In this document: one piece after another, positions 1 to 64,000 of the stretch
Numbering within the stretch: position 1 is the stretch's first letter
How the letters are laid out: every line of letters starts with the position of its first letter
Notes under the pieces: model-generated
Seen by the model: only the letters and a program-made list of their open reading frames with translations
What the model was told of the DNA's origin: nothing
Database searches by the model: none
Assembly (NCBI GenBank): GCA_017395365.1
Contig: JAFPUN010000008.1
Span: 1 to 64,000, forward strand
Direction: 5' to 3'
Length of the DNA: 64,000 bases
Source: Bacteroidales bacterium
GTDB taxonomy: Bacteria > Bacteroidota > Bacteroidia > Bacteroidales > F082
Translations under genes and position numbers: made by a program

Positions 1-53
1 ATCGGATAATCCTTCTGTGTTCGCTTAACGTACTCTCTTTCTTCTTTTTCCAT
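1..53 (-). CDS. Probable IS3-type transposase OrfA, 5' end only
   Basis: An ATG on the minus strand at 53-51 opens a frame that runs off the window edge and reads MEKEEREYVKRTQKDYP. From memory this resembles the start of OrfA proteins of IS3-family elements in Bacteroidales, which begin with a short charged segment containing YVKRTQ-DY before the helix-turn-helix. Only 17 codons are visible, so the call rests on that similarity and on the edge position. Bases 54-110 would then hold the element end and promoter, but no inverted repeat can be confirmed because the other end is outside the window. Confidence 0.4.
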   Translation of the reverse strand, partial: MEKEEREYVKRTQKDYP

Positions 54-109
54 TTATCGTTACTTTTTGTTGTAACGCTTTTTCAGGACAAGACACAACA
101 AACACAAAA

Positions 110-142
110 AAAGAGGATGACCTTTTTGGTCACCCTCTTTTA
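110..142 (-). terminator. Rho-independent terminator after the 179-640 gene
   Basis: Arms AAAGAGGATGACC and GGTCACCCTCTTT pair with one mismatch around a T5 loop. Read on the minus strand the hairpin is followed by a run of T. It lies about 37 bases past the stop codon at 179. Confidence 0.75.
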
Positions 143-178
143 CCATTCTTATATATTATAATTATGTAAGAGAATAAA

Positions 179-640
179 CTACTGCACCTCCGTCGGCACG
201 GGAATCTCTATCGGCTCTTTCACTGAGGTGACCGAATAGACGCTGTCGACCACATACTTACTCATGCCACGCCAAGGCAAGGCGCCCAGGTACTCTTTAT
301 AATGCAACTCTACGAACTTGCCCGCGCACCGTTCCAGTTGCTTCGCCACACCCTCATCTTTTACCGAGAAGTTGAACTCGTTAGACTGGATGGTGGCGTT
401 GCTGTTTTTGGAATTGTAGCCCGCTTGTATGAGACGCCCCTCATAGGTCTTGAAGACATAGCCTTTGTAGACAAAAAGATTCAATTCGCCTGCCTTCACG
501 CCGCTACCGAAAACGAAGTAGAACTTGAAAAAGACAAAACACGCGGCTGCCAATACCAGGATCATTCCCAAAATGCCAAAGATTCGGCATCCAATTCTCT
601 TTCTTTTGGGTTGCTTGATTTCTTCTAATTGTTCTTCCAT
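179..640 (-). CDS. Small membrane-anchored protein of unknown function
   Basis: This 153-residue protein has a charged N-terminus (residues 1-16, EEQLEEIKQPKRKR), one transmembrane segment at about 17-40, then a small soluble domain of about 100 residues that would face the periplasm. Similar short Bacteroidales proteins are often mislabelled 6-phosphogluconate dehydrogenase in databases, but nothing here resembles that enzyme. It ends two bases before endonuclease III begins its reading on the same strand, so it is probably the last gene of an operon with nth. Its function cannot be inferred. A terminator follows. Confidence 0.7.
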   Translation of the reverse strand: MEEQLEEIKQPKRKRIGCRIFGILGMILVLAAACFVFFKFYFVFGSGVKAGELNLFVYKGYVFKTYEGRLIQAGYNSKNSNATIQSNEFNFSVKDEGVAKQLERCAGKFVELHYKEYLGALPWRGMSKYVVDSVYSVTSVKEPIEIPVPTEVQ

Positions 641-642
641 GA

Positions 643-1302
643 CTATTGCTCTTTTTTCTGTTTCTTCTGGTAAAAATCACAAATTCCCGTAATCCCACAT
701 TCTTCGCATTTCGGTTTACGGGCCATGCAGACATAGCGCCCATGCAAGATAAGCCAATGGTGCGCTTTCGCAATCACCTGCTCGGGCAGATGCGCCACCA
801 AGGTCTTCTCCGTCTCCAACACAGTCTTCGAGTTTTTGGTCAGGCCGATGCGGTTCGAGACACGGAACACATGTGTGTCGACCGGCATGGCGGGTTGGTC
901 GAAGGCCACCGCCATCATCACATTGGCGGTCTTGCGGCCCACACCAGGCAGTTTCTGCAAGTCTTCTAGATTGTTAGGCACGACACCATTAAAGTCGCGT
1001 ACCAAGGTCTGTGCCATACCCAACAGGTTTTTGGCCTTGTTATTGGGGTATGAGATGCTTTTGATATAGGTGTAAATCTCTTCCACAGTCGATTCCGCCA
1101 TATCTTTGGCCGTCGGATATCGCTGGAACAAAGCCGGTGTCGTCATATTGACGCGTTTGTCGGTACACTGCGCCGAAAGGATGACCGCCACCAACAACTG
1201 ATATGGATCTTTATACTTCAGCTCAGTTTCAGCCACTGGCAAATGCTGCGAGAAATAGTCTACAAAAGCGTCATATTTCTGCTGAACCTTATTGTTTCTC
1301 AT
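643..1302 (-). CDS. nth: Endonuclease III, base-excision repair glycosylase/AP lyase
   Basis: The enzyme removes oxidised pyrimidines from DNA and nicks the resulting abasic site. The helix-hairpin-helix LPGVGRKTANV carries the catalytic lysine, and VDTHVFRV carries the catalytic aspartate. The C-terminal [4Fe-4S] ligands fit the family spacing C-x6-C-x2-C-x5-C (CMARKPKCEECGITGIC). The frame is open further upstream to 1377, but that would overlap the preceding gene, which stops at 1349. The start MRNNKVQQKYDAF at 1302 gives 219 residues, close to E. coli Nth (211). It is probably co-transcribed with the genes on either side. Confidence 0.95.
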   Translation of the reverse strand: MRNNKVQQKYDAFVDYFSQHLPVAETELKYKDPYQLLVAVILSAQCTDKRVNMTTPALFQRYPTAKDMAESTVEEIYTYIKSISYPNNKAKNLLGMAQTLVRDFNGVVPNNLEDLQKLPGVGRKTANVMMAVAFDQPAMPVDTHVFRVSNRIGLTKNSKTVLETEKTLVAHLPEQVIAKAHHWLILHGRYVCMARKPKCEECGITGICDFYQKKQKKEQ

Positions 1303-1348
1303 AAAGGTATTATTATGCACGCAGAATTCGCAGAAATGCGTGAGATAC

Positions 1349-1798
1349 TCAAATGATGTCTCCTTGTTCGTCAACAAGCACGCCCCAGCTCACAGCCGTC
1401 ATCTTGTCGTCCTCAAAGAAGAAATCCATCAGGGCATCTTCAAAAGTGACGCGAAGCTCTCCGTCTTCGGTCTCTTCCTCCAATTCCTTGAACCCGTTGT
1501 CTTTCATCAGCTTGACGACCTCGTCTTTCTTGAGTTCGAGCACTTTCTTGCCGTACAGCGTCGCTGCCTCGTTCTCTGTCTCGAAGCAGGCCACCACCGA
1601 CTTGGTGACACCCTCAAAATAGATGTTCGTCTGGATGGCGTCGTATTCATAATAGATGGAACGGTTGCCCGTCTCTTCCATATCGCTCAACTCCTCATAA
1701 AAGTCGGGCATATTCAGCAACTTGACGGTATCGTCAAGCGTCATTCCGAAAGGTATCTCGCCGTAGCCTTTCAGCGGCATAATGGTAAAGTCTTTCAT
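1349..1798 (-). CDS. Acidic hypothetical protein, 149 residues
   Basis: This is a soluble, strongly acidic protein with no signal peptide or membrane segment. It opens MKDFTIMPLKGYGEIPFGM and has a mid-section rich in E and K followed by an aromatic-acidic C-terminus. Members of this type are found as unnamed proteins in Bacteroidales, but I do not recognise a domain. It lies 46 bases upstream of nth on the same strand, which suggests an operon but says little about function. Confidence 0.7.
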   Translation of the reverse strand: MKDFTIMPLKGYGEIPFGMTLDDTVKLLNMPDFYEELSDMEETGNRSIYYEYDAIQTNIYFEGVTKSVVACFETENEAATLYGKKVLELKKDEVVKLMKDNGFKELEEETEDGELRVTFEDALMDFFFEDDKMTAVSWGVLVDEQGDII

Positions 1799-1886
1799 AG
1801 CTTTGTTGATTCGGCCGCTAAAATAAGGATTTTATTGGTATCCGCTTCAGTTTTTCCAAAAAAAAGTGCACGCATAATCATAGTCT

Positions 1887-1947
1887 GCGTTTGTCTGCAT
1901 AGATACACTCCCTCGTACCTCGGTCGGTATGACATGCAGACAAACGC
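1887..1947. repeat. Long hairpin with conserved loop, copy 1
   Basis: Arms GCGTTTGTCTGCAT (1887-1900) and ATGCAGACAAACGC (1934-1947) are perfect 14-base complements around a 33-base loop that begins AGATACACTC and ends CTCGGTCGGTATGAC. The loop ends match those of the element at 10372-10424, but the stem sequence is different. It lies 117 bases past the stop of the permease gene at 2064. Confidence 0.85.
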
Positions 1948-2063
1948 CTCGGTCTGATATATATTCTGATATATATATATAGGAGACTTCTAATGATCAA
2001 ATTAAAGAAAGCTCCTACGGAGCAATTTTGAGATGGCCTTGCAAATCACGAACAACGCCACCC

Positions 2064-3287
2064 CTATTCAAAACGAATCGACTTGGTAGGGCTGATACGG
2101 TTGATGACCGAAGTCGGGATGAGCAACATCAACACCCAGAGCAGGAAGGTGCCCAAATTGATGAGCACCACGGTGCTGAAATGCAATTCAATAGGCACAG
2201 CGGAGAGATAATAGGTGGCGGCATCCAGTTTGATCAACCCCGTGTATTGCTGCAAGAAACAGAAACCCAAACCTATGACATTGCCTATGAGCATGCCTAT
2301 GAGCAGGATGCGCAGCGAACGACGCAAAAACACCTCGCGAACGAATTTGTTGCTGGCACCCATAGCTTTCAACAAACCGATGGTAGAAGTGCGCTCAATA
2401 ATGATAATCAACAACATACTGATAACCGTGATGCCTGCCACCAACAGCATTAATGCCATGATGAGCCAGACATTGGTATCAAGCAAATCGAGCCAGTCGA
2501 AGATTTGGGGATGGCTCTCACGCGCGGTATAGCATGCCAATTCGGAAGGGAGCGCATAATATAGCTTCTCATTCACTTGATCCACATCGGCCTTGTCATC
2601 CAAGGCAATCTCCAGCAGTCCCGCCTCATTGTCTTCCCAACCGTTCAGTTTGCGGATCTGGTTGAGGTCGGCGAAGACATAACGCTCGTCAAACTCGTAA
2701 AGGCCCGTCTCAAAGATGCCCTTCACCGTGAATTTACGGCCTCTCGCCTGCTGGTCCTTGTCGATGAACCAAACACGGACATCGTCGCCCTCCTTAAGGA
2801 GCATCTTGTCGGCGATGATCTTGGAAACCAGCACCTCCGTTGAGCGCTCTCCGGCTTGAAACTGGGGCGTCTCCCCTTCCAACAAGCATCGGTTGAAATA
2901 ACTCCAGTCGTAGTTTTCGTCCACACCCTTCAGCACCACACCTTGTATCTCATCATCGGTCTTGATCATACCCGCCTTGTCGGCCACCTGCTGGTAATGG
3001 CTGATGCCTTCAATAGTATTCAACCTGCTGATTAACAATGAATCCAAGACAAACGGAGTCTCCTCCACCGACTCGTTTTTGTCTAAGGCTTGCACATGAA
3101 TTGGGGCCACAAAGCCAATCACCTTGTCGCGGATCTGGTTCTTGAAGCCCACCACGACCGCCCAGGCAATCAGCATCACGATGATGGCCAACGCCACGCT
3201 GGTGACAGCCAGACGCATCACCGTCGAGGACAAATTTTCCTTCGAAAGCGAAAAAATTCGGTCTGCTATGAATTTTGGGCCCGACAT
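2064..3287 (-). CDS. LolC/LolE-type ABC transporter permease
   Basis: The layout of this 407-residue protein is typical of lipoprotein-release permeases: one N-terminal transmembrane helix (about residues 22-50), a large periplasmic MacB-like core, then three C-terminal helices of an FtsX domain. The segment IIERTSTIGLLKAMGAS is the conserved coupling region. Such permeases move lipoproteins from the inner membrane towards the outer membrane with a LolD ATPase, which is not next to it here. I chose MSGPKFIADRIFSL at 3287 as start, since the longer frame would run through the promoter shared with the divergent NamZ gene. Confidence 0.85.
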   Translation of the reverse strand: MSGPKFIADRIFSLSKENLSSTVMRLAVTSVALAIIVMLIAWAVVVGFKNQIRDKVIGFVAPIHVQALDKNESVEETPFVLDSLLISRLNTIEGISHYQQVADKAGMIKTDDEIQGVVLKGVDENYDWSYFNRCLLEGETPQFQAGERSTEVLVSKIIADKMLLKEGDDVRVWFIDKDQQARGRKFTVKGIFETGLYEFDERYVFADLNQIRKLNGWEDNEAGLLEIALDDKADVDQVNEKLYYALPSELACYTARESHPQIFDWLDLLDTNVWLIMALMLLVAGITVISMLLIIIIERTSTIGLLKAMGASNKFVREVFLRRSLRILLIGMLIGNVIGLGFCFLQQYTGLIKLDAATYYLSAVPIELHFSTVVLINLGTFLLWVLMLLIPTSVINRISPTKSIRFE

Positions 3288-3302
3288 TTGTAGGATTTTC
3301 AA

Positions 3303-3318
3303 TAATTTTGCAAAAGTA
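3303..3318. promoter_or_regulatory. Back-to-back divergent -7 boxes
   Basis: TAATTTTG (3303-3310, plus) directly abuts CAAAAGTA (3311-3318, which is TACTTTTG on the minus strand). Both fit the Bacteroidota -7 consensus TAnnTTTG. They point to NamZ (start 3333) and the permease (start 3287). No TTTG with standard -33 spacing was found for either. Confidence 0.55.
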
Positions 3319-3332
3319 AAAATAAAACCGAA

Positions 3333-4535
3333 ATGAAACGACAATTCTTTGCAATCCTATTCTTCTGCTGGGCTTTCATCATGCCCGCTCAAGCCCAATC
3401 CATCAAAACGGAAGACGAACCCAACTTGGCTTTTGTTGACAAAGAGCATTATGTCAGCGCTGCCATGCAACTTGACGATTACCTGCCGCTTCTCGAAGGA
3501 AAACAAGTCGGTGTGGTGGGCAACCAGACGAGCATCATTGGCAAAACGCATCTCGTTGACACGCTGCTTTCATTAGGCATCGACATTAGAAAGATCTACA
3601 CCCCCGAGCATGGCTTCCGTGGCACCGCCGACGCTGGCGCCAAGGTGAACAGCGGCAAGGACGAAAAGACCGGACTGCCTATTGTCTCTCTATACGGCAA
3701 AAACAAGAAACCCACGGCAGAAATGCTCCAAGGCATCGATGTCATCCTCTTTGACCTTCAGGATGTCGGAGTGCGTTTCTACACCTATATCTCCACCATG
3801 AGCTATGTGATGGAAGCAGCCGCCGAAAACCACATCCCCGTCATCGCCCTCGACCGTCCCAACCCGAATGGCTTTTATGTCGACGGTCCCGTCTTGAGAA
3901 CCGAGAACAAATCGTTTGTGGGGATACACGAGGTGCCTGTGGTCTACGGCATGACTATTGGCGAATACGCCAAGATGGTCAACGGCGAAGGTTGGCTCAA
4001 AGGCGACATCACCTGCGACCTTACCGTGATTCCCATCAAGGAGTACAACCGCAATGCCATCTATGAATTGCCCGTGAAGCCCTCGCCCAACCTTCCCAAC
4101 TGGGAATCGGTCTACCTCTACCCCACGCTTTGCTTCTTTGAAGGAACCAATGTCAGCGTGGGCCGCGGCACCGACACGCCCTTCCAAATCTTTGGACACC
4201 CCGACATGAGAGGTGGTTTTTCCTTTACGCCACAAAGCACGAGCGGCGCTTCAAAGCCTTTGCTCGAAGGCCAACAATGCCGTGGCGAGAACCTTGTGGA
4301 ATACGCCCATGACTATGCCAACAACGACAACCAGCTCCATCTGGAATGGATTATCGACGCTTATCAGCAACTCAAGGACAAAGGCTTCTTCAAGGATTAT
4401 TTCCGTCTGCTCGCTGGCAACAAACAAATGCAACGCGACATCGAAAGCGGGAAAAACGCAGACGAAATCCGCGCATCATGGCAAAACGACCTTGGCGCGT
4501 TCAAGACCATCAGGGCCAAATACTTACTGTATTAG
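3333..4535 (+). CDS. namZ: NamZ-type exo-beta-N-acetylmuramidase (DUF1343)
   Basis: Family members remove terminal N-acetylmuramic acid from peptidoglycan fragments. The 400-residue protein starts with a signal peptide (MKRQFFAILFFCWAFIMPAQAQ) so it acts in the periplasm or outside. The Rossmann-like N-terminal half contains the family motifs KIYTPEHGFRG, LPIVSLYG, DVILFDLQDVGVRFYTY and LDRPNPNG. The C-terminal half has SVGRGTDTPFQIFGHP. The C-terminus is complete, ending with the AGNKQMQRDI region usual for the family. The gene overlaps the convergent HD hydrolase gene by four bases at the stop codons. Confidence 0.9.
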   Translation: MKRQFFAILFFCWAFIMPAQAQSIKTEDEPNLAFVDKEHYVSAAMQLDDYLPLLEGKQVGVVGNQTSIIGKTHLVDTLLSLGIDIRKIYTPEHGFRGTADAGAKVNSGKDEKTGLPIVSLYGKNKKPTAEMLQGIDVILFDLQDVGVRFYTYISTMSYVMEAAAENHIPVIALDRPNPNGFYVDGPVLRTENKSFVGIHEVPVVYGMTIGEYAKMVNGEGWLKGDITCDLTVIPIKEYNRNAIYELPVKPSPNLPNWESVYLYPTLCFFEGTNVSVGRGTDTPFQIFGHPDMRGGFSFTPQSTSGASKPLLEGQQCRGENLVEYAHDYANNDNQLHLEWIIDAYQQLKDKGFFKDYFRLLAGNKQMQRDIESGKNADEIRASWQNDLGAFKTIRAKYLLY

Positions 4536-5098
4536 GAGCCGAAAACCGCTTCAAGCAAAGACATAAACTCTTGATAGGCAAGCGTTTCCGACAATTCTGA
4601 CAATGCCGCTCCCAAGGAGCGGTAATACCATTCCACATCGCTTTTCCCATTCGGGGCGTGAAACAGTTTCCACACCTCATCGCCAATCTTGCGGTAATCC
4701 CAAGCAATGCCACGCATATTGGAGAGTTTGTCGCCAAGTGCAACCACCTTGCTGTCGTAGGGAGCATCTGCCAACTGCTTTGCCTGTATGGTCTTACACT
4801 CGCGCCATGACAAGTTTTCATCCAATGGTGCCGTCTCATGCTGTACGAGTTCGGCCACTCTTTCACCGAACTGCTCCCTGATCTGCTCGATGGTCACATC
4901 GGTGTCTTCTACAGTGTCATGCAAGATGGCTGCTGCCAACATTTCCTGGTCGTTGGTGATGGTGGCCACGATGCTGGCGGCTTCCATAGGATGGATGATA
5001 TAGGGATAAGCTTTGCCGCGTCTCTCCGTTCCACTATGGGCTTCGACGGCAAATTTCACAGCCTTGTCGAAGAAAGTAGTTTCTAATGGGTTGTTCAT
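4532..5098 (-). CDS. HD-domain alarmone hydrolase (MESH1/SpoT-like), single domain
   Basis: This 188-residue protein is little more than an HD hydrolase domain of the kind that removes pyrophosphate from (p)ppGpp. The metal ligands are visible as H36 (YIIHPMEA), H60-D61 (ILHDTVED) and D123 (ALGDKLSNM). It has no synthetase, TGS or ACT region, so it is a small alarmone hydrolase. It begins five bases after the stop of a (p)ppGpp synthetase on the same strand. The pair therefore divides between two proteins what Rel/SpoT does in one, and the hydrolase may hold the synthetase in check. Other HD nucleotide phosphohydrolases remain possible. Confidence 0.85.
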   Translation of the reverse strand: MNNPLETTFFDKAVKFAVEAHSGTERRGKAYPYIIHPMEAASIVATITNDQEMLAAAILHDTVEDTDVTIEQIREQFGERVAELVQHETAPLDENLSWRECKTIQAKQLADAPYDSKVVALGDKLSNMRGIAWDYRKIGDEVWKLFHAPNGKSDVEWYYRSLGAALSELSETLAYQEFMSLLEAVFGS

Positions 5099-5103
5099 GG
5101 TTA

Positions 5104-6183
5104 CTAGATGAGATTGATTTTTTGGGCCTGCTCAACGATGCGTTTGGCACGTTGCTTATGGTATTCGTTTTCGCCATAAAGCGCATCAAACAGCCTCACC
5201 AATCCGGCCTCACCGTAGCCTTTCTTGAGGATGGTGACGATGCAGAGGTTTTGGAGTGCCACCGAATAGGCCACAATATCCAAACCGGTGCCGGCCAACT
5301 GGAGCAGTGCCAACTGGTAGGCGCTTTCTTTGTTTTCGTTGATCATGCTGACAATGTCGCCGATCGTCTTCATCTCCATGTGAAGCAACACGTTGTAATA
5401 TGGCATGAGGCTGTCCTCGTAAACCTCACCTTGGTTGATGGCCGCAATCTTTTCGACAAGATTACGGAAAGGCTTGAGTTTGAGGAAGCTACGGAATGTA
5501 TCACCATTGAGAGGCACCTCGTCGAAGTTGCCCGAAGCCACCATCGACTGCACATTGCGACGGTAATTGTTGACATCCTTGCGGATACGGTTAAACTGCT
5601 CGTCAGCCAACTCCAAAATTCCGGCCAGACGGCTCATATTGCGTTGATATTCAATGGGTATTTCCACATCACTCTTATAACCGATGTAGTGGTACATGTT
5701 GGCCCATACGTGCTGCAAAGTGCTTCGCATCTGTAGCTCGAAGTGCATTTGGTTAAGTTGAGGCAGTTCAGGGTTTTTGTACAGAGTCTCGGGGATACGG
5801 CAGATATAGTGCAGCGACATATAGCCGAAACGGTCAATCTCCAACATCTTGCGCTTGTCGACGGAGTTAGCCCAATCGATTTCAAACATCTTTTCTGCCA
5901 AGGCGGAAATGATGTCGACTTCATCGCTGTAGTAGGTAATGATGCGTGCGCCAAGGACATCGGTAATATCTTCCAACGTATGGTATTTGTAGCCTTTCAG
6001 CTCCAGCTTCCCAATCAGGCTTTGCTCCGACTTGACACGGGCTTCAATACCCGAAACGAGAATGTTGTTCTTGTCGAGGCAGCTACGCAACAAATCGAGA
6101 ACCACGGTTTTCATCTTCTCATAAATGGGAAGTTTTTCGTGATACTCGCTGAGAAGCATCTCACAATGCATATCGAGTTTCAT
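5104..6183 (-). CDS. RelA/SpoT-type (p)ppGpp synthetase without hydrolase domain
   Basis: The synthetase domain spans about residues 42-172. Visible are SGIEARVKSEQSLIGKL (substrate-binding basic segment), EDITDVLGARIITYY, GYMSLHYI and FELQMRSTLQHVW, whose E149 matches the catalytic glutamate of Rel enzymes. Residues 173-359 form a helical extension without TGS or ACT domains, so it is neither a classic long Rel nor the shortest small synthetase. The start MKLDMHCEML at 6183 follows the STAS gene by 11 bases; longer frames would run into that gene. It is predicted to make ppGpp or a related alarmone from ATP and GDP/GTP, presumably under control of the partner-switching genes upstream. Confidence 0.88.
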   Translation of the reverse strand: MKLDMHCEMLLSEYHEKLPIYEKMKTVVLDLLRSCLDKNNILVSGIEARVKSEQSLIGKLELKGYKYHTLEDITDVLGARIITYYSDEVDIISALAEKMFEIDWANSVDKRKMLEIDRFGYMSLHYICRIPETLYKNPELPQLNQMHFELQMRSTLQHVWANMYHYIGYKSDVEIPIEYQRNMSRLAGILELADEQFNRIRKDVNNYRRNVQSMVASGNFDEVPLNGDTFRSFLKLKPFRNLVEKIAAINQGEVYEDSLMPYYNVLLHMEMKTIGDIVSMINENKESAYQLALLQLAGTGLDIVAYSVALQNLCIVTILKKGYGEAGLVRLFDALYGENEYHKQRAKRIVEQAQKINLI

Positions 6184-6194
6184 AATACCCCATA

Positions 6195-6497
6195 TTAGAT
6201 TATGTTGATGATATTGGAGAATCCGGTGATGTCGAAGACCTCCTTCACGCGTGGATTCATGTTGCGCAACACCATCTTGCCATCGCGAGCCATGACGCTT
6301 TTCTGCAAGAGCAGGAACACACGGAGACCTTGCGACGAGGTATAGGTCATGTTCGTGCAATCGATGTCGATGTCGGGCTTTTCACCTTCCATCAATGAGG
6401 CGATGTCTTGTTGGAACTGGTCGGCATTGGTGCTGTCGATGCGCCCGTCAAGCACAACCAGGGTCTTTTCGTTTTGTTTGTTTATTGTTACCTTCAT
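6195..6497 (-). CDS. STAS-domain anti-sigma factor antagonist (RsbV/SpoIIAA-like)
   Basis: The 100-residue protein is a single STAS domain. The region MTYTSSQGLRVFL contains the serine (S54 or S55) that is phosphorylated in this family. In the known scheme the unphosphorylated form binds the RsbW-like kinase and frees the kinase's other partner. It sits between that kinase gene and the alarmone synthetase gene. No sigma factor is encoded nearby, so the released partner is unknown. Length and motif placement are normal for the family. Confidence 0.92.
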   Translation of the reverse strand: MKVTINKQNEKTLVVLDGRIDSTNADQFQQDIASLMEGEKPDIDIDCTNMTYTSSQGLRVFLLLQKSVMARDGKMVLRNMNPRVKEVFDITGFSNIINII

Positions 6498-6558
6498 TTT
6501 TTATTATTGTTTTTCATCGCTACTAAATCGGCTGTCACATTGTGGAAGCCCTATGACG

Positions 6559-7017
6559 CTAAACTCTCTTACTCATAACCAGAACATTATTCCCGTCTTC
6601 ATACCGATAGCTAATGCTGTCCATCATGCTCTTACAAATGTAAATGCCCAATCCCCCGACGGGACGTTCACCGGCCGAAAGCGTAATGTCGGGGTCGTCT
6701 TTCTCAAGGGGGTTGAAGGGCATACCTGCATCTCGCAATTCTATCGTGAGAATCAAAGACTTGTCATCCAGACTAGTGCCTGCCTCAAGCCAGCCGATAC
6801 CGCCTTCGTAGGCATATTGAACCACGTTCTCGACGGCTTCCTCAATGGAAAGCTCAATCTTGAAACGCAGGTCTTCATCCTTGGGCATGTCGGGCGAGGC
6901 CATCAGGAAGGCGACAATCTCGCTGCTTCGGTCCGTTATTGGATTAAAACGTTTCTTCATCATGTTTTCTTCTTTTTCAAATGACGGCTGCCGCACTGCG
7001 ACATCCCTACAACTCAT
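6559..7017 (-). CDS. RsbW-like serine kinase, GHKL ATPase
   Basis: The protein has the GHKL nucleotide fold: N-box IEEAVENVVQYAY (N64 for Mg-ATP), G1 box RDAGMPFNP and G2 box GGLGIYICKSMMD. Such kinases phosphorylate STAS antagonists and sequester a target. The ATG at 7017 overlaps the stop of the phosphatase gene as ATGA, which supports this start (152 residues) and translational coupling. An internal start at MMKKRFNP is the alternative and would remove 18 poorly conserved residues. Confidence 0.9.
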   Translation of the reverse strand: MSCRDVAVRQPSFEKEENMMKKRFNPITDRSSEIVAFLMASPDMPKDEDLRFKIELSIEEAVENVVQYAYEGGIGWLEAGTSLDDKSLILTIELRDAGMPFNPLEKDDPDITLSAGERPVGGLGIYICKSMMDSISYRYEDGNNVLVMSKRV

Positions 7018-8129
7018 AATTTCAAACTGACTATGGTTAAATCGTCATTCTGCGGATTGCCTTCCACAAAGGCTTGCACTGAATCGTATAGATTTTCCAC
7101 GACGTCTTTTTCCTGTGCAGTCGTTTCGGGGAACGTCTCCACGATACTTTTTGCCCATGCCATCAGTCGTTCTTCCCCATATTGACTTTGATCCGCCTTT
7201 TCAGCCTCGGTCACGCCATCCGTATAGGCGATGATGCGGGTGCCTAGTTTCAAGTCGATTTGCTCCGCTTCATATTGAAAACCTGACATCACCCCAACTG
7301 CAACATTAGCTTTACTGTGAAGGAAATAAGGCTCGCTGTCAGGAGGAATGATTAGGATTTGGTTGTGTCCGGCATTGCAATAGTCCATGTGCCCTGTCTT
7401 CAGGTCGAGGCGGGCCACAAACAGCGTCACGAACATACCCGTTTCGTTGGCTTCACTAAAGCTGTTATTAATACGAAGCAAGGTCTCGTCCAAAGGCAGG
7501 CCCATTCCCACCACAAAACGAAGCAACACTCTCGTGATAGCCATCACAATGGAAGCAGCCACGCCCTTGCCCGACACATCGCCAATGGCAAAATAGAGTT
7601 GATTGCCCTTCAAAGTGAAGTCGTACAAGTCGCCTCCTACCCTCTTGGCAGGATGAAGCGTCGCATACAGGAAGGGAGGGAACTTTTTAAGGAGCATTCC
7701 CCTCTGGATCTTACGGGCCAACTCAATGTCCGACTGGATGCGCTCATTGGCAGCGGTAGTGGTCTTCAGTTCTTCGATATATTCAAGGAGCGAACTTTGC
7801 ATGGTTTGGAAACTGTCATGCAGCCGCCGCATCTCATCTTCGCTCTTGATTTCGGGCAACACGGCTTTCAGATTGCCATTGGCCATCTTGAGCACGGCTT
7901 TTGAAAGCTCGGAAACAGGACGCGTCATGTAATTGATGACGGCACGACAGGCAAAAAAGATGGCAGCGAGGCTGGCCAACGCAATGGCTAGCATGACCAG
8001 GTGCATCACAGGGGTATCCTGCAACCACTTAAACGTAAAAAACACCGCTATTTGAGCGATGATGGAGATAGCCGACACAATGCCTATGATTCTCCAACTC
8101 AGCCTGCCCGAAAACGTCTTGCCACTCAT
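7014..8129 (-). CDS. Membrane RsbU-type PP2C phosphatase with HAMP domain
   Basis: Two transmembrane helices (about residues 13-35 and 43-63) lead into a HAMP linker (about 60-115), a coiled coil and a SpoIIE-type phosphatase domain (about 150-371). Metal-binding acids are visible in RVGGDLYDF (D167) and AIGDVSGKGVAAS (D184), with AYTDGVTEA and NDDLTIV further on. Its expected substrate is the phosphorylated STAS protein two genes downstream. The short loop between the helices leaves almost no periplasmic sensor, so the signal may be membrane state or a partner. The start MSGKTFSGRL at 8129 fits the -7 box at 8151-8158. Confidence 0.92.
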   Translation of the reverse strand: MSGKTFSGRLSWRIIGIVSAISIIAQIAVFFTFKWLQDTPVMHLVMLAIALASLAAIFFACRAVINYMTRPVSELSKAVLKMANGNLKAVLPEIKSEDEMRRLHDSFQTMQSSLLEYIEELKTTTAANERIQSDIELARKIQRGMLLKKFPPFLYATLHPAKRVGGDLYDFTLKGNQLYFAIGDVSGKGVAASIVMAITRVLLRFVVGMGLPLDETLLRINNSFSEANETGMFVTLFVARLDLKTGHMDYCNAGHNQILIIPPDSEPYFLHSKANVAVGVMSGFQYEAEQIDLKLGTRIIAYTDGVTEAEKADQSQYGEERLMAWAKSIVETFPETTAQEKDVVENLYDSVQAFVEGNPQNDDLTIVSLKL

Positions 8130-8150
8130 TTTTCCTTTTCTTATTCGCAG

Positions 8151-8158
8151 CAAAATTA
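8151..8158 (-). promoter_or_regulatory. -7 box for the partner-switching operon
   Basis: CAAAATTA on the plus strand is TAATTTTG on the minus strand, fitting TAnnTTTG, 21 bases upstream of the phosphatase start. The -33 region is weak. Confidence 0.45.
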
Positions 8159-8198
8159 CAAAATCTTGGCTATCACAACAGTTTCCCACTATTTTTTC

Positions 8199-8447
8199 TA
8201 CCTTTGCGACATGAAATCTCCATTGTCGATGGAAGCAATCAAGATTTCTTTAGATGACTTCGTCCTATCCGGTGGCGGGTTCAACGGTGAGAGTTATGAC
8301 CACAAGACTGAAAACGCTCATCATCGAACGCGACACACAATGCCCCATGCCGCAATTCCGCGCAGCGTTGTCGAGAGTCTTACAATGATGGGCAAAAAAA
8401 AACGGGGCTACCATGTTTATGGCAGCCCCATACATACAATCAGATGA
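8199..8447 (+). pseudogene. Possible remnant of a small-molecule or protein kinase gene
   Basis: A plus-strand -7 box TACCTTTG (8199-8206) precedes ATGs at 8211 and 8229. From 8229 the frame reads MEAIKISLDDF then VLSGGGFNGESYDHKTE, which resembles the glycine-rich ATP loop at the start of the kinase-fold family TIGR02172 (GEGANGxSY). After about 28 residues the frame turns into sequence with no family likeness and ends at 8447, running through the terminator of the opposing gene. I read it as the promoter and first exon-length piece of a gene whose body has been deleted. The match is short and from memory, so a chance frame is possible. Confidence 0.3.
8395..8438 (-). terminator. Terminator after the aminotransferase gene
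   Basis: GGGGCTACCA and TGGCAGCCCC pair with one mismatch. On the minus strand the hairpin is followed by nine T. It lies just past the stop at 8448. Confidence 0.85.
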
Positions 8448-9668
8448 TTACTTTCTCAATCTACCAGGATACACCCTCAAGGCTTCCTCAAGGCACTTGA
8501 TGGCTGCCTTCAGGTCGTCGATGCAGATACAGTAGGTGATACGGGCCTGATGGCGTCCCTTCTCGGGATCGGCATAGAAGCCTGTGGCAGGAGCCAACAT
8601 CACCGTGGCGCCGTTGTAGCTGAAGTCGGTGAGCAGCCATTGGCAGAACCTGTCGCTATCATCGATCGGCAAATCAATCACCGTATAGAAAGCGCCTTTA
8701 GGCATCGGGCAGAAGCAGCCCGGAATCTTGTTGACGCCCTCGACGATGACATTACGGCGAGCGATGTATTCGTTATACACACCATCGAAGTACGACTGCG
8801 GAGTCTCGACGGCAGCCTCGGCGAAGATTTGACCAAAGCTCGGCGGCGACAGACGGGCCTGTGCCAGACGCATGGCGATGGCATACACCTCACTGTTACG
8901 AGTCACCATGCAACCTACACGGGCACCGCAAGCGCTGTAACGCTTCGAGACCGAGTCGAACAGGATGGTGTTGCGTTCCAATCCCTCAAGCTGCATCACG
9001 CTGAAGTGCTTGTGACCATCGTAGCAGAACTCACGGTACACCTCGTCGGCGAAGAGGTATAAGTCGTACTTCTTGACCAAACCAGCCACCTTAAGCAGTT
9101 CCTCATGGGTGTAAAGATAACCCGTGGGGTTGTTGGGGTTACAAATCATGATGGCCCTGGTGCGCGGTGTGATGACCTTCTCGAATTCCTCGATGGGCGG
9201 CAAGGCAAAGCCTGTCTTGATATCGCTGGGAATGGTGACAATCTTGGCATCGCACAGCTTGGCGAAGGTGTTATAGTTGGTGTAGTAAGGTTCCGGGATG
9301 ATGATTTCGTCGCCAGGATTGAGGCACACGGTGAAGGCCATTTGCAAGGCCTCGCTACCTCCTGTCGTGACGATGATCTGATTAGGGGTCACATCGATGC
9401 CGTGACGGTGGTAATAGTTGCACAAGGCACGACGATAGGAAGGAATACCAGCCGAGTGGCTATACTCCAACACACCGTGGCTGGCCGGAAGCTCCAAAGC
9501 CGTCTCTGACAAGGCCTTCAAAGCACCCTTGGGCGTCTCGATGTCGGGCTGGCCGATGTTGAGGTGATACACATGGATGCCGCGTTCCTTGGCAGCATCA
9601 GCAAAGGGAACAAGTTTACGGATTGCCGACTGCGGCAGTTCCATACCTTTATTGGAAATTTGTGGCAT
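8448..9668 (-). CDS. PLP-dependent class I/II aminotransferase (aspartate-type)
   Basis: The 406-residue protein has the fold type I landmarks: TTGGSEAL for the phosphate cup, CNPNNPTGYLYT, FADEVYREF with the aspartate that pairs with the pyridine nitrogen, and the Schiff-base lysine K242 in FDSVSKRYSACGARVG. Bacteroidales annotate such proteins as aspartate or aromatic aminotransferases; the exact amino donor cannot be read from the sequence. It is a single gene between two terminators, with no pathway neighbours. The start MPQISNKGMELP is the only reasonable one. Confidence 0.9.
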   Translation of the reverse strand: MPQISNKGMELPQSAIRKLVPFADAAKERGIHVYHLNIGQPDIETPKGALKALSETALELPASHGVLEYSHSAGIPSYRRALCNYYHRHGIDVTPNQIIVTTGGSEALQMAFTVCLNPGDEIIIPEPYYTNYNTFAKLCDAKIVTIPSDIKTGFALPPIEEFEKVITPRTRAIMICNPNNPTGYLYTHEELLKVAGLVKKYDLYLFADEVYREFCYDGHKHFSVMQLEGLERNTILFDSVSKRYSACGARVGCMVTRNSEVYAIAMRLAQARLSPPSFGQIFAEAAVETPQSYFDGVYNEYIARRNVIVEGVNKIPGCFCPMPKGAFYTVIDLPIDDSDRFCQWLLTDFSYNGATVMLAPATGFYADPEKGRHQARITYCICIDDLKAAIKCLEEALRVYPGRLRK

Positions 9669-9687
9669 ATAGTTTTTGTTTTATGAA

Positions 9688-9723
9688 TAAAAAGCCATCT
9701 AACAATACATTAGACGGCTTTAT
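9688..9723 (-). terminator. Terminator after the DUF1573 gene
   Basis: AAAAAGCCATCTAA and TTAGACGGCTTTAT pair with one mismatch around an eight-base loop, and the minus-strand side ends in a T run. It separates the DUF1573 gene from the aminotransferase gene. Confidence 0.8.
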
Positions 9724-9746
9724 GTATTTATTTGACTCTATGTGGA

Positions 9747-10205
9747 TTAACGATTGTTGACGGGAGAACCGTTGCCAAAATCGTTCTTTTTCTCGGGCAA
9801 TGCTTCAGAAGTCTGGTCAAGAACGCGTCCTTTGATGCGCAATACCACGGTCGGGTTATCGATAGCATTGGAAGTGACGGTAATGGTTTTGTTGATGTTA
9901 CCAGGACGGTTGGTCCTATAGGTCACTTTGATGACATCCGACTCACCAGGGAGGATGGGCTCGTTGGGCCACGACGGGATAGTGCAGCCGCAGCTCGACT
10001 TGGGTTTCTGGACAAGGAGGGGCTCGGTACCGGTATTGGTGAAGCGGAATTCGCATTCGCCGTTGCCGTTGTAGGGAACATCGCCATAGTTGTGTTCAAG
10101 TTTTTCAAACTGGATCTTGGGTCCCAATTGGTTTTTCGTGTCTTGAGCCTTGGCCACGCCTGCGAAGAGGAGCATAATGCCAAGCAGGTAAATCACTTTC
10201 TTCAT
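9747..10205 (-). CDS. Exported DUF1573 protein
   Basis: A signal peptide (MKKVIYLLGIMLLFAGVAKAQ) is followed by a beta-sandwich of about 100 residues with the DUF1573 pattern HNYGDVPYNG, FRFTNTGTEPLLV, SSCGCTIPSWP, LPGESDVIKVTY. The short C-terminal tail (EALPEKKNDFGNGSPVNNR) is polar. The family resembles the ASH/MSP immunoglobulin-like fold and is abundant in Bacteroidota, but no activity is established. It is a single gene with its own -7 box (CAAAATTA at 10230-10237, minus strand) and terminator. Confidence 0.88.
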   Translation of the reverse strand: MKKVIYLLGIMLLFAGVAKAQDTKNQLGPKIQFEKLEHNYGDVPYNGNGECEFRFTNTGTEPLLVQKPKSSCGCTIPSWPNEPILPGESDVIKVTYRTNRPGNINKTITVTSNAIDNPTVVLRIKGRVLDQTSEALPEKKNDFGNGSPVNNR

Positions 10206-10229
10206 TTCGTTATGATTTTAAAATTGTTG

Positions 10230-10237
10230 CAAAATTA
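10230..10237 (-). promoter_or_regulatory. -7 box for the DUF1573 gene
   Basis: CAAAATTA reads TAATTTTG on the minus strand, 25 bases upstream of the start codon. No clear -33 TTTG was found. Confidence 0.45.
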
Positions 10238-10316
10238 GTAATTATTGTTGTATGTTGTTCAATTATGCCACTTTTTCCAACAATTTTTCTCTTTGACAAA
10301 AACCGTACCAAAATAA

Positions 10317-10346
10317 CAATCCCCCAAGAAAACTCTTGGAGGATTG
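10317..10346 (-). terminator. Hairpin downstream of the pyrophosphatase gene
   Basis: CAATCCCCCAAGA and TCTTGGAGGATTG pair with one mismatch around AAAC. The T stretch after it on the minus strand is broken (TTATTTTGG), so termination would be moderate. Confidence 0.55.
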
Positions 10347-10371
10347 GAAATGATTCAAGCCAAACCAAAGA

Positions 10372-10424
10372 CTTTCTGCCCATAGATACACTCGGCTGCG
10401 CCTCGGTATGACATGGGCAGAAAG
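10372..10424. repeat. Long hairpin with conserved loop, copy 2
   Basis: Arms CTTTCTGCCCAT (10372-10383) and ATGGGCAGAAAG (10413-10424) pair perfectly. The 29-base loop starts AGATACACTC and ends CCTCGGTATGAC, as in the 1887-1947 copy, while the stem bases differ. A second small hairpin (AGAGCTTTGCTCT) follows at about 10423-10436, as GCTCCTACGGAGC follows the other copy. It lies 11 bases past the pyrophosphatase stop. Confidence 0.85.
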
Positions 10425-10434
10425 AGCTTTGCTC

Positions 10435-12693
10435 TTATAGCAGGTGGCAAGTGACCGTCAAACCGGCCATCACGATGCTCACCATGCTCATCAACTTGAT
10501 GAGGATATTCAATGAAGGTCCTGACGTATCCTTGAACGGGTCGCCAACGGTGTCGCCAACGACGGTAGCCTTGTGGTTTTCAGAACCCTTGCCACCGAAG
10601 TTGCCCTCTTCGACATACTTCTTAGCATTGTCCCAAGCACCACCCGAATTGGCCATGAACACAGCCAGCACGAAGCCTGTGGCCAGACCGCCGATCAACA
10701 GACCGAGGACGCCAGGCACACCGAGGATGACACCCGTCAAGATCGGAACGAGGATGGCGAGGATGGAAGGCACCAGCATCTCGTGTTGGGCACCCTTCGT
10801 GGAGATGGCCACGCAGCGCTCGTAGTCGGGTTCGGCCTTGCCTTCAAGGATACCCTTGATGGTGCTGAACTGACGGCGGACTTCCTCCACCATCTTCTGG
10901 GCGGCACGACCCACGGCATTCATCGTCATGCCGCAGAACACGAAGGCCATCATGGCACCGATGAAGATACCAACGAGCACGATGGGGTTCATCAGGTTGA
11001 CACTGTAAACATCCATAAAGTCAACCAATGTGGCATTCTTCGCCTGCTCAACAGTCCAAGAGACTGTATCTGTGACTTTAGCCATACCATCGGAGGCTAC
11101 GCCAGCTATACGCACCAATGCGATCTTGATTTCCTCAACGTAGGAGGCCAACAGGGCCAGAGCCGTCAGAGCGGCAGAACCGATGGCGAAGCCCTTACCC
11201 GTGGCTGCAGTGGTGTTGCCGAGGGCGTCGAGAGCATCGGTGCGTTTGCGCACTTCAGGTTCCAGACCACTCATCTCGGCGTTACCGCCAGCGTTGTCGG
11301 CGATAGGACCGTAAGCGTCAGTGGCCAGGGTGATGCCCAAGGTGGACAGCATACCCACGGCAGCGATACCGATACCGTAAAGACCTCTCGATAGGTTAGC
11401 GGCAGTAAACTCAATATTGAAGCCATTGGCGCAGAGATAGGCCAAAATGATGGCCACTCCCACAGTGACTACCGGAATAGCCGTCGAAAGCATACCGAGG
11501 CCGAGGCCGGAGATGATGACCGTGGCAGGGCCTGTCTTGGAGCTCTCGGCCACCTTTTGAGTAGGTTTGTAGCTCTGTGAGGTGTAGTATTCAGTAGCCT
11601 TACCGATGATGACACCAGCCAGCAAACCGACCACTACGGAGAGTGAAGTCTGCCACCACATGTTAGCATACTCACCTGTTTCTTTTCCAAAGAGGAAATA
11701 CATGATGCCGAAGGTAGCGGCAGCAATCAAGACGGCGGCGGTATTGGTACCACGGCTCAAAGCGCCAAGAAGTTCCTTCATGCCAGCATTTTCCTTGGTG
11801 CGCACCAAGAAGATACCAATCAAGGAAAGCAACACACCGACAGCTGCGATGAGCATAGGAGCAAGCACGGCCTTAAACTGCATACCTTCAACGGCAGCAG
11901 TGGCGAAAGCAGAAGCACCCAGTGCCATGGTAGCCAAGATGGAGCCAGCGTATGACTCGTAAAGGTCGGCGCCCATGCCAGCCACGTCACCTACGTTGTC
12001 GCCCACATTGTCGGCGATGGTGGCGGGGTTACGCGGGTCGTCCTCCGGGATGTTGTACTCGGTCTTACCCACAAGGTCGGCACCGACGTCAGCAGCCTTG
12101 GTGTAGATACCGCCACCCACACGGGCAAACAGAGCCTGCGTAGAAGCACCCATACCGAAGGTCAGCATAGTGGTGGTGATGGTGATGAGGTCGTTTTCGG
12201 CTCCAACAGCCTCAAGCAGACCCGTGCCATTCAAGACGAGGAACCACACGGACACATCAAGAAGGGCAAGACCCACCACGACGAGACCCATGACAGCACC
12301 CGAACGGAAGGCCACCTTCAGACCGCTATTCAACGAGTTGCGAGCGGCGTTGGCCGTACGAGCCGAGGCATAGGTGGCCGTCTTCATGCCGAAGAAGCCT
12401 GCCAAGCCCGAGAAGAAACCGCCCGTGAGGAAGGCAAACCACACGATGCCGTTCTGCAACTTGAAGTAGGCCATGATACCGAAAATGGCTGCCAAGATGA
12501 TGAACACAATGATCACCACCTTGTACTGCTGCTTCAGGTAAGCCATGGCTCCCTTGCGGACGTGTGCAGCGATTTTCTTCATCAGGTCAGTACCTTCGTC
12601 TTGTTTCATCATCTGTTTGTAGAAGATGAAAGCAAATGCCAGGGCCAAGATGGAGGCCGCCAGCACAATGTAAATAATACTGTTGCTAATCAT
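10435..12693 (-). CDS. hppA: Membrane-bound ion-pumping pyrophosphatase, K+-dependent type
   Basis: The 752-residue protein hydrolyses pyrophosphate and pumps H+ and/or Na+ across the membrane. About 16 transmembrane segments alternate with the acidic substrate loops DDPRNPATIADNVGDNVGD-VAGMGADLYESY, DAYGPIADNAGGNAEMSGL and GDTVGDPFKDTSGPSLNI. At the position that separates the subclasses this protein reads GNTTAATGKGFAIGSAAL, with alanine where K+-independent enzymes carry lysine, so it should need K+. Whether it moves Na+ cannot be settled by eye. It stands alone with a -7 box upstream and two hairpins downstream. Confidence 0.95.
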   Translation of the reverse strand: MISNSIIYIVLAASILALAFAFIFYKQMMKQDEGTDLMKKIAAHVRKGAMAYLKQQYKVVIIVFIILAAIFGIMAYFKLQNGIVWFAFLTGGFFSGLAGFFGMKTATYASARTANAARNSLNSGLKVAFRSGAVMGLVVVGLALLDVSVWFLVLNGTGLLEAVGAENDLITITTTMLTFGMGASTQALFARVGGGIYTKAADVGADLVGKTEYNIPEDDPRNPATIADNVGDNVGDVAGMGADLYESYAGSILATMALGASAFATAAVEGMQFKAVLAPMLIAAVGVLLSLIGIFLVRTKENAGMKELLGALSRGTNTAAVLIAAATFGIMYFLFGKETGEYANMWWQTSLSVVVGLLAGVIIGKATEYYTSQSYKPTQKVAESSKTGPATVIISGLGLGMLSTAIPVVTVGVAIILAYLCANGFNIEFTAANLSRGLYGIGIAAVGMLSTLGITLATDAYGPIADNAGGNAEMSGLEPEVRKRTDALDALGNTTAATGKGFAIGSAALTALALLASYVEEIKIALVRIAGVASDGMAKVTDTVSWTVEQAKNATLVDFMDVYSVNLMNPIVLVGIFIGAMMAFVFCGMTMNAVGRAAQKMVEEVRRQFSTIKGILEGKAEPDYERCVAISTKGAQHEMLVPSILAILVPILTGVILGVPGVLGLLIGGLATGFVLAVFMANSGGAWDNAKKYVEEGNFGGKGSENHKATVVGDTVGDPFKDTSGPSLNILIKLMSMVSIVMAGLTVTCHLL

Positions 12694-12725
12694 AAGATTG
12701 TTATTTAGTTAAACTTGTTTTGATG

Positions 12726-12733
12726 CAAAAATA
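12726..12733 (-). promoter_or_regulatory. -7 box for hppA
   Basis: CAAAAATA is TATTTTTG on the minus strand, 33 bases upstream of the start. A second box of the same kind lies about 43 bases further out, near 12769. Confidence 0.5.
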
Positions 12734-12838
12734 ACAGTTCTTTTAGATGTTTTCAGTTGCTTTGAGGGGACAAAAATAAGGACAAATTATATTGAAATGA
12801 AAATTTTTTGCAGAGTTTTTTTCGGAAAAACAACTTTT

Positions 12839-12870
12839 TTTGCTCGTTTCCAAAAAAGTCCCTACTTTTG
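12839..12870 (+). promoter_or_regulatory. Bacteroidota promoter for the bifunctional nuclease gene
   Basis: TTTG (12839-12842), a 20-base spacer, then TACTTTTG (12863-12870) is a full match to the TTTG-N19-21-TAnnTTTG promoter. The start codon follows at 12966, leaving a leader of about 90 bases. Confidence 0.75.
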
Positions 12871-12965
12871 ACGATTGAAGGAAATAGGTGTTGTCTTGGA
12901 ATAGAAACTTAAAAATCAGTTTTTTAGCAGAGCCATCACCCTCATCCTTCCAAAATTGAGCAGTT

Positions 12966-13553
12966 ATGAACAAGGTCAATTTGGAAATCGTAGGCCTGAC
13001 CTATAGCGAATCCTCGACGGGAGCGTATGTCTTGATCCTGGGCGACAAGAACTCGCAACGTCGCCTGCCCATCGTCATCGGCAGCGCCGAAGCCGAGAGC
13101 ATCGCCGTAGGCATCGACCACCAACGCAAAGGCCGTCCCCTCACCCACGACCTATTCTTGAGGTTTGCCAAGGAATTTGGCATCGAAATAATGGAGGTGG
13201 TCATCAACCGCTTCCGCGATGGTGTCTACTATGCCATGCTGGTGTGCAAGCAGGGCGACGACCTCACGATGATCGACGCACGTCCCTCCGACGCCATCGC
13301 CATCGCCGTGCGGGCAGGATGCGAGATCTATGCCTACGAAACCGTCATGGACGAAGCTGGCATCATCATGGATGACATGGAAAGAGAGGGAACTGACGAA
13401 CCCGACGACGGTCCAATTAATATAGGAGTAGACAAGAGCAACCTGGATTTGCTCACCATCGAGGAGTTGGAAGAGCTGCTTCAAGAAGCCATCGACAATG
13501 AGGACTACCAGAAAGCGGCGGAGATAAGGGATGAGATTAACAGGAGGAAATGA
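12966..13553 (+). CDS. Bifunctional nuclease-family protein (DUF151) with UVR motif
   Basis: The N-terminal 140 residues are a DUF151 domain (LPIVIGSAEAESIAVGI, LTHDLFLRFAKEFG, IDARPSDAIAIAVRAGC). Plant members were reported to cleave DNA and RNA, and bacterial ones are mostly uncharacterised. The C-terminus (about 160-193, LEELLQEAIDNEDYQKAAEI) is a UvrB/UvrC-type UVR motif, a helical hairpin used for protein contacts. An acidic linker (residues 137-155) joins the two. The fusion is common in Bacteroidota. It is a single gene with a good promoter. Confidence 0.88.
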   Translation: MNKVNLEIVGLTYSESSTGAYVLILGDKNSQRRLPIVIGSAEAESIAVGIDHQRKGRPLTHDLFLRFAKEFGIEIMEVVINRFRDGVYYAMLVCKQGDDLTMIDARPSDAIAIAVRAGCEIYAYETVMDEAGIIMDDMEREGTDEPDDGPINIGVDKSNLDLLTIEELEELLQEAIDNEDYQKAAEIRDEINRRK

Positions 13554-13620
13554 GGAATGTGGAATGCTGAATGTGGAATGCTGAATGTGGAATGCTGAAT
13601 GTAGAATGTAGAATGAGGAG
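13550..13620. repeat. GGAATGCTGAATGT minisatellite
   Basis: A 14-base unit, GGAATGCTGAATGT, occurs about three times and degrades into GAATGTAGAATG. It starts at the last codons of the nuclease gene. Similar GAATG-rich tracts follow dnaX at 36904-36952. Confidence 0.7.
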
Positions 13621-13757
13621 TGTGGCTCATCTGTATTAATCCGCAGCGAAGCTGCAAAATTTCGACTCGAAAACATCTGTAAAATCTGTGAAATCTGTAG
13701 TTAAATAAAATCTTGAATATTTGAATCTTTGAATATTAAATCATTAAATCGACAAAT

Positions 13758-15029
13758 ATGAAAGCAATCAAATTCAGACTGATCGTGATGAACTTCCTCA
13801 TCTTTGCGGTGTGGGGAGCTTATCTTTGCTCGTTGGGCATCTACCTGGGCCGTATCGGCATGGGAGCCAACATCGGTAAATTCTTTGCCATCCAAGGCAT
13901 CGTCTCACTCTTCATGCCCGCCTTGATGGGCATCGTGGCCGACCGTTGGATTCCCGCACAAAAACTGTTGGGCATTTGCCACTTCTTGGCCGCTGTCTTT
14001 ATGGCCCTAGCCGGCTATATGGGCATGAAATATGGTGCAGATGTCTCCTTTGGACAACTGTTCCCCTACTATGCCATCAGCGTGGCTTTCTTTATGCCGA
14101 CCATCGCATTGGGCAACTCGGTGTCATACAATGCCTTGACCCAAGCCGGACTCGACACGGTGAAGGCCTTCCCTCCCATCCGTGTGTTCGGCACCATCGG
14201 CTTCATCCTCTCCATGTGGATTGTCAATTTCACGGGCTATAAGAACGGATACGAGCAACTGTTTGTATCCGCCGCATGGGGCATCATCTTGGCCATCTAT
14301 GCCTTCACCTTGCCGAACTGCCCCGTCAACAAGAATGTGGAGAGCAAGTCGTTCGTCGACACCTTTGGCCTGCGTGCCTTTGCCTTGTTCAAGGACGCCC
14401 GCATGGCCGTGTTCTTCATCTTCTCGTTCCTCTTGGGCATGTGCCTGCAGGTGACCAACGGTTTCGCCACGCCTTTCTTGGATGCTTTCGGCCAGTCACC
14501 GGAATATGCCAATGCCTTCGCGGTGAAGAACAATGTTTTCCTTTCGTCCATCTCGCAAGTCTCTGAAACACTTTGCATTTTGCTCATCCCCTTCTTCCTG
14601 AAGAAATTCGGTATCAAGAAGGTGATGCTCATCGCCTTTGGCGCTTGGGCTTTGCGTTTCTTCTTCCTTGGTGCAGGTGGTCCGACGGGCTTCGGCCTCG
14701 TGCTCTTCATCCTCTCGATGATCGTCTACGGCGTGGCCTTCGACTTCTTCAACATCAGCGGCTCGCTCTTCGTCGACCAAAACACCGACGAGAAGATCCG
14801 CAGCAGTGCCCAAGGTGTGTTCATGATGATGACCAACGGCCTCGGTGCCACCATCGGTTCGTTCTGCGCCCAGGCTGTCGTCAACCACTTCACCCTCGGC
14901 AAAGCAGACTTCAACGAACTGATGACGGGCTGGTCGAACGCATGGTATGTGTTTGCCGCCTTCGCCCTTGTGGTGGGCATCTTGTTCGCCATCTTGTTCA
15001 AGTACAAGCACGAGCCTGAAAAGAAATGA
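13758..15029 (+). CDS. nupG: Nucleoside permease of the NupG/MFS type
   Basis: The 423-residue protein has 12 predicted membrane helices, starting with [19 protein letters not shown] and the early motif [20 protein letters not shown], as in NupG-family H+/nucleoside symporters. The acidic and aromatic residues around SYNALTQ and [14 protein letters not shown] also fit. The stop overlaps the thyA start as ATGA, so uptake of nucleosides and thymidylate synthesis are translated together. This is the first gene of a nupG-thyA-folA operon. Leader sequence 13621-13757 is AT-rich with several near-repeats (TTGAATATTTGAA) and no clear promoter. Confidence 0.88.
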
Positions 15030-15853
15030 AGCAATACCTCGACCTACTGCAATATATCCTTGACCACGGCCATCAGAAAGGCGACCGCACGGGTACAGGC
15101 ACCATCAGCGTGTTCGGCTACCAGATGCGTTTCGACCTCTCTGAAGGCTTCCCTTTGGTCACGACGAAGAAGGTGCACCTGAAGAGCATCATCCATGAGT
15201 TGTTGTGGCTGTTGAGCGGCGACACCAATATCAAGTATTTGCACGACAACAAGGTCAGCATTTGGGACGAGTGGGCCGACCCCAACGGCGACCTGGGTCC
15301 TGTCTACGGTGCCCAATGGCGCAACTGGAACAACGAAGGCATCGACCAGATTGCCGATGTGGTGAAAAGCATCAAAGAGAATCCTAACAGCCGTCGGCAT
15401 ATCGTCACGGCATGGAACCCGAGCGTGTTGCCCGATGAGCATGAGAAGAATTTCGCTGCCAATGTGGCGGCAGGCAAAGCGGCCCTCCCTCCCTGCCATG
15501 CCTTCTTCCAGTTCTATGTGGCCGACGGCAAGCTGTCGTGCCAACTCTACCAACGCAGCGCCGACGTTTTCCTCGGCGTGCCTTTCAACATCGCCTCATA
15601 CGCCCTCCTCACCATGATGATGGCACAGGTGTGCGGGCTTCAGTCTGGCGACTTCGTCCACACCTTTGGTGACGTGCATATCTACAACAACCTCATCGAG
15701 CAGGTGAAGACGCAACTGCAACGCACACCGCATCCCCTGCCCACGATGAAAATAAATCCAGAGGTGAAAGACATCTTTGGCTTCAAATTTGATGACTTCA
15801 CATTAGAGAACTACGACCCGTGGCCTGCCATTAAGGGCGAGGTTTCGGTGTGA
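15026..15853 (+). CDS. thyA: Thymidylate synthase
   Basis: The enzyme methylates dUMP to dTMP using methylene-tetrahydrofolate. Conserved pieces are [33 protein letters not shown], the nucleophile C157 in [31 protein letters not shown] and GDVHIYNN. At 275 residues it is slightly longer than E. coli ThyA (264). The extra sequence is an insert at about 137-153 ([17 protein letters not shown]) just before the active-site cysteine. Inserts here occur in other ThyA proteins. It starts inside the stop of nupG and is followed by folA, whose product regenerates the folate cofactor. Confidence 0.97.
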
Positions 15854-15874
15854 TAATTGACACCATAATAATTT

Positions 15875-15896
15875 GAGACGCGATAAATCGCGTCTC
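15875..15896. repeat. Family-A REP between thyA and folA
   Basis: Arms GAGACGCGAT and ATCGCGTCTC surround the loop AA. This is the same palindrome that surrounds the RAYT gene at 41357-41932, here 25 kb away and within an operon. TACA follows as in other copies. Confidence 0.9.
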
Positions 15897-15922
15897 TACA
15901 AACAATACAACAATTCAACATA

Positions 15923-16423
15923 ATGACCATTTCCATCATCGTCGCCATGGCTGCCAACCGCGCCATCGGCATCAACAACCAGCTCATCTGGCACAACAGC
16001 AACGACCTGAAGCACTTCAAGAAAGTGACCTCGGGACATTGTGTCATCATGGGCCACAACACATGGCTCTCGTTGCCGGGACAGAAGGCTTTGCCTAACC
16101 GTCGCAACATCGTCATCTCCGACCGTTTGGACGAGGCTCCCGAAGGTTACGAACTCGCCACTTCCATCCCACAAGCCTTGGAGATGGCCGCCAACGAAGA
16201 CGAGGTCTTCATCATGGGCGGCGGCAGCATCTACGAGCAGTTCCTGCCCAAGGCCGACCGTCTCTACCTGACCCGCCTCGACAAGGAGTTTGAGGCCGAC
16301 ACCTTCTTCCCCTACATCAACTTCGACGAATGGGATCTGGTAGACCTTGAGGTCATCGACGACGACCCGCAAGTCGACTACAGCTACCGCTTCGAGATTT
16401 GGGAGAGAAAGGATGAGGAATGA
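15923..16423 (+). CDS. folA: Dihydrofolate reductase
   Basis: The enzyme reduces dihydrofolate formed by ThyA back to tetrahydrofolate with NADPH. The 166-residue chain has the usual order: ISIIVAMAANRAIG, LIWHNSNDLKHF with the catalytic acid D28, VIMGHNTW, IVISDR, VFIMGGGSIYEQFLP. Two details are unusual. The segment normally written GRxTW, where the arginine contacts the 2'-phosphate of NADPH, reads G44-H45-N46-T47-W48. The usual WHLP/WNLP is WHNS. It follows thyA by 69 bases, with a REP in the gap. Confidence 0.93.
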   Translation: MTISIIVAMAANRAIGINNQLIWHNSNDLKHFKKVTSGHCVIMGHNTWLSLPGQKALPNRRNIVISDRLDEAPEGYELATSIPQALEMAANEDEVFIMGGGSIYEQFLPKADRLYLTRLDKEFEADTFFPYINFDEWDLVDLEVIDDDPQVDYSYRFEIWERKDEE

Positions 16424-16479
16424 ACAATAAATGCGGAATGAGCTATTTCATTCCGCATTATTGGTAGCGTAAAACAAAG

Positions 16480-16513
16480 AAAAACGGTTGCCTCGATCGA
16501 GGCAACCGTTTTT
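16480..16513. terminator. Bidirectional terminator between folA and the C10 cluster
   Basis: AAAAACGGTTGCCTCGA is followed directly by its reverse complement, a perfect 34-base palindrome with A and T runs at its ends. It serves both convergent genes. Confidence 0.92.
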
Positions 16514-16532
16514 ACTTTACATAGACTTCGGC

Positions 16533-19103
16533 TTATCTAATGACCGTGATGCGCTTGGTCACTTCGCCGTTGGCAGTAGCCACGCGAACCATGTAGATGC
16601 CCGTCTCAACATTCAGGTCGATGTCGACCGATTCAGCCTGGGTGTTCATTTCATACACCTTCTGGCCCATCGTGTTGAAGACCGTCACATGGCTCAAGCC
16701 TTCAGCTTCGATGGTGAAGCGGCTTGTGGTAGGATTGGGGAACACGGCCACGTTGCTGGCTTCCACTTCGTTGATGCCGTCCGTGTAATAAGGGGCGTGC
16801 AGATAGAAACGATTGTGGTCATAGATCCAATAAGCGGGAGCGGAGGTGCAGTCGAGGTCGCCATAGTAGGCGTACAACTTATAGTAATAGTCTCCGTCCT
16901 GATTGGCAGAATTGTCGGTGTAGCTGGTAGCATTGGCACCAAGCTGTTTCACTCTTTCGTAACTGCCGTCTTCGCCGAACTTTCTGTAGACATAGTAACC
17001 CGAAAGGCCATCCGAAGGCTCGGGGCGTTCCCATTTCACCTTGATCTTGTTGGTATTCGTATACTCCAGGTCGATGTTGGTGGGAGCATAGCAGACGCCT
17101 GAAGTGGCACACGACTCATTGGAGTACATGCCGTTTTCACCGCCATCATACATATAACCGACATAGTAGCAGTGACCGCCTTGGGGAGCATTCTCATCAA
17201 CGAAGGAAGTGCCGCTGGGGATGAGGCGATGAAGAACGCCGTCGCGATACACCGTATAGCCATAGCCGTCTTCTCTGATGCCGTCCCACGACACATTGAT
17301 GTTGTTGGGGTTGTCTGCGTCAACGAGGGCCACCAAATTGGAAGGAACACCATCGCCAATGGTTTGACCGCAGCTGTTGTTGGTCTCGAAGAAGATGCCT
17401 TCTGCCAGGTTAGCGGAACTGCCCGTATAGGTATAGACAGTGGCGTTTTGCGAATCCTTGATGTTAAAGCTCATGTTGAAAGGCTCGCCATAGGTCTGGG
17501 CCGACCAGCCAAACGACACATGACCAAGAGGCATGTCGACAGAGATGGACTGGACACTCGAGCTGGTCGTCGTGATTTGTGCAATGTCATGGCCGGAAGC
17601 ATTATAGACATGGATCATACCACCACGGAAACCGTTCATAGCGGCTTGGGAGATATTCACCGTCCAACCGCAAGTGGGACCGAAGCTAATGTTCGTCTTA
17701 TAGGCGATCTTACCATGGGCGTCTTGACAAACGGCATACACCATGTAATCGAAAGCATCGAAGCGCGGGACGCGGTCGTCGACGAAGGTCATCGTGGCAC
17801 CGGGAGTGACATTGTCCTCGGTGTGAATGATTTCGTTGCCACGGCAAACCACGATCTGGTCGATAGTCGTCAGGTTGGTGTTGTTCAAAGTCTTGGTAGG
17901 ATTGACCCATGAAAGCGTGGCCTTCAATTCGTTGTTGGCGGCAGGAGTCACCGTGAAGTTGGTAGGAGCCTGGGCCGTTGCGTTATAAACTGCGGTAGGA
18001 ACGAAGTTGAAGATGGCACCGTCGCTCGAGTTGTATTCGATTTGGTCGAAATCAAAGTAACCGTCACCAGAACCGCTCCAGCCCCAGTTGTAGTGGAACA
18101 GGCCACTGTCGTCATAGCCGTCGCACACGAAAGCGTGGCCGCCTTCAGGGCCTTGACCGGAATAATAAACGGGCCAACCCATGTCGAACGACTCTTTCAG
18201 CATCTGTGCCCAGTTGGCATAGGTGTAGCTGTCCCTGCTTCTAAAAGTAGCTTGGTTGGAGTAGCTAAAATATTGGATAATTCTGGAGGGCACATCCTGT
18301 GAATAGGCACCACTACCATCGATGGCATAGTGCATGTCAACAGCGATACCGCAGTGATACATCAACAGAGCCACAGCTTCAATTTCCTCTTGAGGAGAGT
18401 TGTTTCTCAACTTTAAAGGCATTTTATCCCATTCATAGGTAGTCTCACCGAAATTGGCCGACAGAGGACCAAAGCCAGAGTTGTAGTTGGTATGGCTACC
18501 CGTGCCTTGCAACGGATGGTTCCAATACTTCATCATCTGGCTCATGGCGGTGGCAACGCAACCGGCATAGACACGGCCGCCAGGACCACCAGCGGCTTGA
18601 GGGCAGTAATAGTTGTAAGGTGAGCCCTGATCCCACTGGGTCTGCACGAGATTGAATTGCTCGCGACCGCCATTGCGCGACATCAAGGCACCCGAGTTCA
18701 TCACGCTCTGCCATTCGGCAGCCACTTCGGGAACGGCAACACCCGTGTTTCTTCCCGAGCGTCCAGCGATCAACTCATTGAGCATATAACCCATCTCGGG
18801 GTTAATGTTTTCAGCATCGAAATTTTGATTATCGGAATAACCGACAATAGGACGATAGAAGTCGTCAGCCGAGACCATAACAAAGCCATGGTCACCGACA
18901 TTGAACACATAGAAACAAGCCTCGCCACGAGTGGAGGAGCCAGTATAGACCAAGGTGAGGTCTTGGCTTTGGCGCGACTGTTCGAAGTTGGTCTGGACAA
19001 ACTGCTGTCCAACGAACTTGGCTTGGCTCACGCTGACCGGATTGGCATACACCATCCCGATGCCGAGAACCAAAGCGAGTAAACTCATTAAATACTTCTT
19101 CAT
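16533..19103 (-). CDS. Secreted C10 (streptopain-like) cysteine protease, T9SS cargo, paralogue 1
   Basis: A signal peptide (MKKYLMSLLALVLGIGMVYA) precedes a SpeB-type propeptide (about 21-140), then the catalytic domain with C182 (YAGCVATAMSQMMKYW) and H323 (GGHAFVCDGY) followed by HYNWGWSG. Next come a beta-sandwich domain (about 465-575), two fibronectin III-like modules and a T9SS sorting domain (about 780-856, VFPNPTTSRFTIEAEG). It should be exported by T9SS and degrade extracellular protein. Start at 19103 was chosen for the signal peptide; the frame is open to 19160. It is last of four tandem paralogues and has its own -7 box. Confidence 0.92.
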   Translation of the reverse strand: MKKYLMSLLALVLGIGMVYANPVSVSQAKFVGQQFVQTNFEQSRQSQDLTLVYTGSSTRGEACFYVFNVGDHGFVMVSADDFYRPIVGYSDNQNFDAENINPEMGYMLNELIAGRSGRNTGVAVPEVAAEWQSVMNSGALMSRNGGREQFNLVQTQWDQGSPYNYYCPQAAGGPGGRVYAGCVATAMSQMMKYWNHPLQGTGSHTNYNSGFGPLSANFGETTYEWDKMPLKLRNNSPQEEIEAVALLMYHCGIAVDMHYAIDGSGAYSQDVPSRIIQYFSYSNQATFRSRDSYTYANWAQMLKESFDMGWPVYYSGQGPEGGHAFVCDGYDDSGLFHYNWGWSGSGDGYFDFDQIEYNSSDGAIFNFVPTAVYNATAQAPTNFTVTPAANNELKATLSWVNPTKTLNNTNLTTIDQIVVCRGNEIIHTEDNVTPGATMTFVDDRVPRFDAFDYMVYAVCQDAHGKIAYKTNISFGPTCGWTVNISQAAMNGFRGGMIHVYNASGHDIAQITTTSSSVQSISVDMPLGHVSFGWSAQTYGEPFNMSFNIKDSQNATVYTYTGSSANLAEGIFFETNNSCGQTIGDGVPSNLVALVDADNPNNINVSWDGIREDGYGYTVYRDGVLHRLIPSGTSFVDENAPQGGHCYYVGYMYDGGENGMYSNESCATSGVCYAPTNIDLEYTNTNKIKVKWERPEPSDGLSGYYVYRKFGEDGSYERVKQLGANATSYTDNSANQDGDYYYKLYAYYGDLDCTSAPAYWIYDHNRFYLHAPYYTDGINEVEASNVAVFPNPTTSRFTIEAEGLSHVTVFNTMGQKVYEMNTQAESVDIDLNVETGIYMVRVATANGEVTKRITVIR

Positions 19104-19147
19104 TTTTGTTGAGATTAAGATTAGATTCTGTTTAGTGTTTAAGGGTG

Positions 19148-19155
19148 CAAATATA
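19148..19155 (-). promoter_or_regulatory. -7 box for C10 paralogue 1
   Basis: CAAATATA is TATATTTG on the minus strand, 45 bases upstream of the start at 19103. Confidence 0.5.
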
Positions 19156-19210
19156 TACAAAATCCAATAAACCCATGCTTCTTTTGTTCATATTGTTGAA
19201 AAATACGCCA

Positions 19211-21778
19211 TCAATGGACAATGGAAACACGGCGGATGAACCATCCGCTTTGGGTTTGCACCTTCACGAAATAGAGGCCTTCCGTCCAATCCGACACATT
19301 GAGCGTCAGGTTATTGGTTTCAGTTTCCTGCTGATACACCAATTGTCCGAGCACATCATAGACCTCCATGTGAGTCATCCCTTCAGCCTCAAGGCTCAAG
19401 CTTTGTTGCGCCGGATTAGGATACAGCTTAAGTGCAGAGGCTTGGTTTTCGTCCACCTCGGTGGGCGAATAGTACACCTTCAGGTAGAACTTGGTAGGAT
19501 CGTCCTTGAGTGAAGCCGGTGCGGAGGTGCAGTCAATGCCGCCATAATAGGCATAAAGACGGTAATAGTAGTCACCCTGCACATTGGCTGTGTTGTCGGT
19601 GTAGACAGTCGCTGAAGCGCCAAGTTGCTTGATCTTTTCATAGGTACCCTCTTCACCGAATTTCCTGTAAAGATAGTAGCCCGAAAGGCCCGTGCTCACC
19701 TCGGGTCTGGTCCACGAGAGCTTGATCTTATAGTTCTCGCCCACATATTCATAGTCAAAGTCGGAGGCACCCATACAATCGCCTGCCGAGGCGCAGGTCT
19801 CGTTGGAGTGTTCTGTCTCGCCCCCCAGGCCCAAGGCAGTGACCGTGTAACAATGGCCTGCCGTAAGGTCTTCATCGACATACATGCGCGACTCGCCTCC
19901 AACGACCATGGCGATACGCTGGTCGTCACGGTACACGAGATAGCCATATTCTGGCTCTTCGCCCGACATCTCCCAGGTAAGGGTAGCATCACCCTCTTCC
20001 GTAGCAGCCCTCAAATTGTAGGGCGCCTGCACATTCAACTCGTTACCACAACCATTATTGGCTTCGAGGATGATGCCTTCCGTCAAGCCAGAGGTGTTGC
20101 CTTGATAGGTGTACATGGTGTTGTTCTCCGAGTCCTTGATAATGATCGTGACATTGTTCACATTGTTACGAGGTCTTGACCAGCCAAAGCTGACCTGACC
20201 CACGGGAACGGCGAATTCAACACTCTGCGGCGACGAGTTCGTCGTCGTCAAACGGCAGATTTCCTTGCCCGTGCCACTATAGAGGATGACATAGCCGCCG
20301 TTCCACCCTTGGAAGGCCGACGACTGCATGATGATCTTCCAATTGCATGTGGGGCTGACAAGCACCTTCTCGGCCACTGCCGAAGCGCCGCGCTGTCCGT
20401 TGACCACTGCATACACGGCATAGTCGAACACATCGTAATAAGGGACGGTCTCGTCGACAATGCTCATTTCAGCACCTGGAGTCGGGTTGTCTTCCGTAAA
20501 GACCACCTGGCCATTGCGTTCCACCACGATCTGGTCGATGGCAGCAAGGCTTTGGTTGGTCAATGTTATCGACGGGTTTTTCCATGTAAGGGCAGCCGAG
20601 AGCGTGCCATCGGTGGAGGCCACCACATTCAAGTCGGTAGGCATGTTGGGCGTGGCAGCATAGATTTCGGCCGGAACATAGTTGTAGATGACGCTCTCGC
20701 CTTCGGTGTATCCATGCTCGTCGATGTTGAACCATCCGTCGCTGCTACCACTCCATCCCCAATTGAAATGCACCATATCGTTGTCGTTGTATCCGTCAAG
20801 CACATAGGCATGGCCGCCACCGCGATGCACCATAGGCCAATTCATATCGATGGCCTTGATGATGAGCTGCATATATTCCTCATGGGTGTATTCCTCACGA
20901 TAGAGGTTGGCCATCTGGTCCGTATAGAAGAAATAAGCGGGCATCGTCTGGCAAAGCAAACCGGTAACCGCACCGCTGCTTGAAGGACGATAGTTCATGT
21001 CCACACTGACACCCGCATGGTAGATCAGCAGGGCCACGGCCTCAATCTGCTCGATGGGAGAGCTGGACGAGATGGAGTTGGGCATATTGGCCCAGTCGTA
21101 GGTGGTCTCTCCAAAGTTAGCCGTCAACGGGCCGTATTCCGGATGGTCCTCGGGATAGTAGGTATGGCTCCCCTGCCCTTGTATCGGATGGCTCCAATAA
21201 CGCATCAGCTGGGCGGCGGCAGTAGCCACACAACCCGCATAGCAGTGTCCGCCGGGACCACCAGCGCCTTCTGGGCAAAAGTAGTTGTAGGGATAGTTCT
21301 GGTTCCATTTGGTCTCCACGAGGTACTCGTCTTCCCTACCCCCATGGCGCGACACCATGCGACCTGTCTTTTCCAACATCGCCCAATCGGCGGCGACAGC
21401 AGGTTGGGCGGCAGGGGCCGCGGCCGCCTCCATCACCCCTTGACGAACGCCTTCGAGATAGTCAACCAAGGCGGGTGCCATGTCGTCGGGTTCAAAGATG
21501 CCTTCTTCGGAATAGCCGATGACGGGACGGTAGTGGTCGTCGCCCGCGATGATGACGAACCCCGTATCGCCTATGTTGAACACATAATAGCAGGCTTCAC
21601 CCCTATCGGAGAAGGCGGTATACACCAAGTTAAGGTCAGAGCTCTGGCGTGAGAACTCGAAGTTGGATACGGCAAAGGACTGCCCCAAGCGTCTTGCGGT
21701 CTCTTGGCCAACCGGATTGGCGTGCATGGAAAGGCATGCTAGGACCAACGCCAACAAAGTGAGAATGTGTTTTTTCAT
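19211..21778 (-). CDS. Secreted C10 cysteine protease, T9SS cargo, paralogue 2
   Basis: The same order of parts as its neighbours: signal peptide (MKKHILTLLALVLACLSMHA), propeptide with an alanine/proline-rich end (about 117-130), catalytic C183 (YAGCVATAAAQLMRYW) and H323 (GGGHAYVLDGY), FNWGWSG, a beta-sandwich, two fibronectin III-like modules and a T9SS domain (about 785-855, LYPNPAQQSLSLEAEG). Length is 855 residues. Catalytic residues are intact, so it is probably active. Divergence from paralogue 1 is clear in the propeptide and substrate-side loops, which suggests a different specificity. Confidence 0.92.
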   Translation of the reverse strand: MKKHILTLLALVLACLSMHANPVGQETARRLGQSFAVSNFEFSRQSSDLNLVYTAFSDRGEACYYVFNIGDTGFVIIAGDDHYRPVIGYSEEGIFEPDDMAPALVDYLEGVRQGVMEAAAAPAAQPAVAADWAMLEKTGRMVSRHGGREDEYLVETKWNQNYPYNYFCPEGAGGPGGHCYAGCVATAAAQLMRYWSHPIQGQGSHTYYPEDHPEYGPLTANFGETTYDWANMPNSISSSSPIEQIEAVALLIYHAGVSVDMNYRPSSSGAVTGLLCQTMPAYFFYTDQMANLYREEYTHEEYMQLIIKAIDMNWPMVHRGGGHAYVLDGYNDNDMVHFNWGWSGSSDGWFNIDEHGYTEGESVIYNYVPAEIYAATPNMPTDLNVVASTDGTLSAALTWKNPSITLTNQSLAAIDQIVVERNGQVVFTEDNPTPGAEMSIVDETVPYYDVFDYAVYAVVNGQRGASAVAEKVLVSPTCNWKIIMQSSAFQGWNGGYVILYSGTGKEICRLTTTNSSPQSVEFAVPVGQVSFGWSRPRNNVNNVTIIIKDSENNTMYTYQGNTSGLTEGIILEANNGCGNELNVQAPYNLRAATEEGDATLTWEMSGEEPEYGYLVYRDDQRIAMVVGGESRMYVDEDLTAGHCYTVTALGLGGETEHSNETCASAGDCMGASDFDYEYVGENYKIKLSWTRPEVSTGLSGYYLYRKFGEEGTYEKIKQLGASATVYTDNTANVQGDYYYRLYAYYGGIDCTSAPASLKDDPTKFYLKVYYSPTEVDENQASALKLYPNPAQQSLSLEAEGMTHMEVYDVLGQLVYQQETETNNLTLNVSDWTEGLYFVKVQTQSGWFIRRVSIVH

Positions 21779-21804
21779 CGTATTGAATTTGTCAGATTAA
21801 GCCG

Positions 21805-21812
21805 CAAATATA
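21805..21812 (-). promoter_or_regulatory. -7 box for C10 paralogue 2
   Basis: CAAATATA is TATATTTG on the minus strand, 26 bases upstream of the start. It touches the terminator of the preceding gene. Confidence 0.5.
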
Positions 21813-21814
21813 CA

Positions 21815-21846
21815 AAAAAAGGAAACACGCATGTGTTTCCTTTTCA
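21815..21846 (-). terminator. Terminator after C10 paralogue 3
   Basis: GGAAACAC and GTGTTTCC (21821-21840) form a perfect stem, followed on the minus strand by a run of seven T. It isolates paralogue 2 from paralogue 3. Confidence 0.88.
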
Positions 21847-21868
21847 TTTTCAATGTCTTTGGAGTACA

Positions 21869-24145
21869 TTAGTGGATGACGGAGAAGCGCTTCGTCATGG
21901 TGCCTTGGGTGGTCTTCACGCTAATGGTGTAAACGCCCGAAGCCAGGTCGGAGGTATTCAGGACCACACCATCCTCGCTGCACTGCTGACGCATCACGAC
22001 CTGACCCATCACATTGTGGATGGTCACTTGCTGCAGGCCTTCGGCCTCCACGCTCATCAATGCGTTGGCGGGGTTGGGATACAAGTTGAGACCGTCCTCG
22101 CCATCCTCGCTCACCGAAGTCACCTCGATATAGACATAGTCGTTGCCGTCGTTGGCCCATGCCGGGGTCGACTCACAATAGCTGCGGAAAGCGGTCACCT
22201 TGTAGTAATAGGTACCGGCTTCGCCCGTGACATCGAAATACTCGCGCAGGGTCTTCTCAACGGTGGCGACCACCTCGTAGTGGGCGCCGTCAGTGCTGCG
22301 ATAGACCTTGAACGACTGGGGATCCTGTTCGTAGCTCCAAGTCAACAATGTGCCGAAGCCCTCGTTGGTCCACTGATACTCACCAGCCAGGTTGGTAGGA
22401 GGCTCACAACCAGCGCAATCGTTATTGCCCGTGTAAAGTGTAGCGGGAATCTGGTTGGAGTTACCCGTGTAGGTATACACCGAGGTGTTCGACGAATTCT
22501 TGATGTTGATGGTGATGTTGTTGACCGGGGAATTGGGAGCCACCCATGTGAAGGTCACATTGCCCTCGGGCATGGCGATTTGTTGGCTGACAGGTGTCGA
22601 GTTGGTCAGGGTGATCTCCTGCATGAGGGAGCCGAAGCTGTTCTTCACCTGGATCTTGCCACCGTTCCAGCCTTGGAAGTTGGAGGTTTGTCCAACGACT
22701 TTCCAAGTGCAGGTGGGGCCATACTGGTATCTGGTCTCGGCAGAACGGCCTTTGGCGCCATTGGTCAAGAAATACACGCGATAGGCATAGCAGTCAAAAT
22801 TAGGCACCTCGTCTTCGATCTGCATCGCCTCACCAGGCGTCAAGTTGGCTCCGGTATAAATCACCTGGTCGTTGCGCAGCACCTGTACCTCTTCGATGTT
22901 TTCCAAGGTCATGCCACCCAACGACACCGTCGGGTTGACCCAACTGACAATACCTCTCTTGGAGTTGGCGCTTTCCGAAACCACCTGAAGTGCATCGGGA
23001 GCAGGAAGCAGCGCATCATAGATGTAGTCGGGGATAAAGTCGAAGATGGCAGCCTGATTGCTGTTAAAGTAGCCCGAATAGGTATTCAAGGCATCGATGG
23101 CGAAGTAGTTGTTGTTGAAGCCACTCCAGCCCCAGTTGAAGTAGAACTTACGGTCGCTCTCACGATAGCCGCAGCACACGAAAGCATGGCCACCATCGGT
23201 ATCGCTACCTGAATAGTACATCGGGAAACCTTCCTGCAGGCTCGCGATGAGCATCTCCTCCCAATCATATTTGGAGTACAAGTCGCGTTCGAGACGGGTG
23301 GCATGACTAGTATAGCGGAAATAACTGGAAATGGCGCCAGGAACATCCTGCGAATAAGCGCCCGAACCTTGGTTGCCATACTGCATGTCGACAGCGACAC
23401 CGCAATGGTACATCAAGGTGGCTACGGCCTGGTAGTTGGAGTTGTTGCAAGTGTTGGGCATGTTGTTCCACTCGTAGTAGGTGTTCTCAAAATTGACCGT
23501 TTGGGTAGGATAGCCTTGAGGCGTATAGCTATGCGAGCTCTGACCGTGGTCAGGCCAGTTCCATTTCTTCATCACCATCGACATGGCGGTAGCCACACAA
23601 CCGGCATAAGCATGGCCGCCAGGGCCGCCTTGTCCCGTCGGGCAATACAGGTTATACGGGTTGTCTTGGTTCCAGTTGGTGGAAATCAAAGGAGCGACAT
23701 CGCCACGGATGCCACGGGTCACAGTCCCCTCGAAACCCGTTCTGGCAATGCTTTCCCATTGGGCCGCGACTTCAGCATCGGGCTGGAGGTTGTTTTCAAC
23801 GGCATAAGCGATCTGGCGGGCATAATAGCGCAGGTAATAGGCCAAGCCTTCTGAAATCTGGGTGGCATCGAAGTTGCCTTCTTCGCCATAGGCCAAAATA
23901 GGCAGGGCCACATCGTCGGCGGCGACAATGATGTAGCCATCATCAAAGTTGAAGACATAGAGGGCGTTGGCACCGCTCTCGGTCGTTTCCGTGTAGGCCA
24001 GGTTAAGCTCGGTGACTTGACGGGCAGCATGGCTCTGCACATATTTCATGCCCAAGTGACGGGCATGCTCCACGTCGACGGGCGAAGCGACGAGCTGGCT
24101 CACGAAGAGAGCCAAGGTCATCATCAGAAATAAAGTTTTTTTCAT
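21869..24145 (-). CDS. Secreted C10 cysteine protease, T9SS cargo, paralogue 3
   Basis: This is the shortest of the four (758 residues). It has a signal peptide (MKKTLFLMMTLALFVSQLVA), propeptide, C183 (YAGCVATAMSMVMKKW) and H320 (GGHAFVCCGY), FNWGWSG, a beta-sandwich domain, a single fibronectin III-like module and a T9SS domain (about 690-758, LYPNPANALMSVEAEG). The loss of one module explains its length. It starts 29 bases after the stop of paralogue 4 with no promoter in the gap, so the two are probably co-transcribed, and a terminator follows. Confidence 0.92.
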   Translation of the reverse strand: MKKTLFLMMTLALFVSQLVASPVDVEHARHLGMKYVQSHAARQVTELNLAYTETTESGANALYVFNFDDGYIIVAADDVALPILAYGEEGNFDATQISEGLAYYLRYYARQIAYAVENNLQPDAEVAAQWESIARTGFEGTVTRGIRGDVAPLISTNWNQDNPYNLYCPTGQGGPGGHAYAGCVATAMSMVMKKWNWPDHGQSSHSYTPQGYPTQTVNFENTYYEWNNMPNTCNNSNYQAVATLMYHCGVAVDMQYGNQGSGAYSQDVPGAISSYFRYTSHATRLERDLYSKYDWEEMLIASLQEGFPMYYSGSDTDGGHAFVCCGYRESDRKFYFNWGWSGFNNNYFAIDALNTYSGYFNSNQAAIFDFIPDYIYDALLPAPDALQVVSESANSKRGIVSWVNPTVSLGGMTLENIEEVQVLRNDQVIYTGANLTPGEAMQIEDEVPNFDCYAYRVYFLTNGAKGRSAETRYQYGPTCTWKVVGQTSNFQGWNGGKIQVKNSFGSLMQEITLTNSTPVSQQIAMPEGNVTFTWVAPNSPVNNITINIKNSSNTSVYTYTGNSNQIPATLYTGNNDCAGCEPPTNLAGEYQWTNEGFGTLLTWSYEQDPQSFKVYRSTDGAHYEVVATVEKTLREYFDVTGEAGTYYYKVTAFRSYCESTPAWANDGNDYVYIEVTSVSEDGEDGLNLYPNPANALMSVEAEGLQQVTIHNVMGQVVMRQQCSEDGVVLNTSDLASGVYTISVKTTQGTMTKRFSVIH

Positions 24146-24174
24146 TGTTTTATAATTTATTGATTGTTATTGAT

Positions 24175-27100
24175 TTACATCTTAACTACACGCTGCATGA
24201 CGGCACCATTACGGGTCTCCACCTTAACCATATAGATGCCGTTCTGTAGGTTGTCCATGTCGATGACAACTTGGTCATTGTCGACCGATTGTCTCATCAC
24301 GCATTGACCCACGAGGTCGTACACGCTGACTGCGGTCATCGCCTCTGCCTCGATGGTCAGCTGGCCCGAAGTGGGATTGGGATAGACAACGGCGTTGATG
24401 ATACCCTCGGAAACCGACAAGTTGTTGACATTCACGAAATCGTCGCCGCTCTCGGTCAAGGCGAACTCCGATTCGCATTCCTCATAGACGGCCTTCACCT
24501 TGTAGGACTTGTCCATTTCTTCAACAGTGAGGGCGTCCTCATAATACAAGTCGGCGACACCGGTAACCTCTGTGGTCTCGTTAGTGATATTGTTGACGAT
24601 CACCACGGTATAGCTGTCTGGAGTTCTCTCTTCGGGAGCGTCCCATGCGATATGCGCCACATTCATCGGGGCTTCGCGACGCAAACGACTTGGGGCGTTG
24701 CAAGGCAAGACAGGAGGTGCAGGCGGTTCGGGCATGGTGATACAGGCTTCATTGGAATTGGTATCAAACCCATCGCCATGCGCAATGACTTGGTAGCAGT
24801 AAGTCTCCCCTAATTCGAGGTCTGGGTCTTCGAAAGTCATACCTGAGGCTTCACCAATCTTCACACCATTGCGCATGATGTCATACGAGTTGGCGTGGTA
24901 GGCTGATTTCCAGCAGAGAGTAACCAAGGTGTCTTCCTCATTGTAGGAGGCCTGCAGGTTCCTCGGTTCATTGTTCCAGTCCACTTCAACGAAGAACTTG
25001 TTCTTGTCGAACATGTCATTGGCATAGGCCGTCGTGCAATCGATATCCCTATAGTAGGCCGAGACTGCGTATTGATAGACGACACCTTCCTCGGCCGTAT
25101 TGTCCCTTACCATAGGAGCAGTAGTCTGCTTGATGCGTTTGAAAGGCGTATCTTCAGTCTTACGATATACGAAATAGCCTGTCAAGTTTTCATTGTCAGG
25201 CGCAGTCCAATCCAGTTGGACCTTATTATTAGCGGTATAGCTGAAATGCAAGTCGATGGGAGGCTCACAGCCCGTACCCGAAGTGACGCAATACTCGTTG
25301 GAGAAGGCAGTCTCGCCACCATTGCACAGGGCGGTGATGTAGTAGCAATGGCCGCCGATCTCCGTATTCTCATCGAGATATTGGAGTTCGTGCGACATGT
25401 TGAACAGGAAACCGTCGCGATAGATGCAATAACCAAACTCCGGGGTGTGGTCCGATTCCCAGGTAAGGAGGATGTTACGGTCGTTGTCGGGGTCGACGGT
25501 GGCTCTCAATTCATACGGCGCATCGCAAACGTTTTCGTTGCCGCAACCGTTGTTGAGCGTACGGAGAATGCCCGCTTCCAACCCTGTCGAAGAACCAGCG
25601 TATTCATAAACCACTTGGTTGCTGGCGTCTTTCACCTTGAAAGAGAGGTTGGAGATGGTGGACGAAGGCTCGGTCCAATAGAGGTTGCTATTGCCCAAGG
25701 GCATCTGGAAGCGTTGCATCGAAGCCGTGGCTTGGTTGGTGGTCAAGAAGTCGATGTAGGAACCGGCAGCATTCTGCACGGTGATGCCGCCGCCGTTCCA
25801 ACCGTGGAAATCGGAAGAGGTCATGATAACGGTCCACTCGCAATAGGGTCCAAAGACGCCTTTGGTGTGGGCCAGACGGCCATAGCTGCCTTCATTGACA
25901 GCCATGACAGCGTAGTCGTATTGGTCGAAGAAAGGCACCAGGTCGTCGTAGGTCATGGTTTGGCCAGGTTGGCCACCTTCCAGTTCGGCAACGACGAAGC
26001 CCTTGCGGGTGACGACGACTTTGTCGATGGAGGTCAAGGCATCGCCGTTTTCCGTGGTTGAGGGGTTGGTCCATGTGAGGTGTCCCGTAAGACTCACGTC
26101 GCTATCGACACTCACGCTCAAATTGGTAGGTGCCGCGGGCATCGTATTGTAGATGTAATCCGGGACGAAGTCGTAGACGATGGCTTGGCTGCCCGAGTAT
26201 TCGAAGTTCTCACCGTCGATGAGGAAGAAGCCGTTGTTCGATCCGCCCCAGCCCCAGTTGAAATAGAAGAGGTCGTCGACATCATAGCCGTCGCAAACGA
26301 AGGCATGACCGCCCTGCGGGCTCTGACCTGAATAGTAAATGGGGATGCGTTGGTCGATGTTCGACTTCAGCAGGGCAATCCATTCGTTATAGTTGCCGCC
26401 CTTGGTGATATGGGTGGCGTGGTCGGAATACGAGAAGTAGTTGTTGATGGCCACAGGCACATCCACGGAATAGGCACCACTGCCATCGGGTTCGTAGGCC
26501 ATGTCGACCGAAACGCCGCAGTGGTACATCAGCACGGCCACGGCCTCTTTCTGTTCAGGTGTAGGAGCACCGATGCTATAGGACTCAAGCATATTGGCCC
26601 AGTCGTAGGTGGTCTCGCCGAAGTTGGCGTATTGCTGACCGTAGCCCGGCGCGTAATAGCTGTGTTCGCCCGTGCCTTGGGCAGGCCATTCCCAATATTT
26701 CATGAGCTGTGCCATGGCGGTGGCGACGCATCCCGTGGGGCAGCCGCCAGGGGCATACATGTTGTAGGGGGCGTCTTGGTTCCATTTCAGCTTCACCAAG
26801 AAATCCACAACGGGAGCGCCTCTGTCGAGGTGCATCACGCCATGCTCTTCGAGGTTCTTCCAACGGGCGAGGACAGCACTCGTTGCAGCATGCTTCTGCG
26901 CCACAAGGGTCTCGATGCCTCTCATGTGCTCACTCATCATGAAGAGCAAGCCATCGGGGGCCGTGTCGTAATCGAAATTGCCTTGGTCGGAATAGCCGAG
27001 GATGGGCGACGACAAGTCGTTGGCAGCCACGATGACGAAGCCGCCGTCGAAATTGAAGGCATAGGCGCCTGCCATGCCGCTTTCGGTGCGGAAGGTGTAG

Positions 27101-27258
27101 GCCAAGTCGATGTTTTGTACGTCGTTCTTGGCAAACATGGCCTTATGTTGGACGAAGTTCAGTCCCAGCCGTTGGGCCTTGGCCACATCGACGGGCTTGG
27201 CTTGAAGTGTGATGATGCCCAGCAACAAGGCAAGGATGACGAGTAGATTTCTTCTCAT
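24175..27258 (-). CDS. Secreted C10 cysteine protease, T9SS cargo, paralogue 4
   Basis: The largest of the cluster, 1027 residues. Signal peptide MRRNLLVILALLLGIITLQA, propeptide, then C177 in GGCPTGCVATAMAQLMKYW and H318 in GGHAFVCDGY with FNWGWGG. After the beta-sandwich there are about four fibronectin III-like modules (one starting near EPRNLQASYNEED and one near APSRLRREAPMNVAHI) before the T9SS domain (VYPNPTSGQLTIEAEA). The glycine-rich loop before the cysteine is shorter than in its paralogues (GGCPTGC against GGxxYAGC). It is the first gene transcribed, and its leader contains a dispersed repeat (27308-27393). Confidence 0.92.
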   Translation of the reverse strand: MRRNLLVILALLLGIITLQAKPVDVAKAQRLGLNFVQHKAMFAKNDVQNIDLAYTFRTESGMAGAYAFNFDGGFVIVAANDLSSPILGYSDQGNFDYDTAPDGLLFMMSEHMRGIETLVAQKHAATSAVLARWKNLEEHGVMHLDRGAPVVDFLVKLKWNQDAPYNMYAPGGCPTGCVATAMAQLMKYWEWPAQGTGEHSYYAPGYGQQYANFGETTYDWANMLESYSIGAPTPEQKEAVAVLMYHCGVSVDMAYEPDGSGAYSVDVPVAINNYFSYSDHATHITKGGNYNEWIALLKSNIDQRIPIYYSGQSPQGGHAFVCDGYDVDDLFYFNWGWGGSNNGFFLIDGENFEYSGSQAIVYDFVPDYIYNTMPAAPTNLSVSVDSDVSLTGHLTWTNPSTTENGDALTSIDKVVVTRKGFVVAELEGGQPGQTMTYDDLVPFFDQYDYAVMAVNEGSYGRLAHTKGVFGPYCEWTVIMTSSDFHGWNGGGITVQNAAGSYIDFLTTNQATASMQRFQMPLGNSNLYWTEPSSTISNLSFKVKDASNQVVYEYAGSSTGLEAGILRTLNNGCGNENVCDAPYELRATVDPDNDRNILLTWESDHTPEFGYCIYRDGFLFNMSHELQYLDENTEIGGHCYYITALCNGGETAFSNEYCVTSGTGCEPPIDLHFSYTANNKVQLDWTAPDNENLTGYFVYRKTEDTPFKRIKQTTAPMVRDNTAEEGVVYQYAVSAYYRDIDCTTAYANDMFDKNKFFVEVDWNNEPRNLQASYNEEDTLVTLCWKSAYHANSYDIMRNGVKIGEASGMTFEDPDLELGETYCYQVIAHGDGFDTNSNEACITMPEPPAPPVLPCNAPSRLRREAPMNVAHIAWDAPEERTPDSYTVVIVNNITNETTEVTGVADLYYEDALTVEEMDKSYKVKAVYEECESEFALTESGDDFVNVNNLSVSEGIINAVVYPNPTSGQLTIEAEAMTAVSVYDLVGQCVMRQSVDNDQVVIDMDNLQNGIYMVKVETRNGAVMQRVVKM

Positions 27259-27307
27259 AGTCTATGATTTAATTAACTGTATAAAATTAAGAAGTATTAT
27301 AAGCAAT

Positions 27308-27393
27308 CAGCCTTCAGCTATCAGCTATGTTGAACCATGGTTGACGGCTGATGGCTGACTGCCAAATTTTCTGGCCTTTTATGTAAACTAATT
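27308..27393. repeat. Dispersed imperfect palindrome, CAGCTATCAGC family, copy 1
   Basis: The stretch contains CAGCTATCAGCT, GGTTGACGGCTGATGGCTG and CCTTTTATGTAAACTA, all repeated in order at 33203-33309. Its two halves are partly complementary (TCAGC against GCTGA). It sits in the leader of C10 paralogue 4. Confidence 0.75.
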
Positions 27394-27441
27394 ATGCTCA
27401 TCAACTTAATGAAACGATTTTCTTTTCTGTTTTTAAAGCGG

Positions 27442-27449
27442 CAAATATA
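27442..27449 (-). promoter_or_regulatory. -7 box for the C10 paralogue 4/3 operon
   Basis: CAAATATA is TATATTTG on the minus strand. The leader to the start at 27258 would be about 180 bases and includes the dispersed repeat. Confidence 0.4.
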
Positions 27450-27456
27450 AACATTT

Positions 27457-28719
27457 TCAGGTTTTCTGTTCTTTTTTCTTTGCTGCGGGGAACAAAATAT
27501 TGTTCAAAATGAGGCGATAACCCGGTGAATTGGGGTGCATGTCGAGCTCGGTGGGCGGGTCGCCGACGATGTGCTGGTAGTCCTCGGGGTCGTGGCCGCC
27601 AAGGAAGGTCCAGAAGCCGTTGCCGAAGTTGCCGTGGATGTAGCGGTCCTCGTTCAAGGCGCCGTTGTCGCCCAAGACCACCACCGACGGCTTGACCGTC
27701 GCCTTGTTGAAGGCCGTGGTCTGCCCCATGAAGCCTTTCACCAGGCGTTCGTGGCATTGGGTGAGCATGGTCGGCACAGGGTCCCACTTGGCCGAGAAGT
27801 CGAAGAGCAGAAAATAGTCGTTCTGCTCGTTCACCAAGCGCGAACGGCCTTGAGTGACGTCGATGTTGGAGACTTCATATTCCTGCGGGTTGGTCGACAC
27901 CTTGAAGTCGGTGAAGGCGAAGCAGTTGTCGTAGTTGAGGCGCTGTGGGTCGCCGCTGCGGATGGGGTCGCCGTCGAACATGTAGTCGCAGATGTCGAGG
28001 CCGTCGGCGGCGAGAGCGATGTCGAAGCTGTCGGGCGCGGAGCACATGGAGAACATGTAGCCGCCGCCTGCCACGAACTCACGGATCTTCTTCACCACGG
28101 CGAGTTTCAGTTGCGACACCTTGTTGAAGCCCCAGCGTTGCGCCGTGGCTTCCTGCATACGCACATCTTCTTGATACCATGGGTAGTTGCGGTAGCGCGC
28201 CCAGAATTTGCCATACTGTCCCGTGAAGTCCTCGTGGTGCAGGTGGAGCCAGTCGTAGGTGGGCAGCACGCCCTGCAGCACCTCGTCATCATAGATGACA
28301 TCATAGGGAATCTCGGCGTAGGTCAGCACGAGGGTGACGGCATCGTCCCAAGGCAGGTTATTCTTGGGCGCATAGACTGCAATGCGTGGCACCTTTTGCA
28401 GTTTCATCTCGTCCATGTTCACGCCCGGGTCTGCAATCTCTGCCAGGATGGCATCGGCTTGGGCATCGGCGATGACGTTGTACGACACATTACGCATCTT
28501 GCACTCGCGCTCAAACATCTCGTGGTAAGGAATGAGGTAACTCCCTCCCCTATAGTTGAGCAGCCAGCTGATCTCCACCTCGCGTTGCAGCACCCAATAG
28601 GCCACGCCGTAGGCTTTCAGGTGGTTCGTCTGGGTGTTGTCCATGGGGATGAGCAGGTAGGCCGCCCGAGAAGGCAGGGCCAAAACCAAAAGCAGAAAAA
28701 TGAGATATAGTTTGCGCAT
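27457..28719 (-). CDS. Exported conserved protein often labelled asparagine synthetase B
   Basis: A signal peptide (MRKLYLIFLLLVLALPSRA) leads a 400-residue mature protein. The start AYLLIPMDNTQTNHLKAYG and the text YRGGSYLIPYHEMF are recognisable from Bacteroidota proteins carried in databases as asparagine synthetase B. The sequence shows no N-terminal-cysteine glutaminase and no ATP pyrophosphatase loop, so that name is not supported. The pattern FVAGGGYMFSMCSAPDSFD resembles the nucleophile-elbow region of class I amidotransferase-like (ThuA) folds. The protein is periplasmic by its signal; its activity is unknown. Confidence 0.75.
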   Translation of the reverse strand: MRKLYLIFLLLVLALPSRAAYLLIPMDNTQTNHLKAYGVAYWVLQREVEISWLLNYRGGSYLIPYHEMFERECKMRNVSYNVIADAQADAILAEIADPGVNMDEMKLQKVPRIAVYAPKNNLPWDDAVTLVLTYAEIPYDVIYDDEVLQGVLPTYDWLHLHHEDFTGQYGKFWARYRNYPWYQEDVRMQEATAQRWGFNKVSQLKLAVVKKIREFVAGGGYMFSMCSAPDSFDIALAADGLDICDYMFDGDPIRSGDPQRLNYDNCFAFTDFKVSTNPQEYEVSNIDVTQGRSRLVNEQNDYFLLFDFSAKWDPVPTMLTQCHERLVKGFMGQTTAFNKATVKPSVVVLGDNGALNEDRYIHGNFGNGFWTFLGGHDPEDYQHIVGDPPTELDMHPNSPGYRLILNNILFPAAKKKEQKT

Positions 28720-28748
28720 GGCGGGATAATCCTAATTAATATAGGGCG

Positions 28749-28756
28749 CAAAAATA
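28749..28756 (-). promoter_or_regulatory. -7 box for the 27457-28719 gene
   Basis: CAAAAATA is TATTTTTG on the minus strand, 30 bases upstream of the start codon. Confidence 0.5.
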
Positions 28757-28765
28757 AGAAAAAAA

Positions 28766-29680
28766 TCAATACTTCACATATTGTTCCAAAAGCGGGTTCA
28801 CCTCCCCTTCTTCCTTGATCAGTTCCTCCAGCTGCGCCCAGTTCTTGATCATGCCGCGCTTCTCGCGCTGGTTGACGATGCGCTTCACCTGCTCGTAGTT
28901 GAGGTAAGGATGATGCACCAAGGTCTTGAAGTCGGCTCGGTTGACGTCGACTTTACGAATCTCAACCGCACCTAGGTTGATATAAGGTTGAATGGCAGCA
29001 AAACGTGCATCGTCCATGCCCTTCACGTCGCGGAGCTGTTCCTTGTCGATGAAGCCGCCCAACTTCTCGCGGAACTCAATGATGCGCACCGCCGTGTAAG
29101 GCCCAATCTGCGGCAATTCCACCAAGGTAGTCGAGTCCACGGTGTTCAAGTCTACGATGGGGATGGGTTTCTTTTCCGGCTTGGCTTTCTCTTCATAAGA
29201 CGGTTTCTCCTGCTTTTTGGATGAAGGTTTGCTGCTTGCACCACGCGACACTTCAGGCAACACAATGAAAGGCTCCAGCTGGGCAAACTCCTCCTCGCTG
29301 ATGGTGTAAAGCTTGCCCAAATCGTTTTTCGAGTAGAACTTGCCGCCTTTGGCCTTGTAATTCATAATGTTGCGCACCTGACGGTCGGTGAGACCCATTT
29401 GCAGCCATTCTTCTTCCGTGAGTGTATTGGGATTGAAGGGAAAAGGATGCAACTCCACCACCTCTTGTGGCTTCTCGGCTTGTTGCTGCTGTTGCAACTC
29501 GATGGCCACCTGACGCAAGGCCAACAAAGAGTCCAGATTGTGCAAGGATTCATCAGTCAGCGACTTGCGCGACGGACGAAGCACGCAGGCCAGGATCAAA
29601 AGCAGTATCAATGCCAAAATCGTGATGATGGCAACACGCTCGCCTTTGCTGAAGGAAAACCATTTGCGCAAGGAATCCAT
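28766..29680 (-). CDS. Membrane-anchored helix-hairpin-helix protein (ComEA-like)
   Basis: One N-terminal transmembrane helix (about 15-35) is followed by a Q-rich coil (RQVAIELQQQQQAEK) and three helix-hairpin-helix units: near 80-130 (NTLTEEEWLQMGLTDRQV), near 175-215 (LNTVDSTTLVELPQIG with GPYTAVRIIEFREKLGG) and near 240-290 (VNRADFKTLVHHPYLNYEQ). Such domains bind DNA without sequence specificity; ComEA-type proteins do so outside the cytoplasmic membrane during DNA uptake. No other competence gene is nearby, so a role in DNA binding is inferred only from the fold. It is 304 residues long. Confidence 0.82.
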   Translation of the reverse strand: MDSLRKWFSFSKGERVAIITILALILLLILACVLRPSRKSLTDESLHNLDSLLALRQVAIELQQQQQAEKPQEVVELHPFPFNPNTLTEEEWLQMGLTDRQVRNIMNYKAKGGKFYSKNDLGKLYTISEEEFAQLEPFIVLPEVSRGASSKPSSKKQEKPSYEEKAKPEKKPIPIVDLNTVDSTTLVELPQIGPYTAVRIIEFREKLGGFIDKEQLRDVKGMDDARFAAIQPYINLGAVEIRKVDVNRADFKTLVHHPYLNYEQVKRIVNQREKRGMIKNWAQLEELIKEEGEVNPLLEQYVKY

Positions 29681-29693
29681 ATTCTTTGGTTTC

Positions 29694-29744
29694 GGGCCCT
29701 TCGACAGGCTCAGGGACCCTCGGCCGTTGAGCCCGTCGAAACGC
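29694..29744. repeat. Family-C repeat, inverted pair
   Basis: CCCTTCGACAGGCTCAGGG is followed after about 10 bases by TTGAGCCCGTCGAA, its inverted partner. The CTTCGACAGGCTCAGG core is a repeat seen in many bacterial genomes. It lies between the transporter and HhH genes. Confidence 0.8.
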
Positions 29745-29750
29745 CGACTA

Positions 29751-31103
29751 TTATTTAATCAATCCACTAATAAACACAATCGTGATGGCAATGGGCGCCA
29801 GATATCGGATAATAAAAAAGATAACCTTTTTCAACGATGCCTTGATGGTGCCCTCGTTGGTCACCTCCTCGAAGAACTTGGCCTTGCCCAATCGCCAACC
29901 CACGAAGATGACGATCAACACGCCGCCGAGGGGCAAGAGGATGTTGGACGAGACGAAGTCCATGAGGTCGAAGACCGTCCTACCGCCAATGGCAAAAGGC
30001 GTGTTTTCCATCAGACTCAAGGAGGCAAAACTACCGATGAATAGCGTGGCTACACTAGCCCACACCGTCGACCACTTGCGGTTGATGTGCAGCTCCTCGG
30101 AGAGATAGGCCACCACGACCTCAAGCAGCGAAATGGTGGAAGTCAATGCGGCGATGGCCAACAGCACGAAGAAGATGATGCAGAAGATATAGCCTCCTGT
30201 CATCTGGTTGAAGATCATCGGTATCGTATTGAACACCAACCCCATACCTGCCGTCGGACGGATGCCAAACGAGAACGCCGCCGGGAAGATGACGAGACCC
30301 GCCAACAGCGCAATCAAGGTGTCGGCGAGCACCACCGAAAAGGCGGTGGAAGTCAGGTTGTCTTTTTTCTTGATGTATGAGCCGTATGTGATGAGCGCTC
30401 CCATGCCGAGACTCAACGAGAAGAAGCCTTGTCCCAAGGCGCTGATGAGGACATTGCCATCGATTTTGGAGAAATCCGGACGAAACAGGAACGACAAGCC
30501 TTCTTTGGCCCCTGGGAGCGTCACAGAGCGTATGCCCAACACGATAAGGATGACCAAAAGCAGCGGCATGAGGATCTTTGCGTATCTCTCAATACCGTTT
30601 TGTACCCCTTTGAAGACCACAAAGCCCGTCAGGAAGATGAAGATGGCTTGCCACATCACATTGCGCCAACCCATATTGTGGAAATCGGTAAAGTCTTGCT
30701 CCATGGCAGCCAAGTCCTTGCCTTGGAACGAGTTGGCCACCGCCTTGATGATGTATTCCAACGTCCAGCCCGACACGGTGGAATAGAAGGCAAAGATGAT
30801 GAAGCCGCACAACACGCCCATATAGCCCACAATCGGCCACCCCGACTTGGGTGCGAGTTTCTTGAATGCCCCTACGGCATTGCTCTGCGAGCGGCGACCG
30901 ATGACCAGCTCCGACAGCATCACAGGGATGCCGAGGAAGATGACCACGGCGAGATAGACCAACAAGAAAGCCGCGCCGCCGTTGTTGCCCAACTCACATG
31001 GGAAACGGTAGATATTGCCTAATCCGATGGCCGAGCCCGCAGCAGCGGCAATGATGCCTATCTTCGAGCCAAAGCCATCACGATTTTTCTTTTCTTCAGC
31101 CAT
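29751..31103 (-). CDS. Sodium-dependent transporter of the NSS/SNF family
   Basis: The N-terminus carries the family signature for Na+ and substrate binding, GSAIGLGNIYRFP, and about 11 membrane helices follow, including LGQGFFSLSLGMGALITYGSY and FFVLLAIAALTSTISLLEV. Bacterial members carry amino acids or related amines with Na+; the substrate cannot be read here. MAEEKKNRDGFGSK at 31103 is the likely start (450 residues); the frame extends 13 codons further into a repeat. The last codon lies seven bases from a family-C repeat. Confidence 0.9.
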   Translation of the reverse strand: MAEEKKNRDGFGSKIGIIAAAAGSAIGLGNIYRFPCELGNNGGAAFLLVYLAVVIFLGIPVMLSELVIGRRSQSNAVGAFKKLAPKSGWPIVGYMGVLCGFIIFAFYSTVSGWTLEYIIKAVANSFQGKDLAAMEQDFTDFHNMGWRNVMWQAIFIFLTGFVVFKGVQNGIERYAKILMPLLLVILIVLGIRSVTLPGAKEGLSFLFRPDFSKIDGNVLISALGQGFFSLSLGMGALITYGSYIKKKDNLTSTAFSVVLADTLIALLAGLVIFPAAFSFGIRPTAGMGLVFNTIPMIFNQMTGGYIFCIIFFVLLAIAALTSTISLLEVVVAYLSEELHINRKWSTVWASVATLFIGSFASLSLMENTPFAIGGRTVFDLMDFVSSNILLPLGGVLIVIFVGWRLGKAKFFEEVTNEGTIKASLKKVIFFIIRYLAPIAITIVFISGLIK

Positions 31104-31115
31104 ATTGTAATTTTT

Positions 31116-31180
31116 GACTCGAGACGCGGGACTTCGGGACACGGGACAGTCTCGTGTCTCGCGTCTCGTAGTCTCGTGTC
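31116..31180. repeat. Imperfect palindrome rich in GAGACGCG/CGCGTCTC
   Basis: CGAGACGCGGGAC near the left is partly complementary to GTGTCTCGCGTCTCG on the right, and further GGGAC and CTCGTGTC pieces lie between. It recalls family A but is degenerate. It fills the gap between upp and the transporter gene. Confidence 0.6.
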
Positions 31181-31185
31181 ATTGT

Positions 31186-31845
31186 TTATCTCTTTTCTCC
31201 GTATGCAAGGTCGCCCACATCACCCATGCCAGGGACCACGTAAGCGCGGGCCGTCAGTTCTTCATCGATGCTACCGACCCAAATGGTAACCGGCTGGCGC
31301 GACATGGTGCGTTTCACATAATCAAGACCGTCTTGCGAGGCCACCGCCACAGCGATATGGATCTGTTTGGGTTCCTCTTCCTCCATCAGGCCCCGCAGTG
31401 TCTTCACGATAGACTCACCCGTGGCCAGCAGCGGGTCACAAAGGATGAGGATACGGTCTTCAAGACTGGGCGAGGAATAATACTCCACGCGGATTTCCGA
31501 GTCCTCCTCGTTCTTGTCGTATTTGCGGTAGGCCGCAATGAATGCACTGTCGGCATGGTCGAACATGTTGAGCATCCCGTTATGGAAGGGCAAGCCTGCC
31601 CTCAAGATGGTGGCAACGACAGGCTGCTCACGCATCGTGCGAATCTCCTTGATGCCCAATGGGGTTTGCACCTCTTCATCGTCATATTCGAAGGTCTTGC
31701 TGATTTCGTAGGCCATGATCTCACCGATGCGTTCAAGGTTGCGACGGAAGCGCATGCGGTCTTGTTGGATGGTGGCATCGCGCAGTTCAGCCATGATCTG
31801 GTTGAACACGCTGTCGTTTTTTTCAAGGTTGTGGATAGTAATCAT
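31186..31845 (-). CDS. upp: Uracil phosphoribosyltransferase
   Basis: The enzyme joins uracil to PRPP to make UMP in pyrimidine salvage. The PRPP loop LCDPLLATGESIV is intact, TILRAGLPFHNGM and SAFIAAYRK are family motifs, and the C-terminal uracil-binding segment VVPGMGDVGDLAYG is complete. The start MITIHNLEKND at 31845 gives 219 residues and leaves a short leader after the -7 box at 31873; MPTSM at 31857 is possible but would be nearly leaderless. Confidence 0.93.
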   Translation of the reverse strand: MITIHNLEKNDSVFNQIMAELRDATIQQDRMRFRRNLERIGEIMAYEISKTFEYDDEEVQTPLGIKEIRTMREQPVVATILRAGLPFHNGMLNMFDHADSAFIAAYRKYDKNEEDSEIRVEYYSSPSLEDRILILCDPLLATGESIVKTLRGLMEEEEPKQIHIAVAVASQDGLDYVKRTMSRQPVTIWVGSIDEELTARAYVVPGMGDVGDLAYGEKR

Positions 31846-31872
31846 AGATGTTGGCATTTTTTCTTCTTGCCA

Positions 31873-31880
31873 CAAAAATA
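31873..31880 (-). promoter_or_regulatory. -7 box for upp
   Basis: CAAAAATA is TATTTTTG on the minus strand, 28 bases upstream of the start at 31845. Confidence 0.55.
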
Positions 31881-31953
31881 GGGAAAAGAAACGAATCCCA
31901 TGCAAATCTCGAAGTTTTTTTTTCAGAGAACCTGCCACAAACCAAAAAATACT

Positions 31954-31961
31954 TATTTTTG
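31954..31961 (+). promoter_or_regulatory. -7 box for the small protein at 32007
   Basis: TATTTTTG fits TAnnTTTG, 46 bases upstream of the ATG. The spacing to any -33 TTTG is not met. Confidence 0.45.
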
Positions 31962-32006
31962 CCATGAAATACTTCATGTAAAACTAATTAACGAAAGGAA
32001 CACACT

Positions 32007-32234
32007 ATGGCAGATGAACTGAAAGACAAATGGAAGAAAGTCGGCAAGGACTGGGCCGCATTAGGAACAGATCTGGGCAAATCGATTGTGAGTTCGATCA
32101 AGACCGGAGTGACCGCCGCCACCGAATGGGCCAGCAAAGACGATGAGCCCAAGGACAAGGCGGAAGAAGAGCCAAAAGCCGAAGAAGCCAAGGCAGAGGA
32201 GCCTAAAGACGAAGCGCCCAAGGCAGAGGAATAA
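32007..32234 (+). CDS. Small protein with repetitive acidic/lysine tail
   Basis: The 75-residue protein has an amphipathic helical first half (residues 1-44, WKKVGKDWAALGTDLGKSI) and a low-complexity second half built of KAEE, PKAEE and PKDEAP pieces. There is no signal peptide. A ribosome-binding-like GAAAGGAA precedes the ATG. Short proteins with a KDW-LG helix and a charged tail are familiar in Bacteroidales but have no assigned role. The tail suggests a flexible, highly soluble end like that of some nucleoid or stress proteins, which is only an analogy. Confidence 0.75.
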   Translation: MADELKDKWKKVGKDWAALGTDLGKSIVSSIKTGVTAATEWASKDDEPKDKAEEEPKAEEAKAEEPKDEAPKAEE

Positions 32235-32242
32235 TCAAGAAC

Positions 32243-33166
32243 TTACAGCTTTTTCCATACTTTCAATAGGGCTTTCCCTATCGGTGAAAGTCTATTGAAA
32301 GTATGGGAAGGATATTGCACTTCCCGGCCGCCAAAGCCAAGATAGAAACGTGCCAAGTTGTCGTCGTCGGATCCTTCAAAATCGAAGGTGACGGACTGCT
32401 TGGCATGTTTTTGTATCACCTGGTCCAAGAGGTAGGTCATGGCTTGGCGTTGCTTGCCTTCCTCGGTAAGGCCAGAGAACAGGAAGGTTATCCGCCTTTC
32501 GGTCTTCATGAAGATGGCGGCGCAAAGCAACAGCCCCACTCCTTTTTCGGTCACGCCTAAAACACAGGCGGCGTCGCGACTGACGGCGGCTTGGGTCAGA
32601 TCGACCAAACGGGCATATTCCGCATCACCCCACTTCCCTATCATCGCCCCACGGTTGTCGCGAAACAGGGCAATCACCTCATTGGGGTCCACCATATCCA
32701 CAACCTGCAGGTTGCCGTTCTCGGCCTTCGCCAAATTACGCTTCGTGTTTTGATGGTATTGGGAATGTAGGGTCTCATACCCTTGGCCCAGATCGAGCAA
32801 CACATTCCTATGATATTCAACACCTTCACAACCTTCAGCAAAAACATTGCCTTCGTTCAATCTGATTTCAGCGAAACGGTATTTTGATGGAATGGCCTCC
32901 AGAAAAGCCTCCGTTGTTTCAGCGGTCAAAGACTTGGAAAACACGCCCAACTGCTGCACAAAATAAGGCTGAAACAGATAGTTCACGCCAAACTTCTTAC
33001 CGCCCGTCAAAGGCATCACCGACTGGTAGTCATCTTCGACGAGGGCATCCCAACCCGTATGGACGATGTCGAGATACCAAGAATAGGCATAGATGTTGCC
33101 GCACTCGGCGATGAGGGCGTCCCATTTCGCTTTGTCGATGGCGTTATGTTCGAGATAATAGATCAT
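32243..33166 (-). CDS. FemAB/GNAT-like acyltransferase
   Basis: The 307-residue protein starts MIYYLEHNAIDKAKWDALI and contains YHQNTKRNLAKAEN, which resembles the segment of FemAB-type proteins that use aminoacyl-tRNA, plus a C-terminal acetyltransferase-like half (LLLCAAIFMKTERRITFLF, TYLLDQVIQKH, FEGSDDDNLARFYLGFGG). FemAB enzymes attach amino acids to peptidoglycan precursors, while related GNAT proteins have other acceptors. Its substrate here is unknown. Its last 20 codons form one arm and the loop of a long hairpin (32255-32306). Confidence 0.7.
   Translation of the reverse strand: MIYYLEHNAIDKAKWDALIAECGNIYAYSWYLDIVHTGWDALVEDDYQSVMPLTGGKKFGVNYLFQPYFVQQLGVFSKSLTAETTEAFLEAIPSKYRFAEIRLNEGNVFAEGCEGVEYHRNVLLDLGQGYETLHSQYHQNTKRNLAKAENGNLQVVDMVDPNEVIALFRDNRGAMIGKWGDAEYARLVDLTQAAVSRDAACVLGVTEKGVGLLLCAAIFMKTERRITFLFSGLTEEGKQRQAMTYLLDQVIQKHAKQSVTFDFEGSDDDNLARFYLGFGGREVQYPSHTFNRLSPIGKALLKVWKKL
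32255..32306. repeat. Perfect 15-base inverted repeat inside the 3' end of a coding region
   Basis: CCATACTTTCAATAG and CTATTGAAAGTATGG are exact complements with a 22-base loop, inside which CTTTC can pair with GAAAG. It lies between two convergent genes and probably ends transcription or protects the 3' end. There is no T run on either side, so it is not a standard terminator. Confidence 0.75.
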
Positions 33167-33202
33167 GTTTTATTGTAATCGTTCAAAATAATATACAGCA
33201 TT

Positions 33203-33309
33203 CTTGGCTGTAAGCTATCAGCCGTCAGCTATCAGCTTAGTAGCACCTTGGCTGACCGCTGACGGCTGACTGCTGACGGCCAAAATCTCTTGCCTTTTAT
33301 GTAAACTAA
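33203..33309. repeat. Dispersed imperfect palindrome, CAGCTATCAGC family, copy 2
   Basis: It shares CAGCTATCAGCT, TTGGCTGACCGCTGACGG and CCTTTTATGTAAACTAA in order with 27308-27393 and has longer inverted arms (GCCGTCAGC against GCTGACGGC). It ends at the stop codon of the deacetylase gene. Confidence 0.75.
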
Positions 33310-34709
33310 ATTCGCTCATCTACTGATATCGGCCCTTCGACCCTTCGAGGGGCCTCAGGGACCGCAGGCTCAGGGACCTCAAGTTCTACGGGCTCAGATA
33401 CAGGGGTGATATATTCCAACAAATTACGGTACATTTCAGGCCAGCCTACCCAGCGTTTCTCGCCGCCAAGGGTTTCGTTATGGGTGAGATAAATGAACTT
33501 CCCTCCTACTGCTTTCACCTCGTCGACCAGTTGTTTGGCGAGGTCGAGCGAGGCCTCCACGTCGAGGTTAAGGTAGTCGCGCATGGTACCGTCCATCAAG
33601 GCGAAGGGATGCACAAGCAGATTGGTGACCATATCGTTCTCCAGGTCATAGAAGCGGAACGTGTCGGCAATGCCCGCGCGGAATCCGGCTTGCGACGCGA
33701 AGCCCATCGTATAGTCATCGCTGATGTCCAACTCGATGAGTTTCTGGTAACTACGCGGCAGGTTCATCCTCAAGAAATGCTGGCGGCTCTTGGTGATTGG
33801 GCGGTGCAACACTTCCGACAGTCGTTCGATTTCCGTCCCCAACTTGTTAATATCCAGATAGGAAGAGAAAGAAGGATGGATGCCCACGTCGGCATAGTCG
33901 CCCAAGCGCTTGATCAAAGACTGGAAAGCAGGCTTGCGGATGGAGATATTCTTGTCATTGGTGTCGTAATCACCGCAAAGGATGAAATAGATCGGTTTGA
34001 GTTTGAACTCCTTCTGCAACGCGAACTGGAACTCAAAGGAATCGAAAGGGTCTTCCCTCTTCCCGCGCAACACTTGATGCCGTTCGCGGATATTATCACG
34101 GTCGCCCGACGCCATATCCCGCACAAAGCCTCCCAAGGTACGATACAGTCCCTTATGCTTGTAGGCCCAGGCGGCATCAATGTCATAGGTAGGGATGAAC
34201 TCAAATTTCGCCTGCTTGACGGGCAATTCCGGATAGTGTTCCTGCAGGCGTTTACCCAAGGCTATAGCCCAGATATTGACCAATGGCTTTTGAAGCATGC
34301 CGTTCTCGAACATCCACGTCGACTCGGCACGGAAGCGGCCATAATTGTCGCGTACCTGTGAGAGATATTCCTCATAGCGCGCCACCAGGAAAAACGAGGC
34401 TGCAAACACGTCGAATGGCATGAGGTTACCTTGTCCATAGACCGCATAAGGCGCCACCGTCCCTTCAAAACCCACCGTACGGAACGACTGTTCATGAATA
34501 TGACGCTCAAAGAGCAGGTCGACCGACTTTATAAAAGGCTCATCGTTAATACGTTGTGGACCATAATGCAATTTAGGGCCATCAAAAGCCATAAATTGAT
34601 CGGCATCGGTGATCATATCAAATTCAAGGCCCAACAATTGCTTGAGCATCAAATCGAAAATATACATCACGCGACCAGTGACCTTCGGGACAAGTACCAA
34701 CAATTTCAT
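33306..34709 (-). CDS. Polysaccharide deacetylase-like protein (DUF7033 type)
   Basis: The N-terminal 190 residues are the extra domain seen in Bacteroidota deacetylase-like proteins. The C-terminal half has the NodB-like landmarks TYDIDAAW (metal aspartates) and VGIHPSF (metal histidine), later LVHPFALMDGT and YLTHNETLGG. It probably removes acyl groups from a cell-surface sugar, though activity is unproven. Start MKLLVLVPKVTGRVM at 34709 (467 residues) was preferred to the longer frame. The last 30 residues (EPVELEVPEPAVPEAP and on) are encoded by a family-C repeat and are not part of the fold. Confidence 0.75.
   Translation of the reverse strand: MKLLVLVPKVTGRVMYIFDLMLKQLLGLEFDMITDADQFMAFDGPKLHYGPQRINDEPFIKSVDLLFERHIHEQSFRTVGFEGTVAPYAVYGQGNLMPFDVFAASFFLVARYEEYLSQVRDNYGRFRAESTWMFENGMLQKPLVNIWAIALGKRLQEHYPELPVKQAKFEFIPTYDIDAAWAYKHKGLYRTLGGFVRDMASGDRDNIRERHQVLRGKREDPFDSFEFQFALQKEFKLKPIYFILCGDYDTNDKNISIRKPAFQSLIKRLGDYADVGIHPSFSSYLDINKLGTEIERLSEVLHRPITKSRQHFLRMNLPRSYQKLIELDISDDYTMGFASQAGFRAGIADTFRFYDLENDMVTNLLVHPFALMDGTMRDYLNLDVEASLDLAKQLVDEVKAVGGKFIYLTHNETLGGEKRWVGWPEMYRNLLEYITPVSEPVELEVPEPAVPEAPRRVEGPISVDERI
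33315..33400. repeat. Family-C repeat cluster coding a protein C-terminus
   Basis: GGCCCTTCGACCCTTCGAG, GGGGCCTCAGGGACC, GCAGGCTCAGGGACC and CTACGGGCTCAG lie in series. They are translated in frame as the proline/glutamate-rich tail of the deacetylase gene. Confidence 0.8.
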
Positions 34710-34938
34710 AGGCACAAAAATAGAAGGAATTTCAATGCCATCAACAATTGCGCAGAAAAATATCAAACAACTCGGCTTGCCTTTTCTTTATAAAACACGA
34801 ATTATCAGAAATTTACAACAAATTGATTCATAAATTGAATTTTTGATAATTCGTGGATAATTCATGGCAATTCATGTTGGAAACGAACAGAATAATCTTT
34901 TTCCAAGACAATTTATGTAGTTCAACGCCGAAAATGTG

Positions 34939-34946
34939 TATTTTTG
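34939..34946 (+). promoter_or_regulatory. -7 box for dnaX
   Basis: TATTTTTG fits TAnnTTTG, 26 bases upstream of the dnaX start. The -33 region is weak. The whole gap 34710-34971 is AT-rich and serves two divergent genes. Confidence 0.5.
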
Positions 34947-34971
34947 TCGGTTTAAAAAAGGCTTACCCGAT

Positions 34972-36903
34972 ATGGAAAATTTCGTCGTATCCGCAAGAAA
35001 ATACCGACCGATAACCTTCGACACCGTCGTGGGTCAAGGCTCGATCACCAATACACTGAAGAATGCCATCCGCAACAACACTTTGGCACAGGCCTTCCTG
35101 TTTTGCGGACCGCGAGGCGTGGGCAAGACCACCTGCGCCCGTATCATGGCCAAAACCATCAACTGTCTCAACCCCACCGAGAACATGGAGGCATGCAACG
35201 AATGCGAGTCGTGCCGTGCCTTCAACAACAACGCCTCGTTCAACATCTACGAACTTGACGCCGCTTCCAACAACTCGGTGGAGGACATCCGCAGTCTCGT
35301 CGACCAGGTGAGGATCCCTCCGCAAATCGGACAATACAAGGTGTATATCATCGATGAGGTCCACATGCTTTCGGCGGCCGCTTTCAACGCCTTCCTGAAG
35401 ACTCTGGAAGAGCCTCCGGCGTACGCCAAGTTCATCCTCGCCACGACGGAAAAACACAAAATCATCCCGACCATCCTGTCGCGCTGCCAGATCTTCGACT
35501 TCAAGCGCATCACGGTGGACGACATCGCCAAGCACTTGGCCTATGTCGCACAAAGCGAAGGCGTCAATGCCGAACCCGAGGCGCTGAACATCATCGCACA
35601 GAAGGCCGACGGCGCCTTGCGCGACGCGCTCTCCATCTTCGACCAGATGGTGAGTTTTTCGGGCAAGAACATCACCTACAAAGATGTCATTGACAACCTC
35701 AATGTGTTGGATTACGACTATTATTTCCAAATCGTCGACCACATCCTGCGCGGCGAGACCAGCGACATCCTACTCATCTTGAACGATATCATCAGCAAGG
35801 GCTTTGAACCACAGCACTTTGTCAGTGGCATGGGCAACCATTTGAGAAGCCTCATGGTGTGCAAAGACCCCGCTACCGTTCAGCTATTGGAGGTCAGCGA
35901 GCAACTGCGGCAGCGTTATCTGGCCCAGTCGCAAGCCTGCCCCATGCCCTTCCTCATCAGGGCTTTGGAAATCAACAACAAATGCGACATCGACTACCGC
36001 GCCGCCAACAACAAACGGCTGCATCTGGAGATTGCCTTGTTGAAAATGTGCGCCTTGTGCAGCCAGGCCTTGAACATGCCTACGGCACAGGCGCAACCTG
36101 CACAGATGCCACAAAACAGACCTGCGCAACCGGTAAACCCTACAGTACCTAGCGGCGTTTCAACGGGCTCAACGTCCGCTGCTACAAAGGTCCCCGAGCC
36201 CGTGGTTACCACCAAGGTCCCTGAGCCTGCGGTTACCACCAAGGTCCCTGAGCCCGTCGAAGGGCCGGTCCCAACACAACAACCCCAACCCATCAATTCA
36301 ACAGTTCAACAATCAACAATTCAACAACCAACGCCCCAACCCAACAATTCAACAATTCAACAATCAACAATTCAACAACCAACGCCCCAACCCAACAATT
36401 CAACAATTCAACAATCAACAATTCAACAACCAACGCCACAGCCAGTCATCCGTCCCCGCGGCACTACCAGCAGTGTCAGCATCAACAAGGCACTACAGCA
36501 GGCAGAGCAACAAGCAGAGGAAAAGGAAGAGACTTGGGACACGCCCTTTACGCAAGAGCAACTGACCGCTTCGTGGGCTGATTTCATCAACCGTTACAAG
36601 AACGTCTCGCCCAACTTTGCGGCAGCCTTAGGCAAATACACCCCAAAGTTGATTGGCACAACAGAAATACATTTCAGCGTCGACAACCTCCTCTTCGAAT
36701 ACGACACAGAGGGCATCAGCGCTTTAAAACATCACCTAAAGCAGAGTCTGCACAACAACCAGTTCGCACTGAAGCCAGAGGTGATGGAACATCCTGCAGA
36801 GATTGAGGCCTACACTGACAAGGACAAGTTTGAGAAGATGGTGGAAGAACGGCCTTTCTTGAGGACTTTACAGACGGAACTTAAGCTTGAAGGAGATTTG
36901 TAA
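34972..36903 (+). CDS. dnaX: DNA polymerase III gamma/tau subunit
   Basis: DnaX loads the sliding clamp and holds the replisome together. The N-terminal AAA+ domain has Walker A CGPRGVGKTT (46-55), zinc ligands C65, C75, C78 and C81, Walker B IIDEVHML and the sensor LATTEKHKIIPTILSRCQ. Domain III follows to about residue 375. Residues 394-432 are three near-copies of TKVPEPV encoded by family-C repeats, and 440-490 are a triplicated 17-residue Q/N-rich unit (51-base tandem repeat). A C-terminal tau-like domain resumes at about 515 (TPFTQEQLTASWADFIN). No slippery site for gamma was found. The start MENFVVSARKYRP at 34972 fits the family. Confidence 0.95.
   Translation: MENFVVSARKYRPITFDTVVGQGSITNTLKNAIRNNTLAQAFLFCGPRGVGKTTCARIMAKTINCLNPTENMEACNECESCRAFNNNASFNIYELDAASNNSVEDIRSLVDQVRIPPQIGQYKVYIIDEVHMLSAAAFNAFLKTLEEPPAYAKFILATTEKHKIIPTILSRCQIFDFKRITVDDIAKHLAYVAQSEGVNAEPEALNIIAQKADGALRDALSIFDQMVSFSGKNITYKDVIDNLNVLDYDYYFQIVDHILRGETSDILLILNDIISKGFEPQHFVSGMGNHLRSLMVCKDPATVQLLEVSEQLRQRYLAQSQACPMPFLIRALEINNKCDIDYRAANNKRLHLEIALLKMCALCSQALNMPTAQAQPAQMPQNRPAQPVNPTVPSGVSTGSTSAATKVPEPVVTTKVPEPAVTTKVPEPVEGPVPTQQPQPINSTVQQSTIQQPTPQPNNSTIQQSTIQQPTPQPNNSTIQQSTIQQPTPQPVIRPRGTTSSVSINKALQQAEQQAEEKEETWDTPFTQEQLTASWADFINRYKNVSPNFAAALGKYTPKLIGTTEIHFSVDNLLFEYDTEGISALKHHLKQSLHNNQFALKPEVMEHPAEIEAYTDKDKFEKMVEERPFLRTLQTELKLEGDL
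36155..36268. repeat. Family-C repeats in the dnaX linker
   Basis: Three near-copies of ACCAAGGTCCCTGAGCC, ending in CCCGTCGAAGGG, lie in frame. They match the noncoding copy at 29694-29744. Confidence 0.85.
36291..36443. repeat. Three tandem 51-base units in dnaX
   Basis: The unit is made of CAATTCAACAATTCAACAAT-type pieces ending ACGCCCCAACC. Units 2 and 3 are almost identical and unit 1 differs at a few bases. The length is a multiple of three, so copy number can change without breaking the gene. Confidence 0.92.
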
Positions 36904-37035
36904 TAATGATGAATGATGAATGCGGAATGATGAATGATGAAATGCGAAGCATTAACTGCGTTGAATCTTCGATTTCGACGGAGTCAATGTTGAATTGTTT
37001 CTGGCAGTTGCAGACCATAGGCGGCCTTTCCCCAA

Positions 37036-37078
37036 CCCGTCACTGCGGACTCGATCCGCAGTCTCCTGAAGAACAGGA
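37036..37078. repeat. Family-D repeat (TGCGGACTCGATCCGCA)
   Basis: CACTGCGGACT-CGA-TCCGCAGTC is a near-perfect palindrome followed by CTCCTGAAGAACAGGAGG, a second one. Sequence of this kind gives the spurious peptide RHCGLDPQSPE often seen in databases. The rest of 36904-37142 holds a GAATG-rich tract and CAGCAGCCAGTAGCC, with no gene. Confidence 0.75.
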
Positions 37079-37142
37079 GGGCTGCCAATAGCCAGCAGCC
37101 AGTAGCCATTTTTTGAATCTTAAATCTTTAAATAACATAATA

Positions 37143-39194
37143 ATGAAGAAAAAACACATTATCGCCATGATGACATTATGTACAATGGCAGCAGGCTGCG
37201 CTGAAAAAGCAGTCGAGACACCTGAACCAGAACCCCAAAAAGAAGTTGTTCCAGCCATCGAGCTGAGCAACATGGACACCGTAATCAACCCGGCTGAGGA
37301 TTTCTTCCGCTTCGTCAACAACGAGTGGTTGAAGAACAACCCGATTCCGGAAGAGTACTCCACCTACGGAGCCTTCACCGAGATCGACCAACGCAACGAG
37401 TTGCTGATCCAAGACATCATCAATGAGGTGTCGCAAGACACCAGCGCCACGCAAGGCAGCGTAGCCCAAAAGATCCGTGACTTCTACAATGCAGGCATGG
37501 ACACCGTCGCCATCGACGCTCGCGGCTACAGCGAACTGCAACCTTATTTCGACATGATCGACGGCCTTAAAGACAAGGCTGACTTGGCCGAGCTGATGGG
37601 CAAGCTCCACAGCGACGGCATCGGCGGTTTCTTCAACGCCGGAGGTAGCTCCGACCCGAAGAATGCCGAAATGGTCATCATGCACCTCTACCAAGGCGGC
37701 TTGAGCCTCACCGACCGCGACGACTACCTCACGAAAGAGTCGCAGGAGATGCGCGACAAGTATGTCGAGCATGTGACCAAGATGTTCCAACTCACCGGCA
37801 CCGACTCCATCGAGGCCGCCAAGAAAGCCAAGGCCATCCTTAACTTAGAGACCCAACTGGCCAAGAACTCGTTGAGCCGCGTGGAGATGCGCGACCCCGA
37901 CCGCTTGTACAACAAGCGCACCCGTGCCGAGTTGCAGAAATCGACCCCTGTCTTCAACTGGGACAACTATTTCAATGCCGCTGGCGCTCCCTCGTTTGAC
38001 ACGCTCAACGTGGCCATGCCTGACTTCATCGCCAACCTCAACAAGGTCATCCGTAACACCGACCTCAACACCATCAAGGACTACCTGCGCTGGAAAGTCA
38101 TCCATGGCAGCGCCTCCATGTTGAGCAGCGACCTCGACGCCGAGAACTTCAACTTCTATGGCAAATACCTCTATGGCCAAGAAGTGCAGCAGCCCCGCTG
38201 GCGCCGCATCCTCGACGCCACTTCAGGTTGCCTTGGCGAAGCCGTTGGCCAACTCTATGTCGAGAAGCACTTCCCGGCAGAAGCCAAAGAGCGTATGCTC
38301 AACCTCGTCGGCAACCTGCGCACCGCCTTGGGCGAACGCATCAAGAACCTTGAATGGATGAGCGACGAGACCAAAGCCAAAGCCCTCGTCAAACTCGATG
38401 CCTTCAACGTGAAGATCGGTTACCCCGACAAGTGGAAGGACTACAGCAAGTATGAAGTCACGCCCGAATCATACTTCCAGAACGTACACCGCGCCATCCG
38501 CTTCGAGAACGAAAAAGACATGGCCAAGATCGGCAAGCCCGTCGACAAGCAAGAGTGGTTCATGACGCCCCAGACCGTCAACGCCTACTACAGCCCCGAG
38601 ATGAACGAAATCGTGTTCCCCGCCGCTATTCTTCAGCCTCCGTTCTTCAACATGGACGCTGACGACGCCGTCAACTATGGTGGTATAGGCGTGGTGATCG
38701 GCCACGAAATGACCCACGGCTTCGACGACCAAGGCTGCAAGTACGACGAAAAAGGCAACCTCAACAACTGGTGGACCGAGGAAGACGCCGCCAAGTTCAA
38801 AGAGCGCACCGCCCAACTCGCCAAACTCTTCAACGAGTTCCAAGTGAGAGGCTACCAAATCAACGGAGAGCTCACCCTTGGCGAAAACATCGCCGACCTC
38901 GGTGGCCTGAATGTGGCATGGGACGCCTACCAGATGACCGAAGAGGCCAAGGCCAACCAAAGCATCGACGGCTTCACGCCCGCCCAACGCTTCTTCATCA
39001 GCTACGGCACCATCTGGCGCAACAACTCGCGCGACAAATACATCGAACGCCAGGTGAAGACCGACGTGCACTCGCCTGCCGAAGCCCGCGTCAACCGCAC
39101 CCTCGGCTCGATGCCGCATTTCTATGAGGCCTTCGACATCCAGCCCGGAAACGGCATGTACATCGCACCTGAAGAACGCGCAAATATCTGGTAA
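37143..39194 (+). CDS. M13-family zinc metallopeptidase, lipoprotein
   Basis: This neprilysin/PepO-like peptidase cuts small peptides at the cell surface. The lipobox in MTLCTMAAGCAEK puts it on a membrane as a lipoprotein after removal of 18 residues, followed by an acidic proline-rich spacer. The zinc motif is HEMTH (about 521-525) in VIGHEMTHGFDDQG, the third ligand is in ENIADLGGLNVA, and the C-terminal VNRTLGSMPHFYEAF substrate site is complete. Length 683 is normal. I chose MKKKHIIAMM at 37143; the frame opens ten codons earlier without a signal peptide. Confidence 0.94.
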   Translation: MKKKHIIAMMTLCTMAAGCAEKAVETPEPEPQKEVVPAIELSNMDTVINPAEDFFRFVNNEWLKNNPIPEEYSTYGAFTEIDQRNELLIQDIINEVSQDTSATQGSVAQKIRDFYNAGMDTVAIDARGYSELQPYFDMIDGLKDKADLAELMGKLHSDGIGGFFNAGGSSDPKNAEMVIMHLYQGGLSLTDRDDYLTKESQEMRDKYVEHVTKMFQLTGTDSIEAAKKAKAILNLETQLAKNSLSRVEMRDPDRLYNKRTRAELQKSTPVFNWDNYFNAAGAPSFDTLNVAMPDFIANLNKVIRNTDLNTIKDYLRWKVIHGSASMLSSDLDAENFNFYGKYLYGQEVQQPRWRRILDATSGCLGEAVGQLYVEKHFPAEAKERMLNLVGNLRTALGERIKNLEWMSDETKAKALVKLDAFNVKIGYPDKWKDYSKYEVTPESYFQNVHRAIRFENEKDMAKIGKPVDKQEWFMTPQTVNAYYSPEMNEIVFPAAILQPPFFNMDADDAVNYGGIGVVIGHEMTHGFDDQGCKYDEKGNLNNWWTEEDAAKFKERTAQLAKLFNEFQVRGYQINGELTLGENIADLGGLNVAWDAYQMTEEAKANQSIDGFTPAQRFFISYGTIWRNNSRDKYIERQVKTDVHSPAEARVNRTLGSMPHFYEAFDIQPGNGMYIAPEERANIW

Positions 39195-39206
39195 TCAACA
39201 ACAAAT

Positions 39207-39236
39207 TGTAGAGACGCAAATTTTTGCGTCTCTACA
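39207..39236. repeat. Family-B-like REP, 14-base arms
   Basis: TGTAGAGACGCAAA and TTTGCGTCTCTACA are exact complements around TT. It lies 12 bases past the M13 stop and 14 bases before the acyltransferase start, and may also act as a terminator for the M13 gene. Confidence 0.9.
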
Positions 39237-39250
39237 TTGTTCCATCAAAA

Positions 39251-39835
39251 ATGGGATTTAAACAATTCATAGGAAAAACGAGGCTCAAGCTCGGCGGCTG
39301 GAAGATGGTCAACACCTACCCTGACCTCGGCAACGCCGTCTGCATCGTGGCGCCTCACACCGCCATCAAGGACTTCTTCATCGGTTTGGCCTTCTATTGG
39401 GCACAAGGCATCAATTTCAAGGCCATGATGAAAGTCGAGTTCTTCCAATACTGCGGCGGCATCTTGAGCCGTCCGCTGAAGAAACTCGGCGCCATCCCTG
39501 TCAACCGTGGCCACAAGAACAACCTTGTGGAACAGATGGTCGAGATGTTCAGCCAATGCGAGAACACCCATCTTGTCATCTGCCCTGAAGGCACACGCAA
39601 GAAGGTAAAACATTGGAAAAAAGGGTTCTATGTCATTGCAGAAGGCGCCCATTTACCGATTGCACTTGGCTTCATCGACTATAAGAAGAAACTCTGTTCG
39701 CTTGAGAAAGTCATCTATCCTTCAGGCGATTACGAAAAAGACCTGGCCGAGATTTGGGATTACTACCGTTCCCGAAAAGTCATGGGAAAACATCCCGAAC
39801 AGTTCAACCTTTACGACGAATACGAAAAAGACTAA
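39251..39835 (+). CDS. PlsC-like 1-acyl-glycerol-3-phosphate acyltransferase family protein
   Basis: The 194-residue protein has the HX4D acyltransferase motif in APHTAIKDFF (H36, D41) and the EGTR box in ICPEGTRKK (113-116). It has no clear membrane segment, which is like the short soluble members of the family. The likely role is transfer of a fatty acid to a glycerol or lipid acceptor. The start MGFKQFIGKTRLK at 39251 was chosen; the longer frame runs back through the REP. It is followed after three bases by an unknown membrane protein, so the two are probably made together. Confidence 0.82.
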   Translation: MGFKQFIGKTRLKLGGWKMVNTYPDLGNAVCIVAPHTAIKDFFIGLAFYWAQGINFKAMMKVEFFQYCGGILSRPLKKLGAIPVNRGHKNNLVEQMVEMFSQCENTHLVICPEGTRKKVKHWKKGFYVIAEGAHLPIALGFIDYKKKLCSLEKVIYPSGDYEKDLAEIWDYYRSRKVMGKHPEQFNLYDEYEKD

Positions 39836-39838
39836 ACC

Positions 39839-41302
39839 ATGATAGACTTAAGCACAAAAATCCACGACAAGTTCACCTTGGAATTCAAGGTGGGATTCAA
39901 CACGGAGCAAGCCACCAAGCCAACAAAATACCGTGACTACGTGATGAATACATGGATTTTTGTGCCCAACAGTCTCGACATCAACGCGGCCAAGTACAGC
40001 AAGGAAGACTTCTACCGCGACCTCAAGTCAGGCGTCAGACTCATCACCCCTTCGTATGAGATGCACGAGTTGGCCAACGATGACGAACTGTTGCCCAGCA
40101 AGGCACTCATAACCAACTTCAACGACTTGCATGCCGCGCCCGACGACACGCTTGACCTCACCCATACCATCAGAATGTATTGCGCCATCGCCAAGAGTGC
40201 CTTCCGCGACGCATGTTTCTCGGCTTCGCAACAGCCCGATGCCGTTACAAGGAAGGAAGCATGCCTAATGTTCCTCGACGACGGACGCAAGATCCTGGAA
40301 CGGTTCCGCGGCCTCTTCAATCAGCTGAACGACGACAATGCCACCGACCGTACCCGGCAGGTCTTTTCCTATGGCGACGAGTTCCTGAGCAATGTGTTGG
40401 AGAAATACACCTACCGCCTGCGCGACGCCATCCGCATCCACCATCCCGAGGAATATCCATCTGTTGAAGCCCATTTCAAGGAAGTGCTGCTTGACGAGAG
40501 AAACTATCGTGAGCAAAAAGGCTACCTCTGCGTGAAGATTGACGACGAAAAAGGCAACGAGGACTTCGTCTTCCGCGCCAGCCTGCTCAAGAAATTCAGT
40601 GAGAGCGACCTCTACCTCAACGCCACCAAGCGCAAGAACACCTTCCTCGTGGAGCAGATCCTCTACAGCCTCGCCGCCGGTGCCGCCATGGTGGTGGCCA
40701 CGCTGTCGTCGTTCTTCTTCCAACAAAGATATGGCAACTTCACCTTGCCCTTCCTCATCGCGCTGGTCATCAGCTACATGTTCAAGGACCGACTGAAAGA
40801 CTGGCTGCGACTGTTCTTCGCCAAACGCGTCAGCAACAAGGTCTTCGACACCCGCACGGATTTCCGTGTCAAAGATAGATACATCGGTTGGAGCAAGGAC
40901 AGCGTCGACTTCATCGACAGCGAAAAGATCCTGCCCGAAGTCATCAAGTTGCGCAGCCGCAACCCGCTTTTCGCCGAGGTGAGCGGCAAAGACGAGAAGG
41001 TCTTGCTTTACCGCAAGAAAGTGCAACTCTGGCCCAGCGAATTGGCGAAGGCCAGCCCCTACCCGCTCAGAGGTATCAACGACATCCTGCGCTACAACCT
41101 CACGGAATACACCCGCAAGATGGACAACCCGAGCTTCCCGCTTTCAGGCACTTGGGAAGACAACGAATACAAGCCCATCGTAGGCAAGAAGGTCTACCAC
41201 ATCACTTTCATCATCCAATGCGTCTACGAGGGCAAGACGGAATACAAGCGCATCGTGGTGCGCTGCGACCGAGATGGCATTGTGAATGTAAAGGTGAGTT
41301 AA
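39839..41302 (+). CDS. Conserved membrane protein of unknown function, 487 residues
   Basis: I do not recognise the family. Residues 1-265 are soluble and mainly helical, starting MIDLSTKIHDKFTLEFKVGF. Two adjacent transmembrane helices (about 280-325, LYSLAAGAAMVVATLSSFFF and FLIALVISYMF) follow, and a soluble C-terminal part of about 160 residues returns to the cytoplasm. The C-terminal part ends in beta-rich sequence (KKVYHITFIIQCVYEGK). It is translated right after a PlsC-like acyltransferase, which hints at lipid or membrane work. The stop codon lies inside the 36-base direct repeat that flanks RAYT 1. Confidence 0.75.
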   Translation: MIDLSTKIHDKFTLEFKVGFNTEQATKPTKYRDYVMNTWIFVPNSLDINAAKYSKEDFYRDLKSGVRLITPSYEMHELANDDELLPSKALITNFNDLHAAPDDTLDLTHTIRMYCAIAKSAFRDACFSASQQPDAVTRKEACLMFLDDGRKILERFRGLFNQLNDDNATDRTRQVFSYGDEFLSNVLEKYTYRLRDAIRIHHPEEYPSVEAHFKEVLLDERNYREQKGYLCVKIDDEKGNEDFVFRASLLKKFSESDLYLNATKRKNTFLVEQILYSLAAGAAMVVATLSSFFFQQRYGNFTLPFLIALVISYMFKDRLKDWLRLFFAKRVSNKVFDTRTDFRVKDRYIGWSKDSVDFIDSEKILPEVIKLRSRNPLFAEVSGKDEKVLLYRKKVQLWPSELAKASPYPLRGINDILRYNLTEYTRKMDNPSFPLSGTWEDNEYKPIVGKKVYHITFIIQCVYEGKTEYKRIVVRCDRDGIVNVKVS

Positions 41303-41333
41303 TCCTTGTAGAGACGCGATTCATCGCGTCTCC
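41298..41333. repeat. Left direct repeat of the RAYT 1 unit, contains a family-A REP
   Basis: These 36 bases start GTTAATCCTTGTA and continue with REP arms GAGACGCGAT and ATCGCGTCTC around TC. They are identical to 42175-42210. Confidence 0.93.
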
Positions 41334-41356
41334 CAATAACGAACAACCTTCACAAA

Positions 41357-41932
41357 TCAAGAATTCATTTCATCTTCCGGCCATTTAACCACATTCTTCT
41401 CCACATACAAGGCGGTTTCGTTCAAATCCTTTTGATCCCGAATAATACGATCATGGAAACGCGATTGCCATGCAAATTCAATACCTTTCTCATTGGCATA
41501 ATGTGTAACACGGGCCTTTAACCCACGAATCACCGTTCCAAGGCTTCTATACAACATTGGATTGTTATTTCCCGTGACTCCACCTCTCTCTTTGTTTGAT
41601 TCCACCGGCAATTCTGGTCCAGAGACGCGATGAATCGCGTCTCTACAGGTATCACGCCGGTCATTAATAAAGACGATGGCGTGAATATGATTTGGCATTA
41701 CCACATATACAGGTATTTCTGCATAAGGATAATTCAAAGAGACATCTCGAAATTGCTCATCGGCGTATCTTCCTATTTCCGACAAACACATTTGTTCTTC
41801 ATTAATCTTTCCAAAATAGAATCCACGATCCTTTGTGCAGATGGTGACAAAATACGCTCCGCCAAGATAATCATGCCATGAGGCACGTGCTGAAGGAATA
41901 CGATAACGGTCTTTGAATTTGATTTCGGACAT
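41357..41932 (-). CDS. RAYT 1: REP-associated tyrosine transposase (Y1/HUH)
   Basis: RAYTs are single-copy Y1 transposases that bind and cut REP palindromes. The HUH motif is PNHIHAIVF (H82, H84), and the catalytic tyrosine with its +4 partner is Y176-VEK-N180. RIPSARASWHDY, YFVTICTKDR and WQSRFHDRIIRD are typical of the Bacteroidota group. Residues 96-104 (CRDAIHRVS) are encoded by a family-A REP lying inside the gene, between the HUH strand and the next helix. I chose MSEIKFKDRYR at 41932 (191 residues); upstream the frame continues through tandem half-REPs. The whole unit is bounded by identical 36-base repeats. Confidence 0.92.
   Translation of the reverse strand: MSEIKFKDRYRIPSARASWHDYLGGAYFVTICTKDRGFYFGKINEEQMCLSEIGRYADEQFRDVSLNYPYAEIPVYVVMPNHIHAIVFINDRRDTCRDAIHRVSGPELPVESNKERGGVTGNNNPMLYRSLGTVIRGLKARVTHYANEKGIEFAWQSRFHDRIIRDQKDLNETALYVEKNVVKWPEDEMNS
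41622..41643. repeat. Family-A REP inside the RAYT 1 coding region
   Basis: Arms GAGACGCGAT and ATCGCGTCTC surround GA, followed by TACAG. It is the inverted orientation of the copies at 41311 and 42188 and is translated as RDAIHRVS. Confidence 0.95.
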
Positions 41933-41979
41933 GTTTCCTAGGTTTCTTGTGTATGGTTTTTGCTTTTTCAATCTTTTTC

Positions 41980-42131
41980 GAGACGCGATAATCGACATAT
42001 TTTGTATTTTCCGGTGTTTTTTGAGACGCGATAATTCGACGTATTTTGTATTTCCGGTGTTTTTTGAGACGCGATAAATCGACATATTTTGTATTTCCGG
42101 TATTTTTAGAGACGCGATAAATCGACGTCTC
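41980..42131. repeat. Three 43-base tandem units plus a terminal REP, upstream of RAYT 1
   Basis: Units begin at 41980, 42023 and 42066, each GAGACGCGATAA..TCGAC then ATATTTTGTATTTCCGG and a T run. A fourth GAGACGCGATAAATCGAC at 42109 ends in the normal right arm GTCTCTACAG. Each unit has a left REP arm but replaces the right arm with a constant AT-rich spacer. This fills the gap between the two minus-strand genes and forms the leader of RAYT 1. Confidence 0.93.
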
Positions 42132-42156
42132 TACAGACGAAAACATTCATTAAACA

Positions 42157-44514
42157 TCATTTTTCTCCCAAAACGTTAATCCTTGTAGAGACGCGATTCA
42201 TCGCGTCTCCATTAATCGCGTCTCCATTAATCGCATCAGAACAACCGCCTACCATAATGGCGAAATCGCCAGGCTCCACATACCAGCCGTTTTCCTTTGA
42301 ATACACGGCCAAATCACCTTGCATGAGGTAGAAATTGACTTCCTTCGTTTCACCTTTATTAATATGCACTCTTTGGAAACCTTTCAAGAGTTTGGAGGCA
42401 GGCGCGATAGAGGCCACTTCGTCGCGGACATAGAGCTGGACGACCTCGTCGCCATCACAAGGACCGATGTTTTTGACATTGCATGAAACACGGAAGATCG
42501 TATCGTATGGTTTCAAGACTCCTTCATTCGAGACGCGATGAATCGGCGTCTCTACATGAATTTCGCTGTATTCGAACTGGGTATAACTCAAACCATAGCC
42601 GAAGGGGAACAAAGGCTTGGCGGTTTCCTCCACATAATCACCCATGACAGGCTGGGAGTAATAGACAGGAATCTGTCCCACGGAACGCGGAATGGAAATC
42701 GGCAGACGGCCAGCGGGATTGTAGTCGCCCCAAAGGATGTCGGCCAAGGCGGAACCGCCTTCCATGCCGGGATACCAGAGTGTCAGAAGGGCGTTGGATT
42801 GCTCGGCGGCGAGATTCATGTCCAACGGGCGGCCTTGAATGTAAACGGTCACAACGGGTTTACCTATGGCATAAATGCGCTGCATCAGTTCCTCCTGCTT
42901 GCCCAAAAGCTTCAAAGTGGAGCGGTCGTAACCCTCGCCGCAGTCCATGTCAGAAACGGACTCGCTGACAATGGCGGCACCAGTTTCCTCATAGCTTGTC
43001 TTGAAATCACGGGCGGAAGAGCCTCCCACAACCAACACCACCACATCAGCGGCCTTGGCGATTCTGACCGCCTCGTCGATGTTGGCATCGTTTTCGTCGC
43101 GGATGGCACAGCCTTTGGCGTAGGTCACCTCTGCCCTGCCCTTTTCGCGGATGCCTTCGAGCATGGTCACGATGCGGTCGGGGTCTTGGGGCGCAGTGTA
43201 GTCGCCCAACTGGTTGTACATATTGTCGGCATTCGGCCCAATGACCGCCACCTTATTAATATGTTCGTCAAAAGGCAAGATGCCATCATTTTTCAGCAAT
43301 ACCGCTGATTCCAAAGCCACTTGCTTGGCCAATTGGGCGTTTTCTTTCGTGCCCACCTCGGCTTCGGCCAATGCCTCATCGACATAGGGATTGTCAAACA
43401 AGCCAAGGTTGAACTTGAGTTGCAACACATGGCGTACGGCGCGGTCGATGTCGGCTTCGGTGACGAGACCTCGCTGCAGGGCCTCTTTCAAGAAACCGCC
43501 GTAGTTGAATCCGCCCAAATCTATGTCGACACCAGCTTTTAAAGCCATGGCAGCGGCTTCGGCGGGGTCAGCGGCCACATGTTGCGTTGCATAGATGGCA
43601 TTCACAGCATTCAAATCAGAGAAAACCACACCTTTGAAGTCCCATGAGTTGCGCAGAATGTCTTGCAAAAGCCAGGTATTGGCCGAGCAAGGCACGCCAT
43701 CAATGGTGTTATAGGAAGTCATTACGGATTTGGCGCCACCGAACACAACGGCTCGCTCAAAAGCAGGCAGATACTCCGTCATCAGACGATTGGGGCCGAC
43801 ATCCGCTGTGGCGGCATTGTGTCCACCTTGCGGAATGCCGTAGGCAGCCAAATGCTTCAAGGTAGCGCAAACATTTTTCTGCATTCCTTGCACGATGGCT
43901 GCACCCAAAACACCGGAGAGATACGGGTCTTCGCCCATGGTCTCCTCCACCCTCGACCAACGCGGGTCGCGGGCGATGTCGAGAACAGGACCATAACCAA
44001 TTTGTGCGCCTTGAAGTCGCACCTCCTTGCCCATTATCTCGCCCATTTGTTCCAAAAGGTCGCAATCCCAAGTGCTGGCTTGACCAATACCCGTCGGGAA
44101 AACGGTCGTCCCCACGGCCATGTGGCCATGAGGTGTCTCTTCGCAAAACAAAAGCGGGATGCCAAGACGTGTGTTCTCAACAGCGTGGCGTTGCATCATG
44201 TTCAGCAGCCTCGCCGACTCGCGCGGCTTCAAACCCGTCTCCACAGTCTTCCGCGACCATGGATCGGCACGAAGCACCGCCCAGCACGAGCCGAGTGGTA
44301 GAGTATCCATCATGCCAACAAAATCCTCAGCGAGCCACAGCGAATCGCCGTCCTTGCCAAAGAAATTGAAACCTATCGGGCAGGACAATTGGCCGCATTT
44401 CTCTTCGAGAGTCATTTGGTTAATGAGTTCCGAAACACGATCTTTCCTATTGCAGGAAACAGTTGCAATCGCCACAAAGACCGTTATGTAAAAAAGCAGA
44501 AGTCTATTTTTCAT
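42157..44514 (-). CDS. GH3 beta-glycosidase (BglX-like) with REP-derived segments
   Basis: A lipobox-like signal (IATVSCNRKD) suggests a lipoprotein. The GH3 N-domain has KHLAAYG, MTSYNTIDGVP and the nucleophile aspartate in GVVFSDLNAV; the second domain has KNDGILPF and VLVVGGSSARDF; the third is fibronectin III-like (VVQLYVRDEVASI). The usual targets are beta-glucosides or xylosides. About residues 654-662 (VETPIHRVS) and the last 27 residues (SDAINGDAINGDAMNRVST onward) come from family-A REPs, so the native C-terminus appears to have been replaced. Start 44514 (785 residues) overlaps the preceding gene by 11 bases. Confidence 0.88.
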   Translation of the reverse strand: MKNRLLLFYITVFVAIATVSCNRKDRVSELINQMTLEEKCGQLSCPIGFNFFGKDGDSLWLAEDFVGMMDTLPLGSCWAVLRADPWSRKTVETGLKPRESARLLNMMQRHAVENTRLGIPLLFCEETPHGHMAVGTTVFPTGIGQASTWDCDLLEQMGEIMGKEVRLQGAQIGYGPVLDIARDPRWSRVEETMGEDPYLSGVLGAAIVQGMQKNVCATLKHLAAYGIPQGGHNAATADVGPNRLMTEYLPAFERAVVFGGAKSVMTSYNTIDGVPCSANTWLLQDILRNSWDFKGVVFSDLNAVNAIYATQHVAADPAEAAAMALKAGVDIDLGGFNYGGFLKEALQRGLVTEADIDRAVRHVLQLKFNLGLFDNPYVDEALAEAEVGTKENAQLAKQVALESAVLLKNDGILPFDEHINKVAVIGPNADNMYNQLGDYTAPQDPDRIVTMLEGIREKGRAEVTYAKGCAIRDENDANIDEAVRIAKAADVVVLVVGGSSARDFKTSYEETGAAIVSESVSDMDCGEGYDRSTLKLLGKQEELMQRIYAIGKPVVTVYIQGRPLDMNLAAEQSNALLTLWYPGMEGGSALADILWGDYNPAGRLPISIPRSVGQIPVYYSQPVMGDYVEETAKPLFPFGYGLSYTQFEYSEIHVETPIHRVSNEGVLKPYDTIFRVSCNVKNIGPCDGDEVVQLYVRDEVASIAPASKLLKGFQRVHINKGETKEVNFYLMQGDLAVYSKENGWYVEPGDFAIMVGGCSDAINGDAINGDAMNRVSTRINVLGEK
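42175..42240. repeat. Right direct repeat of the RAYT 1 unit plus partial REPs
   Basis: 42175-42210 is identical to 41298-41333. It is followed by two further right arms, CATTAATCGCGTCTC and CATTAATCGCATCAG, giving a 15-base repeat translated as DAING in the GH3 C-terminus. Confidence 0.93.
42530..42552. repeat. Family-A REP inside the GH3 gene
   Basis: GAGACGCGAT, loop GA, then ATCGGCGTCTC, which has one extra G in the right arm. Flanking TACATG matches the TACA that follows other copies. It is read in frame. Confidence 0.92.
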
Positions 44515-45247
44515 CTTGCTGCATTTCCTTTTGTTTTTGTTTAGCAAACCAACTTGGCATCAAAGATTTAGCCAGTTTCAATTTCTTATCAAGAGGTTTA
44601 TCAAACAAAATACGCTGCACTTCTTCAGGAGTAGTGGCATAATCTTTATAAGTATCCAACAATTGGTCAACTCTTTGACGCCACTCATCGTACGCTCCTT
44701 CTCTATTTACGAGATAGACATCATGCGAGTATCGTGCAATAACAGTATCACGAATGGCCATGGCTTCTTCATAAAAACTCAAGAAAAAGAAAGTACATTC
44801 ATTATCGCAATGAAGGTTAAAACTATCCAAGAAATGATGAAATTGATATTTCATATAACGAGCCGTTAGTTCGTCAATATCAAACACCAATTGTTGTTTT
44901 GCAAAATCCAAGGAATCTGCAGTGGAAGAATAGCATGAAATGTTCTTTTGAAAAAGAGGAGAAACATAGAGCTTCTCATAATACTTGCCAGGCTTATACC
45001 TTCCTTTTCGCGCATCAACCCTATAAAAGACACCTGTAGCAGCATTCACACATAGCCCTACTTTATCACAGTATTTTTGATGTCTGGGATCATTATTAAA
45101 ATCACCCTGATAATCTTCCTTGGTCAAACGCCTATCGGGTTGCCATCCAATATGCGTTTTTGATTCATTCTGATAAACTTGCTCTTTTTGTGCCTGAATG
45201 GAAGTCACAAAAAAACAAAGACATAAAAGCAATAGGGTCTTTTTCAT
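44504..45247 (-). CDS. Exported hypothetical protein, 247 residues
   Basis: A signal peptide (MKKTLLLLCLCFFVTSIQAQ) is followed by a soluble, mostly helical protein rich in Y, K and D. The early part (ESKTHIGWQPDRRLTKEDYQGDF) and the two-cysteine stretch LHCDNEC are the only distinctive features; I do not recognise the family. Some similar Bacteroidota proteins are thought to be zinc-independent secreted metallo-like domains, but no HExxH motif is present here. Base composition is more AT-rich than the neighbouring genes, which may indicate recent arrival. It lies between ddh and the GH3 gene in one operon. Confidence 0.7.
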   Translation of the reverse strand: MKKTLLLLCLCFFVTSIQAQKEQVYQNESKTHIGWQPDRRLTKEDYQGDFNNDPRHQKYCDKVGLCVNAATGVFYRVDARKGRYKPGKYYEKLYVSPLFQKNISCYSSTADSLDFAKQQLVFDIDELTARYMKYQFHHFLDSFNLHCDNECTFFFLSFYEEAMAIRDTVIARYSHDVYLVNREGAYDEWRQRVDQLLDTYKDYATTPEEVQRILFDKPLDKKLKLAKSLMPSWFAKQKQKEMQQDEK

Positions 45248-45261
45248 GTTTTTTATTTATG

Positions 45262-46161
45262 TTACACTAGTTTCCCAATCCATTCCTCGCGGTCGCCGGG
45301 GAGCATGTCGACGACGGGGATCTCCACCATCGTGTAGCAGCCTGGTTGCAAGCGCATCGTAGCGCGGGCCACGTTGACCAGCACCTGTCCCGTCAAAGCG
45401 GGATTATTGATGCTCATGTTGAACTCCAAGCGTTGGTTGGCGGTCTTGCCCGAGACGCCTTTGCGCACGAGGTTCACGCCATGGCCCATGTCGCGCACGG
45501 CATCGACGCTGTCAACGGCAAACACATGGGTCTCGTCGTTGGCGAAATACGGGTCAGCCTTGATGTCCTTGGTCACCTGTTCGAGGGTGGCGCCGTCTTC
45601 GAGTTCCACATACACCATGCGGCGGTGGATGCCTTCGCCCAGCGGAATCGTAACGGAAAGGGCGTTTTTCACGCCTTTCTTGCCACGCACGCAGACGCTG
45701 TGACCCATCGACATGCCAGGACCGAAGTTAGTGTAGGACAAGCCTTTAGGAGCCAAACTCTGCATCAAGGTACGGACGATGGAATCCGAACCCGGATCCC
45801 AGCCCGCAGCGATGACGCTCACGGTCTTTGTTTCCTTATTAATAGGCATCAGCTCGCGGCGATAGTCGACGATGGACGTATGGATGTCGAAGGAATCCAC
45901 GGTGTTGATGCCCAAGGGCAGGATTTGTTTGGCAAATTCAGGGCAAGAACGCGTCGGTGTAGCCAGAATTGCCACATCCACGTCTTTCAGTTCTTTTATG
46001 TCTTTTACGACCTCATATTGAGACAGTTCCGAAGGCTTATTTTCTGCCCCACTGCGGCGCACGACACCTGCCACTTCGAAATCGGGGGCGGCTTCAAGGG
46101 CTTCCAACGCGAAGCGGCCCACATTGCCGTAACCTACTACGGCGGCTCTGATCTTTTTCAT
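45262..46161 (-). CDS. ddh: meso-Diaminopimelate D-dehydrogenase
   Basis: The enzyme makes meso-diaminopimelate from tetrahydrodipicolinate, ammonia and NADPH in one step, feeding lysine and peptidoglycan synthesis. The Rossmann motif is VVGYGNVGRFALEAL, and RRSG supplies the NADPH phosphate contact. TPTRSCPEFAKQIL, DSFDIHTSI, AAGWDPGSDSIVR and GPGMSMGHSVCVRG are substrate-site segments of the family. The 299-residue length is normal. It heads a minus-strand operon with a hypothetical exported protein (14-base gap) and a GH3 glycosidase. Confidence 0.95.
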   Translation of the reverse strand: MKKIRAAVVGYGNVGRFALEALEAAPDFEVAGVVRRSGAENKPSELSQYEVVKDIKELKDVDVAILATPTRSCPEFAKQILPLGINTVDSFDIHTSIVDYRRELMPINKETKTVSVIAAGWDPGSDSIVRTLMQSLAPKGLSYTNFGPGMSMGHSVCVRGKKGVKNALSVTIPLGEGIHRRMVYVELEDGATLEQVTKDIKADPYFANDETHVFAVDSVDAVRDMGHGVNLVRKGVSGKTANQRLEFNMSINNPALTGQVLVNVARATMRLQPGCYTMVEIPVVDMLPGDREEWIGKLV

Positions 46162-46181
46162 TTGTTCGAGTTTTAAAGGAG

Positions 46182-46189
46182 CAAAATTA
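46182..46189 (-). promoter_or_regulatory. -7 box for the ddh operon
   Basis: CAAAATTA is TAATTTTG on the minus strand, 21 bases upstream of the ddh start. Confidence 0.5.
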
Positions 46190-46285
46190 GGAAAAAAAAC
46201 CTTGGTTCACCCACCCTCATCACTTTTATCCTAAAAATCAGCGACAATGTAGGCCCTCCTTATATAACGGATTCATTTTTTGTTG

Positions 46286-46293
46286 TATTTTTG
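46286..46293 (+). promoter_or_regulatory. -7 box for the C25-GH3-C25 operon
   Basis: TATTTTTG fits TAnnTTTG, 19 bases upstream of the ATG at 46312. No -33 TTTG at normal spacing. Confidence 0.5.
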
Positions 46294-46311
46294 CAACCAA
46301 ATTTTTTAAAA

Positions 46312-49300
46312 ATGAAGAGATTAAGTCTATTCCTCACTTTATTGGCCATCGCTCTTTTCGCGCAGGCCGAAACCATCCAACATGTTTATCATTTCAGCCA
46401 GCCCATCGTCAGCGAACGCGACAGCTACCAACAAATCGGATTCCAAGGTTGCCTGCCCAACGGCACCGCGGGCGAGCCCACCCTGCCTTGGCAGAGTGTC
46501 AGCCTGATGCTGCCTCAAGGGCAAGAGGCTGTGGCAGTCAATGTGACTTTCTCCGACTTTATGGAGCTGGAAGGTTCATTCAACCTATATCCCTACCAAC
46601 GGCCTCGTCCCATATCCAACGAAGAGGAGATCCCCTTCGCAAAAAACGAGGCTCTCTACCGTTCGGAAAACATCTATCCTGCACAAAACTTCAGTAGCGT
46701 CAATACACAATACCTGAACGGTGTGGCCTTCGCTTTCTGTGGCTTCACGCCAGTGCACTATGTGCCCTCCACAGGCAAGGTCAGTTATGCCCGCACCGTG
46801 ACGGTAACCATCGAGACCGCGACGAGCCGCGATGACCATAGCCGCAAGCTCTGGCTGACGCCCGAAAACGAGCAATCCATCAAGCGCTTGGCACAAAACG
46901 CCAATATGCTGGGCACCTATTCCCATCGCAACCGTGCCATCGGCGGATACGACATGTTGGTCATCACCGCCGAGGAATGGGTTCCGCGTTTTGGCGAATA
47001 TCTCAACCTTTACAACGACAAGGGCATCCGCACCCGCATCGTGGCCTTGGAAGACATCTATGCCACCATGGAGGGTCGCGACCCACAAGAGCAAATCCGT
47101 AACTACATCATCCAGGAATACGAAACGAACGGCATCCAGATGGTGAGCATTGGCGGCGATGTGAGCATCGTCCCGTTCCGCTTCCTCTACTGCTGGGCAC
47201 AGGAAGGCGAAGAAGACCAACTCCCCTCCGACATGTACTATGCCTGCCTCGACGGATCCCTCAACGACGACGGCGATGACCGCTGGGGCGAAGTGGGCGA
47301 AGACGACCTGCTCCCTGAAATTGGCATTGGCCGTCTGCCCTTCAACAACGAGGCACAGTTCGAGACCATCATGCACAAGACCTTCAGCTACCTTCAGACT
47401 CCAGTCCTGGGTGAGTTCACCTCCCCCATCCTCGGCGCCGAGCACCTTGGCGACGGCTACTATGGCAACCTCGACATGGAACGCCTCATCGGTGAGGTGA
47501 ACGACTACGACTACACCACCTACGGCTATCCCGAAGACTACAACTTCAAGCGCTACTATGCCACTCCTCAACATGACTTCAGAGGCGGCGAATTCCGCAA
47601 TGTCATCATCACTGGAGGACAATATGTCCACCATGTAGGCCACGCCAACACCGACATCGTGGCAGGTTGGACAGGCAGTATGATGAGCGACAACTACTTC
47701 TCGGGCAACGACGGCATCCACCACAACTACATGCTGTTCCACTCCCATGGTTGCATCTGCGGCGACTTCGCTAGCAGCTGCGTCTTGGAGAAGCTCATCA
47801 CCATCCAGACGGGCTTCGTGGTCACCACGGGCAATTCGCGCTACGGCTGGTATGTGCCGTGGGGCGACGGCATGGCGGCCCACATCCACCGCGAGTTTGT
47901 GGATGCCTACTGCCACGACCTCATCCCCTCCGTCGGCATGGCCTTGCGCGAAGCCAAGATTGCCACAGCGCCTTGGGTGACTGCCTATGGCGAAGAAAAC
48001 GGATGCATGCGTTGGAACATCTATTGTCTCAATGTATTGGGCGATGCCGGCTTGTATCCTTGGTTTGAGGAACCGATCACCCCTGATGTCACCTACCAAC
48101 ACGGCATCCTCCAGGGCACTACAAGCACCATCGTCACCGTCAAGTCCCAAGACAGGGCTCTTGAAGGCTTCCGTGTCAGCATCTTCAAAGGCGAGGATCT
48201 GATTGCTTTCGGAATGACCGATGCCAACGGCAATGCGATACTTGAGTTTGCCGATCCCAACGAAGTGCTTGGCGAGCTGCGTCTCATCGTCACGGGACAA
48301 AGCGCTTGGCCGCAACAGCTTCCCATGACAGGACTCACAGAAGATGCACCTTTCCTCTTTGTTGAAGACTACGGCTATCAGGACTCGAACATCAACGGCA
48401 TCACCGAATATGGCGAGACCATCAACCTCACGCTCACCATCGCCAATCCAAGTCTGGTGGATATCGACAATGTGACCGTCGACATCGCTTGCGACGACCC
48501 GCAAATTGAAGTCACGCAAAGCCATTCGGAGCATGGCTCCATCCCAGCGGGAAGCAACCTCGTCACCGGCAATGGTGGCACTTTCGTCATCAGCGACACG
48601 GCTATCGACCAGTCACGCGTTGTGCTCCAAGTGAATTGCTCTGCTGATGGAAACACTTGGGTCAGCGAAATCCCGATGTATATCAGTGCCCCGGTCCTTC
48701 AATTCACCGACATCATGATTGATGACAGCGAGGGCGACGGCAATGGCTTCATCGACCCAGGCGAACATGTCATCATGCATGTCAGCGGAACAAACACGGG
48801 TCACACCCCTGCTCCCGACACCTATCTCACCGTGACTTGCCCGATTGAGGGACTCAACATGGAAGAGACCACCATCTACATCGGCGAGGTGGGCATTGAC
48901 GAAGACTTCACCGCCGACTTGGCCTTCACCCCCGACTACGACATCCCTGGGGGCACCACCTTCCATCTGGACATGGCCTTGCATACGGGTGCCTATGCCA
49001 CTCACCAGCAACACTCTGTTTCTGTCGGCACCGCCTTGGAGACCTTCGAAAGCGGCGACTTCAACTTCCTCGAATGGGCGCACACCGGCGACCAACCTTG
49101 GGTGGTCACTGACGAAGATGCGCATAGCGGCACCTACTGTGCACGCTCGGGCGCCATCGGCGATGACGAAGTGTCCAAACTCTACATCTTCGCCGACCTC
49201 TTTGTCGATGGTGAAGTCAGCTTCTGGTTCAAGACCTCGACGCAATACCACTACGACTACTTCGCCTTCATGGTCGACGGCAGAAAGAAAGAATGGTGGT

Positions 49301-49698
49301 CGGGCGAAAACGACTGGACCTATGCCAGTTTCGACCTGCCAGCGGGTCACCACTGCTTACTCTGGCTCTACGACAAGAGCCGCGAGAACCAGGCAGGCTC
49401 CGACTGCGCCTGGATCGACGACATCACCTTCCCACACGCCAGCATCGTCAACGCCGTGGTAGAAAGCGAGACGAAGAACCATGTCCTCTACCCCAACCCC
49501 TCGACGGGCCGCTTTACCCTCGAATTGGAAGAAGAGAGCCATGTCACCATCTACAATGTGTTGGGGCAAATCGTTATGACCATGAACCATGTTGCCGGCA
49601 CACAGCACATCGACCTTGGGAATGCCCCTAAAGGCCTTTACTTCGTGCAGATCGAGAGTGGCAACACTATCGACATCAAGAAAATCACCATAGAATAA
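46312..49698 (+). CDS. Secreted C25 (gingipain-like) cysteine protease, T9SS cargo, paralogue 1
   Basis: After the signal peptide (MKRLSLFLTLLAIALFAQA) comes a gingipain-type propeptide (about 20-205) and the C25 caspase-like domain. The catalytic dyad is H444 (HHVGHANTD) and C481 (SHGCICGDF, matching the CVNGD of RgpB). Residues 580-1050 are Ig-like and other beta domains, including a segment (about 910-1045) similar to gingipain adhesin modules (FESGDFNFLEW, CLLWLYDKS). The T9SS domain is 1055-1128 (LYPNPSTGRFTLELEE). Length 1128. It starts the operon with a GH3 gene (13-base gap). Specificity for Arg, Lys or another residue cannot be read by eye. Confidence 0.92.
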   Translation: MKRLSLFLTLLAIALFAQAETIQHVYHFSQPIVSERDSYQQIGFQGCLPNGTAGEPTLPWQSVSLMLPQGQEAVAVNVTFSDFMELEGSFNLYPYQRPRPISNEEEIPFAKNEALYRSENIYPAQNFSSVNTQYLNGVAFAFCGFTPVHYVPSTGKVSYARTVTVTIETATSRDDHSRKLWLTPENEQSIKRLAQNANMLGTYSHRNRAIGGYDMLVITAEEWVPRFGEYLNLYNDKGIRTRIVALEDIYATMEGRDPQEQIRNYIIQEYETNGIQMVSIGGDVSIVPFRFLYCWAQEGEEDQLPSDMYYACLDGSLNDDGDDRWGEVGEDDLLPEIGIGRLPFNNEAQFETIMHKTFSYLQTPVLGEFTSPILGAEHLGDGYYGNLDMERLIGEVNDYDYTTYGYPEDYNFKRYYATPQHDFRGGEFRNVIITGGQYVHHVGHANTDIVAGWTGSMMSDNYFSGNDGIHHNYMLFHSHGCICGDFASSCVLEKLITIQTGFVVTTGNSRYGWYVPWGDGMAAHIHREFVDAYCHDLIPSVGMALREAKIATAPWVTAYGEENGCMRWNIYCLNVLGDAGLYPWFEEPITPDVTYQHGILQGTTSTIVTVKSQDRALEGFRVSIFKGEDLIAFGMTDANGNAILEFADPNEVLGELRLIVTGQSAWPQQLPMTGLTEDAPFLFVEDYGYQDSNINGITEYGETINLTLTIANPSLVDIDNVTVDIACDDPQIEVTQSHSEHGSIPAGSNLVTGNGGTFVISDTAIDQSRVVLQVNCSADGNTWVSEIPMYISAPVLQFTDIMIDDSEGDGNGFIDPGEHVIMHVSGTNTGHTPAPDTYLTVTCPIEGLNMEETTIYIGEVGIDEDFTADLAFTPDYDIPGGTTFHLDMALHTGAYATHQQHSVSVGTALETFESGDFNFLEWAHTGDQPWVVTDEDAHSGTYCARSGAIGDDEVSKLYIFADLFVDGEVSFWFKTSTQYHYDYFAFMVDGRKKEWWSGENDWTYASFDLPAGHHCLLWLYDKSRENQAGSDCAWIDDITFPHASIVNAVVESETKNHVLYPNPSTGRFTLELEEESHVTIYNVLGQIVMTMNHVAGTQHIDLGNAPKGLYFVQIESGNTIDIKKITIE

Positions 49699-49711
49699 AA
49701 AAAACACCCAC

Positions 49712-51967
49712 ATGAAAAGAACAAGTCTTATTGCTTTGCTTTGCCTCGTTTGTTGCTTCAACCTTATTGCGCAGAATTCCAACAACATCATCCTCCGCGA
49801 AGACAATATTGACGAAGTCATCGCTGCGATGACCAATGAGGAAAAAGTTACCCTTTTGGTGGGAGGTCCTGGCGACCTTGTGCCAGGTGCTGCAGGCTAC
49901 ACTCGCGCCATTCCGCGACTTGGCATTCCCATGACAGTGCTTGCCGACGGTCCCGCCGGTCTTCGCATCCAGCCTAAACGCGAAGGCACTGACCAGACTT
50001 TCTATTGCACGGGATTCCCCACCAGCACGCTCCTCGCCAGTTCGTGGAATCCTGAACTCGTGGAAACCGTGACCACTGCCATGGGCAACGAAGTGCTGGA
50101 ATACGGTGTCGATGTGCTGCTCGCCCCAGGCATGAACCTGCACCGCAACCCACTCTGCGGCCGCAACTTCGAGTATTACTCCGAAGACCCTTTGCTCTCG
50201 GGCAAGATGGCTGCAGCCTACATCCGCGGCATACAAAAGAATGGCGTTGGCACCTCGGCGAAACACTTCGCCGCCAACAACCAAGAGACCAACCGTTTGG
50301 AAAACGACGCCCGCGTGAGCAACCGTGCCTTGAGAGAGCTCTATCTGAAGAACTTCGAAATTGCCGTCAAGGAAGGCAAGCCTTGGACGGTCATGTCGTC
50401 GTACAACAAACTCAATGGCGAATACACCCAGCAAAAACACGGCCTGCTGACCACCGTTCTCCGCGATGAATGGGACTTTGACGGCATCGTGATGACCGAC
50501 TGGGGCGTGAAGGACAACACCGTGAAAGCCACCAAGGCCGGCAACGACCTGATGGAATGGGGCAACCAAGTGGAGATTGACCGCATCCTTGCTGCCGTCA
50601 ACGATGGCACCATCAGCCAGGAAGAGCTTGACCGCAATGTACGTAACATGCTGCAATACATTGTCAAGACCCCACATTTCAAAGGTTACAAATACTCCAA
50701 CAAGCCCGACCTGAAAGCACACGCCCAAGTCGCGCGCAAGGCTGCCGAGGAATCCATCATTCTGTTACGCAACGAAGGTAACACCCTTCCGCTGAAAGGC
50801 AATGAAAAGTTGGCCCTTTATGGCCTCACCTCCGTCGACTTCGTGGGCATCGGAACGGGTTCTGGCGAAGTGAACACGGAACACATCGCCAATATGCAAG
50901 AAGCCATGAAAAGTGCTGGATTCACCTTGGACCAAAACCTGGCTGAGTTCTACCAACACTACTATGCGCAACAGGAAGCCATACAAAAGATGGAGCGAAA
51001 CAATCGTTGGGGCTATCGTAACATCCGTGAAGAAGCCGAGCTATCTGCCAGAGCCATCTCTTTGCAAGCCCAAGAAAACGATGTGGCAGTATATGTATTG
51101 GGTCGTAATGCCGGCGAGGGTGCCGACCGTGTCTTAAAAGACGATTTCGAGTTGAACACCACCGAGCGCGAATTGTTGCAAAACTTGAGCAGTGCCTATC
51201 ACGCTTTAGGCAAGAAGTTGGTCGTTGTGCTGAATGTCGGCGGCGTCATCGAGACGGCTTCGTGGAAGCACCTCGTCGATGCCATCGTTTTGCCCTGGTC
51301 GCCCGGACAAGAAGGTGCCTATGCCGTGGCGGATGTACTGACTGGCAAGGTGAATCCCTCGGGCAAATTGCCGATGTCTTTCCCGATGCGCTACATGGAC
51401 ATCCCTTCATCGAAGAACTTCCCCTACGGTCAAAACGCCTCGGGGCGTCGCGGCGAGCGTAAGGATGTCGATTTCACGAACTATGAAGAAGACATCTGGG
51501 TAGGCTATCGCTATTTCCAGACCAACAATGTAGAGGTCTCCTACCCCTTCGGCTATGGCTTGAGTTATACGACATTCAGCTACTCCAAGCCCAATGTGAA
51601 AGCCGACAAGGATGGCTTCACTGCTACCATCACTGTGACTAACACGGGCAAAGTGGCAGGGCGTGAAGTGGTTGAACTCTATGTTGCCGCTCCATCAGGA
51701 GGTCTTGAGAAGCCCGCCCGAGAATTGAAGGCCTTCGCCAAGACCAAATCGATGGCTCCAGGCGAGTCTGAAACATTGACAATGAAGGTCAGCGAATACG
51801 AATTGGCCTCTTTCAATGATGAGCATTCGGCCTGGGAGACTGCTTCGGGCACCTATCAAGTTATGTTTGGGGCTTCTGTTACCGATATCCGCGCCACGAC
51901 ATCATTCCGGCTCAACAAATCACAGTCATGGGAAGTGCATGATGTGTTGGGCAATCCTAAAGAGTGA
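49712..51967 (+). CDS. GH3 beta-glycosidase, exported
   Basis: A signal peptide (MKRTSLIALLCLVCCFNLIAQ) precedes a complete three-domain GH3 enzyme of 751 residues. Visible are LADGPAGLR, APGMNLHRNPLCGRNFEYYSEDP read in two parts, SAKHFAANNQE, the nucleophile aspartate in IVMTDWGVKDN, LLRNEGNTLPL in the second domain and PFGYGLSYTTF with a fibronectin III-like end. The split of the second domain by an insert (about 390-460) is as in BglX and PA14-less enzymes. It lies between two C25 proteases in an operon, so it may strip glycans from glycoproteins that the proteases then cut. That link is inference. Confidence 0.92.
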   Translation: MKRTSLIALLCLVCCFNLIAQNSNNIILREDNIDEVIAAMTNEEKVTLLVGGPGDLVPGAAGYTRAIPRLGIPMTVLADGPAGLRIQPKREGTDQTFYCTGFPTSTLLASSWNPELVETVTTAMGNEVLEYGVDVLLAPGMNLHRNPLCGRNFEYYSEDPLLSGKMAAAYIRGIQKNGVGTSAKHFAANNQETNRLENDARVSNRALRELYLKNFEIAVKEGKPWTVMSSYNKLNGEYTQQKHGLLTTVLRDEWDFDGIVMTDWGVKDNTVKATKAGNDLMEWGNQVEIDRILAAVNDGTISQEELDRNVRNMLQYIVKTPHFKGYKYSNKPDLKAHAQVARKAAEESIILLRNEGNTLPLKGNEKLALYGLTSVDFVGIGTGSGEVNTEHIANMQEAMKSAGFTLDQNLAEFYQHYYAQQEAIQKMERNNRWGYRNIREEAELSARAISLQAQENDVAVYVLGRNAGEGADRVLKDDFELNTTERELLQNLSSAYHALGKKLVVVLNVGGVIETASWKHLVDAIVLPWSPGQEGAYAVADVLTGKVNPSGKLPMSFPMRYMDIPSSKNFPYGQNASGRRGERKDVDFTNYEEDIWVGYRYFQTNNVEVSYPFGYGLSYTTFSYSKPNVKADKDGFTATITVTNTGKVAGREVVELYVAAPSGGLEKPARELKAFAKTKSMAPGESETLTMKVSEYELASFNDEHSAWETASGTYQVMFGASVTDIRATTSFRLNKSQSWEVHDVLGNPKE

Positions 51968-51999
51968 TTTATAAAACCTGACTCAATCATTAAATCTAT

Positions 52000-54900
52000 A
52001 TGAAAAAACTATCGTTGACTTTAATAGTGCTTGCCGTTAGCATCATGGCATCGGCACAAAGCATTACACACACTTATCATTTCAGCAAACCGACCGTTCA
52101 ACAAGTCGGTGAATACCAGACGCTCTCGTTTGAACAATCCGTACAAAACGGAACCGTCGGCGAGCCACAACTGCCCTGGCAGAGCATCAGCCTGATGCTG
52201 CCGCAAAACACCGAAGCCACCGCCATCCATGTGACTTTAAGTGACTTCGCGGAGCTGGACGGCCATTACAATCTCCTGCCTGCGCAAAAGGCGCGTCCCA
52301 TCTCGGACGACAGTCCTTTTGTCTTCGAGAAGAACGAAGCGCTTTACCGCTCCAACGAGGCCTATCCCAACAAGACTTTCAACACGGTCAGCACACAGGT
52401 GCTCAATGGCGTCTCGTTTGCCTTCGGCGGCTTCACACCCGTGAAATACAAACCCGCATCAGGCCAAGTCAGCTTTGCCCAGACTGTGACAGTCACCGTG
52501 GAATACCAGGCCTCTCGTGCCGACCACAGCCGTAAACTTTGGCTGCGTCCCGAGACGAGAAACAGCATCAGCAAATTGGCACAAAATGCCGAGCTGCTTG
52601 ACGGTTACGCCCGCCGCGACGGTGAATTGCCTGAATACGAGATGCTCGTCATCACGACGCAGGACTATGTGACGAACTTCAACGATTACATTGCCCTATA
52701 TGCAGGTCGCGGCATCCGCGTCCGTATCGCTACCACTCAAGAGATTTACGCGGCTATGACGGGTCGCGACAACAAGGAAAAGATCCGCAACTACATCATC
52801 GATGAATACGAGAAAAACGGCATCTCCATGGTGATGCTCGGCGGCGATGTCGATTTGGTGCCTTACCGTAGCCTATGGTGCCACGCCCAAGAAGGCTATG
52901 ACGACAACGTGCCTTCCGATAGCTATTACGCCTGCCTCGATGGCACCCTCAACGACGATGGCGACAACAAATGGGGCGAAATCGGCGAGGACGACCTCTT
53001 GCCCGAGCTATCCATCGCCCGTCTGCCATTCACCAATGCCAACCAACTGCAGACCATGCTCTCCAAGTCGTTCAGCTATATGACCTCACCGGTCTTGGGT
53101 GAGTTCCGCCGTCCCATCCTGGCCGGTGAGCACCTCGGCGATGGCGTGTATGCCAGCAATGACCTCGAGCGCCTTATCGGTGAGTGCAACTACAACGGCT
53201 ATACGACCTACGGCTATCCCGAAGACTATGATTTTGTGCGTGTCTATGAAACACCTACCCACGTTTGGGATCCTGACGAGCTTGCCGACGCCATCAACGA
53301 TGGCGTACAATTCGTGAACCACTTCGGCCATGCCAACACGAGTTATGTGTCGGGCTGGAGCAACTGGGACATCACACCTAGCCTATTCTATGGCGCCAAT
53401 GGCACTGACCACAACTACTTCATCTTCAAGAGCCAAGGCTGCATCTGCGGCGACTTCGCCGATGACTGCATCCTTGAACGCATGGTCGTGAACCAGACCG
53501 GCGCCGTGGCCGCCATCGGTAACTCGCGCTATGGATGGTACAACCAAATGGGCGACGGCCCCTCCAACCATTACCATCGCGAACTCATCGATGCTTACAA
53601 CCATGAGCGTTTGGCAGGGCTCGGTGCTGCCTTGAAAGAAAGTAAGATACAGACCTCGCCTTTCATCACTATGGATGGCGAGATTGGCGTTTTGCGTTGG
53701 ACTTTCTATGCCCTCAATGCCTTGGGCGATGTAGGCTTATGCGCCTGGTTCGACGAACCCTTTACACCTGAAATCGAGTGCGCCACCACCCTTCCCGTGG
53801 GCACCAACCGCATCCCCGTCACCGTGAATGACGAAGACGGCTACGGCATGTACAACTTCGAGTGTCGCTTGTTCAAAGGGGATGAACTGATCGCTTTGGC
53901 TTCCACCGATGCCAACGGCGAGGCAGAGCTTTGCTTTGCCGCCGTCAACAACACCGATGTCCTCGACCTTTTCATCACTGGCATGAACGGCTGGCCACAG
54001 CACCTTGAGCTTGGCTTTGACAACGCCAACTGCGCTCATGTGCTCTTCGACAATTACGCCCTCAACGACCCTGATGGGCAGGTTGACTTCGGCGAGAGCC
54101 AAACTCTCAATGTTGGCTTCCGCAACGTGGGTAACCTTGTAGCGAACAACGTCACGGCCACATTGAGTTGTGACGCTCCATATATTACCGTTACACAAGG
54201 CTCTGCCACAATTGGAACCGTAGACTCCCATGCTACCGTCAACCTTGACAACGCCTTCGCTTTCACCGTCAGCGATGATGTGCCCGACCAGACCGTGGTC
54301 ACTTTCACTTTGACCTGCACTGACGGCAGCAACACTTGGGAGAGCCATTTCGACATGACCCTCAACGCCCCTGGCTTTGGGCCTATCGCCACCCTATTAG
54401 AGGAAGTGGACGGCAATGGCAATGGCCATGCCGACAGCGGCGAGACCCTCACCTTGCATTTCACGGGCAAGAACATCGGCCACAGCATCTCACCCAATAC
54501 CATCTTCGGCGTCTACTGCTCTGCACCCGAAATCCTCTTCGATCAAAACCAATTCAATGTCGGTGACTTGGCCGTCGACGACACTTTCACCGTCGACTTC
54601 ACCATGAGCATCACTGATGCCAGAAATGCCACTGCATTCGAACTTATCCTGGCCACCTATTCGGGAAATTATGTCGTCTACGACTCCTATTTCATCAATG
54701 TGAACAGCGAGATGGAAGACTTTGAGTCGGGCGACTTCAGCAAGTTCGACTGGCAGTTTGAAGGCCAAGGCGGCTGGGAGATTGTAAGCCATGGTCCATA
54801 CGAAGGCCTATATTGCGCCCACACCATGCCGATGGATCACAGCAGCCATGCCGATATGAGCCTCGACTATGACTTCGCTTGCGACAACGAAATCAGTTTC

Positions 54901-55404
54901 TATGTGAAGACTTCAACAGAGACCGGCTATGACTTCCTCGTGTTTTATGTCGATGGTGAACGCAAAGGCCGTTGGGCTGGTGAAACCGGCTGGACCTACA
55001 TCAGCTTCATGATCCCAGAAGGCTCCCACCACCTCACTTGGAGCTACGAGAAAGATGGCGGCGCCACCGGCGGTCAAGACTGCGTGTGGGTGGACAACAT
55101 CGTACTGCCGCCTAGCGAAGTTGTGTTAGATGTGAATGAAAACGGCCCTTCGACTCCTTCGACAGGTTCAGGAACCGAGGGCTTAGGGACCTTCTCGATT
55201 TATCCTAATCCCTCAAACGGTGACTTCACCATAGAGTTGCGTCAAGCCTCAAATGTCATTGTTTTCAATGCCATGGGACAACAAATCCTCAGCATGGATG
55301 ATATGAATGGCTTGCAGCATCTCTATTTGGATGATACAGGCGTTTATTTTGTCCGTATCAGCAATGCCAATGGCGTTGAAGTGAAGAAAGTAGTGGTAGA
55401 ATAA
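52000..55404 (+). CDS. Secreted C25 cysteine protease, T9SS cargo, paralogue 2
   Basis: The layout follows paralogue 1: signal peptide (MKKLSLTLIVLAVSIMASAQ), propeptide, catalytic domain with H444 (HFGHANTSY) and C481 (QGCICGDFADD), beta-sandwich modules and T9SS domain (about 1065-1134, IYPNPSNGDFTIELRQ). Length 1134. Residues about 1050-1063 (GPSTPSTGSGTEGLG) are encoded by a family-C repeat and form the linker to the T9SS domain. It starts 32 bases after the GH3 gene with no promoter of its own, so it is the third gene of the operon. A REP lies 21 bases past its stop. Confidence 0.92.
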   Translation: MKKLSLTLIVLAVSIMASAQSITHTYHFSKPTVQQVGEYQTLSFEQSVQNGTVGEPQLPWQSISLMLPQNTEATAIHVTLSDFAELDGHYNLLPAQKARPISDDSPFVFEKNEALYRSNEAYPNKTFNTVSTQVLNGVSFAFGGFTPVKYKPASGQVSFAQTVTVTVEYQASRADHSRKLWLRPETRNSISKLAQNAELLDGYARRDGELPEYEMLVITTQDYVTNFNDYIALYAGRGIRVRIATTQEIYAAMTGRDNKEKIRNYIIDEYEKNGISMVMLGGDVDLVPYRSLWCHAQEGYDDNVPSDSYYACLDGTLNDDGDNKWGEIGEDDLLPELSIARLPFTNANQLQTMLSKSFSYMTSPVLGEFRRPILAGEHLGDGVYASNDLERLIGECNYNGYTTYGYPEDYDFVRVYETPTHVWDPDELADAINDGVQFVNHFGHANTSYVSGWSNWDITPSLFYGANGTDHNYFIFKSQGCICGDFADDCILERMVVNQTGAVAAIGNSRYGWYNQMGDGPSNHYHRELIDAYNHERLAGLGAALKESKIQTSPFITMDGEIGVLRWTFYALNALGDVGLCAWFDEPFTPEIECATTLPVGTNRIPVTVNDEDGYGMYNFECRLFKGDELIALASTDANGEAELCFAAVNNTDVLDLFITGMNGWPQHLELGFDNANCAHVLFDNYALNDPDGQVDFGESQTLNVGFRNVGNLVANNVTATLSCDAPYITVTQGSATIGTVDSHATVNLDNAFAFTVSDDVPDQTVVTFTLTCTDGSNTWESHFDMTLNAPGFGPIATLLEEVDGNGNGHADSGETLTLHFTGKNIGHSISPNTIFGVYCSAPEILFDQNQFNVGDLAVDDTFTVDFTMSITDARNATAFELILATYSGNYVVYDSYFINVNSEMEDFESGDFSKFDWQFEGQGGWEIVSHGPYEGLYCAHTMPMDHSSHADMSLDYDFACDNEISFYVKTSTETGYDFLVFYVDGERKGRWAGETGWTYISFMIPEGSHHLTWSYEKDGGATGGQDCVWVDNIVLPPSEVVLDVNENGPSTPSTGSGTEGLGTFSIYPNPSNGDFTIELRQASNVIVFNAMGQQILSMDDMNGLQHLYLDDTGVYFVRISNANGVEVKKVVVE
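55146..55192. repeat. Family-C repeat in the linker of a C25 protease
   Basis: CCCTTCGACTCCTTCGACAG then GTTCAGGAACC and GGGCTTAGGGACC match the family at 29694-29744. It is in frame. Confidence 0.85.
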
Positions 55405-55417
55405 ACCAAATTATTCC

Positions 55418-55447
55418 AATTCGTAGAGACGCAATGCTTTGCGTCTC
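55418..55447. repeat. Left direct repeat of the RAYT 2 unit, contains a family-B REP
   Basis: AATTCGTA then arms GAGACGCAA and TTGCGTCTC around TGCT. One base differs from 56110-56139. Confidence 0.92.
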
Positions 55448-55464
55448 TTATTACGCATCCGTCA

Positions 55465-56040
55465 TCAACGATAAAAATCGTCCTCCTTCCAATTCGCCAC
55501 ATTGTCCTCGATGTAATTTGCAATTGCATTCAATTCATCGACGTTCCGAACAATATGGTCATGGAAACGTGGTTGCCAATCAAATACGATATTGTTGGTG
55601 GTGGCATACGCCTTCGTGCCTATTTTTATACCACGAATGATTGATGCCAGATTCTTGGATTGTGGCGAAAACGTGTTGTTTATCGAATCGGAGACGCAAG
55701 GCATTGTGTCTCTACCAGTCGACACGCCATCATCATATTCCACAGGCGTATTATAAACATTATCTCCAATCACCACAATCAGATGGACATGATTAGGCAT
55801 TATTGAAAACAACGGAATCTCCACATTCATGTCTGCACGCATTTGTGAGGTAAGAAGAATTTGCTCGTTCAGGCATTTGCCCATTTCCGACATTTCCATG
55901 GCACCATCCACAATTCTTCCGAAATAATTCTCTCGGTTTTTCGTGCATATTGTCACATAATAGGTCCCACCATTGTATCGGTGCCACCACGCACGTGCAG
56001 ATGGGATTCTATAACGACCTTTATATTTCGTTTCATCCAT
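55465..56040 (-). CDS. RAYT 2: REP-associated tyrosine transposase (Y1/HUH)
   Basis: It is also 191 residues, with HUH motif MPNHVHLIVV (H84, H86), Y176 and N180 (YIEDN). RIPSARAWWHRY, YYVTICTKNR and WQPRFHDHIVRN are shared with RAYT 1, but the rest has diverged considerably. Residues 110-117 (RDTMPCVS) come from a family-B REP inside the gene, at the same loop as in RAYT 1. Family-B REPs flank it: one at 55418 past the stop, and an inverted pair at 56110 and 56164 before the start. The start MDETKYKGRYR is the only one available. Confidence 0.92.
   Translation of the reverse strand: MDETKYKGRYRIPSARAWWHRYNGGTYYVTICTKNRENYFGRIVDGAMEMSEMGKCLNEQILLTSQMRADMNVEIPLFSIMPNHVHLIVVIGDNVYNTPVEYDDGVSTGRDTMPCVSDSINNTFSPQSKNLASIIRGIKIGTKAYATTNNIVFDWQPRFHDHIVRNVDELNAIANYIEDNVANWKEDDFYR
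55691..55712. repeat. Family-B REP inside the RAYT 2 coding region
   Basis: GAGACGCAAGGC then ATTGTGTCTC keeps the arm pattern with two substitutions and loop GGCA. It is followed by TACCAG. Confidence 0.9.
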
Positions 56041-56109
56041 GACGATTATTGATTGGCTTCAGGTGACAAATATACATATTATTTCATTGATGGATTTGTT
56101 TCACGGTCA

Positions 56110-56139
56110 AATTCGTATAGACGCAATGCTTTGCGTCTC
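56110..56139. repeat. Right direct repeat of the RAYT 2 unit
   Basis: AATTCGTATAGACGCAATG then CTTTGCGTCTC, one base different from 55418-55447 and in the same orientation. Confidence 0.92.
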
Positions 56140-56163
56140 GAAAATGGAATGGCAATATAATCA

Positions 56164-56185
56164 GAGACGCAAAGCATTGCGTCTC
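56164..56185. repeat. Family-B REP in inverted orientation
   Basis: Arms GAGACGCAA and TTGCGTCTC around AGCA make it the exact reverse complement of the 55426-55447 core. With 56110-56139 it forms an inverted REP pair, 24 bases apart. Confidence 0.93.
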
Positions 56186-56207
56186 TACAACAGACACCAA
56201 AATCGGT

Positions 56208-57407
56208 TCATTCCATTATTTGGAAGGTAACTCCAATATCCCAGCCATCTTTGGTTCTCGTGGCATAATACCCAGATTCCCAAACACTACCTTTTGTCGA
56301 ACTCATCGAAAACACAAAAGTGTCGTCCATATTATCCGCCTTAAATAATGGCGTAATCCGATAACCATTCAAATCATCGGAATAATAATGCGGTTCATTA
56401 TCGTATTCTTCTGGTGTAAGGAAAATGATACGCTCTCGGGTAGGCTGAACGGCAAGAAGATTGGGGTCGTCGGAAACAATCATCAGGGTTGGAGTAGTAT
56501 CGGTGGCATAACTCGGTAGCGTGACTTCATCCAAAGGGATCAATTCGTAGGCTTCACCCCATGAAAAACGCAATCTCTCATCTTCGTTGAGTACCGCCTC
56601 AAAAACGATAGTCTTTTCGGTACGTGGCATGGAAAACCTTGGATTCATATCCAGATTGTCGGGAATACCATCGCTGTCGGTATCAGGATTGTTGGGGTCG
56701 GTATGGAATTTTGCTTCCACAATGTCCGTTAAGCCGTCGTCATCAGAGTCGCGCCACAGAGTTTTCAAGTCGAAAGTGAGCAATAGCCCGTCTTCAGACA
56801 AAGCCAACGTGAAATGTTCCATGCCCCAAGGACCAATTGTGCGGTCTTGGATAAAAAGACAGGCTTCCATTTGCAAGTCGCCATCCTCATTAATCAAAGG
56901 TGTATTGGAATACCATTTGACAAACAGTGGCTTTTTCTGCACAAGGCCTGTGTAGTAATACTCCCAAGATGAGCCTGAATTCGTAGAATAAGCCACCCAA
57001 AGACCAGGCAACGGGCTCCCATAAACAGGTTCCTCATATACAAAAGCCTCTATCTGACCTTTCTTCTCATGCTTCAAAATACAGTGTTTGTCGATTTTCC
57101 CCACATTTTGTCTCGGGAAATCTGGTTCATCTCCCCTCAAAATATATTTCATTTTCATATTAAAAACCGAATCCTGATAGGGAGTTAACCATAGCGAGTC
57201 GTTATAAGGCGTAAAATCCTCAATTCGTTTGAAATCGAAGAATTCGTTCTTATAGTGTTTTATTTGGTCTTCGGTCAATGGCTCGAAGTGTTTGTACTTA
57301 TAGTTCTTGTTGTATTCATCTTCTTCACGACTTTGATATTTGTCATCCTGCCCAAACGAAAACGCAGGGAGCAGAAGAAGTAGCAACATAGTCAAATAGT
57401 TTTTCAT
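56208..57407 (-). CDS. Exported protein with TSP3-type calcium repeats, paralogue A
   Basis: The signal peptide is MKNYLTMLLLLLLPAFSFGQ. The mature protein has an acidic N-terminus and a central calcium-binding block of thrombospondin type 3 kind (DSDDDGLTDIVEAKFHTDP followed by NPDTDSDGIPDNLDMNPR, about 230-265). The C-terminal part is beta-rich. No catalytic motif or T9SS domain is visible. Start 57407 (399 residues) was preferred to a nine-codon longer frame lacking a signal peptide. It is a diverged duplicate of the next gene, 56 bases upstream, and the two share an operon. Confidence 0.82.
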   Translation of the reverse strand: MKNYLTMLLLLLLPAFSFGQDDKYQSREEDEYNKNYKYKHFEPLTEDQIKHYKNEFFDFKRIEDFTPYNDSLWLTPYQDSVFNMKMKYILRGDEPDFPRQNVGKIDKHCILKHEKKGQIEAFVYEEPVYGSPLPGLWVAYSTNSGSSWEYYYTGLVQKKPLFVKWYSNTPLINEDGDLQMEACLFIQDRTIGPWGMEHFTLALSEDGLLLTFDLKTLWRDSDDDGLTDIVEAKFHTDPNNPDTDSDGIPDNLDMNPRFSMPRTEKTIVFEAVLNEDERLRFSWGEAYELIPLDEVTLPSYATDTTPTLMIVSDDPNLLAVQPTRERIIFLTPEEYDNEPHYYSDDLNGYRITPLFKADNMDDTFVFSMSSTKGSVWESGYYATRTKDGWDIGVTFQIME

Positions 57408-57463
57408 ATCATCAATGTGTTTGTTTAGTTTCAATAGTACGGATTATATGCAAAACCAAATTC

Positions 57464-58615
57464 TCAAAAAATCCCGCTAGAGATCACATCCAATTTCCAT
57501 CCCTTGTCTATTTTCTTTACCAAACAATCCCAGAAACCTGAACGAGCCGAAACGGAAACAAGATAAGCATCCTCTTCGTCATCAACCTTAAACATAGGAG
57601 ACAAATGATAGCTGTCCATCGGCACAAAATACCTACTAGAGTTTTCATAATCCTCTTCTGAGAGGACGATTACGCGCATTGTTCTCGGTTGAACAGCTTG
57701 AAGTTCTGGACAATCAGTTACAATTCTCACCGTTCTAGTCTTTTCGTTGGCATAACACAACTCTGGAATGGTCAAAGGAATAGTATCCGCAAAACAAAAC
57801 TGAATCAAGTATTCATAAACGACCGTCTTGTCCGAACGAGGCACCGACATTCTCGGATTCAGGTCCAAACCGTCGGCAATTCCATCACCATCGGTATCGC
57901 TATTGAAAGGATCGGTCACAAACCTTGCCTCTTCAATATCCGTCAATCCATCCCCGTCAGAGTCTTTGCGCAATGTCTCCATGTCAATGGTCAACAGCAG
58001 ACCGTCTTTGACCAATTCATAATCTGACACATGGCCCAGCCAAAAAGAAGAAATCTGGCGAAGCAGGCATGCCTCCAACTGCAAATCGCCTTGCTTGTTG
58101 AACAAAGGCATCTTGGATCGCGGCTTGAAACAAAGTGGCTGGCAATGCGTTATCCCAGTATAATAAAAAGTCCATGACCGTCCTTGGTCTTCTGAATAGG
58201 CCACATATATACTCGGTTCAAGTGCCATAAAATACTCATAACTCTTATACACGATGGCTTCCATCGAGTCTCTCTTTTCGTATCTTATGACCTGTCGCTT
58301 GTCAATCTTGGCAGCAAGTTCAGGACAATCATCAAACCTATGTTTTAGGCTCTCATAGTAATATCTTTGGTGATCCTCTCCTTCTTGAAATGGCGTAAAA
58401 TTCTTAATCTCCTCCAACGCAAAATAGGCATTTTCGTATGCCATGATTTCGTTTTCATCCAAAGGCTTCCAAGGCTGGTAATTCTCCACCCTTTCACGAT
58501 AATACTCATCTTGCTCTTTACTCTTGAATTCTATTTCCTCCCATTCTTCCTCTTCCTGAGCCAGCAAAACCGCCGGAGCCAGCAGGAACAGCAACAAGGC
58601 CAAGTGTTTTTTCAT
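57464..58615 (-). CDS. Exported protein with TSP3-type calcium repeats, paralogue B
   Basis: The signal peptide is MKKHLALLLFLLAPAVLLAQ, followed by an acidic stretch EEEEWEEIEF. The protein shares with paralogue A the order of SIYVAYSEDQGRSWTFYYTG, the TSP3 block (DSDGDGLTDIEEARFVTDP and DTDGDGIADGLDLNPRMSV) and a C-terminal FKVDDEEDAYLVSVSARSG. The repeated phrase YSxDxGRSW resembles an Asp-box of beta-propellers, so the N-terminal half may be part of such a fold. Its 383 residues match paralogue A along the whole length. Function unknown; calcium binding is inferred from the repeats. Confidence 0.82.
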   Translation of the reverse strand: MKKHLALLLFLLAPAVLLAQEEEEWEEIEFKSKEQDEYYRERVENYQPWKPLDENEIMAYENAYFALEEIKNFTPFQEGEDHQRYYYESLKHRFDDCPELAAKIDKRQVIRYEKRDSMEAIVYKSYEYFMALEPSIYVAYSEDQGRSWTFYYTGITHCQPLCFKPRSKMPLFNKQGDLQLEACLLRQISSFWLGHVSDYELVKDGLLLTIDMETLRKDSDGDGLTDIEEARFVTDPFNSDTDGDGIADGLDLNPRMSVPRSDKTVVYEYLIQFCFADTIPLTIPELCYANEKTRTVRIVTDCPELQAVQPRTMRVIVLSEEDYENSSRYFVPMDSYHLSPMFKVDDEEDAYLVSVSARSGFWDCLVKKIDKGWKLDVISSGIF

Positions 58616-58636
58616 GGTTTTGAGATTTTATTGCCA

Positions 58637-58644
58637 CAAAGATA
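58637..58644 (-). promoter_or_regulatory. -7 box for the TSP3 pair
   Basis: CAAAGATA is TATCTTTG on the minus strand, 22 bases upstream of the start at 58615. Confidence 0.5.
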
Positions 58645-58686
58645 GATGTATTTTTTAAAATACCAACTTCGTGTTATAAATATGCG

Positions 58687-58694
58687 TATTTTTG
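58687..58694 (+). promoter_or_regulatory. -7 box for C25 paralogue 3
   Basis: TATTTTTG fits TAnnTTTG, 36 bases upstream of the ATG at 58730. This box also supports that start over longer frames. Confidence 0.5.
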
Positions 58695-58729
58695 CACCTA
58701 AACAGTCAGAACAGATTTATTTAAATGAT

Positions 58730-61018
58730 ATGAAAAAGCTTAGTTTTATCATGATGTGCTTGATGGCCAGCTTGTTTGCCAAGGCTCAGACCATCGAAAA
58801 GACCTATTATTTCGGTCAACCCAACCTCAACCAAATCCAAGGCTACGAACAAATCCAATTCACGGACTGTATGCAGAGTGCCCTTGCGGGACAGCCGTCG
58901 TTGCCTTGGCAGAGCGTCAGCCTCATGCTGCCTCAAGGCACCGAAGCCGCCCGCATCGAAGTGGAGCTCTCCGATTTCCAAACGATTGCAGGCACTCACA
59001 ACCTGTTCCCATACCAATCGGCCCGCACCTACTCCGACCCTGTGCGCCATCAGTTTGAGAAAGACGAGGCCCTTTATGCCTCCAAGAGCGTCTACCCAGC
59101 CCAAGCCTACGGCAAGCTGAGCACGCAATACCTCAACGGTGTCGGTTTCGCCTTCTCGGCGTTCACCCCTGTGCAATATGTGCCTGGCACGGGCGAAGTG
59201 CGTTATGCCACCAAAGCCACCGTGCGCGTCACCACCACTGCCGCCAAGGCCGACCAAATCCGCAAGCTGTGGCTCACGGGCGACAATGCCCAACGCGTCA
59301 AGAGCTTGGCCCAAAACCCTGAAATGCTTGAAACCTACAACACCCGTGGCCGCTCTGTTGGCGGTTACGACCTGCTGGTGGTCACCACTGCGCCATACGT
59401 CAGCACTTTTGACGAATACGTGACGTTCTACCAAGCCCGTGGCTTGCGCGTTCGCGTTGCCGACCTTGCCGACATCGTGAGTAGCATGGAAGGTCGCGAC
59501 GACCAAGAGAAACTTCGCAATTACATCATCCAAGAATACGAAGAAAACGGCATCATCATGGTGAACTTGGCCGGCGACGTGCCTGCCATTCCATATCGCG
59601 GCTTCTACTGCTATGTGACCAGTGGCGGCGGCGACCAAGAAGACAGCAGCATCCCCGCCGATATGTACTATGCTTGCCTTGACGGCACATGGAACGACAA
59701 CAACGACAACAAATGGGGCGAAATCGGCGAAGACGACCTCCTGCCCGAAATTGGCATTGGCCGTATGTGTTTCAGCGATGAAAACGAACTGCAAAACATG
59801 CTGCACAAGACCTTCAGCTATCAAGCCGAACCCGTGCTTGGCGAGTTCCGCAAGGTCATCATGGGTGGCGAGCACCTCTACGACGACCCATTGAGCAACG
59901 GCAGCGACTTCCTCGAACTGCTTATTGGCACACACGATGACAACGGGTATACGACAACGGGTATTCCCGAAAACTACAACTTCACCCGTCTGTATGAAGA
60001 AGAAGGCAACTGGAGCGGCACTGCATTACGCAACGCCATCAACCAAGGCACCCAATATGTCCATCACGACGGTCATGCCAACACCATCTATGTGGCTGGC
60101 TGGCTCACCTACGATATTACCGACAGCAACTTCAGCGGCGTGAACGGTGTGGATCACAACTACACCTTCTTCCATACCTCGGGCTGCATCTGCGGCGACT
60201 TCAGCGACGACTGCATCTTGGAACGCATGACCAAGATCAGCAACTTCGCCGTAGCCACTTTCGGCAACTCGCGCTACGGTTGGTTCAACGAAGGCCAAAC
60301 CGAGGGTCCCGCCATCCACTTGCATCGCGAGACGGAAGATGCCTACTACAACGACCGCATCCCATACGGCGGCATGGCTTTGAGAGAAAGCAAAATCGCC
60401 ACCGCTCCTTGGGTGAATGCCCCTGGACAATGGGAAGAAGGCGCCTTGCGCTGGAACTTCTACGACCTCAACATGATGGGTGATGTGGCCTGCAGCCCCT
60501 GGCACGACGAGCCGTTCACACCTGTGGTGTCGTACCCTGCGTCAATTGACGGAGGCCAGATTACGGAACAAATCCATGTAGCCAACACCAACGGAGAAGA
60601 ATTACAAAACTTCCGTTGTGCTCTTCTCAGTGGTGAAGACATGATTGGTTTAGGCTACACAGACGAAACTGGTTGGGCCACCATAAGTATTAACGGTCCC
60701 CTCAACGGCTTAATAAGCCTCATCGTCACTGGTTGTGACGCATGGCCGCAGACTTTTCACATTGACCTCGAAGCCACAAATGAAAACACGATGAGTAACG
60801 TAACACTCTACCCCAACCCCAACAAAGGACAGTTCACCCTTAGCCTGCCTGAGGAAGACTGCGACATCACCATCTGCAACAGCCTCGGACAAGTGGTACA
60901 TCACACTACGGCCAAAGGCCTCACCACACTCAGCCTTGACAACCTGAGCGATGGCGTTTACTTCGTCAACGTGAAGTCGGAGAGCGTTGTGAGGACATTG
61001 AAGTTTGTGAGGGAATAA
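58730..61018 (+). CDS. Secreted C25 cysteine protease, T9SS cargo, paralogue 3 (compact)
   Basis: Signal peptide MKKLSFIMMCLMASLFAKAQ, C25 propeptide, catalytic H449 (HHDGHANTIY) and C486 (TSGCICGDFSDD), one Ig-like domain (about 600-690) and the T9SS domain (about 695-762, LYPNPNKGQFTLSLPE). At 762 residues it lacks the roughly 350-residue module block of paralogues 1 and 2. Acidic loops such as CLDGTWNDNNDNKWGEIGED are shared with the others and probably bind calcium. It has its own promoter and a terminator. Confidence 0.92.
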   Translation: MKKLSFIMMCLMASLFAKAQTIEKTYYFGQPNLNQIQGYEQIQFTDCMQSALAGQPSLPWQSVSLMLPQGTEAARIEVELSDFQTIAGTHNLFPYQSARTYSDPVRHQFEKDEALYASKSVYPAQAYGKLSTQYLNGVGFAFSAFTPVQYVPGTGEVRYATKATVRVTTTAAKADQIRKLWLTGDNAQRVKSLAQNPEMLETYNTRGRSVGGYDLLVVTTAPYVSTFDEYVTFYQARGLRVRVADLADIVSSMEGRDDQEKLRNYIIQEYEENGIIMVNLAGDVPAIPYRGFYCYVTSGGGDQEDSSIPADMYYACLDGTWNDNNDNKWGEIGEDDLLPEIGIGRMCFSDENELQNMLHKTFSYQAEPVLGEFRKVIMGGEHLYDDPLSNGSDFLELLIGTHDDNGYTTTGIPENYNFTRLYEEEGNWSGTALRNAINQGTQYVHHDGHANTIYVAGWLTYDITDSNFSGVNGVDHNYTFFHTSGCICGDFSDDCILERMTKISNFAVATFGNSRYGWFNEGQTEGPAIHLHRETEDAYYNDRIPYGGMALRESKIATAPWVNAPGQWEEGALRWNFYDLNMMGDVACSPWHDEPFTPVVSYPASIDGGQITEQIHVANTNGEELQNFRCALLSGEDMIGLGYTDETGWATISINGPLNGLISLIVTGCDAWPQTFHIDLEATNENTMSNVTLYPNPNKGQFTLSLPEEDCDITICNSLGQVVHHTTAKGLTTLSLDNLSDGVYFVNVKSESVVRTLKFVRE

Positions 61019-61046
61019 GGCATCGATTATTTTCAATATGTTACAA

Positions 61047-61076
61047 GCGCCTCGGGATTGGTTCTCGGGGCGCATT
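61047..61076 (+). terminator. Terminator after C25 paralogue 3
   Basis: GCGCCTCGGGA and TCTCGGGGCGC pair fully with two G-U pairs around TTGGT, followed by ATTTTGTG. Confidence 0.7.
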
Positions 61077-61164
61077 TTGTGTGAGCCAAACCGAATCTAC
61101 CTAAATTGAAACGACATGAATTTGTGCATGAGTGTTTTTGCCAGATTAAAACTTTTTTTCTCAT

Positions 61165-61197
61165 TTTGTTTTTTAGAAGAAATAATTCTTATATTTG
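61165..61197 (+). promoter_or_regulatory. Bacteroidota promoter upstream of a structured RNA
   Basis: TTTG (61165-61168), a 21-base spacer and TATATTTG (61190-61197) match the consensus in full. Transcription should start near 61204. Confidence 0.78.
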
Positions 61198-61203
61198 CGG
61201 CAC

Positions 61204-61419
61204 TAATTAACGGAATGATATAACATTAAAAAATACTAACACGGACAACAAAAGAAATTACACTTTAACAAACAAGCAAGCATAGAGACTAATTTCATCT
61301 GTTCTAAAATTTGGCGATTTTAACGGATTGTAATCTTTGAGATATAGTTAATATCGAGATTACGGGTTACGCCAAATACCTTGAACAGCGGGAAACAGTC
61401 GAGTTTCACGCTTTTTTTG
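61204..61419 (+). ncRNA. Candidate structured small RNA or leader, about 215 bases
   Basis: It is bounded by a full promoter and a rho-independent terminator. Nested stems are visible: ATTTGGCG (near 61309) with CGCCAAAT (61370-61377), TAAC with GTTA inside it, GTAATCT with AGATTAC, then GATAT with ATATC around AGTT. The 5' 100 bases look unstructured. No open frame of note lies within. It could be a stand-alone small RNA (6S RNA is one candidate by size), or an attenuating leader of the FHA gene 58 bases further on. I cannot assign it to a known family. Confidence 0.6.
61388..61419 (+). terminator. Terminator of the candidate RNA
   Basis: GCGGGAAAC and GTTTCACGC pair with one mismatch around AGTCGA, followed by seven T and more T-rich sequence. 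Confidence 0.8.
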
Positions 61420-61431
61420 TTTTCGGATTTT

Positions 61432-61439
61432 TATATTTG
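61432..61439 (+). promoter_or_regulatory. Possible second -7 box for the FHA gene
   Basis: TATATTTG fits the -7 consensus, 38 bases upstream of the ATG at 61477. A TTTG lies at 61416-61419, but the 12-base spacing is too short, so the match is partial. Confidence 0.45.
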
Positions 61440-61476
61440 TATTAACTTTAAACATAACTATAAATATAACAAAGAC

Positions 61477-62097
61477 ATGAGTAGGTTTAAAAAATGTCCA
61501 AATGGTCATACTTATAAAGCTGACCTTGAAGAATGCCCAATATGCAGAAATGGGAAAAATCCAGTAACTCCAGTAGAAAGAGGGGAAGCTACACAAATCA
61601 TCCCTAGTTTGGATGGTGAGACATTCGGGTCAAAGACTACCACGGATGATGAACCGATTCAGGTGAAAAATGATGAAATAGATCCTCGCAAGGACTTCTC
61701 GAAAACCATGGTTGAAGAAGAAGTTCAAGAAGAGGACGAATCCGGTGCCGTGGTCAACAGAAAAGAAACCAGAAGTGCTTCAAGGCTGGTGGGGTGGCTA
61801 GTGACTTATACCCACGACCCTAACGGTATTGATTTCAAACTATTTGAAGGCCGCAATATTATTGGAAAAGATTTCAGTTGTGGTGTGTGCGTCAACGACC
61901 CCAAAGTCAGCGGGCAGCACGCGATTCTTCTTTTTAGAAACGACAAGTTCCGTTTAAAGGATAATCTTTCCACCAATGGCACCCTTGTGAATGGCGAAGA
62001 CATTGACGACGATTCCATCGTGCTTCATGATGGCGACATCATTCAAGTGGGTGACACAGTATTTCTTTTTAGAACGGCTTTTGAATTACCTAAATAA
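61477..62097 (+). CDS. Zinc-ribbon and FHA-domain protein
   Basis: The 206-residue protein opens with a small zinc-binding site (C7, H11, C20, C23 in KKCPNGH and EECPIC), passes through an acidic linker (about 40-100) that contains the threonine-bearing stretch DFSKTMVEEE, and ends in an FHA domain (about 118-200). The FHA residues that contact phosphothreonine are present: G125-R126, S145 and H148 (VSGQHA), N167-G168 (STNGTL). T77 may be its own phosphorylation site, as in other FHA regulators. The start at 61477 was chosen because the longer frame begins inside the RNA terminator. It lies 11 bases before the FtsK-like gene. Confidence 0.9.
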   Translation: MSRFKKCPNGHTYKADLEECPICRNGKNPVTPVERGEATQIIPSLDGETFGSKTTTDDEPIQVKNDEIDPRKDFSKTMVEEEVQEEDESGAVVNRKETRSASRLVGWLVTYTHDPNGIDFKLFEGRNIIGKDFSCGVCVNDPKVSGQHAILLFRNDKFRLKDNLSTNGTLVNGEDIDDDSIVLHDGDIIQVGDTVFLFRTAFELPK

Positions 62098-62108
62098 AAA
62101 AAGAGGTT

Positions 62109-64000
62109 ATGCGAAAAATCGTCACGGAAGAAACCATCAAGCAAGCTTGTTCCGAGCGGATTGCATCAATCAGGGTTGAAGAAGAAGAGCAACTCAAGTC
62201 TGTTGAACAACAGACCCAGCAACTTGAGGAACAATTTGACGAGACCATAGACAAAGCTGGTTTTTCGTCAAACGCTTTTATGCCTTCGGGAAAGTTGGAC
62301 TTTATGAAAGATTCCCGATCGCTTCCTGACGGTTTGTTTGTAGGAATGCTTAAACATCCTGTGACAGGGGAAAGCTTTATCCCTGCGATTCTGCCTTTTG
62401 CCTCGGCTAATGCCACTGGATTCCGTATAGATTCGTCTTGTGAGAACCAAGTCGCTGAGTTGATGCAGACCTTAGCATTCCGTATCTTGCTTTCCATTCC
62501 TGTTGAGCTTGTCAAATGCCATTTCATTGACCTCCATTCTTTTGGGCAGTCGACTAAGTTGTTCAACAGATTGGCGGAAAAAGCGGAGAAAATCACAAAA
62601 GGGGCTTTGATAAGTGACAAAAACGGCTTGGCGAGTTTTGTTTCTGAAATGGAAAGCCACGTCAACCGTCTCAACAGAAACGAATTGCTGGATGCCGCCT
62701 CACTTTTAGAATACAATGCTGACCCATCACATATTGCGGTCCCTTATCATTTCGTGTTCTTCACCCGCATTCACGACAAAGTGGAGAAAGACATTATCTC
62801 TAGAATCTATTCCCTCTGTTCGGGTAGGAATGCATCTACATGCGGTATTTATTTCTTCTACACCTATGAGGTTGACCACCAAACTACTCAGCAACAGAAC
62901 GATCCTCTGTCCGATTTACTTAGCATCTCTACGCTTGTTACCAAGGAAGCCAACGGTTTCCGTTTCTCAAATACCATTTATGGTAAAGCCTTTGAGGAAC
63001 GATATGTCTTCGAACCGGAAAAGAGAACCCCCTCTACCCTGAATCTGATTATTGATGCCATCGCAAAGAAAGCCGCCAACATCAAGCCTCCTATTGTCTC
63101 GTTTGACCAAGATTTAGAGAAAATGATGGCCAATGGAGAATATTGGAAAGGCAGCACGATTGACGGCATCACCATTCCAATTGGCAGAAAAGGAGCCAAT
63201 GGTTTGGTCAACTTCAATTTGGCAGGCAAGACTGCTGATTACTTCGCGATGATCGGAGGCAGGCCTGGCTATGGAAAAACGGTGCTGCTCCATGATATCA
63301 TTTGCAATGGAGCCATCATCTATCCTCCACAAGAATTGGAGTTTTATCTCATCGACTGTACGAATGGCACAGGGTTTAAGCCTTACGAGCACCTACCTCA
63401 CGCAAGGTTCATTTCCATTACGAAGCAAAGGGAGTATACTGACAGCGCCATTGAGTATTTGGTGAATGAAATGTATCATAGAGCTGAATTGTTTAAGGAT
63501 GCTGGAGATCAGACAGGCGAAGCCATTGAGAAGATTGAAAAATATCGAACGGCAACGGGCAAAGTTTTACCTCGTATTTTAGTCATTATCGATGAATTCC
63601 AAGTGCTGCTTGAAAAGAACGACAAATTGTCACGGAAAATAAAAGGGTCGCTCGAAAAGATTATTAGGGAAGGGAGAAAATACGGCATAAGCATCGTGTT
63701 CTGCACCCAAAGTTACAGGAACATTGACTTTGACACAGAGTTGATAACACTTCGTATTGCGTTCAACCTCAAGGAGATGGATAGTCTAAAAGTACTTGGT
63801 TCGGGCAATGATTCAGCAGCTCATTTGACCAAGAAAGGCGAAGCTATCCTAAATAACAGTAACGGTGAGAAGGGAGCTAATGTGCTCTTCCAAGCTGCCT
63901 ATACGGAAAAGGTACAGCATTATGTCAGTTTCTGTGTTGACAAATGGAACGAACTTGATGTGGAAAAACCCAAGCGCTTTGTGTTTGATGGAAAAGCTGT
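62109..64000 (+). CDS. FtsK/EssC-like tandem ATPase, 3' end outside the window
   Basis: 630 codons are visible. A charged coiled coil (about 8-50) precedes a first ATPase-like module (about 70-330) that has strand text such as KCHFIDLHSFGQSTKLF but no Walker A. A second, active module follows: Walker A GGRPGYGKT (383-391), FYLIDCTNGTGFKPYEHLPH, Walker B LVIIDEF (D495, E496) and the CTQSYR sensor. A degenerate and an active FtsK module in tandem is how EssC and related export ATPases are built. There is no membrane segment in the visible part, so it may act as a soluble motor with the FHA protein next to it. Substrate (DNA or protein) is unknown. Confidence 0.88.
   Translation, partial: MRKIVTEETIKQACSERIASIRVEEEEQLKSVEQQTQQLEEQFDETIDKAGFSSNAFMPSGKLDFMKDSRSLPDGLFVGMLKHPVTGESFIPAILPFASANATGFRIDSSCENQVAELMQTLAFRILLSIPVELVKCHFIDLHSFGQSTKLFNRLAEKAEKITKGALISDKNGLASFVSEMESHVNRLNRNELLDAASLLEYNADPSHIAVPYHFVFFTRIHDKVEKDIISRIYSLCSGRNASTCGIYFFYTYEVDHQTTQQQNDPLSDLLSISTLVTKEANGFRFSNTIYGKAFEERYVFEPEKRTPSTLNLIIDAIAKKAANIKPPIVSFDQDLEKMMANGEYWKGSTIDGITIPIGRKGANGLVNFNLAGKTADYFAMIGGRPGYGKTVLLHDIICNGAIIYPPQELEFYLIDCTNGTGFKPYEHLPHARFISITKQREYTDSAIEYLVNEMYHRAELFKDAGDQTGEAIEKIEKYRTATGKVLPRILVIIDEFQVLLEKNDKLSRKIKGSLEKIIREGRKYGISIVFCTQSYRNIDFDTELITLRIAFNLKEMDSLKVLGSGNDSAAHLTKKGEAILNNSNGEKGANVLFQAAYTEKVQHYVSFCVDKWNELDVEKPKRFVFDGKA

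Follow-up and report, generated by a model that had tools for sequence, protein, structure and literature searches.

Why should a transposase gene carry, within its own coding sequence, the palindromic repeat that also flanks it? The question is raised by two RAYT genes in the window (the whole stretch of 64,000 nucleotides analysed here), in each of which an earlier note had placed an internal REP, suggesting that it is either under selection, through autoregulation, or sits in a preferred and harmless insertion loop. The novelty implied there is unsupported: REP insertions within this class of RAYTs were published in 2018 (Quentin et al., 2018; PMC6006769) and, going by the main-text passages of that paper, REPs inside RAYT genes are already described in kind, the present loci adding new members. 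No other paper on REPs inside RAYT genes was recognised in the literature searched by title and abstract start, and the main-text passages of PMC6006769 contain neither the use of two frames, nor REPIN feet in the loop, nor the density comparison, nor the own-flank statistics given below.

Two RAYT genes and their internal repeats

RAYT 1 (41357-41932) and RAYT 2 (55465-56040) have the coordinates first proposed for them; the strand, left unstated in the original claim, is minus for both, and each encodes 191 residues. RAYT 1 is recognised as a TnpA-REP, HUH/Y1 transposase-like protein by profile, predicted fold and PDB match, and RAYT 2 by Pfam and NCBIfam profiles and by its alignment to RAYT 1 (41% identity). 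Their HUH motifs read MPNHIH and MPNHVH, respectively, and H82, H84 and Y176 are without variation across 37 aligned sequences, so that both the HUH motif and a downstream catalytic tyrosine are present. The nearest solved structure to RAYT 1 is 4er8 (E 1.8e-6, TM 0.51), which shows a TnpA-REP in complex with a REP hairpin and is also the sole sequence-profile match of RAYT 1 in the PDB (2.3e-7, spanning just positions 129-176). The NCBIfam profile REP_Tyr_transpos (NF047646) gives 59.8 bits for RAYT 1 and 44 bits for RAYT 2, below its curated cut-off of 80, with each match split into two stretches, as expected from a loop that splits the domain; Pfam Y1_Tnp matches RAYT 2 at 24 bits (cut-off 23) and does not match RAYT 1 at E 1. 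The REP-bearing loop probably accounts for these low scores. In the AlphaFold2 model of RAYT 1, residues 94-124 have pLDDT values below 50 and lie between a strand (82-89) and a helix (131-148); the loop linking the HUH strand to this helix is thus predicted to be disordered. The RAYT 1 frame stays open into an upstream array (ORF 41357-42085) in which decayed family-A REP-like units are seen by eye (41933-42130), and automatic annotation may lengthen the gene accordingly.

The palindrome of family A (GAGACGCGAT..ATCGCGTCTC) stands exactly, as GAGACGCGATGAATCGCGTCTC, at 41622-41643 in RAYT 1, where it yields residues 96-104, CRDAIHRVS (REP part: RDAIHRVS), just as the earlier note had read it. 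It is a perfect palindrome save for its two-base centre, with the GTAG foot intact on the 5' side of the coding strand and the CTAC foot decayed. The family-B REP proposed for RAYT 2 is likewise there, at 55691-55712, encoding RDTMPCVS (residues 110-117), though imperfect and partly decayed, with GTGTCTC instead of GCGTCTC. Further REPs of the same families flank both genes: family A downstream of RAYT 1 (41311-41332) and upstream of it, inside the 3' end of a GH3 gene (42188-42209), and family B downstream of RAYT 2 (55426-55447) and upstream as a pair (56118-56139 and 56164-56185), whose second member is inverted, in a REPIN-like manner. With search patterns that overlap and were each allowed up to three mismatches, the family-A pattern has 6 matches in the window (2 being family-B sites) vs 0.01 expected, and the family-B pattern 9 (4 being family-A sites) vs 0.02. 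The source genome (2.11 Mb, 72.6% complete) holds 102 palindromes of REP type vs 2 for a control pattern, so the flanking REPs do recur. Family B is rare away from RAYT 2, with one further copy listed, on C21, and none in 400 kb of the source genome.

A protein search of the source genome returned three RAYTs, the third of which (L007) is 54% identical to RAYT 1 and extends the observation of an in-frame REP after the HUH strand: its equivalent loop holds GTAGAGACGGTGTGCACACCGTCTCTAC, of a third REP family, identical at 28/28 bases to its upstream flanking copy. All three RAYTs of the genome thus have an internal REP, and in each case it belongs to the same family as the flanking REPs. That the first two inserts occupy an equivalent place is right as regards the loop and wrong as regards the site, the REP lying about 26 residues from the next helix in RAYT 1 and about 13 in RAYT 2; these different positions rule out one ancestral insertion site for both. 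By Pfam Y1_Tnp, the source genome has five other Y1 genes, which are without a GTAGAGACG-type REP inside the matched stretch. A different palindrome family, CAATCTGCG..CGCAGATTG, stands beside two of these (L004, 1018-1038 and 1819-1839; L005, 513-533 and 1363-1384). A scan of viral contigs found no RAYT relatives.

In-frame REPs are a general feature of the source genome. In 400 kb we counted 24 AGACG..CGTCT palindromes, 10 of them in ORF tiles (one of these, at 311231, by chance), and Pfam assigned the REP-bearing ORFs to LptD, U32 peptidase, PhoH, Vsr and α-L-rhamnosidase, with one ORF left without a family. At about 0.03 per kb of coding DNA, in-frame REPs are some 200 times rarer there than in RAYT loops, a rough figure, as scan criteria and genomes differ. 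Individual host genes show a range of forms: the GH3 glycosidase of the window (42157-44514, minus strand) encodes VETPIHRVSN from a REP read in frame at 42528-42554 and ends in a C-terminus derived from a REP (DAINGDAINGDAMNRVST); the U32 peptidase gene (L197, 15855-17639, minus strand) holds REPs of different families in two frames, four of them picked up by the scan and one more by eye; and a Vsr mismatch endonuclease (L202, 11310-11855) has an in-frame REP (VETRLIASLP) right at the end of its Pfam domain. One core, GCGGCGCGCCAC, with 7 copies in the 400 kb (L193-L212), corresponds to no RAYT among the three found, and the RAYT for it may lie in the unassembled part of the genome.

Loops and flanks among relatives

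Matches to RAYT 1 occur in 70 of 99 genomes of the genus, its own included. We sampled 29 new loci and 60 further listed places from the genus, leaving out weaker, fragmentary and unlisted matches, and 80 loci out of at least 538 relatives from named genomes. Together, 172 loci gave 174 ORFs and 161 unique coding sequences, of which 8 lacked one or both motifs and were dropped, leaving 153. The relation of each loop to its surroundings was measured without recourse to palindromes, as 14-mers common to the coding sequence and its own 1.2-kb flanks. Such 14-mers occur in the loop in 67/153 sequences and elsewhere in the coding sequence in 15/153; they cover 13.9% of loop bases, vs 1.1% of the coding sequence before the loop and 0.4% after it. 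Loop 14-mers were shared with another locus's flanks in 2/152, 7/152 and 9/153 cases. Chance palindromes are ruled out by this test, which is independent of them.

Counted by palindromes, a cognate copy lies in the loop in 68/153 sequences and outside it in 13, several of the latter weak and probably due to chance; the palindrome scans overlooked the imperfect REP of RAYT 2, whose locus (L008) scored negative there and in the density count below. When loop REPs were picked blind to the flanks, 47/62 had a copy in their own 1.2-kb flanks (at most 2 mismatches over 18 bases), vs 10.6% of comparisons with other loci, and 15/62 had none. This supersedes an earlier count, in which 44 of 50 pairs favoured the own flank, 4 went the other way and 2 were tied, with REPs picked for their own-flank match and pairs that are not independent. 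The REP-in-own-RAYT phenomenon is real and common among relatives. The earlier note had proposed that a loop unrelated to flanking REPs in most relatives would speak against its idea, and here the outcome depends on the count: strictly, 86/153 loops are without an own-flank 14-mer, as that objection anticipated; by looser counts the loop holds a REP in 79/153 (family criterion) or 92/153 sequences, and in 70/105 loci with a flanking REP of the family.

Loop REPs are present in cultured isolates, namely Flavobacterium tagetis (L085), Dyadobacter jejuensis (L103) and Adhaeribacter soli (L112), the last two without a copy in the flanks, as well as in independent MAGs, which rules out an assembly artefact. 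The number of other REPs per genome has a median of 60 in 28 genomes whose RAYTs have AGACG loop REPs vs 34 in 26 genomes without (p 0.03, uncorrected and weak), and of 16 in the 45/99 genomes without a fetched full-length RAYT. A separate group of RAYTs (L161, L182-L184, L186, L188, L189, L192) has loops that reach 110 residues and contain GGCTGYC..GRCAGCC palindromes, as many as four in the case of L186.

Along the locus, REPs of the family are concentrated in the loop and in the DNA closest to the gene. Their density per kb upstream is 4.83 at 0-150 bp, 2.13 at 150-300, 0.36 at 300-600 and 0.12 at 600-1200; within the coding sequence it is 0.27 before the loop, 6.25 in the loop and 0.07 after it; downstream it is 4.79 at 0-150 bp and 0.74 at 150-300, falling to 0.16 and 0.07. 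The loop behaves like DNA beside the gene, and REP insertions account for the hypervariable loop of these RAYTs. Secondary in-gene sites are found at a β-hairpin turn near residue 45 (L060, L056, L114, L121/L123), which in the RAYT 1 model connects strands 41-44 and 47-50, in an N-terminal extension (L127) and at the C-terminus (L048).

Anatomy, reading frames and turnover of the inserts

The structure of the inserts was examined in 62 unique loops selected, regardless of flanks, for an AGACG..CGTCT palindrome; they hold one REP in 46 cases, two in 12 and three in 4. In 11/12 two-REP loops the outer GTAG and CTAC feet are exact, and in 10/12 there is no inner foot, even at one mismatch: these inserts have REPIN architecture. 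Both feet are exact in 26/46 single-REP loops. A possible relation between the two forms is seen in L040 (two REPs) and L137 (one), which are 98% identical outside the loop and in which the L137 REP is the product expected from a deletion in L040 spanning the first to the second REP, the direction of change not being established.

Among the 68 loci with cognate loop palindromes, the insert is read only as RD..VS in 32, only as VET..AS in 19, in odd-length or other forms in 13 and in a mixture in 4. The same core may be read in either frame, as in GCGATTAATCGC, which gives VETRLIAS in Flavobacterium tagetis and RDAINRVS in L122, or GGTGTGCACACC, which gives GRDGVHTVST in L007 and ETVCTPS in L090. 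The use of two frames for identical cores means that it is not the encoded peptide that is maintained, and selection at the peptide level is largely ruled out. The third frame of the GTAG foot reads TAG; two of the three frames of a GTAG-footed REP thus avoid a stop from the foot, and many insertions remain in frame.

REP cores differ even between close homologues, at 86% (L039/L160), 85% (L007/L155) and 83% (L134/L033) identity outside the loop, and each of these six loci has at least one loop core copied exactly (14 bases) in its own flanks. In L007, L155, L134, L033 and L034 the first REP starts at residue 92-93 throughout. On a tree built without the loop, with shuffled labels as reference, the presence of a loop REP (by the loose criterion, 92/153) changes at least 25 times, vs a mean of 48 and a lowest value of 38 in shuffles, and the frame changes at least 8 times (51 loci), vs 15.5 and a lowest value of 11. 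On this evidence from the tree, presence and frame of loop REPs are partly inherited and partly turning over. Decaying internal copies are seen in RAYT 2, L144, L041 and L067/L072.

Between homologues, REP bases are 93% identical (389/419) vs 87% for the rest of the loop (1678/1919), summed over the 15 of 21 pairs that are ungapped. RAYT 1 and L027 share 23/24 REP bases, while at four-fold sites outside the loop the figure is 21/47. A four-fold test across pairs (58/61 inside REPs vs 433/827 outside) is inflated, the REPs having been found via exact AGACG and CGTCT; the unconditioned values are 0.93 vs 0.87. Taken as sequence comparisons, these values suggest some upkeep or homogenisation of REP bases, not strong constraint.

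The genome G001 offers a separate observation. Its RAYT L168 (1100-1680) is, by eye, interrupted by a stop codon, and the genome has just 2 AGAGACG..CGTCTCT sites (at most 1 mismatch), one of them inside L168; as one of the two remaining sites lies within the cut RAYT, internal copies can outlast the REP population. The REP core of L168, GCGGCGCGCCAC, outnumbers every other core in the 400 kb of the source genome.

Probable local insertion and its alternatives

The reading we favour, with a probability of roughly 0.7, is that REPINs insert and turn over locally, at the locus of their own RAYT, and that a loop predicted to be disordered tolerates them. It draws on the own-flank matches, the REPIN feet of two-REP loops, the density profile, the differing cores of close homologues and the L040/L137 pair. 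Cognate REPs and REPINs would be inserted and replaced preferentially within a few hundred bases around the RAYT gene; we infer that the agent would be the RAYT itself, acting close to its own gene, and that the insertions would be near-neutral for the protein. Those landing within the gene would survive just where the protein tolerates them, chiefly in the loop between HUH strand and helix and sometimes at the residue-45 turn or the termini, such that the loop would amount to a piece of intergenic DNA within the gene, turning over together with the flanking REPs. Of the two possibilities raised in the earlier note, the preferred, harmless loop is upheld by the predicted disorder, the flank-like REP density, the two frames, the other sites and host genes and the decaying copies; selection is not needed, and what speaks, weakly, for it is that REP bases are somewhat better kept than other loop bases. 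That same conservation, together with the RAYT 1/L027 identity, also counts against local near-neutral insertion, hinting at upkeep or homogenisation over pure neutrality, as may the 15/62 loop REPs without an own-flank copy and the non-random frame on the tree, which inheritance would also give.

Autoregulation, in which recognition of the hairpin, in the RAYT's mRNA or in its single-stranded gene, by the RAYT or by a nuclease would limit RAYT production, is possible, though unlikely. It fits the predicted RNA hairpins (-17.6 kcal/mol for RAYT 1, -8.2 for RAYT 2 and -21.6 for L007), the tendency of loop REPs to match their own RAYT's flanks and the frozen REP sequence of the RAYT 1 clade, in which half of the four-fold sites elsewhere differ. 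Against it, the loop REP is facultative, being present in 79/153 or 92/153 sequences depending on the criterion, changing at least 25 times on the tree and being absent from 35/87 loci with two or more flanking REPs; the RAYT 2 copy is decaying, loop and flanks have equal REP density and unrelated host genes bear equivalent insertions. Quite improbable, in our view, is that a lineage-old loop REP has been homogenised, being rewritten in place along with its flanking copies, as the REP family changes, through gene conversion or through strand exchange driven by the RAYT. The five loci whose REPs start at residue 92-93 (L007, L134, L155, L033 and L034), in one frame and with different cores matching their own flanks, would be accounted for in this way, as would the constancy of feet and GAGACG/CGTCTC arms, but the picture would be identical if REPs had inserted independently at a favoured spot and then undergone deletion, and the own-flank comparison used flank-matched REPs and is partly circular. 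An elaboration of it, possible in principle and of similarly low probability, is that the RAYT keeps a substrate copy in its own coding sequence as a self-rewritten cassette, altered by REP strand exchange when the family changes, and that the embedded REPIN, hard to separate by recombination, would seed the REP population after transfer or loss.

It is highly improbable that the REP-encoded peptide serves the protein, for example in DNA recognition: all three RAYTs of the source genome have the RD..VS frame in the same loop and the tree shows fewer changes of frame than shuffles do (8 vs 15.5), yet identical cores are read as RD..VS and VET..AS, the loop is predicted to be disordered and 61/153 loops are REP-free even by the loose criterion. 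Scarcely tenable is the view that the inserts are old inherited loop sequence, REP-like by chance or common origin, or an artefact of assembly. REP presence does cluster on the tree (25 changes vs 48 in shuffles, lowest 38) and is in part inherited, but homologues of 83-86% identity have different cores, each matching its own flanks, 11/12 two-REP loops have REPIN feet, the own-flank match stands at 47/62 vs 10.6% for other loci, and the cultured isolates L085, L103 and L112 have loop REPs (in L103 and L112 without a flank copy).

As part of the local-insertion reading, the RAYT 1 and RAYT 2 loci would belong to tnpA-REP subclass 2.4, which is listed as Bertels's group 4 and which the main-text passages of Quentin et al. 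(2018; PMC6006769) describe as having double-foot and canonical REPs, about 194 residues and an occurrence in Cyanobacteria, Bacteroidetes and various other phyla. Of the subclass motifs NH[IFV]H, WQ and YIxNNP, the first two agree with RAYT 1 and RAYT 2 (NHIH/NHVH and WQ), as does the length of 191 residues, whereas the tyrosine motif reads YVEKNV and YIEDNV, with V in place of the subclass's P. The TnpA-REP of E. coli (PDB 4er8), the best fold match to RAYT 1 and by the literature likewise a REP-flanked gene, falls in subclass 2.2. Palindromic repeats in frame within genuine protein genes, single or dimeric as here, are known from the intragenic GTAG/CGTC REPs and from Rickettsia RPEs, according to passages of Di Nocera et al. 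(2013; PMC3733652); the hosts in those passages are other genes, whereas at the RAYT loci the host is the gene for the presumed transposase of the repeat itself.

Among the candidates for long-lived selfish elements of bacteria are RAYTs and REPINs, and the abstract of PMC8266576 describes the movement of REPs as poorly understood. Lying within the coding sequence of its own RAYT, a REPIN would preserve local insertion as an in-frame record, revealing the unit (a REPIN with outer GTAG feet, or its expected central-deletion product), the distance from the RAYT at which it lands, and the joint change of enzyme and repeat families.
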